The notes beneath the pieces were generated by a model that was not told the DNA's origin, did not search any database, and saw only the letters and a list, made by a program, of their open reading frames with translations. The translations under genes and the position numbers were made by a program. A DNA stretch of 35,170 nucleotides from an uncultured Flavobacteriales bacterium (GTDB lineage: Bacteria; Bacteroidota; Bacteroidia; Palsa-965), in the NCBI GenBank assembly GCA_903873905.1, contig CAIQQJ010000179.1, positions 1 through 35,170 of the forward strand. The letters are read 5' to 3'. Every line of letters starts with the position of its first letter. The stretch's first letter is position 1. Shown here in pieces: positions 1 to 35,170 of the stretch.

Positions 1-371
1 AAGATTTATTTACAAAATTTGAAGTCGCACACTGCGGATATATGCCTGATACCATCATCCATTATATTCTTTACAAAGGAGGATTCAGTTGCAGCCCACT
101 CGATGATTTGTGGCGATTGGGTTACAATGAATATCCTTATGGTTCTCAAACGCCTTCTACAAAACTTGCCGATGGGCAAACCGTCATCAATCCTGCTGGA
201 CCTGGTCCAGGTTGGGCACGCAGTCCATTCAAACCTTCCGATGGACAAATAAATATTCTTCAAACTTACGGCGCTGCAACTTTCATTGACATTATTTACG
301 GCGACAATGCATTTCATCTGCTGCACGATATGCAAGATCCTACATGGGTGGCGAGATATCAATCTTCCTGA
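1..371 (+). CDS. Hypothetical protein, 3' end only
   Basis: The reading frame is open from base 3 at the left edge to a TGA at 369-371, so about 122 C-terminal residues are visible and the true start lies outside the window. The visible part is soluble-looking, rich in Gly, Pro, Tyr and Asp, with no membrane segment and no sorting-domain signature. It contains a Pro-Gly-rich stretch (NPAGPGPGW) and ends in Ser-Ser. I do not recognise the family. An ATG at 42 exists but need not be the start, because the frame continues upstream of it. The next gene on the same strand is 670 bases away, so there is no operon partner downstream. Confidence 0.7.
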   Translation, partial: DLFTKFEVAHCGYMPDTIIHYILYKGGFSCSPLDDLWRLGYNEYPYGSQTPSTKLADGQTVINPAGPGPGWARSPFKPSDGQINILQTYGAATFIDIIYGDNAFHLLHDMQDPTWVARYQSS

Positions 372-444
372 AAAATGGTGTGCTGATTAATTGATGTGCG
401 AATTATTTTTCTTGAACAATAGAGTTTATATCGATTAAGAGTTT

Positions 445-538
445 ATCAGGGCTAAAGCCCATTTTTATGTTTATTCGTTAACCCCGACCTTAAGGTCGGG
501 GTTATTTGAGAATTAATATTTTGGGCTTTAGCCCTGAT
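445..538. repeat. Composite nested palindrome
   Basis: An outer inverted repeat has perfect 17-base arms, ATCAGGGCTAAAGCCCA at 445-461 and its reverse complement at 522-538. Each arm is itself built on the palindromic core GGGCTTTAGCCC/GGGCTAAAGCCC. Between them lies an independent perfect palindrome at 479-504, centred on CCGACCTTAAGGTCGG. The design (palindrome within palindrome) suggests a REP-like or MITE-like dispersed element, not a simple terminator. It starts 73 bases after the end of the upstream gene and has no T tract. Confidence 0.75.
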
Positions 539-750
539 CTTTCTGCATTATTGATTGCAATTATTAATCGGTATATTCTCTAATGCACATTTCTCTTTTC
601 TAAAATATTTTTCGGGTACAATGCTTTTCTGACTACAGCTATTGCTAATTACTCACAACTGTTTTTATTTTTGGCTCGCAGATTCAAAGGATTTCGCAGA
701 TCTTTTATCGACTGCCTCCTGCCGCTTTTTTACCTTCCCTCTTTTTCATT

Positions 751-820
751 AGGGCGTGCCCTTCGTGCCTCAGGTCGGGCTTTACGCGCTACATGGTAGC
801 TTGCTACAATCCCTCACGCA
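751..820 (+). repeat. Dispersed intergenic repeat, copy A
   Basis: The element starts with AGGGCGTGCCC and passes through TCGGGCT. It ends with GCTACAATCCCTCACGCA at 803-820. The same start, middle and end recur at 19064-19179, and the end part recurs in reverse orientation at 23081-23098. All three copies are intergenic. The interior differs between copies, while both ends are conserved. Confidence 0.7.
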
Positions 821-1042
821 AAAAACAAATCAATTCCATTATCCACCGTCCCCGCAGAATTGTGGGGATCAGCATAGGTGGTCTCACGCAAAAAATTATA
901 TGATAAAAGAGAAAAATCTCACTTGTGCTTTACATCATTTTTATAGGAAAATATTTCATTAAAAAAAAGACTTCATCAGCAATTCAGCACATGAGCACAT
1001 CAACACATTATTCCTACATTTAGCCCTCTCAAAAACTCAAAT

Positions 1043-2236
1043 ATGACGCATCTTTCAGACCGCATCAATAGTCTCAGTGAATCACAAACAATTGCCATGG
1101 CTCGTCGTAGCCGCGAATTGATCGCACAGGGAATTGACATTATCAGCTTGAGTCTCGGTGAACCTGATTTTAAAACGCCAGATTCAATCAAAGCCGCAGC
1201 AAAAAAAGCGATTGATGAAAATTTCACTTATTACACACACGTTTCGGGTTACCAAGAACTCCGCGAAGCATGTGCGATGAAATTCAAACGCGATAACGGT
1301 CTCACGTATACTGCTGATCAAATTGTAGTTTCTACAGGAGCAAAACAATGTTTGGCAAATACCGTTCTGAGTTTAATAAATCCAGGCGATGAGGTTTTGG
1401 TACCAATGCCTTTTTGGGTGAGCTACATTGAAATCATCAAACTTGCAGAAGGTGTTCCTGTAATTATTCCAACAACATTAGAAAATAATTTCAAAGTCAC
1501 TCCTGAACAAATCGCAAAAGCGATGACGCCTAAAACGCGTATGTTCATGTTCAGTTCACCTTGTAATCCTTCCGGAACTGTTTATTCCAAATCGGAATTG
1601 AAAGCAATTGCAGAAGTGATTGTGAAACAACCTGAATGTTATATTCTCTCCGACGAAATTTACGAGCACATCAATTTTGCCGGTGGTCACGAAAGCATTG
1701 CACAATTTGATTTCATTTACGACAGAACAATTACTGTCAATGGTGTTTCAAAAGGTTTTGCAATGACAGGTTGGCGCGGTGGAATTCTTGCAGCACCATT
1801 ATGGATTGCAAAAGCCTGCGACAAAATGCAAGGACAATTTACTTCTGCAACTTCTTCGATCACACAAAAGGCAATGCATGCAGCCATGTTGCTTGACCCA
1901 AGCACAACACATGAAATGCGCGACGCATTCAAACGCCGACGTGATTTGATGTTAAAAGGAATGAAAGATATTCCAGGAATGAAATTAAACACACCTGAAG
2001 GCGCTTATTATTTATTCCCAGATGTCAGCAGTTATTTCGGAAAGAGTTTCGGCGGACAAAAAATAAATAATGGAACTGATCTCAGTTTATTCTTGCTTGA
2101 TCAGGCGCATGTTGCTATTGTTCCCGGAGCTGCTTTTGGAGACGATAATTACATCCGTATTTCCTTCGCTACATCAGATGACAAATTGGTGGAAGCGGTG
2201 AAAAGAATGAAAGAGGCGCTTGCTAAATTATCCTGA
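1043..2236 (+). CDS. Class I/II PLP-dependent aminotransferase (aspartate aminotransferase-like)
   Basis: This is a 397-residue cytoplasmic fold-type I aminotransferase, the usual family length. Visible active-site features are the NPSG motif with N175, the LSDEIY motif with D204 (pairs with the PLP ring nitrogen) and Y207, and the Schiff-base lysine K237 in the motif VSKGFAMTGWRGG, whose arginine follows the pattern of aspartate aminotransferases of the Thermus/Bacillus (Ib) type. The C-terminal IRISFA motif contains the conserved substrate-carboxylate arginine. The likely reaction is transfer of the amino group between aspartate and 2-oxoglutarate. The exact substrate cannot be fixed from sequence, so I give no symbol. 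The ATG at 1043 begins the family's normal N-terminus. The gene is monocistronic, bounded by a repeat-filled gap upstream and a convergent terminator downstream. Confidence 0.93.
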   Translation: MTHLSDRINSLSESQTIAMARRSRELIAQGIDIISLSLGEPDFKTPDSIKAAAKKAIDENFTYYTHVSGYQELREACAMKFKRDNGLTYTADQIVVSTGAKQCLANTVLSLINPGDEVLVPMPFWVSYIEIIKLAEGVPVIIPTTLENNFKVTPEQIAKAMTPKTRMFMFSSPCNPSGTVYSKSELKAIAEVIVKQPECYILSDEIYEHINFAGGHESIAQFDFIYDRTITVNGVSKGFAMTGWRGGILAAPLWIAKACDKMQGQFTSATSSITQKAMHAAMLLDPSTTHEMRDAFKRRRDLMLKGMKDIPGMKLNTPEGAYYLFPDVSSYFGKSFGGQKINNGTDLSLFLLDQAHVAIVPGAAFGDDNYIRISFATSDDKLVEAVKRMKEALAKLS

Positions 2237-2257
2237 TTTCAGATTAATTTAAACATA

Positions 2258-2284
2258 AAACGGTCCACTTAAAGCAGACCGTTT
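2258..2284. terminator. Hairpin between convergent genes
   Basis: Arms AAACGGTC (2258-2265) and GACCGTTT (2277-2284) flank an 11-base loop, 22 bases after the aminotransferase stop. The U tract is weak on the plus strand. The position between convergent genes fits transcription termination. Confidence 0.6.
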
Positions 2285-2348
2285 CATTGGGTAATTATTT
2301 TTCTCGCAGAGTCGCAAAGTTCCCAGAGATGAACATGAATTCCAATTC

Positions 2349-2382
2349 AATTGGTAATTGGTAATCCGGTAATCGGTAATTC
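2349..2382. repeat. Periodic GGTAAT micro-repeat abutting a stop codon
   Basis: Four near-copies of GGTAATY spaced 7-8 bases apart run directly up to the stop codon (2383-2385) of the minus-strand ABC gene. It is one of four such tracts in the window that sit immediately after a stop codon. Confidence 0.6.
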
Positions 2383-5300
2383 TTACGAAGGGAAATCATT
2401 CTTTTTACTGAACAATCCTGCAATATTTCCAAGTCCGTCAATGAGTTTACGCAGCAGATCAAAATAAAGTGTGATGATCATAAGGAGTGACATTCCCCAG
2501 AGAACAAAAAGGTTGACCCAGAATGTGTCGAAATAACGGCCGCAGATTTTTTTGCGTGGGGCAAAGAAATGTGAGTTTCCATAATTGGATTGATAAGGCT
2601 CAAGGAAAACAGGATCAGCGCGCTGAATGAGCACTCCATTTTGTTCGATGATTTTGTTGAACTCATTTGTATTCTTCACTAAATCAGCAAGACTTTCATT
2701 GAGATAATTATCCTTCAAGCTATTGAATTTCGCTTTTTTCGCTTCAGCTAATTTTGGATTTGCATCCTCAGTCTGATCACGAATTGATTTATCGCGAGCA
2801 TCATTATTGGAATTGAAAACCTTCATGTAAATGCTATTCACAAGATTCAAATAACCTCGCATCACATCAGCTTGTTCCTTATTGAATTTAAGTGGAACGA
2901 TAACAGTAATGTTCTTATTCAGATTTTCAAGTTGATTCATCAAGGTGCGAGCAATCGCATTTATTTTTTTCCTTTTTGAAAGTTCCTTGATACGAGAAAG
3001 ATCATTCGCAATTTCAGATTTGATCAGTGCAACATCTGTATTTAGTTCAATCGAAACACTATCACGGTATGCTTTTGCTTTTGCCGGAGTCAATTTCGAA
3101 AGTGTGCTATCGTTAACTGCAAATACTCTTGAATTGGTTTCACACTTATCAATTTTCCCACGAAGATGTGGAATCCAATAATTACGACGGAAATCGGCAA
3201 CACTTACCATTTCATCGAAATTATAAAACTGCTTTTCGTAATCGTTAGTCGCGAACTGATTTACAGCAAGTGCTTCAAATGCCCAACGCGATGCCATCAT
3301 TTCACCTGCAACAGGAACTGATTGTTGTGAAGTGATTGCAGGATTTAATTTTTCGAATTTCACAATTACACCGCTCAACAAAAGTTGCGGAATAATGAGA
3401 AATGGAATGAGAATGTAAATGGTTACAGCTGAATTAAACGCAGAGGAAATATTCAATCCAAGCATGTTTGCGAAACAGGAAGTTGTAAATAAAACCAACC
3501 AATAATCAAACCACATACCTCGTATTTCCAACACATAATTTCCAACCAAGACAAATGTGAATGTCTGTATTGCCGACAAAATAAACATGATGCTGATTTT
3601 CGAAATCAAATAACTGGAGCGACTTAGATTCAGGAATGATTCACGTTTCAATATTTTTCTGTCACGAATAATTTCTTCAGCAGAAACCGTCAAGCCGATA
3701 AACAAGGCGACAACCACTGACATGAATAAATAAGCAGGCATGTTTTCATTTTCACGAAAAATGTATCCCACTTTATTTGAAACGTCTGTATTATAAAACT
3801 TAATCAGATAAGCCAGAATGAATGCAAGCACCGGCGCTTCCAGCATGTTGATTAACATGTATTGCGTGTTCGTTAATTTCGAACGTACATCACGTGTTAC
3901 AAAAACTAAAAACTGCTTGATCTTATTTGGAATATTGAAAGTGCTTTCAGGACTGTCTGAGGTAGGAGCAACAGGTTCCTGCTTCGCTTCAATAAATTCT
4001 TTGTAAAAATTATTCCATTCTACAGGAGAAACTTTTCTGCTTCTTGTAAGATTTCCATACTCATCCACCACCTTTGATTCGATGATGTTAAATATCTGTT
4101 CAGGATTTACATTACCGCAAGTTGGACATTCACTTTCATCGCTGTTAACGTGATTCACCATTTTCTTGAAATACACAACAGCATCAACAGGATTTCCATA
4201 ATAAATCGGGAAACCTCCACGATCCAGAATGAGAAGCTTGTCGAACATCTTGAATATGTCGGACGATGGTTGGTGAATTACAACAAATACCAATTTGCCT
4301 TTCAAGGCCAACTCTTTCAATAAGTCCATGATATTTTCCGAATCGCGCGAAGACAAACCTGAAGTTGGTTCATCCACAAAAAGCACGGAAGGTTCACGGA
4401 TTAATTCGAGTGCAATGTTCAGACGCTTACGTTGTCCACCAGAAATTTTCTTATCAAGAGGACTTCCCACTTTGAGATTACGTGGCTCATACAATCCAAG
4501 GTCTGAAAGTAGATTGTCTACAATTTTTGTTATTTCAGCATCACTTAGATTTCCGAAACAAAGTTTTGCATTATAAAAAAGATTCTGGAAAACGGTCAAT
4601 TCCTCAATGAGTAAATCATCTTGAGAAACCATTCCAATGACACCTTCAATTTTATCTTTTTGGGTGTGAATATTAATGCCATTGATCAGCACCTCACCCT
4701 TAGTTGGTGTTTCATTGCTATTCAACACATTCAGCAAAGTTGATTTTCCCGCACCTGAACCTCCCATGATTCCAATCAATCTTCCTGATTCTTCCTGAAT
4801 ATTTACACCACGTAATCCAAGATTTCCTCCTTTAAAAGTAAACTCAAGATTATTAGCATTGAACGTAATGCGTGATCCAGATTTACTGCTCAGGAATGCA
4901 CTGATGATGTCACTATAATAAACAGGTTGTACTTTAGAACTACGTAACGATGAACCAGGTGTGAGAATGTACACCTTATTTAAAATCATCGCTTGGCCAT
5001 TCAGGTTTAATTCAGCACCTCCGAAATAACGACAAGCATACATTCCTACACTCGGAATATAAACTACAATGACACGACCGTTCCCTAATGTTTCTGAATA
5101 AATGTGATGGGCGTGTTCATAATTCTGAGAAGCATCTCCATCAATCACCAAAAACTCGGAGATGTCAGGCATGTCCTTAATATCCTTCTCTACAAAATCG
5201 CGGAGACGGCCAAATTCACCTTGTTCAATATTAAATGTTTCAGAAACCGTTGTTACAAATTCCAATTCCTGCTCAGAAATTTCATAGCTGGAATGAATGA

Positions 5301-5610
5301 ATTCAATGAGTCGAATAAGTACAACAACTTTTTGTTTCTGTGTTAACTCTTCGTTAATCTGTGTACAAATGCGAAGAATTTTTACAGAATTAAGAGAAGT
5401 ACGTTTTGCAGAACCGTCTTTACGTTTAGCAACCTGATGATGGGCTTCGAGGAATTCATCAAATAAAGTGAGGTATTGATCAACCAACTCCAAGCTGAGT
5501 TGTTGTTTCAAAAACGACTCTACAATTCCTCTGCTTGCTGATGTCACGCCATCAACTTTCGCAATGATTGCGAAGAGTTGCATTAAGGCTTTCAGAATCC
5601 GTTCACTCAT
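2383..5610 (-). CDS. ABCG-like ATP-binding cassette protein fused to permease, with N-terminal TerB-like domain
   Basis: The protein has 1075 residues. Residues 1-145 are helical and resemble a TerB-like domain, beginning with a short motif containing AIIAKVDGV. Residues about 150-245 form a beta-rich segment I cannot assign. The nucleotide-binding domain follows at about 250-480, with Walker A GGSGAGKS (283-290), signature ISGGQRKR (389-396), Walker B ending in D413-E414, and switch H446. The linker carries a CPTCG motif (495-499). Residues about 570-752 hold roughly five membrane helices of ABC2/ABCG type and the last helix is at about 1029-1051. The segment between them (about 753-1028) is charged, coil-rich and far longer than the usual ABCG extracellular loop. 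The NBD-before-TMD order is the ABCG (White) order. The substrate is unknown. The gene stands alone, with a possible shared terminator at its 3' end. Confidence 0.88.
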   Translation of the reverse strand: MSERILKALMQLFAIIAKVDGVTSASRGIVESFLKQQLSLELVDQYLTLFDEFLEAHHQVAKRKDGSAKRTSLNSVKILRICTQINEELTQKQKVVVLIRLIEFIHSSYEISEQELEFVTTVSETFNIEQGEFGRLRDFVEKDIKDMPDISEFLVIDGDASQNYEHAHHIYSETLGNGRVIVVYIPSVGMYACRYFGGAELNLNGQAMILNKVYILTPGSSLRSSKVQPVYYSDIISAFLSSKSGSRITFNANNLEFTFKGGNLGLRGVNIQEESGRLIGIMGGSGAGKSTLLNVLNSNETPTKGEVLINGINIHTQKDKIEGVIGMVSQDDLLIEELTVFQNLFYNAKLCFGNLSDAEITKIVDNLLSDLGLYEPRNLKVGSPLDKKISGGQRKRLNIALELIREPSVLFVDEPTSGLSSRDSENIMDLLKELALKGKLVFVVIHQPSSDIFKMFDKLLILDRGGFPIYYGNPVDAVVYFKKMVNHVNSDESECPTCGNVNPEQIFNIIESKVVDEYGNLTRSRKVSPVEWNNFYKEFIEAKQEPVAPTSDSPESTFNIPNKIKQFLVFVTRDVRSKLTNTQYMLINMLEAPVLAFILAYLIKFYNTDVSNKVGYIFRENENMPAYLFMSVVVALFIGLTVSAEEIIRDRKILKRESFLNLSRSSYLISKISIMFILSAIQTFTFVLVGNYVLEIRGMWFDYWLVLFTTSCFANMLGLNISSAFNSAVTIYILIPFLIIPQLLLSGVIVKFEKLNPAITSQQSVPVAGEMMASRWAFEALAVNQFATNDYEKQFYNFDEMVSVADFRRNYWIPHLRGKIDKCETNSRVFAVNDSTLSKLTPAKAKAYRDSVSIELNTDVALIKSEIANDLSRIKELSKRKKINAIARTLMNQLENLNKNITVIVPLKFNKEQADVMRGYLNLVNSIYMKVFNSNNDARDKSIRDQTEDANPKLAEAKKAKFNSLKDNYLNESLADLVKNTNEFNKIIEQNGVLIQRADPVFLEPYQSNYGNSHFFAPRKKICGRYFDTFWVNLFVLWGMSLLMIITLYFDLLRKLIDGLGNIAGLFSKKNDFPS

Positions 5611-5696
5611 AAAAAAGAATCAGCTATTATCAGATTGGTAAAAATAGAAAAATCCTTGAGAGTTTGGAGATTATCGTTTGGTGATTAATAAAAAAG

Positions 5697-5726
5697 AAAA
5701 CCGCTCCTTTTTCGAGAAGCGGTTTT
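5697..5726 (-). terminator. Intrinsic terminator after the secreted-protein gene
   Basis: Arms AAAACCGCT (5697-5705) and AGCGGTTTT (5718-5726) form a GC-cored stem. Read on the minus strand it is followed by a run of T, 15 bases after the stop of the gene ending at 5742. Confidence 0.85.
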
Positions 5727-5741
5727 ATTTAAAAACAAGAA

Positions 5742-6185
5742 TTATTGTTTGAAACCGATTGCCATTACCGCAAACCCTGAATCTTTACCAGAAGCAGGAT
5801 TTAAGGATGCTTCAATTACAACTTCCACTGTTGAGTTCACTCGGAAATCCCAATAAGGTGCGTTGTTATGCTGGGAATTTGTAAAAATAAGTTGGCGTTC
5901 ACCAGTATTAGGATCATAAGAATAAACTGAAAATATCAGATTGCCATCTGTATTGCCACTTGCAGCAGCAAGACGATAGGTTGTTCCAGAGAAAAATGTT
6001 GCATGAAATTCCGCATTTTGTCCAGAAAGAACCATCGCACGATAAGTTTGTCCGTCAGACACAAAAGGAGGAATGATGTGTTTGGTACAAAGTTTTGTAG
6101 TGGAATCCAATTGAGCAGAAGCGTTATTATTGAACGCTAACAAGCCACAAAGGATAAAAAGGAAAAGGAGATATTGCTTTTTCAT
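5742..6185 (-). CDS. Small secreted hypothetical protein
   Basis: Starting at the ATG at 6185, the protein is 147 residues. It opens with a clear Sec signal peptide (MKKQ, then a Leu/Phe-rich core, then cleavage near ASA-Q). An upstream in-frame ATG at 6221 would add 12 residues and overlap the previous gene. I prefer 6185, which leaves a 16-base gap. The mature part is predicted beta-rich and has a single Cys (in LCTKHI); no known domain is recognisable. It lies directly behind the lipoprotein gene on the same strand and shares its terminator side, so the two are probably cotranscribed. Function unknown; periplasmic or outer-membrane-associated location is inferred. Confidence 0.75.
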   Translation of the reverse strand: MKKQYLLFLFILCGLLAFNNNASAQLDSTTKLCTKHIIPPFVSDGQTYRAMVLSGQNAEFHATFFSGTTYRLAAASGNTDGNLIFSVYSYDPNTGERQLIFTNSQHNNAPYWDFRVNSTVEVVIEASLNPASGKDSGFAVMAIGFKQ

Positions 6186-6201
6186 ATTACTAAAGGCAAG
6201 G

Positions 6202-7086
6202 TTATTTGGTAATGTAATCACGGATTGCTGTCACTTTAGCAGTAAGATCAGTCATCTGCTCAGGTGTTATTTTCACTTCTGTTTTTCCGTTGATGGTTGT
6301 AACATGATTGCTTTCATCATTGGTAGGCTCAGCGAAAGTATATTTTATTTCCACTTTCTGATAAGCATCGTTCAGCTCTGAAAACAACTTGATCATATCT
6401 GCATATTCAGGCTTATTCAGATCAGTCAAAACTTTTACAATTCCTGCAGCAGTTCCTTTTTGTTCACCAATTCTAACAGCAACATTTTCACCTGGCTTTT
6501 GTTTGTAAACATTCAGGGCAAAGTAGATACTTTCGATCCAACCACCTGCAAGAATGAGGGCAGCCGCATCGTCTTTTTCGCTTTCACGAAGGAATTTATC
6601 AGAACGCTGGTAAGCTTCACCCACCAACATAAGGATGGAATCTTTTTTACCCACGTTATCGCTGAAGCGTTTCATTAATGCTGCATCGAAACTACCCGTG
6701 ATTTTCAGAGCAGTACCAAGTTGAACAACGGTTTTGTAATACTCCATTGCATCACCTGTATTCTCATACATGGTAACGTAACCAAGGTCTGCACCGTAAA
6801 TACCTAGATTAAGCGACTGCTTCATTCCATCAGAATATTTGGAAAGATTGGCAGTGGAGTTCATCATGTTTTTGTCGTAGAGAGCGCCGCTTTTCTTGAT
6901 CATATCAGCAACGATCATAGGAGAAGGCATCATGAAACTCTGACCTTTTACCGTAACTCCAGTAACTGTCAATGAATCCTTTACAGAATCTGACACTGCA
7001 TTACCTTTAGGGTCGTTCGAGCAGGCGGCTGTGAAAAACACAGCGGCACTAAGCGCGATCATTGTATTAGGAAAATTCAACTTCAT
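6202..7086 (-). CDS. Lipoprotein of unknown function
   Basis: From the ATG at 7086 the protein is 294 residues. A TTG six codons earlier is open but less likely. The N-terminus is a lipoprotein signal peptide with the lipobox FTAAC, and the residues after the Cys (SNDPKG) suggest export beyond the inner membrane. The mature protein is mostly helical, without recognisable catalytic motifs; it resembles hypothetical Bacteroidota lipoproteins. It is the first gene of a probable two-gene unit with the secreted protein ending at 5742. The 222-base gap upstream is shared with the divergent MFS gene. Confidence 0.8.
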   Translation of the reverse strand: MKLNFPNTMIALSAAVFFTAACSNDPKGNAVSDSVKDSLTVTGVTVKGQSFMMPSPMIVADMIKKSGALYDKNMMNSTANLSKYSDGMKQSLNLGIYGADLGYVTMYENTGDAMEYYKTVVQLGTALKITGSFDAALMKRFSDNVGKKDSILMLVGEAYQRSDKFLRESEKDDAAALILAGGWIESIYFALNVYKQKPGENVAVRIGEQKGTAAGIVKVLTDLNKPEYADMIKLFSELNDAYQKVEIKYTFAEPTNDESNHVTTINGKTEVKITPEQMTDLTAKVTAIRDYITK

Positions 7087-7308
7087 CGATAGATGCGTTT
7101 TCAAGTGTTTTAAATCCGCCGCAAGTAAGAAAAAAAAAAGGGTTTTTCAAAAAGCAAAGTCCCTTTATCCTATTAAAAAACAGCTTTGTCTTCATAATAA
7201 GTGATTCGGACTAACAAATAGGGATTTATTGGGCATGTGCATGAAAAACCCTAGATCAAATCGGCTGAGGAGTAGATTGTTTTAATTTAGCCCAAATTCT
7301 AAAAAACT

Positions 7309-8736
7309 GTGAAAAACCGACCTCTCGCCATCCTCATTTCTGTCTTCTTTTTTTGGGGATTTGTTGCCGCTTCGAATGACATATTAATTCCTGTTTTTAA
7401 GGAAAAACTTCATTTGGAGCAATGGCAATCACAAATGATTTCATTTGCATTTTACGTGGCTTATACCGTAGGGTCGCTGATCTATTTTATTATTTCCAAA
7501 ATTTCAGGAAGAGATATTTTAAATCGAATTGGTTATAAAAACGGGATTGCTCTTGGACTCGTTATTTCTGCAATTGGGACTTTACTTTTTTACCCTGCAG
7601 CAGAAACAGCTTCCTTTCCTCTGATGATTTCAGGATTATTCATTGTCGGCCTCGGTTTTTCATTGCAGCAAACCGCCGCCAATCCACTTGCCATTGTGAT
7701 GGGTGATCCAACAAAAGGCTCACAGCGATTAAGTTTGGCTGGAGGAATAAATAACATCGGAACCACACTCGGACCATTGTTGGTGAGTTTTGCCATTTTC
7801 GGTTCTATTTCTGCAAACTCATCCTCTTTGGACATCTCAAGTGTAAAAATCCCTTATTTGATTTTAGGAATTGCTTTTATACTTGCAGCCATCATGTTTA
7901 AATTTTCTTCCATTCCGGATATTAAGCATGAAGAAGATGCTTCACTTTCGAAAAATTTAATTTCAGATAGAAAAAGTGCCCTCGCATATCCACAACTCTG
8001 GTTGGGAATGATTGGCATTTTTGTTTACGTTGGTGTTGAAGTCAGTACAGCAAGCAATCTACCCGAATTCATGCACCAGAAAATTGGAATTGCAACGAAC
8101 ATGGTTTCGCCTTACGTTTCACTGTTTTGGGCAAGTTTGATGGTTGGGAGATGGACTTCTTCCGTTGGAACATTTGCCATAAACGAAAAAATGAAATTGG
8201 TTTTGAAATTCATTGTTCCCTATTTGGCATTTGGATTTTTTCTACTTGTCAATAAAATTGCAGATCATGACCTCACGCCATTTTACATGTATGCCGCAAT
8301 TATTCTAGTACTGATTCTGGCAGATTTAGTAACGAAAGGAAATCCAATACGACAATTATTGATTTTTTCCTGCATAGGAATTATTGCCCTTTTCATTGGC
8401 ATGCTTTCAAAAGGAATGGTAAGTGTTTATGCATTTATCAGTGTTGGATTATTCTGTTCAACACTTTGGCCTTGCATTTTTACGCTTGCAATTGCTGGAC
8501 TCGGTAAACACACGACTTCAGGATCAAGTTTTCTTGTTATGATGATTATGGGAGGAGGATTTATCAGTTTGCTACAAGGTTATCTTTCCGATGATCGCTT
8601 TTTGGGAATACAATGGAGTTATCTTGTTGGTGTTGCGTGTTTCCTTTACCTCGCCTTCTATGCCTGGAGAAGCAAAAAAATCCTTGCTGATCAGGGAATT
8701 GATTTCGATAAGCCTTCCGCCGTTTCTTCTCATTAA
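7309..8736 (+). CDS. MFS sugar transporter, FucP/GluP-like
   Basis: This 475-residue inner-membrane protein has about 12 hydrophobic segments. The opening (SVFFFWGFVAASNDILIPVFK) and the GLGFSLQQTAANPLAIVMGDP segment are hallmarks of the FHS family of proton-coupled fucose/glucose/galactose symporters. Bacteroidota members usually read NQTAANPY; here Q replaces N in the first position. GTG at 7309 is the start, because the first membrane helix begins almost at once and no upstream ATG exists. A TAATTTAG box lies about 25 bases before it. The sugar cannot be fixed from sequence. A perfect bidirectional terminator follows. Confidence 0.9.
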   Translation: MKNRPLAILISVFFFWGFVAASNDILIPVFKEKLHLEQWQSQMISFAFYVAYTVGSLIYFIISKISGRDILNRIGYKNGIALGLVISAIGTLLFYPAAETASFPLMISGLFIVGLGFSLQQTAANPLAIVMGDPTKGSQRLSLAGGINNIGTTLGPLLVSFAIFGSISANSSSLDISSVKIPYLILGIAFILAAIMFKFSSIPDIKHEEDASLSKNLISDRKSALAYPQLWLGMIGIFVYVGVEVSTASNLPEFMHQKIGIATNMVSPYVSLFWASLMVGRWTSSVGTFAINEKMKLVLKFIVPYLAFGFFLLVNKIADHDLTPFYMYAAIILVLILADLVTKGNPIRQLLIFSCIGIIALFIGMLSKGMVSVYAFISVGLFCSTLWPCIFTLAIAGLGKHTTSGSSFLVMMIMGGGFISLLQGYLSDDRFLGIQWSYLVGVACFLYLAFYAWRSKKILADQGIDFDKPSAVSSH

Positions 8737-8746
8737 ATGTCAAAAA

Positions 8747-8772
8747 AAAGAGGTCTCAATTGAGACCTCTTT
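8747..8772. terminator. Bidirectional intrinsic terminator
   Basis: A perfect 26-base palindrome has arms AAAGAGGTCTCAA and TTGAGACCTCTTT and is preceded by a run of A. It lies between the convergent MFS and AhpE-like genes and could end both transcripts, most strongly on the minus strand. Confidence 0.88.
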
Positions 8773-8794
8773 CACAATACTAATACGAGCGATT

Positions 8795-9265
8795 TTAGTT
8801 CAATCCTTCAAGCACTGCATTGATTGCTGCGAAATTTGGAAGATCACCTGCTGATTCAAGCACTTCTGCATAACGAACAACTCCGTCTTTGTCAATAAGG
8901 AATGCCGAACGTTTTGCAATACCTTTCAATCCAAGAACAAATTCTCCGTATGCATTTCCATAAGAGGCAATGGCTTCTTTATTGAAATCGGAAAGCAATT
9001 GAAAAGGAAGTTTTTGTTCATCCTTGAATCTCAACAACGCGAATGGTGAATCAATGGAAATTCCCAATACTTCAGCATTTGCTTTGCTGTAACGTGCAAT
9101 ATCATCACGAACGCCACACAATTCTGTTGTGCATGTGCCAGTGAATGCCAATGGAAAAAATAGCAACAAAACATTTTTTCCTTTGTACTCACTTAAAGTG
9201 ACGAATTGTTTTTCCGTATTTACCAATTTGAAATCGGGAGCGGTTTGACCAACTGTAATACTCAT
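8795..9265 (-). CDS. Peroxiredoxin, AhpE-like
   Basis: This 156-residue cytoplasmic thiol peroxidase reduces hydrogen peroxide and organic peroxides. The PxxxTxxC active site is visible as P38, T42 and peroxidatic C45 within FFPLAFTGTC. That stretch and the following LLSDF and the AxRSAFLIDKDGVVRYAE segment match the AhpE subgroup (as in Mycobacterium) better than BCP or Prx5. A second Cys at position 50 (CTTELC) could act as resolving residue, as in some BCP/AhpE proteins. The ATG at 9265 gives the normal N-terminus (MSITVGQTAPDF). The gene is divergent from a 2-Cys peroxiredoxin, and the 216-base spacer holds palindromes, so shared redox control is plausible. Confidence 0.92.
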   Translation of the reverse strand: MSITVGQTAPDFKLVNTEKQFVTLSEYKGKNVLLLFFPLAFTGTCTTELCGVRDDIARYSKANAEVLGISIDSPFALLRFKDEQKLPFQLLSDFNKEAIASYGNAYGEFVLGLKGIAKRSAFLIDKDGVVRYAEVLESAGDLPNFAAINAVLEGLN

Positions 9266-9305
9266 AAGGCGATAATTTTAAATAATTGAAATTAGATTTT
9301 CAGAT

Positions 9306-9325
9306 CGGGAATAAAATATTTCCCG
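9306..9325. promoter_or_regulatory. Inverted repeat upstream of the AhpE-like gene
   Basis: CGGGAA (9306-9311) and TTCCCG (9320-9325) are separated by eight A/T bases, about 40 bases upstream of the minus-strand peroxiredoxin start. The symmetry and position suit an operator. No regulator is encoded nearby. Confidence 0.4.
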
Positions 9326-9400
9326 CGTCAAAGATAATTGAATGTGTATGCTTACTTCTATGTCGAAGCGCATTTCTAATTGAAACATTAAGCATTCGCA

Positions 9401-9444
9401 TGACAATTGTCAATCTTTAATGCAAAATTCACTGTAATTTTGCA
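9401..9444 (+). promoter_or_regulatory. 2-Cys peroxiredoxin promoter with two palindromes
   Basis: TGACAATTGTCA (9401-9412) is a perfect palindrome. TGCAAAATT (9421-9429) and AATTTTGCA (9436-9444) form a second inverted repeat with a 6-base spacer. The right arm overlaps TAATTTTG (9435-9442), an exact match to the Bacteroidota -7 element TAnnTTTG, and a TTG at 9407-9409 is a possible -33 element, though its spacing (25 bases) is slightly long. The ATG is 37 bases further on. A protein bound to either palindrome would block or position RNA polymerase. Function is inferred from layout alone. Confidence 0.55.
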
Positions 9445-9481
9445 CTCTAATCGAACATAACTAATTCTAAAATCCATAATC

Positions 9482-10117
9482 ATGCAAGTACTAGTTGGAA
9501 AAAAAGCGCCGATTTTCAAGGCCACTGCTGTTGCAAACGGCAAGGATATTGTTAATGATTTTTCATTGGAACAATTCATTGGAAAAAAATATGTGATCTT
9601 TTTCTTTTATCCGAAAGATTTCACTTTTGTTTGCCCAAGTGAGCTTCATGCTTTCCAAGATCTTCTTGGAGAATTCGAATCACGCAACACAGCTGTTGTG
9701 GCTTGTTCTACAGACACAGAACAATCACATTGGGGTTGGTTGCAAGTGGAAAAAAAATCAGGCGGAATTAAAGGAATCACTTACCCAATTGTTGCCGATA
9801 CCAACAAAACCATTTCTTTCAATTACGGCGTGCTCAACGGCGAATTTGATATGACAGATGAGGGCGACATGATTGCAAGCTCAGAAATGATCGCATATCG
9901 TGGCTTGTTTCTCATTGACAAAAAAGGAATTGTTCGTCACCAATTGATCAATGACCTCCCGCTCGGACGTAACGTGGAAGAGGCAATTCGTATGGTGGAT
10001 GCTTTGCAATTCAACGAGGAAAGTGGAGAAGTTTGTCCTGCAAATTGGGTAAAAGGAAAGACAGGAATGAAAGCGACACATGAAGGTGTTGCCAATTATC
10101 TTGCTTCGGCGAAATAA
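9482..10117 (+). CDS. Typical 2-Cys peroxiredoxin (AhpC/Prx1 subfamily)
   Basis: This 211-residue cytoplasmic peroxidase has P44, T48 and peroxidatic C51 in the motif YPKDFTFVCPSE and resolving C185 in the motif GEVCPANW. R140 in YRGLFLIDKKG is the conserved active-site arginine. Between FNYGVL and AYRGLF there is an acidic/Met-rich insertion of about ten residues (around 122-136). The C-terminal YF motif linked to over-oxidation sensitivity is absent, and the GGLG-type loop is altered (GGIKGI), which suggests a robust, oxidation-resistant enzyme. No AhpF is adjacent; thioredoxin is the probable reductant. It is divergent from the AhpE-like gene and monocistronic, with a strong terminator. 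Confidence 0.93.
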   Translation: MQVLVGKKAPIFKATAVANGKDIVNDFSLEQFIGKKYVIFFFYPKDFTFVCPSELHAFQDLLGEFESRNTAVVACSTDTEQSHWGWLQVEKKSGGIKGITYPIVADTNKTISFNYGVLNGEFDMTDEGDMIASSEMIAYRGLFLIDKKGIVRHQLINDLPLGRNVEEAIRMVDALQFNEESGEVCPANWVKGKTGMKATHEGVANYLASAK

Positions 10118-10135
10118 CATGCTGAATGTTTATTG

Positions 10136-10168
10136 AAAAACCGCTTATCACTGATGAGCGGTTTTTTT
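10136..10168 (+). terminator. Intrinsic terminator after the 2-Cys peroxiredoxin
   Basis: Arms AAAAACCGCT (10136-10145) and AGCGGTTTTT (10157-10166) flank an 11-base loop, with a seven-T run, 18 bases after the stop codon. Confidence 0.9.
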
Positions 10169-10285
10169 ATTTCTTGACATGCCCTACTATAAATATTAAA
10201 AATAGTAATGGAAAAATAGTTGAGCACTAGTATCAAATTCTTGAATCTATTGAATCCTTCTTCCTAACTTGGTGTGTTCAATTTT

Positions 10286-13200
10286 ATGCAGAAGCCTTTT
10301 CCAATTTTTATTTTTTTTGTGCTGTTCTGCAATTCCATTTTTGCACAGCAATATAATTTCCATAATTATTCCGTTGCCGATGGTCTCGCGCAATCGCAAG
10401 TTTACACTATGGCGGAAGATCCTCGCGGGTATTTGTGGCTGGGTACGCGCGGTGGAGGATTAAGCAGATTTGATGGACAACAATTCCAGACTTTTACGGA
10501 AGATGATAGTTTGCCAAGCATGTTTATCACTTGTCTGCAAATTGATCCGAAAGGAAACATCTGGATTGGGACGGACGAGGGAGCTGCATGGTACGATGGT
10601 GAACATTTTCACAAAATGAAATTCCCAGGAAGCAATGGCGCCATCAATGATTTTTATTTTGGAAAAGACCAACTCACTTACATCGCAACCAATGACAGCG
10701 GACTAGTTGTATTAAAAAACAATCTTCTTGTCCATGATTATGTTTATGGTAATGGACTTCTTTCCAATCGTGTTTATTGCATTACGGAAGGTGTGAAAGG
10801 GGAAATCTGGTTAGGGACAGAACAAGGAGCATGTCGACTTGAGAATGAAAAAACATTTTTCTATGGAAAGAAACAAGGATTTCCAGTGATTGGTGTAAGG
10901 GAAATCCTAAAAGACAATCATTCAACAATGTGGTTCGGAACTTATGGAAGCGGTTTGATAAAATTGACAGATACATTGGTGTCACGCTTAACAGTGGATG
11001 ATGGACTTTCCAATAATTCAGTTCAGTGTATGATTCAAGATCGTGCAGGAAAAATTTGGGTAGGAACTTCTTCTGGCGTAACAAGAATTTCAGAATTTGA
11101 AGTAAAGCAATTTTCAGAACGAGAAGGATTGTGCAGTAATAGTGTCATGTCATTATTGGAAGATACATGGGGAAATATTTGGTTTGGAACTTCTGGAGGA
11201 GGCGCTTGCAAATTGGATGGAGAACGTTTCATTCACTTCAATGAAAAAAGCGGAGACATGGGAACGTGGGTGTATTCAGTGCATTGTGATCAGAAAGGAA
11301 AAATGTGGTTTGCAACCTCTCGTGGTGGAGTGACGGAATACGATGGAACATACTACACGAATTATTATGAAGGTGCTGGATTTACATCTTCAAAAGTGAG
11401 ATGTTTCGGAGAAGATACTACTGGCACAATGTGGTTTGGAACGGTTGGTGATGGAGCTTATAGTTTGAAGAATGGAACATTTCATCATTACAATTCTTCG
11501 AATGGACTTAGTGGGAATTACGTAAATGATTTTTTTACTGACAATTTCAATCGTGAATGGATGGCAACAGCAGGCGGAGGAATTTCAATTTTTAATCCTG
11601 CAGTAAATTCATTCACACACGTCAATAAAAAAAACGGATTAACAGATGATAGAATAAATTCATTTGCAAAAGACGAAGGCGGAAGTGTTTGGGCGGGAAG
11701 TGTTCACGGTGGAATATTTTATATTCAATACGACAGCATCGGCGTTACTTTCATTCGACAATTCACAATGAAAGATGGCATTCCAGGAAATTATGTTCGT
11801 TGTGTAACTAAAGATCGATTTGGAAATATGTGGTTTGGTTTTGCAGGTGGCGGAATCTCACGACATGCCACTCCCTTGCCTGATGATCTTACAAATCATT
11901 TCAGAAATTATTCCAAAAAAGATGGCCTTGCCTCGGATAATATTTATTTAATGATTTGTGATCACGATGGAAATTTGTGGGTGGGAACAGAAAAAGGATT
12001 GGATAAAATTGCATACGATGAAAAAGGAAATATTCTTTCCATCAAACATTATGGAAAAGGAGAAGGATTAATAGGAATTGAAACATCCTTGAATGCAGCT
12101 TGTCTTGACACTGCGAATGGAGTTTGGTTTGGAACAATTAGCGGAGCTAGTCTTTATAATTCTGAAAACGATATCATCAATAGAGAATCACCTCGTGTGC
12201 ATCTCACCGGCATCCGATTGTTTTTTGATCCAATACAAAACACACCCTATTGGAATGCTTCAGCAAAAACAAAATGGTTTCCTATTCCCGATTCACTTGT
12301 TTTACCCTACACACAAAATCATTTACGTTTTGAATTCACAGGAATTGATTTGCGAAATCCAGAAGGCGTTCAGTTTCGTTGGATGTTGATTGGTTTTGAC
12401 AAAACATGGTCGCCTGAAAATAATGAACGTCAAGCCACCTACTCCAATCTTCCTCCTGGAGAATATATCTTTTCAGTGCAAGCAAAAAACTCTGATGGAT
12501 TCTGGAGTGAAATGCAAAAATTCAGTTTTAAAATCACTCCTCCTATTTGGGCAACTTGGCCCTTCAGAATTATTGCTGGTTTATTTATTCTTTTGATAAT
12601 TGGAATTATTTTTTCATGGCGTGTACGACTCATTAAGAAAAAAACAAAACAGCTGCTTGAAAAAGTTACACTGGAAAAACATGTTTTAGAATTGGAACAG
12701 AAAGCCCTGCGTTTGCAAATGAATCCACATTTTATTTTCAATGCATTGCAATCCATTCAAGGTTTCATTGCCAGAAATGATTCGGCAGAAGCAAGAAGGT
12801 ATTTGGCGAAATTCGGAAAATTGATGCGTGCCACATTGGAAAATTCACGTCACGCCTATACGAGTATCGCACTCGAAACGGAATCACTTTCACATTATCT
12901 TGGACTTGAAGCATTGTGTCATGGAAACCGCTTTACATTTTCAATCGAAACCGATCAGCGCATTGATCCAGAAGCAACTTTTATTCCTGTGATGTTGATT
13001 CAACCTTTCGTAGAAAATGCTGTATTACATGGCTTGCTTCATCTCACAGAAAAACCCGGAAGAATTGACATTCGTTTTATGCTCAATGAAAAATCTGTGA
13101 TTTGCGAAATTGAGGATAACGGCGTTGGCAGGACAAAAGCGAAAGAATATGAATCGCAAACCAAAAAAGATCATAAGTCAGCGGCACTGGAAATTACGCG

Positions 13201-13333
13201 TGAACGTTTAGCACAAGCGAATGAAAAAGGAATGCCGAAAAGCAATTTGGAAATTATCGATTTGTTCGATCAGGAAAAAAATCCATCAGGAACGAAAGTT
13301 GTCATTCGAATTGGAAATGTTGTGTTTGAATAG
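10286..13333 (+). CDS. Two-regulator-propeller sensor histidine kinase, LytS/YehU type
   Basis: Starting at ATG 10286 (a GTG four codons earlier is also open), the protein has 1015 residues. A signal peptide (MQKPFPIF...IFA-Q) leads into about 14 propeller blades carrying the recurring (I/L/M)W(F/I/L)GT..GG motif, enough for two seven-bladed beta-propellers in the periplasm (to about 640). A Y_Y_Y-like Ig domain (about 685-755) and one membrane helix (about 765-785) follow. The cytoplasmic kinase is of His_kinase (LytS) type, with phospho-acceptor H815 in QMNPHFIFNAL, N-box N911 in PFVENAVLHG and the DNGVGR G-box. A LytTR response regulator normally pairs with such kinases, but none is adjacent. 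The ligand is unknown; in related proteins the propellers sense glycans or other surface signals. Confidence 0.9.
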   Translation: MQKPFPIFIFFVLFCNSIFAQQYNFHNYSVADGLAQSQVYTMAEDPRGYLWLGTRGGGLSRFDGQQFQTFTEDDSLPSMFITCLQIDPKGNIWIGTDEGAAWYDGEHFHKMKFPGSNGAINDFYFGKDQLTYIATNDSGLVVLKNNLLVHDYVYGNGLLSNRVYCITEGVKGEIWLGTEQGACRLENEKTFFYGKKQGFPVIGVREILKDNHSTMWFGTYGSGLIKLTDTLVSRLTVDDGLSNNSVQCMIQDRAGKIWVGTSSGVTRISEFEVKQFSEREGLCSNSVMSLLEDTWGNIWFGTSGGGACKLDGERFIHFNEKSGDMGTWVYSVHCDQKGKMWFATSRGGVTEYDGTYYTNYYEGAGFTSSKVRCFGEDTTGTMWFGTVGDGAYSLKNGTFHHYNSSNGLSGNYVNDFFTDNFNREWMATAGGGISIFNPAVNSFTHVNKKNGLTDDRINSFAKDEGGSVWAGSVHGGIFYIQYDSIGVTFIRQFTMKDGIPGNYVRCVTKDRFGNMWFGFAGGGISRHATPLPDDLTNHFRNYSKKDGLASDNIYLMICDHDGNLWVGTEKGLDKIAYDEKGNILSIKHYGKGEGLIGIETSLNAACLDTANGVWFGTISGASLYNSENDIINRESPRVHLTGIRLFFDPIQNTPYWNASAKTKWFPIPDSLVLPYTQNHLRFEFTGIDLRNPEGVQFRWMLIGFDKTWSPENNERQATYSNLPPGEYIFSVQAKNSDGFWSEMQKFSFKITPPIWATWPFRIIAGLFILLIIGIIFSWRVRLIKKKTKQLLEKVTLEKHVLELEQKALRLQMNPHFIFNALQSIQGFIARNDSAEARRYLAKFGKLMRATLENSRHAYTSIALETESLSHYLGLEALCHGNRFTFSIETDQRIDPEATFIPVMLIQPFVENAVLHGLLHLTEKPGRIDIRFMLNEKSVICEIEDNGVGRTKAKEYESQTKKDHKSAALEITRERLAQANEKGMPKSNLEIIDLFDQEKNPSGTKVVIRIGNVVFE

Positions 13334-13344
13334 AACTCCGCGAC

Positions 13345-13406
13345 CTCTGCACCTCTGCGGCGAAAAAAAAACATCATTGAAAATTTATTGCCGCAGAGGC
13401 GCAGAG
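13345..13406. terminator. Long inverted repeat between convergent genes (GCAGAGG family)
   Basis: The 17-base arms CTCTGCACCTCTGCGGC (13345-13361) and GCCGCAGAGGCGCAGAG (13390-13406) pair with one mismatch across a 28-base loop. It sits between the convergent kinase and YD-repeat genes and may terminate both. The CGCAGAG unit also appears near 2305, so the arms look like captured micro-repeat sequence. Confidence 0.6.
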
Positions 13407-13425
13407 TGCACAAAGGACAGCTTCT

Positions 13426-13454
13426 AAACTTTCAAACTTTTCAACTTTCAAACT
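13426..13454 (-). repeat. Periodic GAAAGTT micro-repeat abutting a stop codon
   Basis: Read on the minus strand, the tract repeats (G)AAAGTTTGAAAGTT right after the stop of the gene ending at 13455. The same motif family occurs at 16745-16811 directly after the prolyl oligopeptidase stop, in the same orientation relative to the gene. Confidence 0.6.
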
Positions 13455-14429
13455 TTACTTCTCATGAAATTCATATTCAAAAGCATCCACATAACTCCCA
13501 CGAGTGAAAGAACGAATGCCAATCAATTCCACCAATCCTTCGTTTCCAAAACGGCGATTGATCTTACTGACAACTTTGTCGCCTTGATGTTGCTCCTGAA
13601 CAATTACACGATCCAAAGCATCGTACGTGTAATAAACAATGAAATTATCCGAATCATTTACGGAAACAGAATGCTCCTCTAATTCACGGTCTTTTTCATC
13701 GAATATTATTTTTACATATTCCTGCACCTTTTCCTTTTCGTTGAAAGTTGCAATCGCAATTTTATCTTCACGCGTGCGCGGATCAAAAAACTCAGTCCTT
13801 CTATATTTTCCCATGGAAATATCTCTCACCACAAACCTTTTCGCTTTCACTTCACCACTGCGTTCCTCCCATTCATTGTCCTCCTCAATTGTAATTTGAT
13901 CTTCCTCATCCAGCAACACATGTTTTACAATCTTGTCTTTCCAAATCGGATGATAAGCAAAGGTTTCTTTTTTTTGTAATTCGCCATCAACATCATCCAC
14001 TCGCTTCTCTATCACACGACCTTCTTCGTCATACTTAAAAAATGTTGTCAATGGAAACCCTTCATCAAACTCGCGGGTTTCTTTGATTACATTTTGCTTT
14101 TCGTCGTAAACGATTTCCGTTTTTTCTACAAGAACTCCTTCTGTGAAAAGTTCATGAAGAATAACATTCCCATTTTCATCATATGTATTTGCCGTTTTTT
14201 GCAATTCATTCCCATCCTTGTCATATTCAATTTCACAAACCTGTTCACCATTCGACAACATTTCACGATGAAATATCTTATAGAAATCCGCTTTATCTAC
14301 AACTTCTCCATTTTCAAAATCCGTCCATTCACCATTTTGCAAACGATAAACATTTTGAATTTTAATAGCTGCAGCTTCAACTTTTGCAACTTCCTTTTCC
14401 ACTTGTTGTGGTGCGGTTTCTTCTGACAT
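13455..14429 (-). CDS. Cytoplasmic YD/RHS-repeat-like acidic protein, unknown function
   Basis: From ATG 14429 (MSEETAPQ) the protein has 324 residues. An open stretch upstream lacks a better start. There is no signal peptide or membrane segment. The body is a chain of roughly 20-25-residue units with the pattern YD..GN.(I/L)..., for example YDKDGNELQK, YDENGNVILH, YDEKQNVIKE, YDEEGRVIEK and YDALDRVIVQ. This is the core signature of RHS/YD repeats (and the related MORN-like YwqK repeats), which make beta-strand cages or solenoids. The protein is strongly acidic. It is too short for an RHS toxin shell and has no toxin tip. Neighbours are unrelated and the gene is monocistronic. Function unknown. 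Confidence 0.75.
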   Translation of the reverse strand: MSEETAPQQVEKEVAKVEAAAIKIQNVYRLQNGEWTDFENGEVVDKADFYKIFHREMLSNGEQVCEIEYDKDGNELQKTANTYDENGNVILHELFTEGVLVEKTEIVYDEKQNVIKETREFDEGFPLTTFFKYDEEGRVIEKRVDDVDGELQKKETFAYHPIWKDKIVKHVLLDEEDQITIEEDNEWEERSGEVKAKRFVVRDISMGKYRRTEFFDPRTREDKIAIATFNEKEKVQEYVKIIFDEKDRELEEHSVSVNDSDNFIVYYTYDALDRVIVQEQHQGDKVVSKINRRFGNEGLVELIGIRSFTRGSYVDAFEYEFHEK

Positions 14430-14625
14430 TGTTGGATTTTTTTTGGAGTCTAAAAATACAGAAAAAATAGATGAGTGACGAAAACTTCCAATACGAGAAA
14501 AGAAAAACAATTTCTACAAACCATTGAATTGGCCTTCTGTCAAATTCTCCCACCCCTTGTCCCCTTTTCGTCCCACGTCCCTCTTAAAAAGCTAAATTTA
14601 CATTGCTAATCATTAAAATCTCCAA

Positions 14626-16740
14626 ATGAAACGTCTCTTCCCACTGTTTTTTTCTTTGGCAATAGTTGCCTGTTCTTCTGAGAATTCTGCCAATAAAAAA
14701 TACACCTATCCGCATTCCAGAAAAGTTGATACAGTTGATACCTATTTCGGTGTTAAAGTTCCTGATCCCTATCGTTGGCTTGAAGATGACAATTCTGATT
14801 CCACCAAAAAATGGGTAGACGAAGAAAATAAAGTAACACAAGATTATTTGGCTCAAATTCCTTTCCGAAATAAAATCCGTGATCGTTTGCGTCAGATTTG
14901 GAATTTTGAAAAGATGAGTGCGCCTTATTTAAAAGGCAAAAGATATTTCTATTCGAAAAATGATGGCATGCAAAACCAATCGGTTCTTTTTTACAAAGAC
15001 GAATTGAATGGAGCAGGAAAAATGTTGTTGGATCCGAATAAACTTTCTACCGATGGAACAACTTCTTTACAAGGATGGGAAGTTTCACATGATGGAAAAT
15101 ACATGCAATATGGAACAAGTAAAGCTGGTTCTGATTGGGAAGAATTCAATGTATTGGAAATTGCTTCTGGAAAATTATTGGATGATCATTTGAAATGGAT
15201 AAAATTTTCTGGCGCTTCCTGGAGAGGTGATGGATTTTTCTACGGGCATTATGATGTTCCGGTAGGAAGTGAACTTTCTTCCAAGAATGAAAACCAGAAA
15301 TTATTCTTTCACAAATTGGGCGATGCCCAGGATAAAGACATGCTCGTTTACAAAGATGATGCACATCCAAATCGCATGTTCAGTCCACAGGTTACTGAAG
15401 ATCAAAATTGGTTAATCATTTATTCCTCTGAATTCACCAGTGGAAATGGATTCATGGTGAAAGACTTGAATAATCCAAAATCAGAATTCAAAACCATTGT
15501 TGATCTCAATGAGAAATCAAATGATTATGGCGTGTTGGATATTGTTGGAAGAAAAATGATTGTTCGAACCAACCACAATGCACCCAATTACAAATTGGTG
15601 GAAATCGATTTTGATCATGCCGAAGAAGCGAATTGGAAAACCATTATACCAGAATCGAAAAGTATGCTCGAGGGAGTTTCGCTTGCTGGCGATAAATACA
15701 TCGCAAATTATCTCGTCGATGTAAAATCACAATTGATGATTTTCGATAAGAAGGGAAATAAGGAAGGCGATTTGCCAATGGAAAAAATGGTTTCTGTCAG
15801 TGAATTGAGTTCCGACCGAAATGACAGTTTGGTTTTCATGAGCATCGCAACATTTACCGGTCCGACTTCAATATTTAAATACAACCTCAACACAAAACAA
15901 TCTTCACTCTATTTCAAACCGAATCTTGATTTCAAAACGGAAGAGTACGAAACGGAACAGGTTTTTTATCCAAGCAAAGACGGCACAAAAATCCCAATGT
16001 TCATCACGCACAAAAAAGGAATCAAGATGGATGGAAATAATCCATGTTTCATTTTTGGTTATGGTGGATTTACATCTCACTATTCTCCAGAATTTAGAAT
16101 TGATCGCGCTGTATTTTTGGAATCTGGTGGCGTTTATTGTGTGGCAAACATTCGAGGTGGTGATGAATATGGTGAGACTTGGCACCAAGGCGGAATAAAA
16201 TGCAACAAACAAAATGTATTCGATGATTTTATTGCGGCTGCTGAATATATGATCGAACAAAAATACACGAGCAAGGAAAAACTCGCTTGCCAAGGAAGAT
16301 CAAATGGAGGATTGCTCATTGGTGCGTGTGAAACACAACGACCAGATCTTTATAAAGTTTGCATTCCAATGGTTGGTGTAATGGACATGTTGCGCTACGA
16401 CAAATTCACCATCGGTCGCGCATGGTCGAGTGATTATGGTTTGAGCGAAAATGAAAATGAATTCAATTGCCTTTTCAAATATTCACCGCTTCATAATATC
16501 AAGGAAGTAAGTTATCCCGCAACATTGATTACCACTGGCGATCATGATGATCGTGTTGTTCCTGCACACTCTTTTAAATTTGCAGCAACCATGCAGGAAA
16601 AACAACAAGGCGATAATCCAATTCTAATTCGCATTGACAAAAACGCAGGACATGGTTCAGGAAAACCAACCGATAAACAGATTGAAGAATTCGCTGATAT
16701 CTGGGCCTTTGTTTTTTATAACATGGGAATGACATACTAA
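14626..16740 (+). CDS. Prolyl oligopeptidase (S9A), predicted lipoprotein
   Basis: The 704-residue serine peptidase cleaves after proline in oligopeptides. The N-terminus is a signal peptide with lipobox IVAC at the tip, so the enzyme is probably lipid-anchored in the periplasm. The PDPYRWLEDDNSD motif typical of the family begins near residue 45. A seven-bladed propeller (about 80-430) precedes the alpha/beta-hydrolase domain. The catalytic triad is visible as S559 in GRSNGG, D642 in DHDDRVVP and H676 in AGHGSGKP; spacing matches porcine prolyl oligopeptidase (554/641/680). The usual GGSNGG is GRSNGG here, a mild variant. A TAAATTTA box lies 26 bases upstream of the start. An M1 peptidase follows on the same strand, so the two may serve peptide utilisation together. 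Confidence 0.94.
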   Translation: MKRLFPLFFSLAIVACSSENSANKKYTYPHSRKVDTVDTYFGVKVPDPYRWLEDDNSDSTKKWVDEENKVTQDYLAQIPFRNKIRDRLRQIWNFEKMSAPYLKGKRYFYSKNDGMQNQSVLFYKDELNGAGKMLLDPNKLSTDGTTSLQGWEVSHDGKYMQYGTSKAGSDWEEFNVLEIASGKLLDDHLKWIKFSGASWRGDGFFYGHYDVPVGSELSSKNENQKLFFHKLGDAQDKDMLVYKDDAHPNRMFSPQVTEDQNWLIIYSSEFTSGNGFMVKDLNNPKSEFKTIVDLNEKSNDYGVLDIVGRKMIVRTNHNAPNYKLVEIDFDHAEEANWKTIIPESKSMLEGVSLAGDKYIANYLVDVKSQLMIFDKKGNKEGDLPMEKMVSVSELSSDRNDSLVFMSIATFTGPTSIFKYNLNTKQSSLYFKPNLDFKTEEYETEQVFYPSKDGTKIPMFITHKKGIKMDGNNPCFIFGYGGFTSHYSPEFRIDRAVFLESGGVYCVANIRGGDEYGETWHQGGIKCNKQNVFDDFIAAAEYMIEQKYTSKEKLACQGRSNGGLLIGACETQRPDLYKVCIPMVGVMDMLRYDKFTIGRAWSSDYGLSENENEFNCLFKYSPLHNIKEVSYPATLITTGDHDDRVVPAHSFKFAATMQEKQQGDNPILIRIDKNAGHGSGKPTDKQIEEFADIWAFVFYNMGMTY

Positions 16741-16744
16741 AACG

Positions 16745-16811
16745 AGTTGGAAAGTTGCAAAGTTGAATTTGGAAAGTTGAAAAGTTGGAAAGTTGGAAAG
16801 TTGGAAAGTTG
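16745..16811 (+). repeat. Periodic GTTGGAAA micro-repeat after a stop codon
   Basis: About eight near-copies of GTTGGAAA (some GTTGAAAA or GTTGCAAA) start four bases after the stop of the prolyl oligopeptidase gene. The unit length is 8-10 bases and the copies are imperfect. It shares its motif with 13426-13454. Confidence 0.75.
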
Positions 16812-16932
16812 AAAAAAAAAGACTCCGTTTACTTAGCGTATCAGCGGCAAAATGAGTTAACAAATATGCTTTCGTTGGAAAGGGGCAGAGAGCGGTGAGA
16901 ATTCCCTATCTTTAATAATACAATTTAATCAC

Positions 16933-18852
16933 ATGAAAAAAATATTTCTTCTCTCCATTTTCTCATTGCCATTATTTCTCAATGCGCAAATCGATTTACA
17001 AACCATTTCAAATGTTGAGAAAAAAGGTTTTGGTGCAAATCGTCTCGCCCCGGCAATCTTAGCCATTGATAATTCGAATATCATTTATCAGCGTTGCCAT
17101 TGGACAGTTGATCCTGCAGTATATTATATCAATGGTGCTGTCACCACTTATTTCATCCCCAACAATCCTTATTCACAAATGGAATTTGACTTATCTGCTG
17201 CCATGGTAGTGGATAGTGTATTATATCACAACTCACAAATTACGTTCACACACACTGGAGAAATTCTTACAGTAAATTTTCCCGCTTCCCTTCCCGCCGC
17301 AACAGTTGATTCCGTTTCCATTTGTTACCAAGGAATTCCACCCAACAATGGATTCGGTTCATTCGCTACAGATGTTCATGCAGGCACTCCAGTGCTTTGG
17401 ACATTGTCGGAACCTTATGGCGCAAAAGACTGGTGGCCTTGCAAACAAAATCTTTCCGATAAAATTGATTCGATAGATATCATTGTCACAAGCCCTTCTG
17501 CTTATCGTGCTGCGAGCAATGGAATTCTTGTGAATGATTTTGTTTCAGGACCCAACCGGATTTGTGAATGGAAACATCGTTATCCAATTGCAGCGTATCT
17601 GGTTTGTTTTGCAGTTTCAAATTATTCCGTTTATACCAATCTTGTTCCTTTCAATGGCGATACGGTAAAAGTGATCAATTATGTTTATCCGGAAGATCTC
17701 CCTCTTGCTCAAATTGTTACCCCAGATATTATTCCGCAAATGCAATTATATGACACGCTCTTTGGAGAATATCCTTTTCATTATGAAAAATATGGTCACA
17801 CAGAATTTGGTTGGGGTGGTGGAATGGAACATCAAACGATGACTTTCATAGGTGGATTTTCTTACGAATTACTTTCTCATGAATTGGCACATCATTGGTT
17901 CGGTGATAAAGTAACGTGCGCAAACTGGCACGACATCTGGCTCAACGAAGGTTTTGCCACTTACTGCGCAGGATTGTGTTACGAACATTATGCACCAACT
18001 ATTTATTGGATGCCGTACATCACAGGAAGAATGAGTAATGTAACGAGCCAACCCGACGGTTCTGTTTATTGTGGAGATACCACTACCGTGAATCGTGTAT
18101 TCGATTCGCGACTTTCCTATGCAAAAGGAGGACTCATTTTACACACGCTTCGTTGGGTAATTGGCGATAGCGCATTTTTTGCTGGTATAAATAATTATTT
18201 GAACCACTATGCATACGGCTTCGCAACTACTGCAAATTTCCAACACGAGATGGAACTTTCAAGTGGACAAAATCTTTCCTGGTATTTTGCAGATTGGTTT
18301 ATGGGTGAAGGTTTTCCTTCTTACCATTTTTCATGGAATGAGAATGCGAGTAATCTCGCTTCGTTCACTGTTAATCAAACACAGTCGCATGCATCTGTTC
18401 CATTTTACGAATTGCCTTTGCAAATTAAATTCAAAAATGCAACACAGGATACAATCATACGCGTACAAAATAATTTTTCCGGTGAATCTTTTTCAGTGCA
18501 ACTTTCATTTCATGCCGACAGTCTGATTTTCGATCCGAACTATTGGATTATTTCCGCAAACAATACGATTGTCAGTGGCATCAATCAATTGACCATCGAC
18601 AATTCCATTTCAGTTTTTCCAAATCCTAGCGCCGACCAACTTTCTATTCAAAACGGAAATGGTTTTACAGGAAATGCAAAAGCAAAAATTGTTGACGCCA
18701 AGGGAAAATTGGTTTTGGAAAAGAATTTTATTTTCTCAACTTCTACCAATCAAAACATTATCGACATCAGTATGCTTTCAAGCGGCTTGTATTTTGTTAC
18801 AATCGAAACGGAAAAGAAAAGCTTTTCAACGAAATTTGTAAAAGGGAAATAG
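16933..18852 (+). CDS. M1 family metallopeptidase with type A T9SS sorting domain
   Basis: This 639-residue protein has a signal peptide (MKKIFLLSIFSLPLFLNA-Q), an N-terminal M1 beta domain, and the zinc site HELAHH (H316, E317, H320) with the third ligand E339 in NEGFATY, exactly 18 residues after the motif as in gluzincins. The exopeptidase motif is GMEH (297-300) instead of classic GAMEN, a form seen in other Bacteroidota M1 enzymes. The C-terminal 80 residues form a type A T9SS sorting domain (ISVFPNPSADQLSI ... GLYFVTIETE). The aminopeptidase is therefore predicted to be secreted through T9SS and attached to, or released from, the cell surface. A TATCTTTA box lies at 16907-16914. It is downstream of the prolyl oligopeptidase, with 192 bases between them. 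Confidence 0.94.
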   Translation: MKKIFLLSIFSLPLFLNAQIDLQTISNVEKKGFGANRLAPAILAIDNSNIIYQRCHWTVDPAVYYINGAVTTYFIPNNPYSQMEFDLSAAMVVDSVLYHNSQITFTHTGEILTVNFPASLPAATVDSVSICYQGIPPNNGFGSFATDVHAGTPVLWTLSEPYGAKDWWPCKQNLSDKIDSIDIIVTSPSAYRAASNGILVNDFVSGPNRICEWKHRYPIAAYLVCFAVSNYSVYTNLVPFNGDTVKVINYVYPEDLPLAQIVTPDIIPQMQLYDTLFGEYPFHYEKYGHTEFGWGGGMEHQTMTFIGGFSYELLSHELAHHWFGDKVTCANWHDIWLNEGFATYCAGLCYEHYAPTIYWMPYITGRMSNVTSQPDGSVYCGDTTTVNRVFDSRLSYAKGGLILHTLRWVIGDSAFFAGINNYLNHYAYGFATTANFQHEMELSSGQNLSWYFADWFMGEGFPSYHFSWNENASNLASFTVNQTQSHASVPFYELPLQIKFKNATQDTIIRVQNNFSGESFSVQLSFHADSLIFDPNYWIISANNTIVSGINQLTIDNSISVFPNPSADQLSIQNGNGFTGNAKAKIVDAKGKLVLEKNFIFSTSTNQNIIDISMLSSGLYFVTIETEKKSFSTKFVKGK

Positions 18853-19063
18853 CCGAAGAATTGGCGTTTTTTTACTGATAACTGCCACTCATTTGTCTGC
18901 TTGTGCAACAAGTCTTTTCAGCATCGAGACGGTTCTTTCATATTTCATCTGCCACCAGCTCCTTTTTGACTACTGCCTTTTTTTTCGCCCAAGGACTTTT
19001 TTTTTCATTGGTAATCTGCCACATAGTGGTCCCTTTGGGATAATCAAATAATCTGTAATCATA

Positions 19064-19179
19064 AGGGCGTGTCCCTCCTGCGTCGGGTCGGGCTATTCGT
19101 TGCAAGTCCTCAGCCGCAGTGTCGGGTTTGAAAACCCAATACTGCGGCTTCCGGGCTTTCCGCTACTATCCCTCACGCA
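19064..19179 (+). repeat. Dispersed intergenic repeat, copy B
   Basis: AGGGCGTGTCCC opens the element, GTCGGGCT follows, and CGCTACTATCCCTCACGCA closes it. Compared with copy A it carries an internal hairpin with arms AGCCGCAGT (19112-19120) and ACTGCGGCT (19141-19149) and a nested GGGTTT/AAACCC. The longer interior with conserved ends looks like an element that tolerates hairpin inserts. Confidence 0.72.
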
Positions 19180-19233
19180 GACTTTATTTTTCTTGTCTGG
19201 CAAGTTAAATTCAAAAAGAGAATGACAAAAAAA

Positions 19234-19270
19234 TACTCAGTCAGACAATTATTATTTGTCAGACTGAGTA
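19234..19270 (-). terminator. Intrinsic terminator of the pnt operon
   Basis: The 15-base arms (19234-19248 and 19256-19270) pair with a single A-A mismatch across a 7-base loop. On the minus strand the stem is followed by seven T. It lies about 60 bases after the pntB stop. Confidence 0.9.
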
Positions 19271-19327
19271 GATTTCGACTGCAATAATTGTCGAAGAAAA
19301 TCTGATCCTTCGAAATCGTATCGAAGG

Positions 19328-20770
19328 CTAGAGTGTTTTCAATTCCGCAACCAATTCTGTCAAAGCTTTCTTCGCATCACCAAAGAACATCGAACATTTT
19401 GGATCGTAGAATAATAAGTTGTCGATACCAGCGTAACCTGCATTCATAGAACGCTTATTTACGATAACATGTTTCGCTTTATCAACTTCAAGAATTGGCA
19501 TTCCATAAATTGGTGAAGAAGGATCTGTTTTCGCTGCTGGATTGACAACGTCATTCGCTCCAACAATCAAAACAACATCTGTATTTGGGAAATCAGCGTT
19601 GATTTCATCCATTTCAACCAACTTGTCGTAATCAACATTTGATTCCGCAAGCAAAACGTTCATGTGACCTGGCATACGTCCTGCAACAGGATGGATTGCG
19701 TATTTCACTTCCACACCACGCTCTTCCAATAACAATTCCAATTCATGAATAACGTGTTGTGCTTGTGCAACTGCAAGTCCGTAACCAGGAACAATTACAA
19801 CTTTTTTGGAATAATTCATCAACACCGCAAGATCACTCACATTAATATCCTTGATCGAACCTTTTGTTTCATCTCCACCAGCTGCTGCTCCACCGCCACC
19901 AAATGCGCCGAAAATAACATTGCTCAAAGGACGATTCATCGCTTTACACATCGCAAGTGTAAGCAATGTTCCAGCAGATCCAACTAAAATTCCTCCAGTC
20001 AACATCGCGTAATTTCCATAAAGGAATCCACCAAATGCTGCAGCTAATCCTGTAAATGAGTTTAGCAAAGAAATTACAACTGGCATATCGGCACCTCCAA
20101 TAGGCAATGCGAAAAGCACTCCGTAAACAATTGCCGCTGCAAAAAGCAAATACAAATACAGATTTGCACTTGAAGAAATTACTGTTTCCAATGAATTATC
20201 AGCAACGTGTGTAAAAGCTGAATGATTCGTTCCTGGACCAACCACCATATAAGCTGCAAATGCAAGAACCGCCAACATAAAAACATTGTTGATGACATTA
20301 TAAGCAGGAAGACGAACTGGTTTATTTAATGTTCCATTCAATTTCAAAAATGCAATAACAGATCCCGAAAAAGAAACACTTCCAATTACCAATCCTGCGA
20401 TAATAGGAATCAACGAACCGACACTGTTCATGTTGTGTTGGTATTCCATCAATCCAATCAACGCAGCACAAGCACCACCCATTCCATTGAAAATGGAAAC
20501 AAGTTCAGGCATTTTTGTCATTTGCACTTTTTTCGCTGCCATCCAACCTACAATTGATCCAAGAACAATTGCTCCCGCGATCAAACCATAAATCAAAGGA
20601 CTTACTTCATTGGTATGCAAAAAAATCGTTCCGAAAATTGCAATGGTCATTCCAAATGCCCCAATGAGATTTCCTTTACGAGCGGTTTTTGCATTTCCCA
20701 TCATCTTGAGACCGATAATGAAAGTTACCGAACCAATGAGATAACAAACTTCTAATAGATTAGTTTTCAT
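19328..20770 (-). CDS. pntB: NAD(P) transhydrogenase subunit beta
   Basis: This 480-residue subunit has about nine membrane helices in its first 280 residues (domain II) and a soluble NADP(H)-binding domain III at the C-terminus. Domain III shows the Rossmann-like GYGLAVAQAQHVIHEL motif, the HPVAGRMPGHMNVLLAE segment, the VGANDVVNPAA loop and the KRSMNAGYAG NADP-phosphate site, all family hallmarks. The enzyme couples proton re-entry to hydride transfer from NADH to NADP+, supplying NADPH. It is the last gene of the pntAA-pntAB-pntB operon. A 78-base gap of AT-rich micro-repeat separates it from pntAB. Confidence 0.96.
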   Translation of the reverse strand: MKTNLLEVCYLIGSVTFIIGLKMMGNAKTARKGNLIGAFGMTIAIFGTIFLHTNEVSPLIYGLIAGAIVLGSIVGWMAAKKVQMTKMPELVSIFNGMGGACAALIGLMEYQHNMNSVGSLIPIIAGLVIGSVSFSGSVIAFLKLNGTLNKPVRLPAYNVINNVFMLAVLAFAAYMVVGPGTNHSAFTHVADNSLETVISSSANLYLYLLFAAAIVYGVLFALPIGGADMPVVISLLNSFTGLAAAFGGFLYGNYAMLTGGILVGSAGTLLTLAMCKAMNRPLSNVIFGAFGGGGAAAGGDETKGSIKDINVSDLAVLMNYSKKVVIVPGYGLAVAQAQHVIHELELLLEERGVEVKYAIHPVAGRMPGHMNVLLAESNVDYDKLVEMDEINADFPNTDVVLIVGANDVVNPAAKTDPSSPIYGMPILEVDKAKHVIVNKRSMNAGYAGIDNLLFYDPKCSMFFGDAKKALTELVAELKTL

Positions 20771-20848
20771 AAATTATAAAATTCAAAGATTCAATGATTA
20801 AACAATTCGAATTTCGAAATCCTAAATTCGAAAATTATAAATTGTTTT
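20771..20848. repeat. AT-rich micro-repeat spacer inside the pnt operon
   Basis: The spacer is built from short units such as ATTCGAAA and AATTTCGAAAT, with partial inverted symmetry (AATTCGAATTTCG around 20810). It begins right after the pntAB stop. The other operon gap (21179-21195) is only 17 bases. Confidence 0.5.
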
Positions 20849-21178
20849 TTATTTCTTTTTCTTGAACATTTCCAACATTCGGTCGGTAACAACAAATCCA
20901 CCAACAACGTTTAGAGTTCCAAGCAAAACTGCGAGTGATCCTAAAATCAAAGCCAGCATTGTTGGATTCTCCATGTGCACCATTACGTGAATGGCTCCCA
21001 CGATTACAACACCGTGAATCGCATTTGCACCGGACATCAAAGGTGTGTGAAGTACAGTTGGTACACCACCGATAACTTCGATTCCAACAAAAACGGAAAG
21101 AATGACAAAATAAAGCATCCCTTTATTGTCATTGATGAATGCTAAAACATTTTTAGCGATTTCGTGAACTTCGTGCAT
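20849..21178 (-). CDS. pntAB: NAD(P) transhydrogenase subunit alpha, membrane part
   Basis: This 109-residue protein equals the C-terminal membrane portion of the E. coli PntA chain, encoded as a separate gene. Three hydrophobic helices are visible, with the family segment GGVPTVLHTPLMSGANAIHGVV. It completes the proton channel with PntB. It lies between pntAA (17-base gap) and pntB. The three-gene split is common outside Enterobacteria. Confidence 0.95.
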   Translation of the reverse strand: MHEVHEIAKNVLAFINDNKGMLYFVILSVFVGIEVIGGVPTVLHTPLMSGANAIHGVVIVGAIHVMVHMENPTMLALILGSLAVLLGTLNVVGGFVVTDRMLEMFKKKK

Positions 21179-21195
21179 AAATTATTTTTTTTGTA

Positions 21196-22326
21196 TTAAG
21201 CTGAAACTGGTTTTGCAACAGAAGGATGAACAGCTACACCATTATGAACGATGAGCGATCCTTTTGTAATTTCCTCTTCCATTTCCCAATTGAATTTGTC
21301 TTTATCGGCAAGATGAAGTAGGAAGGTTGCAATATTTTTCGCGTAAAGATCGCTTGCATTCATCGGCAGCAAAGAAGGAATATTTCCTTCGCCGATAATT
21401 GTAACACCATTCTTCACAACATTTTTATTCAATTCGCTTCCCACAACATTTCCACCCGACTCAACTGCCATGTCGACAATTACAGAACCGAATTTCATGC
21501 TCTTCACCATTTCTTCCGTCATGAGTAAAGGAGCTTTTCTTCCAGGGATCAAAGCGGTAGTAATAACGATATCAGCCGCCATCACATGTTTACCAACAAG
21601 TTCCTGTTGCATTTTCAAGAATTCTTCAGAAACACCTTTCACATATCCGCCTTCAATTTTTACAGAAGCATCACCTTTCACTTCAATGAATTTTCCACCG
21701 AGTGATTCAACTTGCTCTTTTGTTTCAGGACGAATATCTGTTACTTCAACAACAGCACCTAAACGTTTTGCAGTTGCAATTGCTTGGAGACCGGCAACAC
21801 CAGCACCAAAGATTACAATTTTACAAGGCTTGATTGTTCCTGCTGCAGTGGTCATCATTGGAAGAATTTTTCCAATGTGATTGGCTGCCATTAGAACGGC
21901 TTTGTAACCTGCAAGATTCGCTTGAGAACTTAGCGCATCCATTTTCTGTGCGCGTGAAATTCTTGGAACAGCATCAACTGAAAATGCGGAGATTCCTGCT
22001 TTGCAACAAGCACTCACCACATCAGGATTTGTTCCTGCGAATAAAAACGAAAGAAGAATTGCGTCTTTCTTCATTCCAGCAATTTCTTCTGGAGAAGGAG
22101 CATTCACTTTCAAAATCACATCCGCATCAGCGTAAAGTTTTTTCGCATCGGCAACTATCGTTGCACCTGCAGCTGTATAAGCTTCATCAGCGAAAAAGGA
22201 ATTCATACCAGCACCACTTTCAATGTTTACTTCAAAACCTTTTTTCACAAGGTCTTTCACCACATCAGGCGTAAGTGCTACACGATTTTCCTTGAACTTA
22301 GTTTCTTTTGGTACTGCTAGTTTCAT
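21196..22326 (-). CDS. pntAA: NAD(P) transhydrogenase subunit alpha, NAD-binding part
   Basis: This 376-residue soluble domain I binds NAD(H). Its N-terminus (KLAVPKETKFKENRVALTPD) is shared with alanine dehydrogenase. The RISRAQKMDALSSQANLAGY segment is specific for transhydrogenase, and the Rossmann motif GAGVAGLQAIATAKRLGAVVEV ends with the acidic residue D of TDIRPE, as expected for NAD preference. It is the first gene of the operon. The ATG at 22326 gives the usual family N-terminus. About 207 bases separate it from the divergent YkgJ-like gene. Confidence 0.96.
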   Translation of the reverse strand: MKLAVPKETKFKENRVALTPDVVKDLVKKGFEVNIESGAGMNSFFADEAYTAAGATIVADAKKLYADADVILKVNAPSPEEIAGMKKDAILLSFLFAGTNPDVVSACCKAGISAFSVDAVPRISRAQKMDALSSQANLAGYKAVLMAANHIGKILPMMTTAAGTIKPCKIVIFGAGVAGLQAIATAKRLGAVVEVTDIRPETKEQVESLGGKFIEVKGDASVKIEGGYVKGVSEEFLKMQQELVGKHVMAADIVITTALIPGRKAPLLMTEEMVKSMKFGSVIVDMAVESGGNVVGSELNKNVVKNGVTIIGEGNIPSLLPMNASDLYAKNIATFLLHLADKDKFNWEMEEEITKGSLIVHNGVAVHPSVAKPVSA

Positions 22327-22533
22327 TTCTTATTTAGATAATTCCGTTTCAGGTTGGTAGAAAAGAAGGACGAAAATACTAAAAATAATCAATGAGGTCC
22401 GTTGGAAATAACTCTAAGTCTACTCTTCCTATTCACACTATAAGTGAAGATTATTTTTGAATGTTGAAAACGTGACTTAAATCATATTTTATTCCACTTG
22501 AAATGAATTCAAAATTCACCGTATTTTTATCAA

Positions 22534-23016
22534 ATGGGACTAGCACAATTCCGTGAAGAGGCTGCATCAGCAAAAAAAGCAAACGAAAAATTATTCGAAA
22601 AACTGGCGCGCACCAAACCAAAAGATTTGGACGACACGATTCATAAATTGCATGATGAAGTTTTCGAGGAAATAGATTGTATGAAATGTGCGAATTGTTG
22701 CAAAACAATTTCTCCCATTTTCAAACAGAAAGATATGGAACGTGTTGCGAAGGCACTGAAGATGGGTGTCGGGCCTTTCATTGAAAAATATTTATTCATG
22801 GATGAGGATGGAGATTTTGTTTTGAATACAGCGCCGTGTCCCTTTCTGGATTCTGAAAATTATTGCATTGTTTATGAAGACCGTCCTACTGCGTGTCGTG
22901 GTTATCCTCACACAGATAGAAAACGCGTTCACCAAATTCTCGACATCACCATGAGAAATACAATGGTGTGTCCTGCTGTTTTGGAAATTGCAAATCGCTT
23001 GAAGGAAATTTATTGA
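22534..23016 (+). CDS. YkgJ-family cysteine cluster protein
   Basis: This 160-residue protein has a CxxCxxCC motif (C49, C52, C55, C56) and further Cys at 102, 111 and 121 in the contexts APCPFLD, YCIVYEDRP and TACRGYP. This is the pattern of the YkgJ/UPF0153 zinc- or iron-chelating domain. An N-terminal helical stretch of about 45 residues precedes the domain. It is cytoplasmic, with no signal peptide. The biological role of the family is unclear; metal or Fe-S binding is inferred. The stop TGA is the first part of a perfect 16-base palindrome TGAAAAACGTTTTTCA (23014-23029), followed by a short T run, which could act as a weak terminator. Confidence 0.9.
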   Translation: MGLAQFREEAASAKKANEKLFEKLARTKPKDLDDTIHKLHDEVFEEIDCMKCANCCKTISPIFKQKDMERVAKALKMGVGPFIEKYLFMDEDGDFVLNTAPCPFLDSENYCIVYEDRPTACRGYPHTDRKRVHQILDITMRNTMVCPAVLEIANRLKEIY

Positions 23017-23080
23017 AAAACGTTTTTCAGTAATACTTTTTATTGCCACCAAGACACAAAGTAGCTCAGCAAACTATTAT

Positions 23081-23172
23081 TGCGTGAGGGATAGTAGTGG
23101 TTACCCCTCAGCTCACTGATAATTTATTTTAGAAAAAAAATCGCGAGGCGTAAAAGCGAATAGCGAGCCCTA
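23081..23172 (-). repeat. Dispersed intergenic repeat, copy C (reverse orientation)
   Basis: Read on the minus strand it starts with AGGGCTCGCTATTCGC and ends with CTACTATCCCTCACGCA, the same end as copies A and B. The interior is different and AT-rich. It lies between the YkgJ-like gene and the PorE-like gene. Confidence 0.6.
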
Positions 23173-23242
23173 ATTCTAGAAAATTCGGAAGTCAAAAAAG
23201 GGGTAGCGCAAGTTGAAAAAAAATATTATCCCTTCCTAAACA

Positions 23243-25228
23243 TCAATGTAGATTTTGCACCCACGCATCCGCAAACTCTTTCCTTGCTTCCCTTGCTAAC
23301 GCTACTGCTTCATCTTGTGTGGCTGGATGGCCAACAGTAACGTACATGAATCCATTTACTTTATTGTAGGCGAGTTGAACTTTTGGATATTGTGGTTTGT
23401 CTTTCACTTTTAATTCCATTCGTTTCGCATAATCAATATTCTTAAATGATCCGATTACGACGTAAAAGCCAGGTTCTGCTGGAGTAACATTATCTTCTTG
23501 GGTAAAGTGGCTGCTAGAATCATTCACCGTGCGAATGCCATGCAATTTGTCGATGATTTGTGTGTTCTTCTGAATTGTAACAACATTCATGGAATCCTTC
23601 GAACTCAACTTTCCGAATTTTTCAGGATGTGCCATCCTAAATTCATCAGAATAAAAATTCACATTGATTTCATGCGTAGTATAGGTCTGAATTTCTGTCG
23701 CATCGTAAGTTTTCAAAGAGTCATCCTGACCACTAACCAGAAAATACAATTTGTAGTTCTCTCCCTTAGGTAAATTGATTGTATAATTTCCGTTATCTGC
23801 ACTGGCACTATAATCACCTTGAATATCGCTTTTGTTTGTATAGGCTACTGTCACCGTGGCCGACGTTGGTTTATCATCTAAGGTCACTTTTCCGCGAAGC
23901 GTTACCAATTCGGCAGCAGGGATTCCAGGTGATGAAAAATATAAATCCATCATTCCATTTCCTCCACCTCTATTGGAAGAATAAACTGCACTGAATCCAT
24001 CTTTTGCTGGTTGATAAAAAATATCATCAGCAGTACTATTAACTGGCGCACCCATGTTTTGTGCCAACTCCCAACTCTTCATATCTGCTCCTAATCCACA
24101 GAAGAAAATATCATACCCGCCCATACTGTTATGACCGCGAGAACTGAAATATAATGTGTTTTCATTATTACCAAGAAACGGTGCATCATCATCAAATTCC
24201 GTATTCACATTGGCACCAAGATTCAAAATATTTCCCCAAGCGGTATCACCGATTAATGTTGCTCGATAAATATCTTTCCCACCAAATCCACCAACACGAT
24301 CACTTGCAAAATAAATTGTTCTACCGTCTTTTGTAATTGTAACACTTCCTTCCCAAGAATCAGGCTTATTGATTTCACCAGCTAATTTCATAGGAGAAGT
24401 CCAATCTGTTCCAGCTTTTCTTGACATATAAATATCACCACCATCTGAATTGGAAGAACGATAGATATATAAAATAGTTCCATCAGGTGACATGGCTGTT
24501 CCTGCATCATGTTCAATTCCATTTAGATTCTCACTTAATCCCTGTGGAGCAAACCATCCGGACGTAGTAAGTTGAGATTGAAAAATATCTTCATGATAAA
24601 CTCCTGCAGAATCTGATTTCCCAAAAGTGTAATTTTTCCCGCCAGTACATTCAGGACCAGCATAAGTGAAAATAATGGTGGAATCGTTGTGAAAAAGAAT
24701 TGGCGCAAATTCATTGCCAGGAGAATTCAATGGGCGACCGGCATTGGTAACAATGTTATTCGTTTGTTTTCCTGAAATTTCTTTTGCGGAAGAACAATTG
24801 ATGATGTATTGATTGAGTCTTGATTTTTGACTATCGTCCGTTTCTTTTGCCAACTGCAAATTAAATTGTAGGGTGGCATCATCATATTGTCCATTGAGAA
24901 GATAGGCGCGACCAAGAAAAAAATTCACATCTGTAATAGTGGGATCTTTGTCATAGCTGCTTTTAATTAAGCTCAATGCATTTTCAGGATCGCCTTGATA
25001 GATTGCACAAACACCAGCACGAAATTGAAACACTACGTTTTCTGGATGCAGGTCTTTCAATTTCATATAATAACCGAAAGCCTGTTCGTATTCACGTTTT
25101 GCAAACAATGCATCAGCATGACTGATCATTGTTTTTTCACTGCCGGATTGTGCAAATGCAATAACAGGTTGGATTGAAACCAACATTATCAGAACAAAAA
25201 ACCGCAGGTAAAATTTCTTTACGTTCAC
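23243..25228 (-). CDS. PorE-like TPR / beta-propeller / CRD protein with C-terminal SPOR domain
   Basis: The 661-residue protein has a signal peptide (cleavage near AFA-Q at 26). TPR-like helices span about 30-150. A PD40-type beta-propeller spans about 165-435, with repeated GGxDIY(x) strands: GGDIYMS, GGKDIYRAT, GGYDIFFCG and MMDLYFS. A carboxypeptidase-regulatory-like beta sandwich (LRGKVTLDDKPTSATV...) spans about 442-525. The order matches T9SS component PorE, which ends in an OmpA-like peptidoglycan-binding domain. Here the last 75 residues (587-661) instead look like a SPOR domain (PGFYVVIGSFKNIDYAKR ... VNGFMYVTVGHPATQDEAVALAREARKEF). SPOR domains bind denuded septal glycan. The gene follows the PorP/SprF-like gene in one operon, with 105 bases between them. 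I infer a periplasmic wall anchor for the outer-membrane partner. Confidence 0.85.
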   Translation of the reverse strand: MNVKKFYLRFFVLIMLVSIQPVIAFAQSGSEKTMISHADALFAKREYEQAFGYYMKLKDLHPENVVFQFRAGVCAIYQGDPENALSLIKSSYDKDPTITDVNFFLGRAYLLNGQYDDATLQFNLQLAKETDDSQKSRLNQYIINCSSAKEISGKQTNNIVTNAGRPLNSPGNEFAPILFHNDSTIIFTYAGPECTGGKNYTFGKSDSAGVYHEDIFQSQLTTSGWFAPQGLSENLNGIEHDAGTAMSPDGTILYIYRSSNSDGGDIYMSRKAGTDWTSPMKLAGEINKPDSWEGSVTITKDGRTIYFASDRVGGFGGKDIYRATLIGDTAWGNILNLGANVNTEFDDDAPFLGNNENTLYFSSRGHNSMGGYDIFFCGLGADMKSWELAQNMGAPVNSTADDIFYQPAKDGFSAVYSSNRGGGNGMMDLYFSSPGIPAAELVTLRGKVTLDDKPTSATVTVAYTNKSDIQGDYSASADNGNYTINLPKGENYKLYFLVSGQDDSLKTYDATEIQTYTTHEINVNFYSDEFRMAHPEKFGKLSSKDSMNVVTIQKNTQIIDKLHGIRTVNDSSSHFTQEDNVTPAEPGFYVVIGSFKNIDYAKRMELKVKDKPQYPKVQLAYNKVNGFMYVTVGHPATQDEAVALAREARKEFADAWVQNLH

Positions 25229-25333
25229 AAATCACTTATTAAATTCAAAAAACAGGATCAAACTTTTACAGATTCCAAAAGCAATATTCAAATACCGATT
25301 TTTGTAATCTGTTTATTTGTTCTCTGAAATCTT

Positions 25334-26278
25334 TTAATCATATTTTCCACGTTCGTGTGCACCGCCTGTAGCCGCACCTGACATTTGTCCAAATTTATAA
25401 CCAAGCATGAATTCATGACTGATTCCTGCAGATGTTTTGAGTGGTGTAATAATAATGTCGTAAGCATAACCAGCGGAAAGATTTCCAAAAAGTTTAATAC
25501 GAGCATTAATTCCGATGGCATAATTACTTCTGTAACAAACGCCCAACCAAGCCATATTTTTCCAACTGCAAGCGGCATTGATATCATATTGAAAAGGAGT
25601 ATGCGGCAACCAACGCACTAAAACCATTGGCTCAAGAGCGAGTTGTTGATCTTCGTTGAAAACCCATTTGTAATTTACAGATCCAACATAATGGCGATTC
25701 AATTGATAAAAAGATCGCGTATCATAATCCGCAAACTTCACACGTTGACCAATCAATTGGGGAACGGAAATACCAACACGCAGGTCTTTCCAATTGAAAG
25801 ACACTCCAAGATTTGCATCCAAAGCGGATTTGCGTTGCATCTGGCTCATCATCATAGGATCGTTTGCGTCTTTTACGATTGCTTTTGAAAAATCAATTCG
25901 ATTATCCAAAAAGCCAATTGCCAATCCAAAACGAACTGCCATATCATCGTTAATTTTCAAACGATAAGAATAGGAAGTGTAAATTCCGAGACGTTCATTG
26001 ATATCTTGTACATCATTGAATACGGAAAATCCAAGTCCGATGTTTTTATTATCCATAAAACCATCTACAGTAAATGCATTGGTGACTGGTCCGCCTGGCA
26101 TTCCTGTCCATTGCTGACGATGCACGAGAAACGCATTCGTTTCATTAGTCAAACCTGTAGTTGCAGGATTGTACAGAAAAGGATTTACAGAATATTGACT
26201 GTACAATGGCAATTGCTGCGCATGCGATGGAGCGATAAACGATCCGATTACAAGGCCTGTGAATAGCAACTTTTTCAT
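25334..26278 (-). CDS. PorP/SprF family type IX secretion outer-membrane protein
   Basis: From ATG 26278 the protein has 314 residues with a signal peptide (MKKLLF...SHA-Q). In-frame ATGs at 26290 and 26302 would add 4 or 8 residues. The start of the mature protein (QQLPLYSQYSVNPFLYNPATTG), the HRQQWTGMPGGPVT segment and the repeated amphipathic beta strands (NIGLGFSVFND, GISHEFMLGYKFG) are the family hallmarks of PorP/SprF. SprF-like proteins are outer-membrane beta-barrels needed for surface attachment of specific type B cargo, as SprF serves SprB. Here the cargo gene lies directly upstream (29-base gap) and a PorE-like gene downstream, in one operon. So a dedicated role for this cargo is well supported. 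Confidence 0.93.
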   Translation of the reverse strand: MKKLLFTGLVIGSFIAPSHAQQLPLYSQYSVNPFLYNPATTGLTNETNAFLVHRQQWTGMPGGPVTNAFTVDGFMDNKNIGLGFSVFNDVQDINERLGIYTSYSYRLKINDDMAVRFGLAIGFLDNRIDFSKAIVKDANDPMMMSQMQRKSALDANLGVSFNWKDLRVGISVPQLIGQRVKFADYDTRSFYQLNRHYVGSVNYKWVFNEDQQLALEPMVLVRWLPHTPFQYDINAACSWKNMAWLGVCYRSNYAIGINARIKLFGNLSAGYAYDIIITPLKTSAGISHEFMLGYKFGQMSGAATGGAHERGKYD

Positions 26279-26307
26279 ATAGCTTGGCATAAGTGTGTTC
26301 ATAGGAA

Positions 26308-29300
26308 TTATTTTTTCTCGCTGATAAGTGTAACGGCACCTTTTACGGTATCTCCAGTATCATTGAATTTGAGAACATAATAATATGTTCCATCTGGCAA
26401 TTGGTTGTTGTTGAATGTTCCATTCCAACTGTTGTTATAGTTTTCTTGTGTGAAAACAACCATTCCATTTCTATTGTAAATCGTCACTTTATTATTTGGA
26501 TAATATTCGATGTTCTGAATATTCCAAACATCATTGTATCCATCACCATTGGCAGTGATCAGGTTTGAAATAACAACGTTGTAATCTTTTACAAATGTTA
26601 CCACAACAGCATCCGTATCAGTACATCCATTAATACTTGTAACGGTAAGTGTGTAAGTAACTGTATAGGGTGGTGTGCAACTTGGATTAGCAACATTCGG
26701 ATCATCAAGTCCTACAGTTGGTGACCAAGAGAAAAAGTCTCCACCATTTCCAAGTAATGTAATTGTGGAGCCTGCGCTTACAGAGGTATCAGGACCTGCT
26801 GTTGCATGTGGACTAGGCCAAACAATTAATGTAACAGAATCAGAAGAAATACATCCAGTAATTGTATCTGTAACGGTGATCACATAGTTCCCTGCAGTTG
26901 ATGCAAAAACAGAATCAACAATTGCACCTGTGCTCCATAGGTAATGAACTTGGGGAGCTGAAGTCACACTCAATTCTGCGCTGTCACCTGCACAAAGCGT
27001 GAGGCTTGGAACAGACGAAGTGATTACTGAAGATGGAAGCGGATTAACAATTACAGCCTGAATAATGGTATCTGAGCAGTTGTGATCTGATACAACTATC
27101 AACGAAACGTTGTAAGTATTAGCCGAACCATAAATATGAATTGGATTGGTAGAAACGGAGGCATTGTTATCAGCAAAATCCCATTCGTGCAATAATATTC
27201 CGCCACTTGTGATGGAAGTTGTATCGGTAAATAGTGTAGGATTTCCTTGACAAACAGTTGGCGCTGTAAATCCAGCAATAGGTTTCGGATAAACTGTAAT
27301 TATTCCAATAGAACTTGTATCGGCAGGACAAACGCCACTTTGAACAATTGCCCAATACCAAGTTGTATCCAATGGATTATTCCAGTTTTGGGTTGCAGTA
27401 ATATTTCCAATTGGTGACCAAGTAATTCCTGCATCGTTTGACATCTGCCAATCAGCAATTACGCCTGTGTAATTCGTTAATGTCAATACTCCGTTTCCAG
27501 TTCCTTCGCAAGTCCCAGCACTTCCTGTGACTGTACCTGGAATAGTCATTGGATTAACCGTGATGGTATCGGTAGTGGAATATTGAGCAGGCGTACAAAC
27601 TCCACTGATGACCACTGCACGATATAATGTTGTTTGACTGAGATTCAAATAAACGATTGAATCTGTTGTATTGGAAAGTGCCATCCAATTATTTCCACCG
27701 TCAATTGAGAATTCCCAACGATTTACAGTTCCGGTATAACCAGCAAGATGAATTGTACCGCCGTTCAAACCTGCACAAACCGTATCATTCATTGAGGTTG
27801 TTCCTGCAACTGTAGGAGGATCAACTGTGATAATACCAATTGTTGAAGTATCATTTCCACAAGTACCACTTGCTACAATAACACGATACCAAGTTGTATC
27901 AATGAGGTTTAAATAATTTTCAGTTGCTGTGACATTTCCATCAGCGACCCATGTTACTCCTCCGTCAATAGAAGTTTCCCAAGAAATGATATTTCCAGAA
28001 TAAGAATTGAGTATTAATGACCCTGCATTTGCAGTTCCACAAACGGTAGCACTTCCTGAAACGGTTCCTCCCATAACAACTGGATCAACTGTTATTGTAG
28101 AAACGGAAGAGGTAACTGAAGGACAAACTCCATTTCCAACGCGAGCACGATACATAGTGGTGACCATCAAATTTGAATAAGCTTGCGTTGTGGTGGTATT
28201 TGAAATATTAATCCAAGTTGTTCCTCCATCAACTGAATATTCCCAACCAACCACATTTCCTGTGTGCCCATTCAATGTGAGAACACCTGCATTCGCACCA
28301 GCACAAACTGTTGCATCGAGTGTAACAGCACCTCCAACGGAAGGAGCATCCACTGTGATGGTAACATTTGTTGATGTGTCGGTAGGACAAACTCCACTCG
28401 CTACAATAACACGATACATGGTAGTGTCAATAAGATTTAAGTAGTTATAGGTGTTTGTAATATTTGCAATCGGCGACCATGTGAGACCATTATCAATGGA
28501 GGATTCCCATTGGGTAATTGATCCACTGAAACCAACTAATGTCAATGTTCCATTATTTGCTGCTCCGCAAACAGTTGCATTAGAATACAACGTCCCTCCC
28601 ACTGCCTGAGGGTTAACGGCAACTAAAGCTTGTGCAGAATATATCTGTGAGCAAACACCACTTTTCACCAAGGCCCTGTAAATGGTTGCTGTTGTAATAT
28701 TATTATACGCTTGGGTCGTTGTCGAATTTAAAATTGTAATCCAAGTAATTCCACCATCAGTAGAATATTCCCATTGCACCACAGCGCCGGTATTTCCTGA
28801 AAGAGTAAGCGTTCCAACATTTAAACCACTACAAGCAGTAGTCGCTATTGGTGCAATTGTTCCTCCAACTGAAACAGGATCTACAACAACAGTATCTTCA
28901 ATTGCCGTATCAGAAGAACAAACTCCACTCTGAACAATTGCTTGATAATAGGTTGTAACTGGCAAATTCAAATAAGCCTGAGATGTCGTTGCATTTACAA
29001 TGGTAGTCCAAGTAATATGATCTGTGGAAGATTCCCAACGAACCACTGTTCCTATATTCCCAGCTAATGTCAATGTTCCTCCATTCCCAGATGCACAAAC
29101 GGTCGAACCTCCAGTAATTGCTCCACCAACCGAAGTTGGATTGACTGTCACAGTTGCTGTAGCAGAATAGGCAGATGTACAACCACCATTTTGCGACAAT
29201 GCGCGATACATTGTGGTTGTAACGAGGTTTGTATAATTAAGAGAGGTTGTAGTATTGGCAACGATAGTCCATGTCAAACCTCCGTCAATTGAAAATTCCC

Positions 29301-30597
29301 ATTGAGTAACGGTTCCATTACTTCCACTCAACGTTAATGTTCCTGAATTAATTCCAGTGCAAACCGATGAAACGGCAGGTGTAACAATTCCACCAAGAGT
29401 AGAACTAACAACATTTACCTGAGCTGTATCGGAATAAATAACTGAGCAAGGGCTACTTTGAACTCTCACTCGATACCAACGGGTAGCCAGAATATTTAGA
29501 TAGGTCTGTGTTACAGTAACGTTGACAATGCTGATCCATGTTACGCCGCCATCTGTTGAATATTCCCAACGCACAACAGTTCCAATTTTTCCATTTAGTG
29601 TAAGTGTTCCAGCATTGCTTCCGCTGCAAACAGTAGAAACAAGTGGAGTTACATTTCCTCCAACTGAAAGTGGACTAACAGTAATAATTACAGCACTGGA
29701 ATAAACCGAACTACAAGAACCACTTTGAACCAAAACACGATAGCGAGTTGTGATTACAAGATTGACATAAATAAGACTTGTAGTTACATTGGCAACGTTC
29801 GTCCAAGTTACTCCTCCATCAATGGATTTTTCCCAACGAATTACGTTTCCTGTTTTTCCTGATAATGTCAAAGTCCCAACATTACTTCCTGTACAAACCG
29901 TTGCGGCAGTAGTTACTGTACCTCCTACAGAAACGGGATCAATTGTAATAATGGCAACAGATGAATACGCTGTTGTACAAGCGCCATTCTGAACAAGTGC
30001 GCGATATCTTGTAGGTATGGTTAAATTATTATAGGATTGAGTTGTAGTGGAATTGGTAATGTTAATCCAAGTAAATCCACCATCAGTTGAATATTCCCAA
30101 CGTACCACATTACCAGTTTGCCCAGCTAATGTAAGATTCCCAGAATTGCCAGAAAGACAAACACTTCCAGGACCGGTAACTGTACCTCCCACACTTGGCG
30201 CAGTGTTGGTTACAACATATCCTGGAAAAGCATCATTAGCCGGACTAATATCACCTGCCAAAGAAACTGAACCAACAAAAGTATAAGCACCCGCAACAGA
30301 TAAATTCGCTTGTGTTACAAAAGTGTAAGTATAGGTGGAGTTTGAAGTCAGAGGGGCTGCAAGAGTTACTAATTCTGTAACAGGCGCACCAGCGTTAATT
30401 GTATAGGATACATTAAACGTAGTCGCAGCAGGTAATGTAGATCCAAAATTGAAAATCTTAATGGTTACATTTTCAGTAGCTGTTAGTGCACATCCAGAAA
30501 CTGGCGCTGTAATGTTGTTGACTGACAAATCATTCTGCGCAATAGCTGCAGAAGAAAACATTGTCACAAATGCGAGAAGTGTAAGAATTCTCTTCAT
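26308..30597 (-). CDS. Giant T9SS surface protein with 11 Ig-like repeats, PKD-like domain and type B sorting domain
   Basis: From ATG 30597 the product has 1429 residues. A TTG 13 codons earlier is unlikely, as MKRILTLLAFVTMFSSAAIA-Q is a clean signal peptide. Residues about 22-130 form an N-terminal beta domain (CARDB-like: DLSVNNITAPVSGC). Residues 136-1106 are 11 tandem repeats of 87-89 residues, each with an early Cys (xTVC), a (R/Q)WE.S.DGG.TW Asp-box-like motif and a late Cys (SGVC). A PKD-like domain with HEWDFADN follows (about 1107-1190), then two further Ig-like segments. The C-terminus (about 1335-1429) is a gliding-motility-associated type B domain, with ITANGDGYNDVWNI, KVTIYNRNGMVVF and LPDGTYYYVLKF. 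It is probably an adhesin or surface filament. First gene of an operon with its PorP/SprF partner. Confidence 0.93.
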   Translation of the reverse strand: MKRILTLLAFVTMFSSAAIAQNDLSVNNITAPVSGCALTATENVTIKIFNFGSTLPAATTFNVSYTINAGAPVTELVTLAAPLTSNSTYTYTFVTQANLSVAGAYTFVGSVSLAGDISPANDAFPGYVVTNTAPSVGGTVTGPGSVCLSGNSGNLTLAGQTGNVVRWEYSTDGGFTWINITNSTTTQSYNNLTIPTRYRALVQNGACTTAYSSVAIITIDPVSVGGTVTTAATVCTGSNVGTLTLSGKTGNVIRWEKSIDGGVTWTNVANVTTSLIYVNLVITTRYRVLVQSGSCSSVYSSAVIITVSPLSVGGNVTPLVSTVCSGSNAGTLTLNGKIGTVVRWEYSTDGGVTWISIVNVTVTQTYLNILATRWYRVRVQSSPCSVIYSDTAQVNVVSSTLGGIVTPAVSSVCTGINSGTLTLSGSNGTVTQWEFSIDGGLTWTIVANTTTSLNYTNLVTTTMYRALSQNGGCTSAYSATATVTVNPTSVGGAITGGSTVCASGNGGTLTLAGNIGTVVRWESSTDHITWTTIVNATTSQAYLNLPVTTYYQAIVQSGVCSSDTAIEDTVVVDPVSVGGTIAPIATTACSGLNVGTLTLSGNTGAVVQWEYSTDGGITWITILNSTTTQAYNNITTATIYRALVKSGVCSQIYSAQALVAVNPQAVGGTLYSNATVCGAANNGTLTLVGFSGSITQWESSIDNGLTWSPIANITNTYNYLNLIDTTMYRVIVASGVCPTDTSTNVTITVDAPSVGGAVTLDATVCAGANAGVLTLNGHTGNVVGWEYSVDGGTTWINISNTTTTQAYSNLMVTTMYRARVGNGVCPSVTSSVSTITVDPVVMGGTVSGSATVCGTANAGSLILNSYSGNIISWETSIDGGVTWVADGNVTATENYLNLIDTTWYRVIVASGTCGNDTSTIGIITVDPPTVAGTTSMNDTVCAGLNGGTIHLAGYTGTVNRWEFSIDGGNNWMALSNTTDSIVYLNLSQTTLYRAVVISGVCTPAQYSTTDTITVNPMTIPGTVTGSAGTCEGTGNGVLTLTNYTGVIADWQMSNDAGITWSPIGNITATQNWNNPLDTTWYWAIVQSGVCPADTSSIGIITVYPKPIAGFTAPTVCQGNPTLFTDTTSITSGGILLHEWDFADNNASVSTNPIHIYGSANTYNVSLIVVSDHNCSDTIIQAVIVNPLPSSVITSSVPSLTLCAGDSAELSVTSAPQVHYLWSTGAIVDSVFASTAGNYVITVTDTITGCISSDSVTLIVWPSPHATAGPDTSVSAGSTITLLGNGGDFFSWSPTVGLDDPNVANPSCTPPYTVTYTLTVTSINGCTDTDAVVVTFVKDYNVVISNLITANGDGYNDVWNIQNIEYYPNNKVTIYNRNGMVVFTQENYNNSWNGTFNNNQLPDGTYYYVLKFNDTGDTVKGAVTLISEKK
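27280..30192 (-). repeat. Eleven tandem coding repeats of 261-267 bases
   Basis: Repeat borders, in gene order, are 30192-29929, 29928-29665, 29664-29398, 29397-29131, 29130-28870, 28869-28603, 28602-28339, 28338-28075, 28074-27811, 27810-27544 and 27543-27280. Each begins at a (V/L/M/I)GG-type motif (VAG and IPG in the last two). Alternate units resemble each other most: 2 and 4, 3 and 5, 8 and 10, and 7, 9 and 11 (the last three share N..DTT.Y..IV.SG.C). This indicates growth by duplication of two-repeat blocks. Confidence 0.9.
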
Positions 30598-30645
30598 ATT
30601 AATTTGAGATTCGTGGTAGTTTATTATTAATGCCAAGGCGGATTA

Positions 30646-30662
30646 AATCAGAATTTCTGATT
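30646..30662. promoter_or_regulatory. Palindrome upstream of the adhesin operon
   Basis: AATCAGAA (30646-30653) and TTCTGATT (30655-30662) form a perfect inverted repeat around one central base, 49 bases upstream of the adhesin start. It could be an operator or a leader hairpin. Evidence is symmetry and position only. Confidence 0.35.
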
Positions 30663-30844
30663 GGCACTATTGCGGGCGAAGATATCAGGCCAAAAGGGAT
30701 TGACCAAATGAATTTCATAAAATTAGACGGCATAGTTTGGCAAGTTGCAGGGTGCTCCGAGGCCTTATACTCCTTTTTGGCCCCGATGGTTACGATAATG
30801 TATATTATCAAAACACTCCGTTACAGATGTCAATTTGCTGATTT

Positions 30845-31130
30845 TCAATGGACAACGATGTCCAATTGTGCTATTGAATGACCTCCTGCCAAAATTTGAA
30901 GGTGGTATGTACCAGACTCAGTGCCGCTTAAAACCACCTGTTTGGTATGAAATCCAAAAAGATTTAATTCTTTACCATAGTCCTTGATTTTTCGTCCAAA
31001 AGCATCAAACAAGGCTATTTCTCCATTCGTAGTTGTGCCAGGTAATAGGAATGAAGCAGTTATTAGAACTTGAATTTGGATAAACAGCAACCTTTGAAAA
31101 ATTGTAAAGACTCTGCCATTCTAATTTGTG
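30845..31130 (-). pseudogene. Frameshifted remnant of a T9SS type A sorting domain
   Basis: On the minus strand, one frame (about 31130-31050) reads LYNFSKVAVYPNSSSN, the usual entry of a type A sorting domain (KVAVYPNP). A second frame, ending at the TGA at 30845-30847, reads ASFLLPGTTTNGEIALFDAFGRKI and ends SGTYHLQILAGGHSIAQLDIVVH, the usual middle and end. The two halves join only if a frameshift near 31050-31070 is repaired, and the frame is stopped just upstream (about 31142). There is no cargo domain left. This is most likely the tail of a lost T9SS cargo gene. Confidence 0.7.
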
Positions 31131-31384
31131 GCAAACTAATTCTCAAAAAATCCTGACAAATAAAATTTGCGATTACATCATTGCTTAAAATAACCTGGGG
31201 CTCACACTTCAAAAACGGAGATTTTCATTCGCTTAATTATATGCCCTTTCATAAGGATTAACAAAAACTCCCACTTATCAACATTGATGAGGATTCTAGA
31301 CTTACGCTTTGTAATTTTAATCCAGAAATTATTCCCCAAAAAATCTTTATCCTCTGTTATTAATTTTTAATTATTAATTCGCCC

Positions 31385-34300
31385 GTGCAATTCAATCACC
31401 TTCACGTTCACACACAGTTTTCTCTTCTCGATGGCGCCGCAAGCATTTCCGGATTGTATAAAAAAGCAGTCGCCGATGATATGCGTGCCATTGCAATTAC
31501 CGATCATGGAAATATGTTCGGCGTTTTTAAGTTTGTTGCTGAAGCACAAAAATATAACACACCTGAAAATCCAAATAAAATAAAACCGATTGTGGGTTGC
31601 GAATTTTATTTGGTGGAGGATCGTGCAAAAAACAAATTCACGCGCGACGAGAAAGACATTCGTTATCACCAATTGTTCCTTGCTAAAAATGCGGAAGGTT
31701 ATGCTAACCTTGTAAAACTCTGTTCGCTTGGTTACATGGAAGGGATGTATGGAAAATATCCTAGAATTGACAAGGAACTTATTCTCAAATATCATAAAGG
31801 TTTAATTGCAACTACCTGTTGCTTGGGTGCGGAAGTTCCGAAAGCAATCATTCGCAAAGGTGAAGCAGAGGCTGAAAAAACGTTCAGATGGTGGCTCGAT
31901 CTTTTTGGTGAAGATTATTACATCGAATTACAGCGGCATGATATTCCTGAACAGAATATTGTGAATGAAGTATTGTTGAAATGGGCCATCAAATACAATG
32001 TAAAAGTCATTGCCACCAACGATTCACATTATGTGAATGTGGAAGATTCCAACGCGCATGATATTCTTCTTTGCATTAACACCGGCGAAAAACAAAGCAC
32101 GCCTTCCATGAAGGAAATGGCGGACGATGATCTTTCTTCCAAAGGAAAACGTTTCGCATTTTGGAATGATCAGTTCTATTTTAAGACAACTGAAGAAATG
32201 TCAACTCTTTTCTCAGATGTTCCGCAAGCCATTGACAACACCAATGAAATTGTCGATAAAATTGTACCGCTCAAACTCAAACACGACATCCTTCTCCCCC
32301 ACTATACCATTCCAACAGAATTTGGAAATCAAGATGAATATCTCAAGCACCTCACCATGAAAGGTGCGCATGAAAGATATTCCGTGATGACTCCTGAAAT
32401 TGAAGAACGCATCAATTTTGAATTGTTTACGATTAGAACAATGGGATTCGCGGGCTATTTTCTCATCGTGCAGGATTTTATCAATGAAGGAAAAAATATC
32501 GGAGTGCTCATTGGTCCAGGTCGTGGTTCTGCAGCGGGATCTGTGGTTGCGTATTGCACTGGAATTACAAACATCGATCCGATTAAATACAATTTGCTTT
32601 TTGAAAGATTTTTAAATCCAGATCGTAAATCATTGCCCGATATCGATACCGACTTTGATGATCAGGGTCGACAAAAAGTGATTGATTATGTAGTTGAAAA
32701 ATACGGCAAGAATCAAGTCGCGCAAATTGTTACGTATGGAACGATGGCTGCGAAAATGTCAATCAAAGATGTTGCACGCGTGATGGATCTTCCACTCGAT
32801 CAATCCTTGATGATGACAAAATTGGTTCCTGATAAACCAGGAATTGAATTGAGTCGTGTGTTGAATGCGCCAATGGACGGGCCCAAATCATTGAAAGAAG
32901 TTGAACAGTTCGGCGGTGATGATCTTGAAAACGTAAAAAAACTTCGCGTAATCTATAAAGGCGATGATTTGCAAGCGAAAGTTTTGAAAGAAGCTTTGAT
33001 CCTTGAAGGTTCAGTTCGTGGTGTGGGGGTTCATGCTTCTGCAATTATTATTGCACCAAGGGATTTAACTGATCTGATTCCTGTTGCAACTTCAAAAGAT
33101 TCCAACTTGTACATTACGCAATATGACGGAAAAGTTATTGAGGACGCAGGCGTTATCAAAATGGATTTTCTCGGTTTAAAAACACTGACCATTATCCGTG
33201 ATGCTTTGCGACTGATTGAAGAAAATCATGGAATCAAAATTGATATTGATAAAATTCCACTCGACGATAAAAAAACTTTTGAATTGTATCAACGTGGCGA
33301 ATCAAACGGAACGTTTCAGTTTGAGTCGGCTGGTATGCAGAAATATTTGCGCGAATTAAAACCAGATAAATTCGAAGATCTCATTGCGATGAATGCTTTG
33401 TATCGTCCAGGTCCGATTGAATATATTCCGGAATTTATTTTGCGCAAACACGGAAGAAAACAAATCACTTATGATCTTCCTGAGATGAAAGAATATCTCG
33501 AAGACACATATGGAATTACGGTTTACCAAGAGCAAGTCATGTTGCTTTCTCAAAAACTCGCAGGATTCACAAAAGGCGATGCCGATGTATTGAGAAAAGC
33601 GATGGGTAAAAAAGACAAAGCCACGCTGGATAAAATGAAAAGTAAATTCAGCGAAGGCACAAAAGCAAAAGGATTCGATCATGCTGTTTGCGAAAAAATC
33701 TGGACCGATTGGGAAGCTTTCGCACAATACGCTTTCAACAAATCGCATTCCACTTGTTATGCTTTCGTCGCTTATCAAACTGCGTATTTGAAAACACATT
33801 ATCCGGGAGAATATATGGCTTCCGTACTCACCCATAATCTTGGCAACATCGATAAGATTACGTTCTTCATGGAAGAGGCGCGTCGAATGGGCGTCCCTGT
33901 TTTAGGACCAGATGTGAATGAATCTGAAATTCATTTCTCCGTAAATAAAAGCGGACAAATTAGATTCGGAATGGGCGCAATAAAAGGTGTTGGGGAAAAT
34001 GCAGCCGAAGCAATTATTTCCGAACGAAAAGAAAACGGTCAGTATAAATCTGTTTTTGATTTGGTTCGGCGTGTCAATTTGCGTGCAGCTTCAAAAAAGA
34101 CTTTGGAGAATTTGGTTTACGGTGGAGGAATGGATTCATTTTCAAAACTGCATCGTGCAACTTATTTTAAGAATGAAGGAGATGGTACCTCTTCATTTCT
34201 CGAAAAAATAATTCGTTTCGGCCAAGCGCATCAGGATGGAAAAAACTCTTCTCAAGTTTCTCTTTTCGATTCGATGGGTGCGGATGGCGAAATTGAATTG

Positions 34301-34987
34301 CCGGAACCTCCAATTCCGGTTGTGGAAGAATGGGGCCGAATGGAAAAACTGAAACTGGAACGTGAAGCAATCGGAATTTATTTATCAGGGCATCCGCTTG
34401 ATGATTTCAAAATTGAGATGAAAACATTTTGCAAACACAAAGTCTCTGATTTGAAAGACATGCCGAAGTGGTTAAATCATGAAATCATCATTGGTGGAAT
34501 GATTACCAGTGTTGGACACAAAACCACAAAAACAGGAAAAGCATTTGGAACATTTGTGCTGGAAGATTATTTTGAATCGCATGAATTCGCACTTTTCGGA
34601 AATGATTATTTAGAATTCAAAAAATACATTCTGACAGAGGGATATTTCGTTTTGATAAAAGGTATGGTACAAGAACGTTCCTATGCTCCAGGTCAATTGG
34701 AATTCAAGACAAAAAACATTGAATTACTGAGTGAAATTTTGGAAAAACGCGTCAAACAATTCACCATCAATCTTCCTATTCCATGTGTGAATGATGACTT
34801 GATTGAACGTGTAAAAGTTGTCCTGAAAAAATATCCTGGAAACGCATCTTTGAAATTCAACGTTTTCGATTCAGCAGGAAAATTAAGTGTTGAAATGAAT
34901 GCGAAAAAAATTCGCGTGAAACCGGAGAATGGCCTATTCAAGGAATTGGAAGCAATGATTCCTGAAGCGAGTTGGAAGGTGAATTAA
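31385..34987 (+). CDS. dnaE: DNA polymerase III subunit alpha
   Basis: This 1200-residue replicative polymerase opens with a PHP domain (HLHVHTQFSLLDGA at residues 5-18, ITDHGNMFG, and ATNDSHYVNVEDSNAHD). The polymerase core carries D421 and D423 in PDIDTDFDDQGR and D594 in KMDFLGLKTLT, matching E. coli D401, D403 and D555. The fingers include YRPGPIEYIPEF and the helix-hairpin-helix and OB-fold regions follow near the C-terminus. The PHP His/Asp metal ligands seem largely intact, unlike in E. coli. The start is GTG at 31385: the frame is closed by TAA at 31361-31363 and no ATG lies between. No intein interrupts the catalytic motifs. It is monocistronic. Confidence 0.96.
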   Translation: MQFNHLHVHTQFSLLDGAASISGLYKKAVADDMRAIAITDHGNMFGVFKFVAEAQKYNTPENPNKIKPIVGCEFYLVEDRAKNKFTRDEKDIRYHQLFLAKNAEGYANLVKLCSLGYMEGMYGKYPRIDKELILKYHKGLIATTCCLGAEVPKAIIRKGEAEAEKTFRWWLDLFGEDYYIELQRHDIPEQNIVNEVLLKWAIKYNVKVIATNDSHYVNVEDSNAHDILLCINTGEKQSTPSMKEMADDDLSSKGKRFAFWNDQFYFKTTEEMSTLFSDVPQAIDNTNEIVDKIVPLKLKHDILLPHYTIPTEFGNQDEYLKHLTMKGAHERYSVMTPEIEERINFELFTIRTMGFAGYFLIVQDFINEGKNIGVLIGPGRGSAAGSVVAYCTGITNIDPIKYNLLFERFLNPDRKSLPDIDTDFDDQGRQKVIDYVVEKYGKNQVAQIVTYGTMAAKMSIKDVARVMDLPLDQSLMMTKLVPDKPGIELSRVLNAPMDGPKSLKEVEQFGGDDLENVKKLRVIYKGDDLQAKVLKEALILEGSVRGVGVHASAIIIAPRDLTDLIPVATSKDSNLYITQYDGKVIEDAGVIKMDFLGLKTLTIIRDALRLIEENHGIKIDIDKIPLDDKKTFELYQRGESNGTFQFESAGMQKYLRELKPDKFEDLIAMNALYRPGPIEYIPEFILRKHGRKQITYDLPEMKEYLEDTYGITVYQEQVMLLSQKLAGFTKGDADVLRKAMGKKDKATLDKMKSKFSEGTKAKGFDHAVCEKIWTDWEAFAQYAFNKSHSTCYAFVAYQTAYLKTHYPGEYMASVLTHNLGNIDKITFFMEEARRMGVPVLGPDVNESEIHFSVNKSGQIRFGMGAIKGVGENAAEAIISERKENGQYKSVFDLVRRVNLRAASKKTLENLVYGGGMDSFSKLHRATYFKNEGDGTSSFLEKIIRFGQAHQDGKNSSQVSLFDSMGADGEIELPEPPIPVVEEWGRMEKLKLEREAIGIYLSGHPLDDFKIEMKTFCKHKVSDLKDMPKWLNHEIIIGGMITSVGHKTTKTGKAFGTFVLEDYFESHEFALFGNDYLEFKKYILTEGYFVLIKGMVQERSYAPGQLEFKTKNIELLSEILEKRVKQFTINLPIPCVNDDLIERVKVVLKKYPGNASLKFNVFDSAGKLSVEMNAKKIRVKPENGLFKELEAMIPEASWKVN

Positions 34988-35044
34988 TGCATTTTTGAAA
35001 CAACAATTATTTACTGAGTTTGAAATGTATTCAAATACAAAAAC

Positions 35045-35079
35045 AAAGAGAGGCGAACCGCATTGGCTCGCCTCTCTTT
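35045..35079. terminator. Bidirectional intrinsic terminator after dnaE
   Basis: Arms AAAGAGAGGCGA (35045-35056) and TCGCCTCTCTTT (35068-35079) form a strong stem with T runs on both strands. It lies between dnaE and the convergent gene ending at 35107. Confidence 0.92.
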
Positions 35080-35106
35080 TTCAAACAAACTTACTCTCGA
35101 TAAGTC

Positions 35107-35170
35107 TTATTGAGCGAAAATCTTTCTTGTTTCCATTGTTCCTTCGTGGCTGATTACTTGGATCAAATAA
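35107..35170 (-). CDS. C-terminal tail of a T9SS cargo protein (type A sorting domain), 5' part outside the window
   Basis: Only the last 20 codons and the TAA (35107-35109) are inside the window. On the minus strand they read YLIQVISHEGTMETRKIFAQ, which fits the end of a type A T9SS sorting domain: the Y(L/V)(I/V)x(V/I) strand, a short turn, then a strand ending in a basic residue and hydrophobics (RKIFAQ). The cargo domain cannot be seen. The strong terminator at 35045-35079 follows it. Confidence 0.7.
   Translation of the reverse strand, partial: YLIQVISHEGTMETRKIFAQ

Follow-up and report, generated by a model that had tools for sequence, protein, structure and literature searches.

A type B T9SS locus with a SPOR-tailed PorE-like partner in an uncultured Flavobacteriales bacterium and its relation to PorP-SPOR fusions

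The window analyzed here is contig CAIQQJ010000179.1, 35,170 nt in length, from assembly GCA_903873905.1 of an uncultured Flavobacteriales bacterium (Bacteroidia; Palsa-965); it is one of the 181 contigs of a 3.93-Mb genome rated 100% complete. On its minus strand, an adhesin gene is followed by a PorP/SprF gene and then by a gene for a PorE-like protein (Table 1), with gaps of 29 bases (counted to a PorP start with MKKLLF at position 26278) and 105 bases. The preliminary description of this DNA had listed a type B giant, a PorP/SprF barrel, and a TPR/propeller protein, encoded by three same-strand genes with these gaps; the coordinates are confirmed, and the type B CTD and the PorP score above curated cut-offs. 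A scan for promoters and terminators, a method that is weak for Bacteroidota, found no credible terminators in the intergenic gaps of the operon. The same three genes are found in the same order in all six related genomes (five from the same genus and one from a sister genus) that encode full-length orthologues of the SPOR-tailed third protein, which show 46 to 64% identity across the six relatives. Thus, the operon arrangement is not due to chance. Two features are absent from the preliminary description: the C-terminal SPOR domain of the PorE-like protein and, upstream of the adhesin gene, the decayed remnant of a gene for a secreted protein with a type A C-terminal domain (CTD). The latter gene is intact in that position in all six relatives, where it encodes a product of about 360 aa.

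Table 1. Features of the three-gene locus and its upstream flank (positions in the window)
Feature	Position	Strand	Remarks
PorE-like periplasmic protein, 661 aa	23243..25228	-	GTG start; TPR - beta-propeller - CRD - SPOR
SPOR domain of the PorP-fusion subfamily	23258..23473	-	canonical Q and R absent
PorP/SprF-like outer-membrane carrier	25334..26302	-	TIGR03519; likely start 26278
Short predicted periplasmic C-tail of PorP	25337..25390	-	no cysteine; ends RGKYD
Type B T9SS adhesin, 1429 aa	26308..30597	-	signal peptide, N-terminal domain, 11 repeats, PKD, type B CTD
Type B C-terminal sorting domain (CHU_C / TIGR04131)	26326..26571	-	profile matches
11 disulfide-type Ig-like repeats, ~88 aa each	27280..30189	-	Cys pair ~60 aa apart in each; Ig_7 PF19081
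Decayed remnant of type A CTD secreted-protein gene	30854..31224	-	three frames, C-terminal part only

The sorting domain of the adhesin matches PF13585 with 89.1 bits (cut-off, 27) and TIGR04131 with 72.2 bits (cut-off, 35). Together with the PorP/SprF gene located directly downstream, this identifies the adhesin as a type B substrate of the T9SS. Cargo of type B remains attached to its carrier. Within this genome, the distances between PorPs correlate with those between the CTDs of their cargo proteins (r = 0.91 for 16 pairs; permutation p = 0.0005), a correlation not readily ascribed to species history. In a wider sample, r = 0.85 over 85 pairs.

The carrier scores 235 bits with TIGR03519 (cut-off, 90.55) and 220 bits with PF11751 (cut-off, 22.3). 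Its tail (...GGAHERGKYD) lacks the Cys-X-Cys gliding motif of the SprF type; the RGKYD terminus is found in every PorP read in the window family. The SprB-SprF system is similar in that a type B adhesin has its own carrier, the C-tail of which is periplasmic. However, the Cys-X-Cys motif of the SprF tail bonds to GldK (PMC12635249), whereas the window PorP has no cysteine in its tail and a PorE-like gene in its operon.

Elsewhere in the genome, gldK, gldL, gldM, and gldN score above their equivalog cut-offs on a single contig, beside two PorP genes, and sprA is intact (2656 bits). The translocon core is thus encoded outside the window, as the preliminary description had supposed, and the window locus represents an accessory module. 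The genome encodes 21 PorPs, that of the window included. Type B CTDs scoring over the cut-off number about 50, and of about 19 proteins with a PorE scaffold, at least 9 end in an OmpA domain. The window PorP is located on a separate contig from gldKLMN, and the core PorPs fall outside its 59-row clade in the PorP tree; judged by location and phylogeny, it is not of the core T9SS type. These data support the assignment of the three-gene locus to accessory type B T9SS modules specific to their cargo. The preliminary description had named two observations that would refute it, namely a genome devoid of other T9SS genes and a sole PorP/PorE pair that clusters with the core type; neither applies. 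Among other cargo-PorP-PorE loci of the genome, those on contigs C102, C176, and C51 are OmpA-tailed (the PorP of C51 meets the contig end), and the PorE gene on C133 is cut by the contig end. The window operon is the only SPOR-tailed one among the readable loci of this kind. A second PorP (L054:7220-9829, plus strand) is found beside an apparent GldK paralogue, recognized by eye, at a distance from the main gldKLMN cluster of this genome.

Two other features of the window deserve mention. The product of the plus-strand gene at 10274-13333 was considered as a candidate PorZ and rejected: it scores 102 bits with the PorZ model (cut-off, 260) and has the Pfam domains of a Reg_prop/Y_Y_Y/His_kinase sensor. 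Such a histidine kinase sensor could be misannotated as PorZ. At 16745-16815, just past the stop codon of an oligopeptidase-like gene (14626-16740), there is an 8-base tandem repeat (AGTTGGAA) in nine copies.

The third protein of the operon matches the Pfam TPR and PD40 domains, with CarboxypepD_reg below its gathering score, and the strand/helix pattern of its model agrees with TPR, beta-propeller, and CRD regions. PorE is defined by its OmpA peptidoglycan-binding domain. Such a C terminus is absent from the window protein, which scores 177.7 bits with the PorE model NF052230, against a cut-off of 600, and has in its place a SPOR domain (PF05036, 31.9 bits; gathering score, 21). No lipobox cysteine was seen by eye in its signal peptide, and the protein is not assigned to outer membrane lipoproteins. 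The full-length structural model is of moderate confidence (pLDDT 75, pTM 0.56) and retrieves mostly generic propeller matches. The AlphaFold model of the SPOR tail, built from a 20-sequence alignment, has a pLDDT of 95 and the beta-alpha-beta-beta-alpha-beta order; among its top five PDB matches are SPOR domains, those of CwlC, RlpA, and DedD, with probabilities of 0.98 to 1.00.

In characterized SPOR domains, a glycan-contacting glutamine (Q270 of RlpA, Q251 of FtsN; PMC6895207) is highly conserved, yet it is no requirement of the Pfam family definition. This residue is replaced by Val or Ile in all 7 window-type domains and in all 31 scored SPOR domains fused to PorPs (see below), whereas 29 of the 30 canonical SPOR domains of PorE proteins retain it. 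The arginine equivalent to R285 of FtsN, also described in PMC6895207, is replaced in 7 of 7 members of the window family; an invariant Trp is found in the last strand. As both residues are replaced in every member of the window family, glycan is only a putative ligand of this subfamily, which may bind a protein or something other than denuded glycan. The window domain shares the fold and Pfam family with the SPOR domains of FtsN, DamX, RlpA, and CwlC but differs from them in the replaced glutamine and basic residue; SPOR domains of its type are attached to carriers of the T9SS or to partners of these, not to division proteins.

A class-wide search with a PorP alignment, blind to SPOR, showed that about 21 of 23 loci with the nearest PorP relatives outside the window family encode PorP-SPOR fusions, located directly after type B cargo. 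Two close relatives, L267 and L274, have no SPOR tail at all. With the extension of this set by a search with the SPOR subfamily, fusions were confirmed in 39 of the sampled genomes, representing 19 families, and their genes almost always lie right behind one for type B cargo. Longer flanks were read for 28 fusion loci; in 27 of these the fusion directly follows a cargo gene, and in none does a PorE gene adjoin it, which is the pattern predicted for a SPOR tail that takes the place of PorE. In a test of 10 fusions against curated Pfam models, PF11751 was matched in all 10 and PF05036 exceeded its gathering score in 6, falling just under it in 3 more. A phylum-wide scan for the SPOR subfamily returned few matches and adds little, as its sample barely overlaps the class sample. 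Window-type Ig-like repeats are found in the cargo of 23 of 46 fused PorPs and in none of the cargo of PorPs whose neighboring PorE gene is OmpA-tailed or tail-less; within the sample, they are confined to the cargo of the PorP-SPOR clade. These shared repeats and the covariation of PorPs with cargo CTDs fit the known cognate pairing (PMC12618676).

Several other domain architectures were seen in these searches. A type B cargo gene directly precedes that of a 1250-aa PorP-OmpA-SPOR triple fusion (L347:4811-8563, minus strand). PorE-scaffold proteins with both an OmpA domain and a SPOR domain, the latter on the N-terminal side, are encoded at L334:4887-7676 (+), directly after cargo and PorP, and at L340:4791-7349 (+). 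In L313, L315, and L319, one cargo gene is followed by tandem PorPs, first a PorP-SPOR fusion and then a PorP with a different C-terminal extension that weakly matches the PorE scaffold. A recurrent order of cargo, tail-less PorE scaffold (~520 aa), and PorP, with no wall-binding domain detected, is found in L176, L184, L187, L192, L198, L207, L211, L216, and L219. PorE scaffolds with a canonical SPOR tail, most of which keep the Q and R residues, are found in L142-L173 and on contigs C111 and C77 of the window genome; such proteins are widespread in Bacteroidia and mostly unlinked to PorP. Outside any PorP context, a SPOR domain of the PorP type is found at the C terminus of a sulfatase (L318:3211-6495, plus strand).

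In the PorP tree, the window family is nested within the PorP-SPOR fusion clade with a support of 100/100 (100/93 for the inner clade). Grouping of the fused PorPs without the window family is rejected with a p-AU of 7e-5, for a comparison group chosen after the tree was seen. The SPOR tail of the window protein scores 65 to 76 bits with a model of the fused SPOR domains built without the window family but only 5 to 12 bits against the SPOR domains of other PorE-scaffold proteins; the SPOR tree places the window and fused domains together, apart from those of other PorE scaffolds, at 100/100. The scaffold, in contrast, falls among the PorE proteins with canonical SPOR tails in a quick tree (SH-aLRT 99) and does not group with the OmpA-tailed PorE. 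Descent from the widespread SPOR-tailed PorE paralogues therefore holds for the scaffold and is ruled out for the tail, and the PorE-like protein is best read as a chimera of a PorE scaffold and a SPOR domain of the PorP-fusion type. The parsimonious history would be one in which the SPOR tail was lost from PorP and gained by its partner; as the PorP tree is unrooted, the choice between gain and loss rests on parsimony.

The cargo-PorP-PorE operon type itself has already been described, with five such operons in Flavobacterium johnsoniae (PMC12618676). The Fjoh_3952-3951-3950 operon has the same gene order as the window operon; Fjoh_3952, which has a PorE-like neighbor, is static, and the two operons probably share this static display role. 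That paper links no SPOR domain to PorE, whereas the window partner carries one of the PorP-fusion type. In Porphyromonas gingivalis, PorP binds both PorE and PG1035, and noncovalent anchorage has been proposed for this set of a type B cargo, a PorP barrel, and a TPR-propeller-CRD partner (PMC9143113). The P. gingivalis PorE, however, is an outer membrane lipoprotein with an OmpA-like peptidoglycan-binding domain, as opposed to the SPOR tail and absent lipobox of the window protein, and P. gingivalis has a single PorP versus 21 in the window genome.

The reading that we favor, and consider fairly probable, is that the window encodes a surface-display operon in which the adhesin sits on its own PorP and is tied to the cell wall in trans, through the SPOR domain of the PorE-like partner. 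The three genes would be cotranscribed, and the adhesin, once exported through the core T9SS, whose genes lie outside the window, would stay bound through its CTD to the PorP/SprF-like barrel. The TPR-propeller-CRD protein would bind this barrel from the periplasm, and its C-terminal SPOR domain would tie the carrier complex to the wall, making the adhesin a static rather than a gliding one. The SPOR unit would then act in cis, on PorP, in most lineages and in trans, on the PorE scaffold, in the window lineage. As the C-tail of SprF is periplasmic, a SPOR domain fused to the C terminus of PorP should likewise reach into the periplasm, the compartment in which a wall anchor would function.

Alternatively, the SPOR domain, in whose subfamily both ligand residues are lost, could have given up wall binding and serve for protein docking, linking PorP to some other component of the periplasm or of the T9SS. 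Its presence in many architectures, including those with OmpA (L334, L340, and L347), which would have no need of a second wall anchor, is in line with such a role. However, the SPOR domain of the fused PorPs occupies the place in which a wall anchor or PorE would be expected to function, and PorE genes are absent beside the fusions, which makes this explanation unlikely. It is also quite improbable that the tail keeps the ordinary binding of denuded glycan and that the operon thereby directs the adhesin to sites of cell division or to new poles. The confirmed fold, the PF05036 score, and the invariant Trp, in the same strand as an important Trp of DamX, would agree with this, as would the function of characterized SPOR proteins in division or morphogenesis (PMC6895207). 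Still, septal targeting is lowered as a first choice by the missing glutamine, retained in nearly all canonical PorE SPOR domains, and by the change at the FtsN R285 position. The proposal in the preliminary description that the locus is a copy of the PorP-PorE machinery can hardly be upheld: the domain order up to the CRD is the same and the rounded NF052230 score reaches 178 bits, but the missing OmpA domain, the shortfall from 600 bits, the grouping of the scaffold with SPOR-tailed PorE proteins, and the derivation of both PorP and tail from the PorP-SPOR clade indicate a pair assembled from other parts rather than a duplicated core pair. Covariation of the PorP with its cargo, also raised in that description, was borne out.

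A broader scheme can be put forward tentatively, in which the periplasmic C-tail of PorP/SprF serves as a modular address for the type B adhesin. A Cys-X-Cys motif would direct it to the moving gliding track, and an OmpA domain, or else a PorE partner, would attach it to the wall. The distinct, widespread SPOR subfamily would send it to a target, in the wall or elsewhere, other than the usual denuded glycan. On this scheme, the locus described here might be a natural experiment in which the SPOR unit moved from carrier to partner, perhaps when a PorE scaffold became inserted between barrel and tail.

A literature search that covered neither most subscription journals nor bioRxiv preprints found nothing that links SPOR with PorP or SprF, save one incidental comention; within the same limits, it found no SPOR-tailed PorE-like partner, PorP-SPOR fusion, or domain transfer between them. 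For nongliding type B adhesins of Bacteroidota, the OmpA-tailed PorE is the only wall link proposed in the literature examined. The PorP-SPOR fusions and their split form in the window point to a second, direct anchor and, as gene fusions, are evidence for a joint function of PorP and PorE-like proteins as a single unit.
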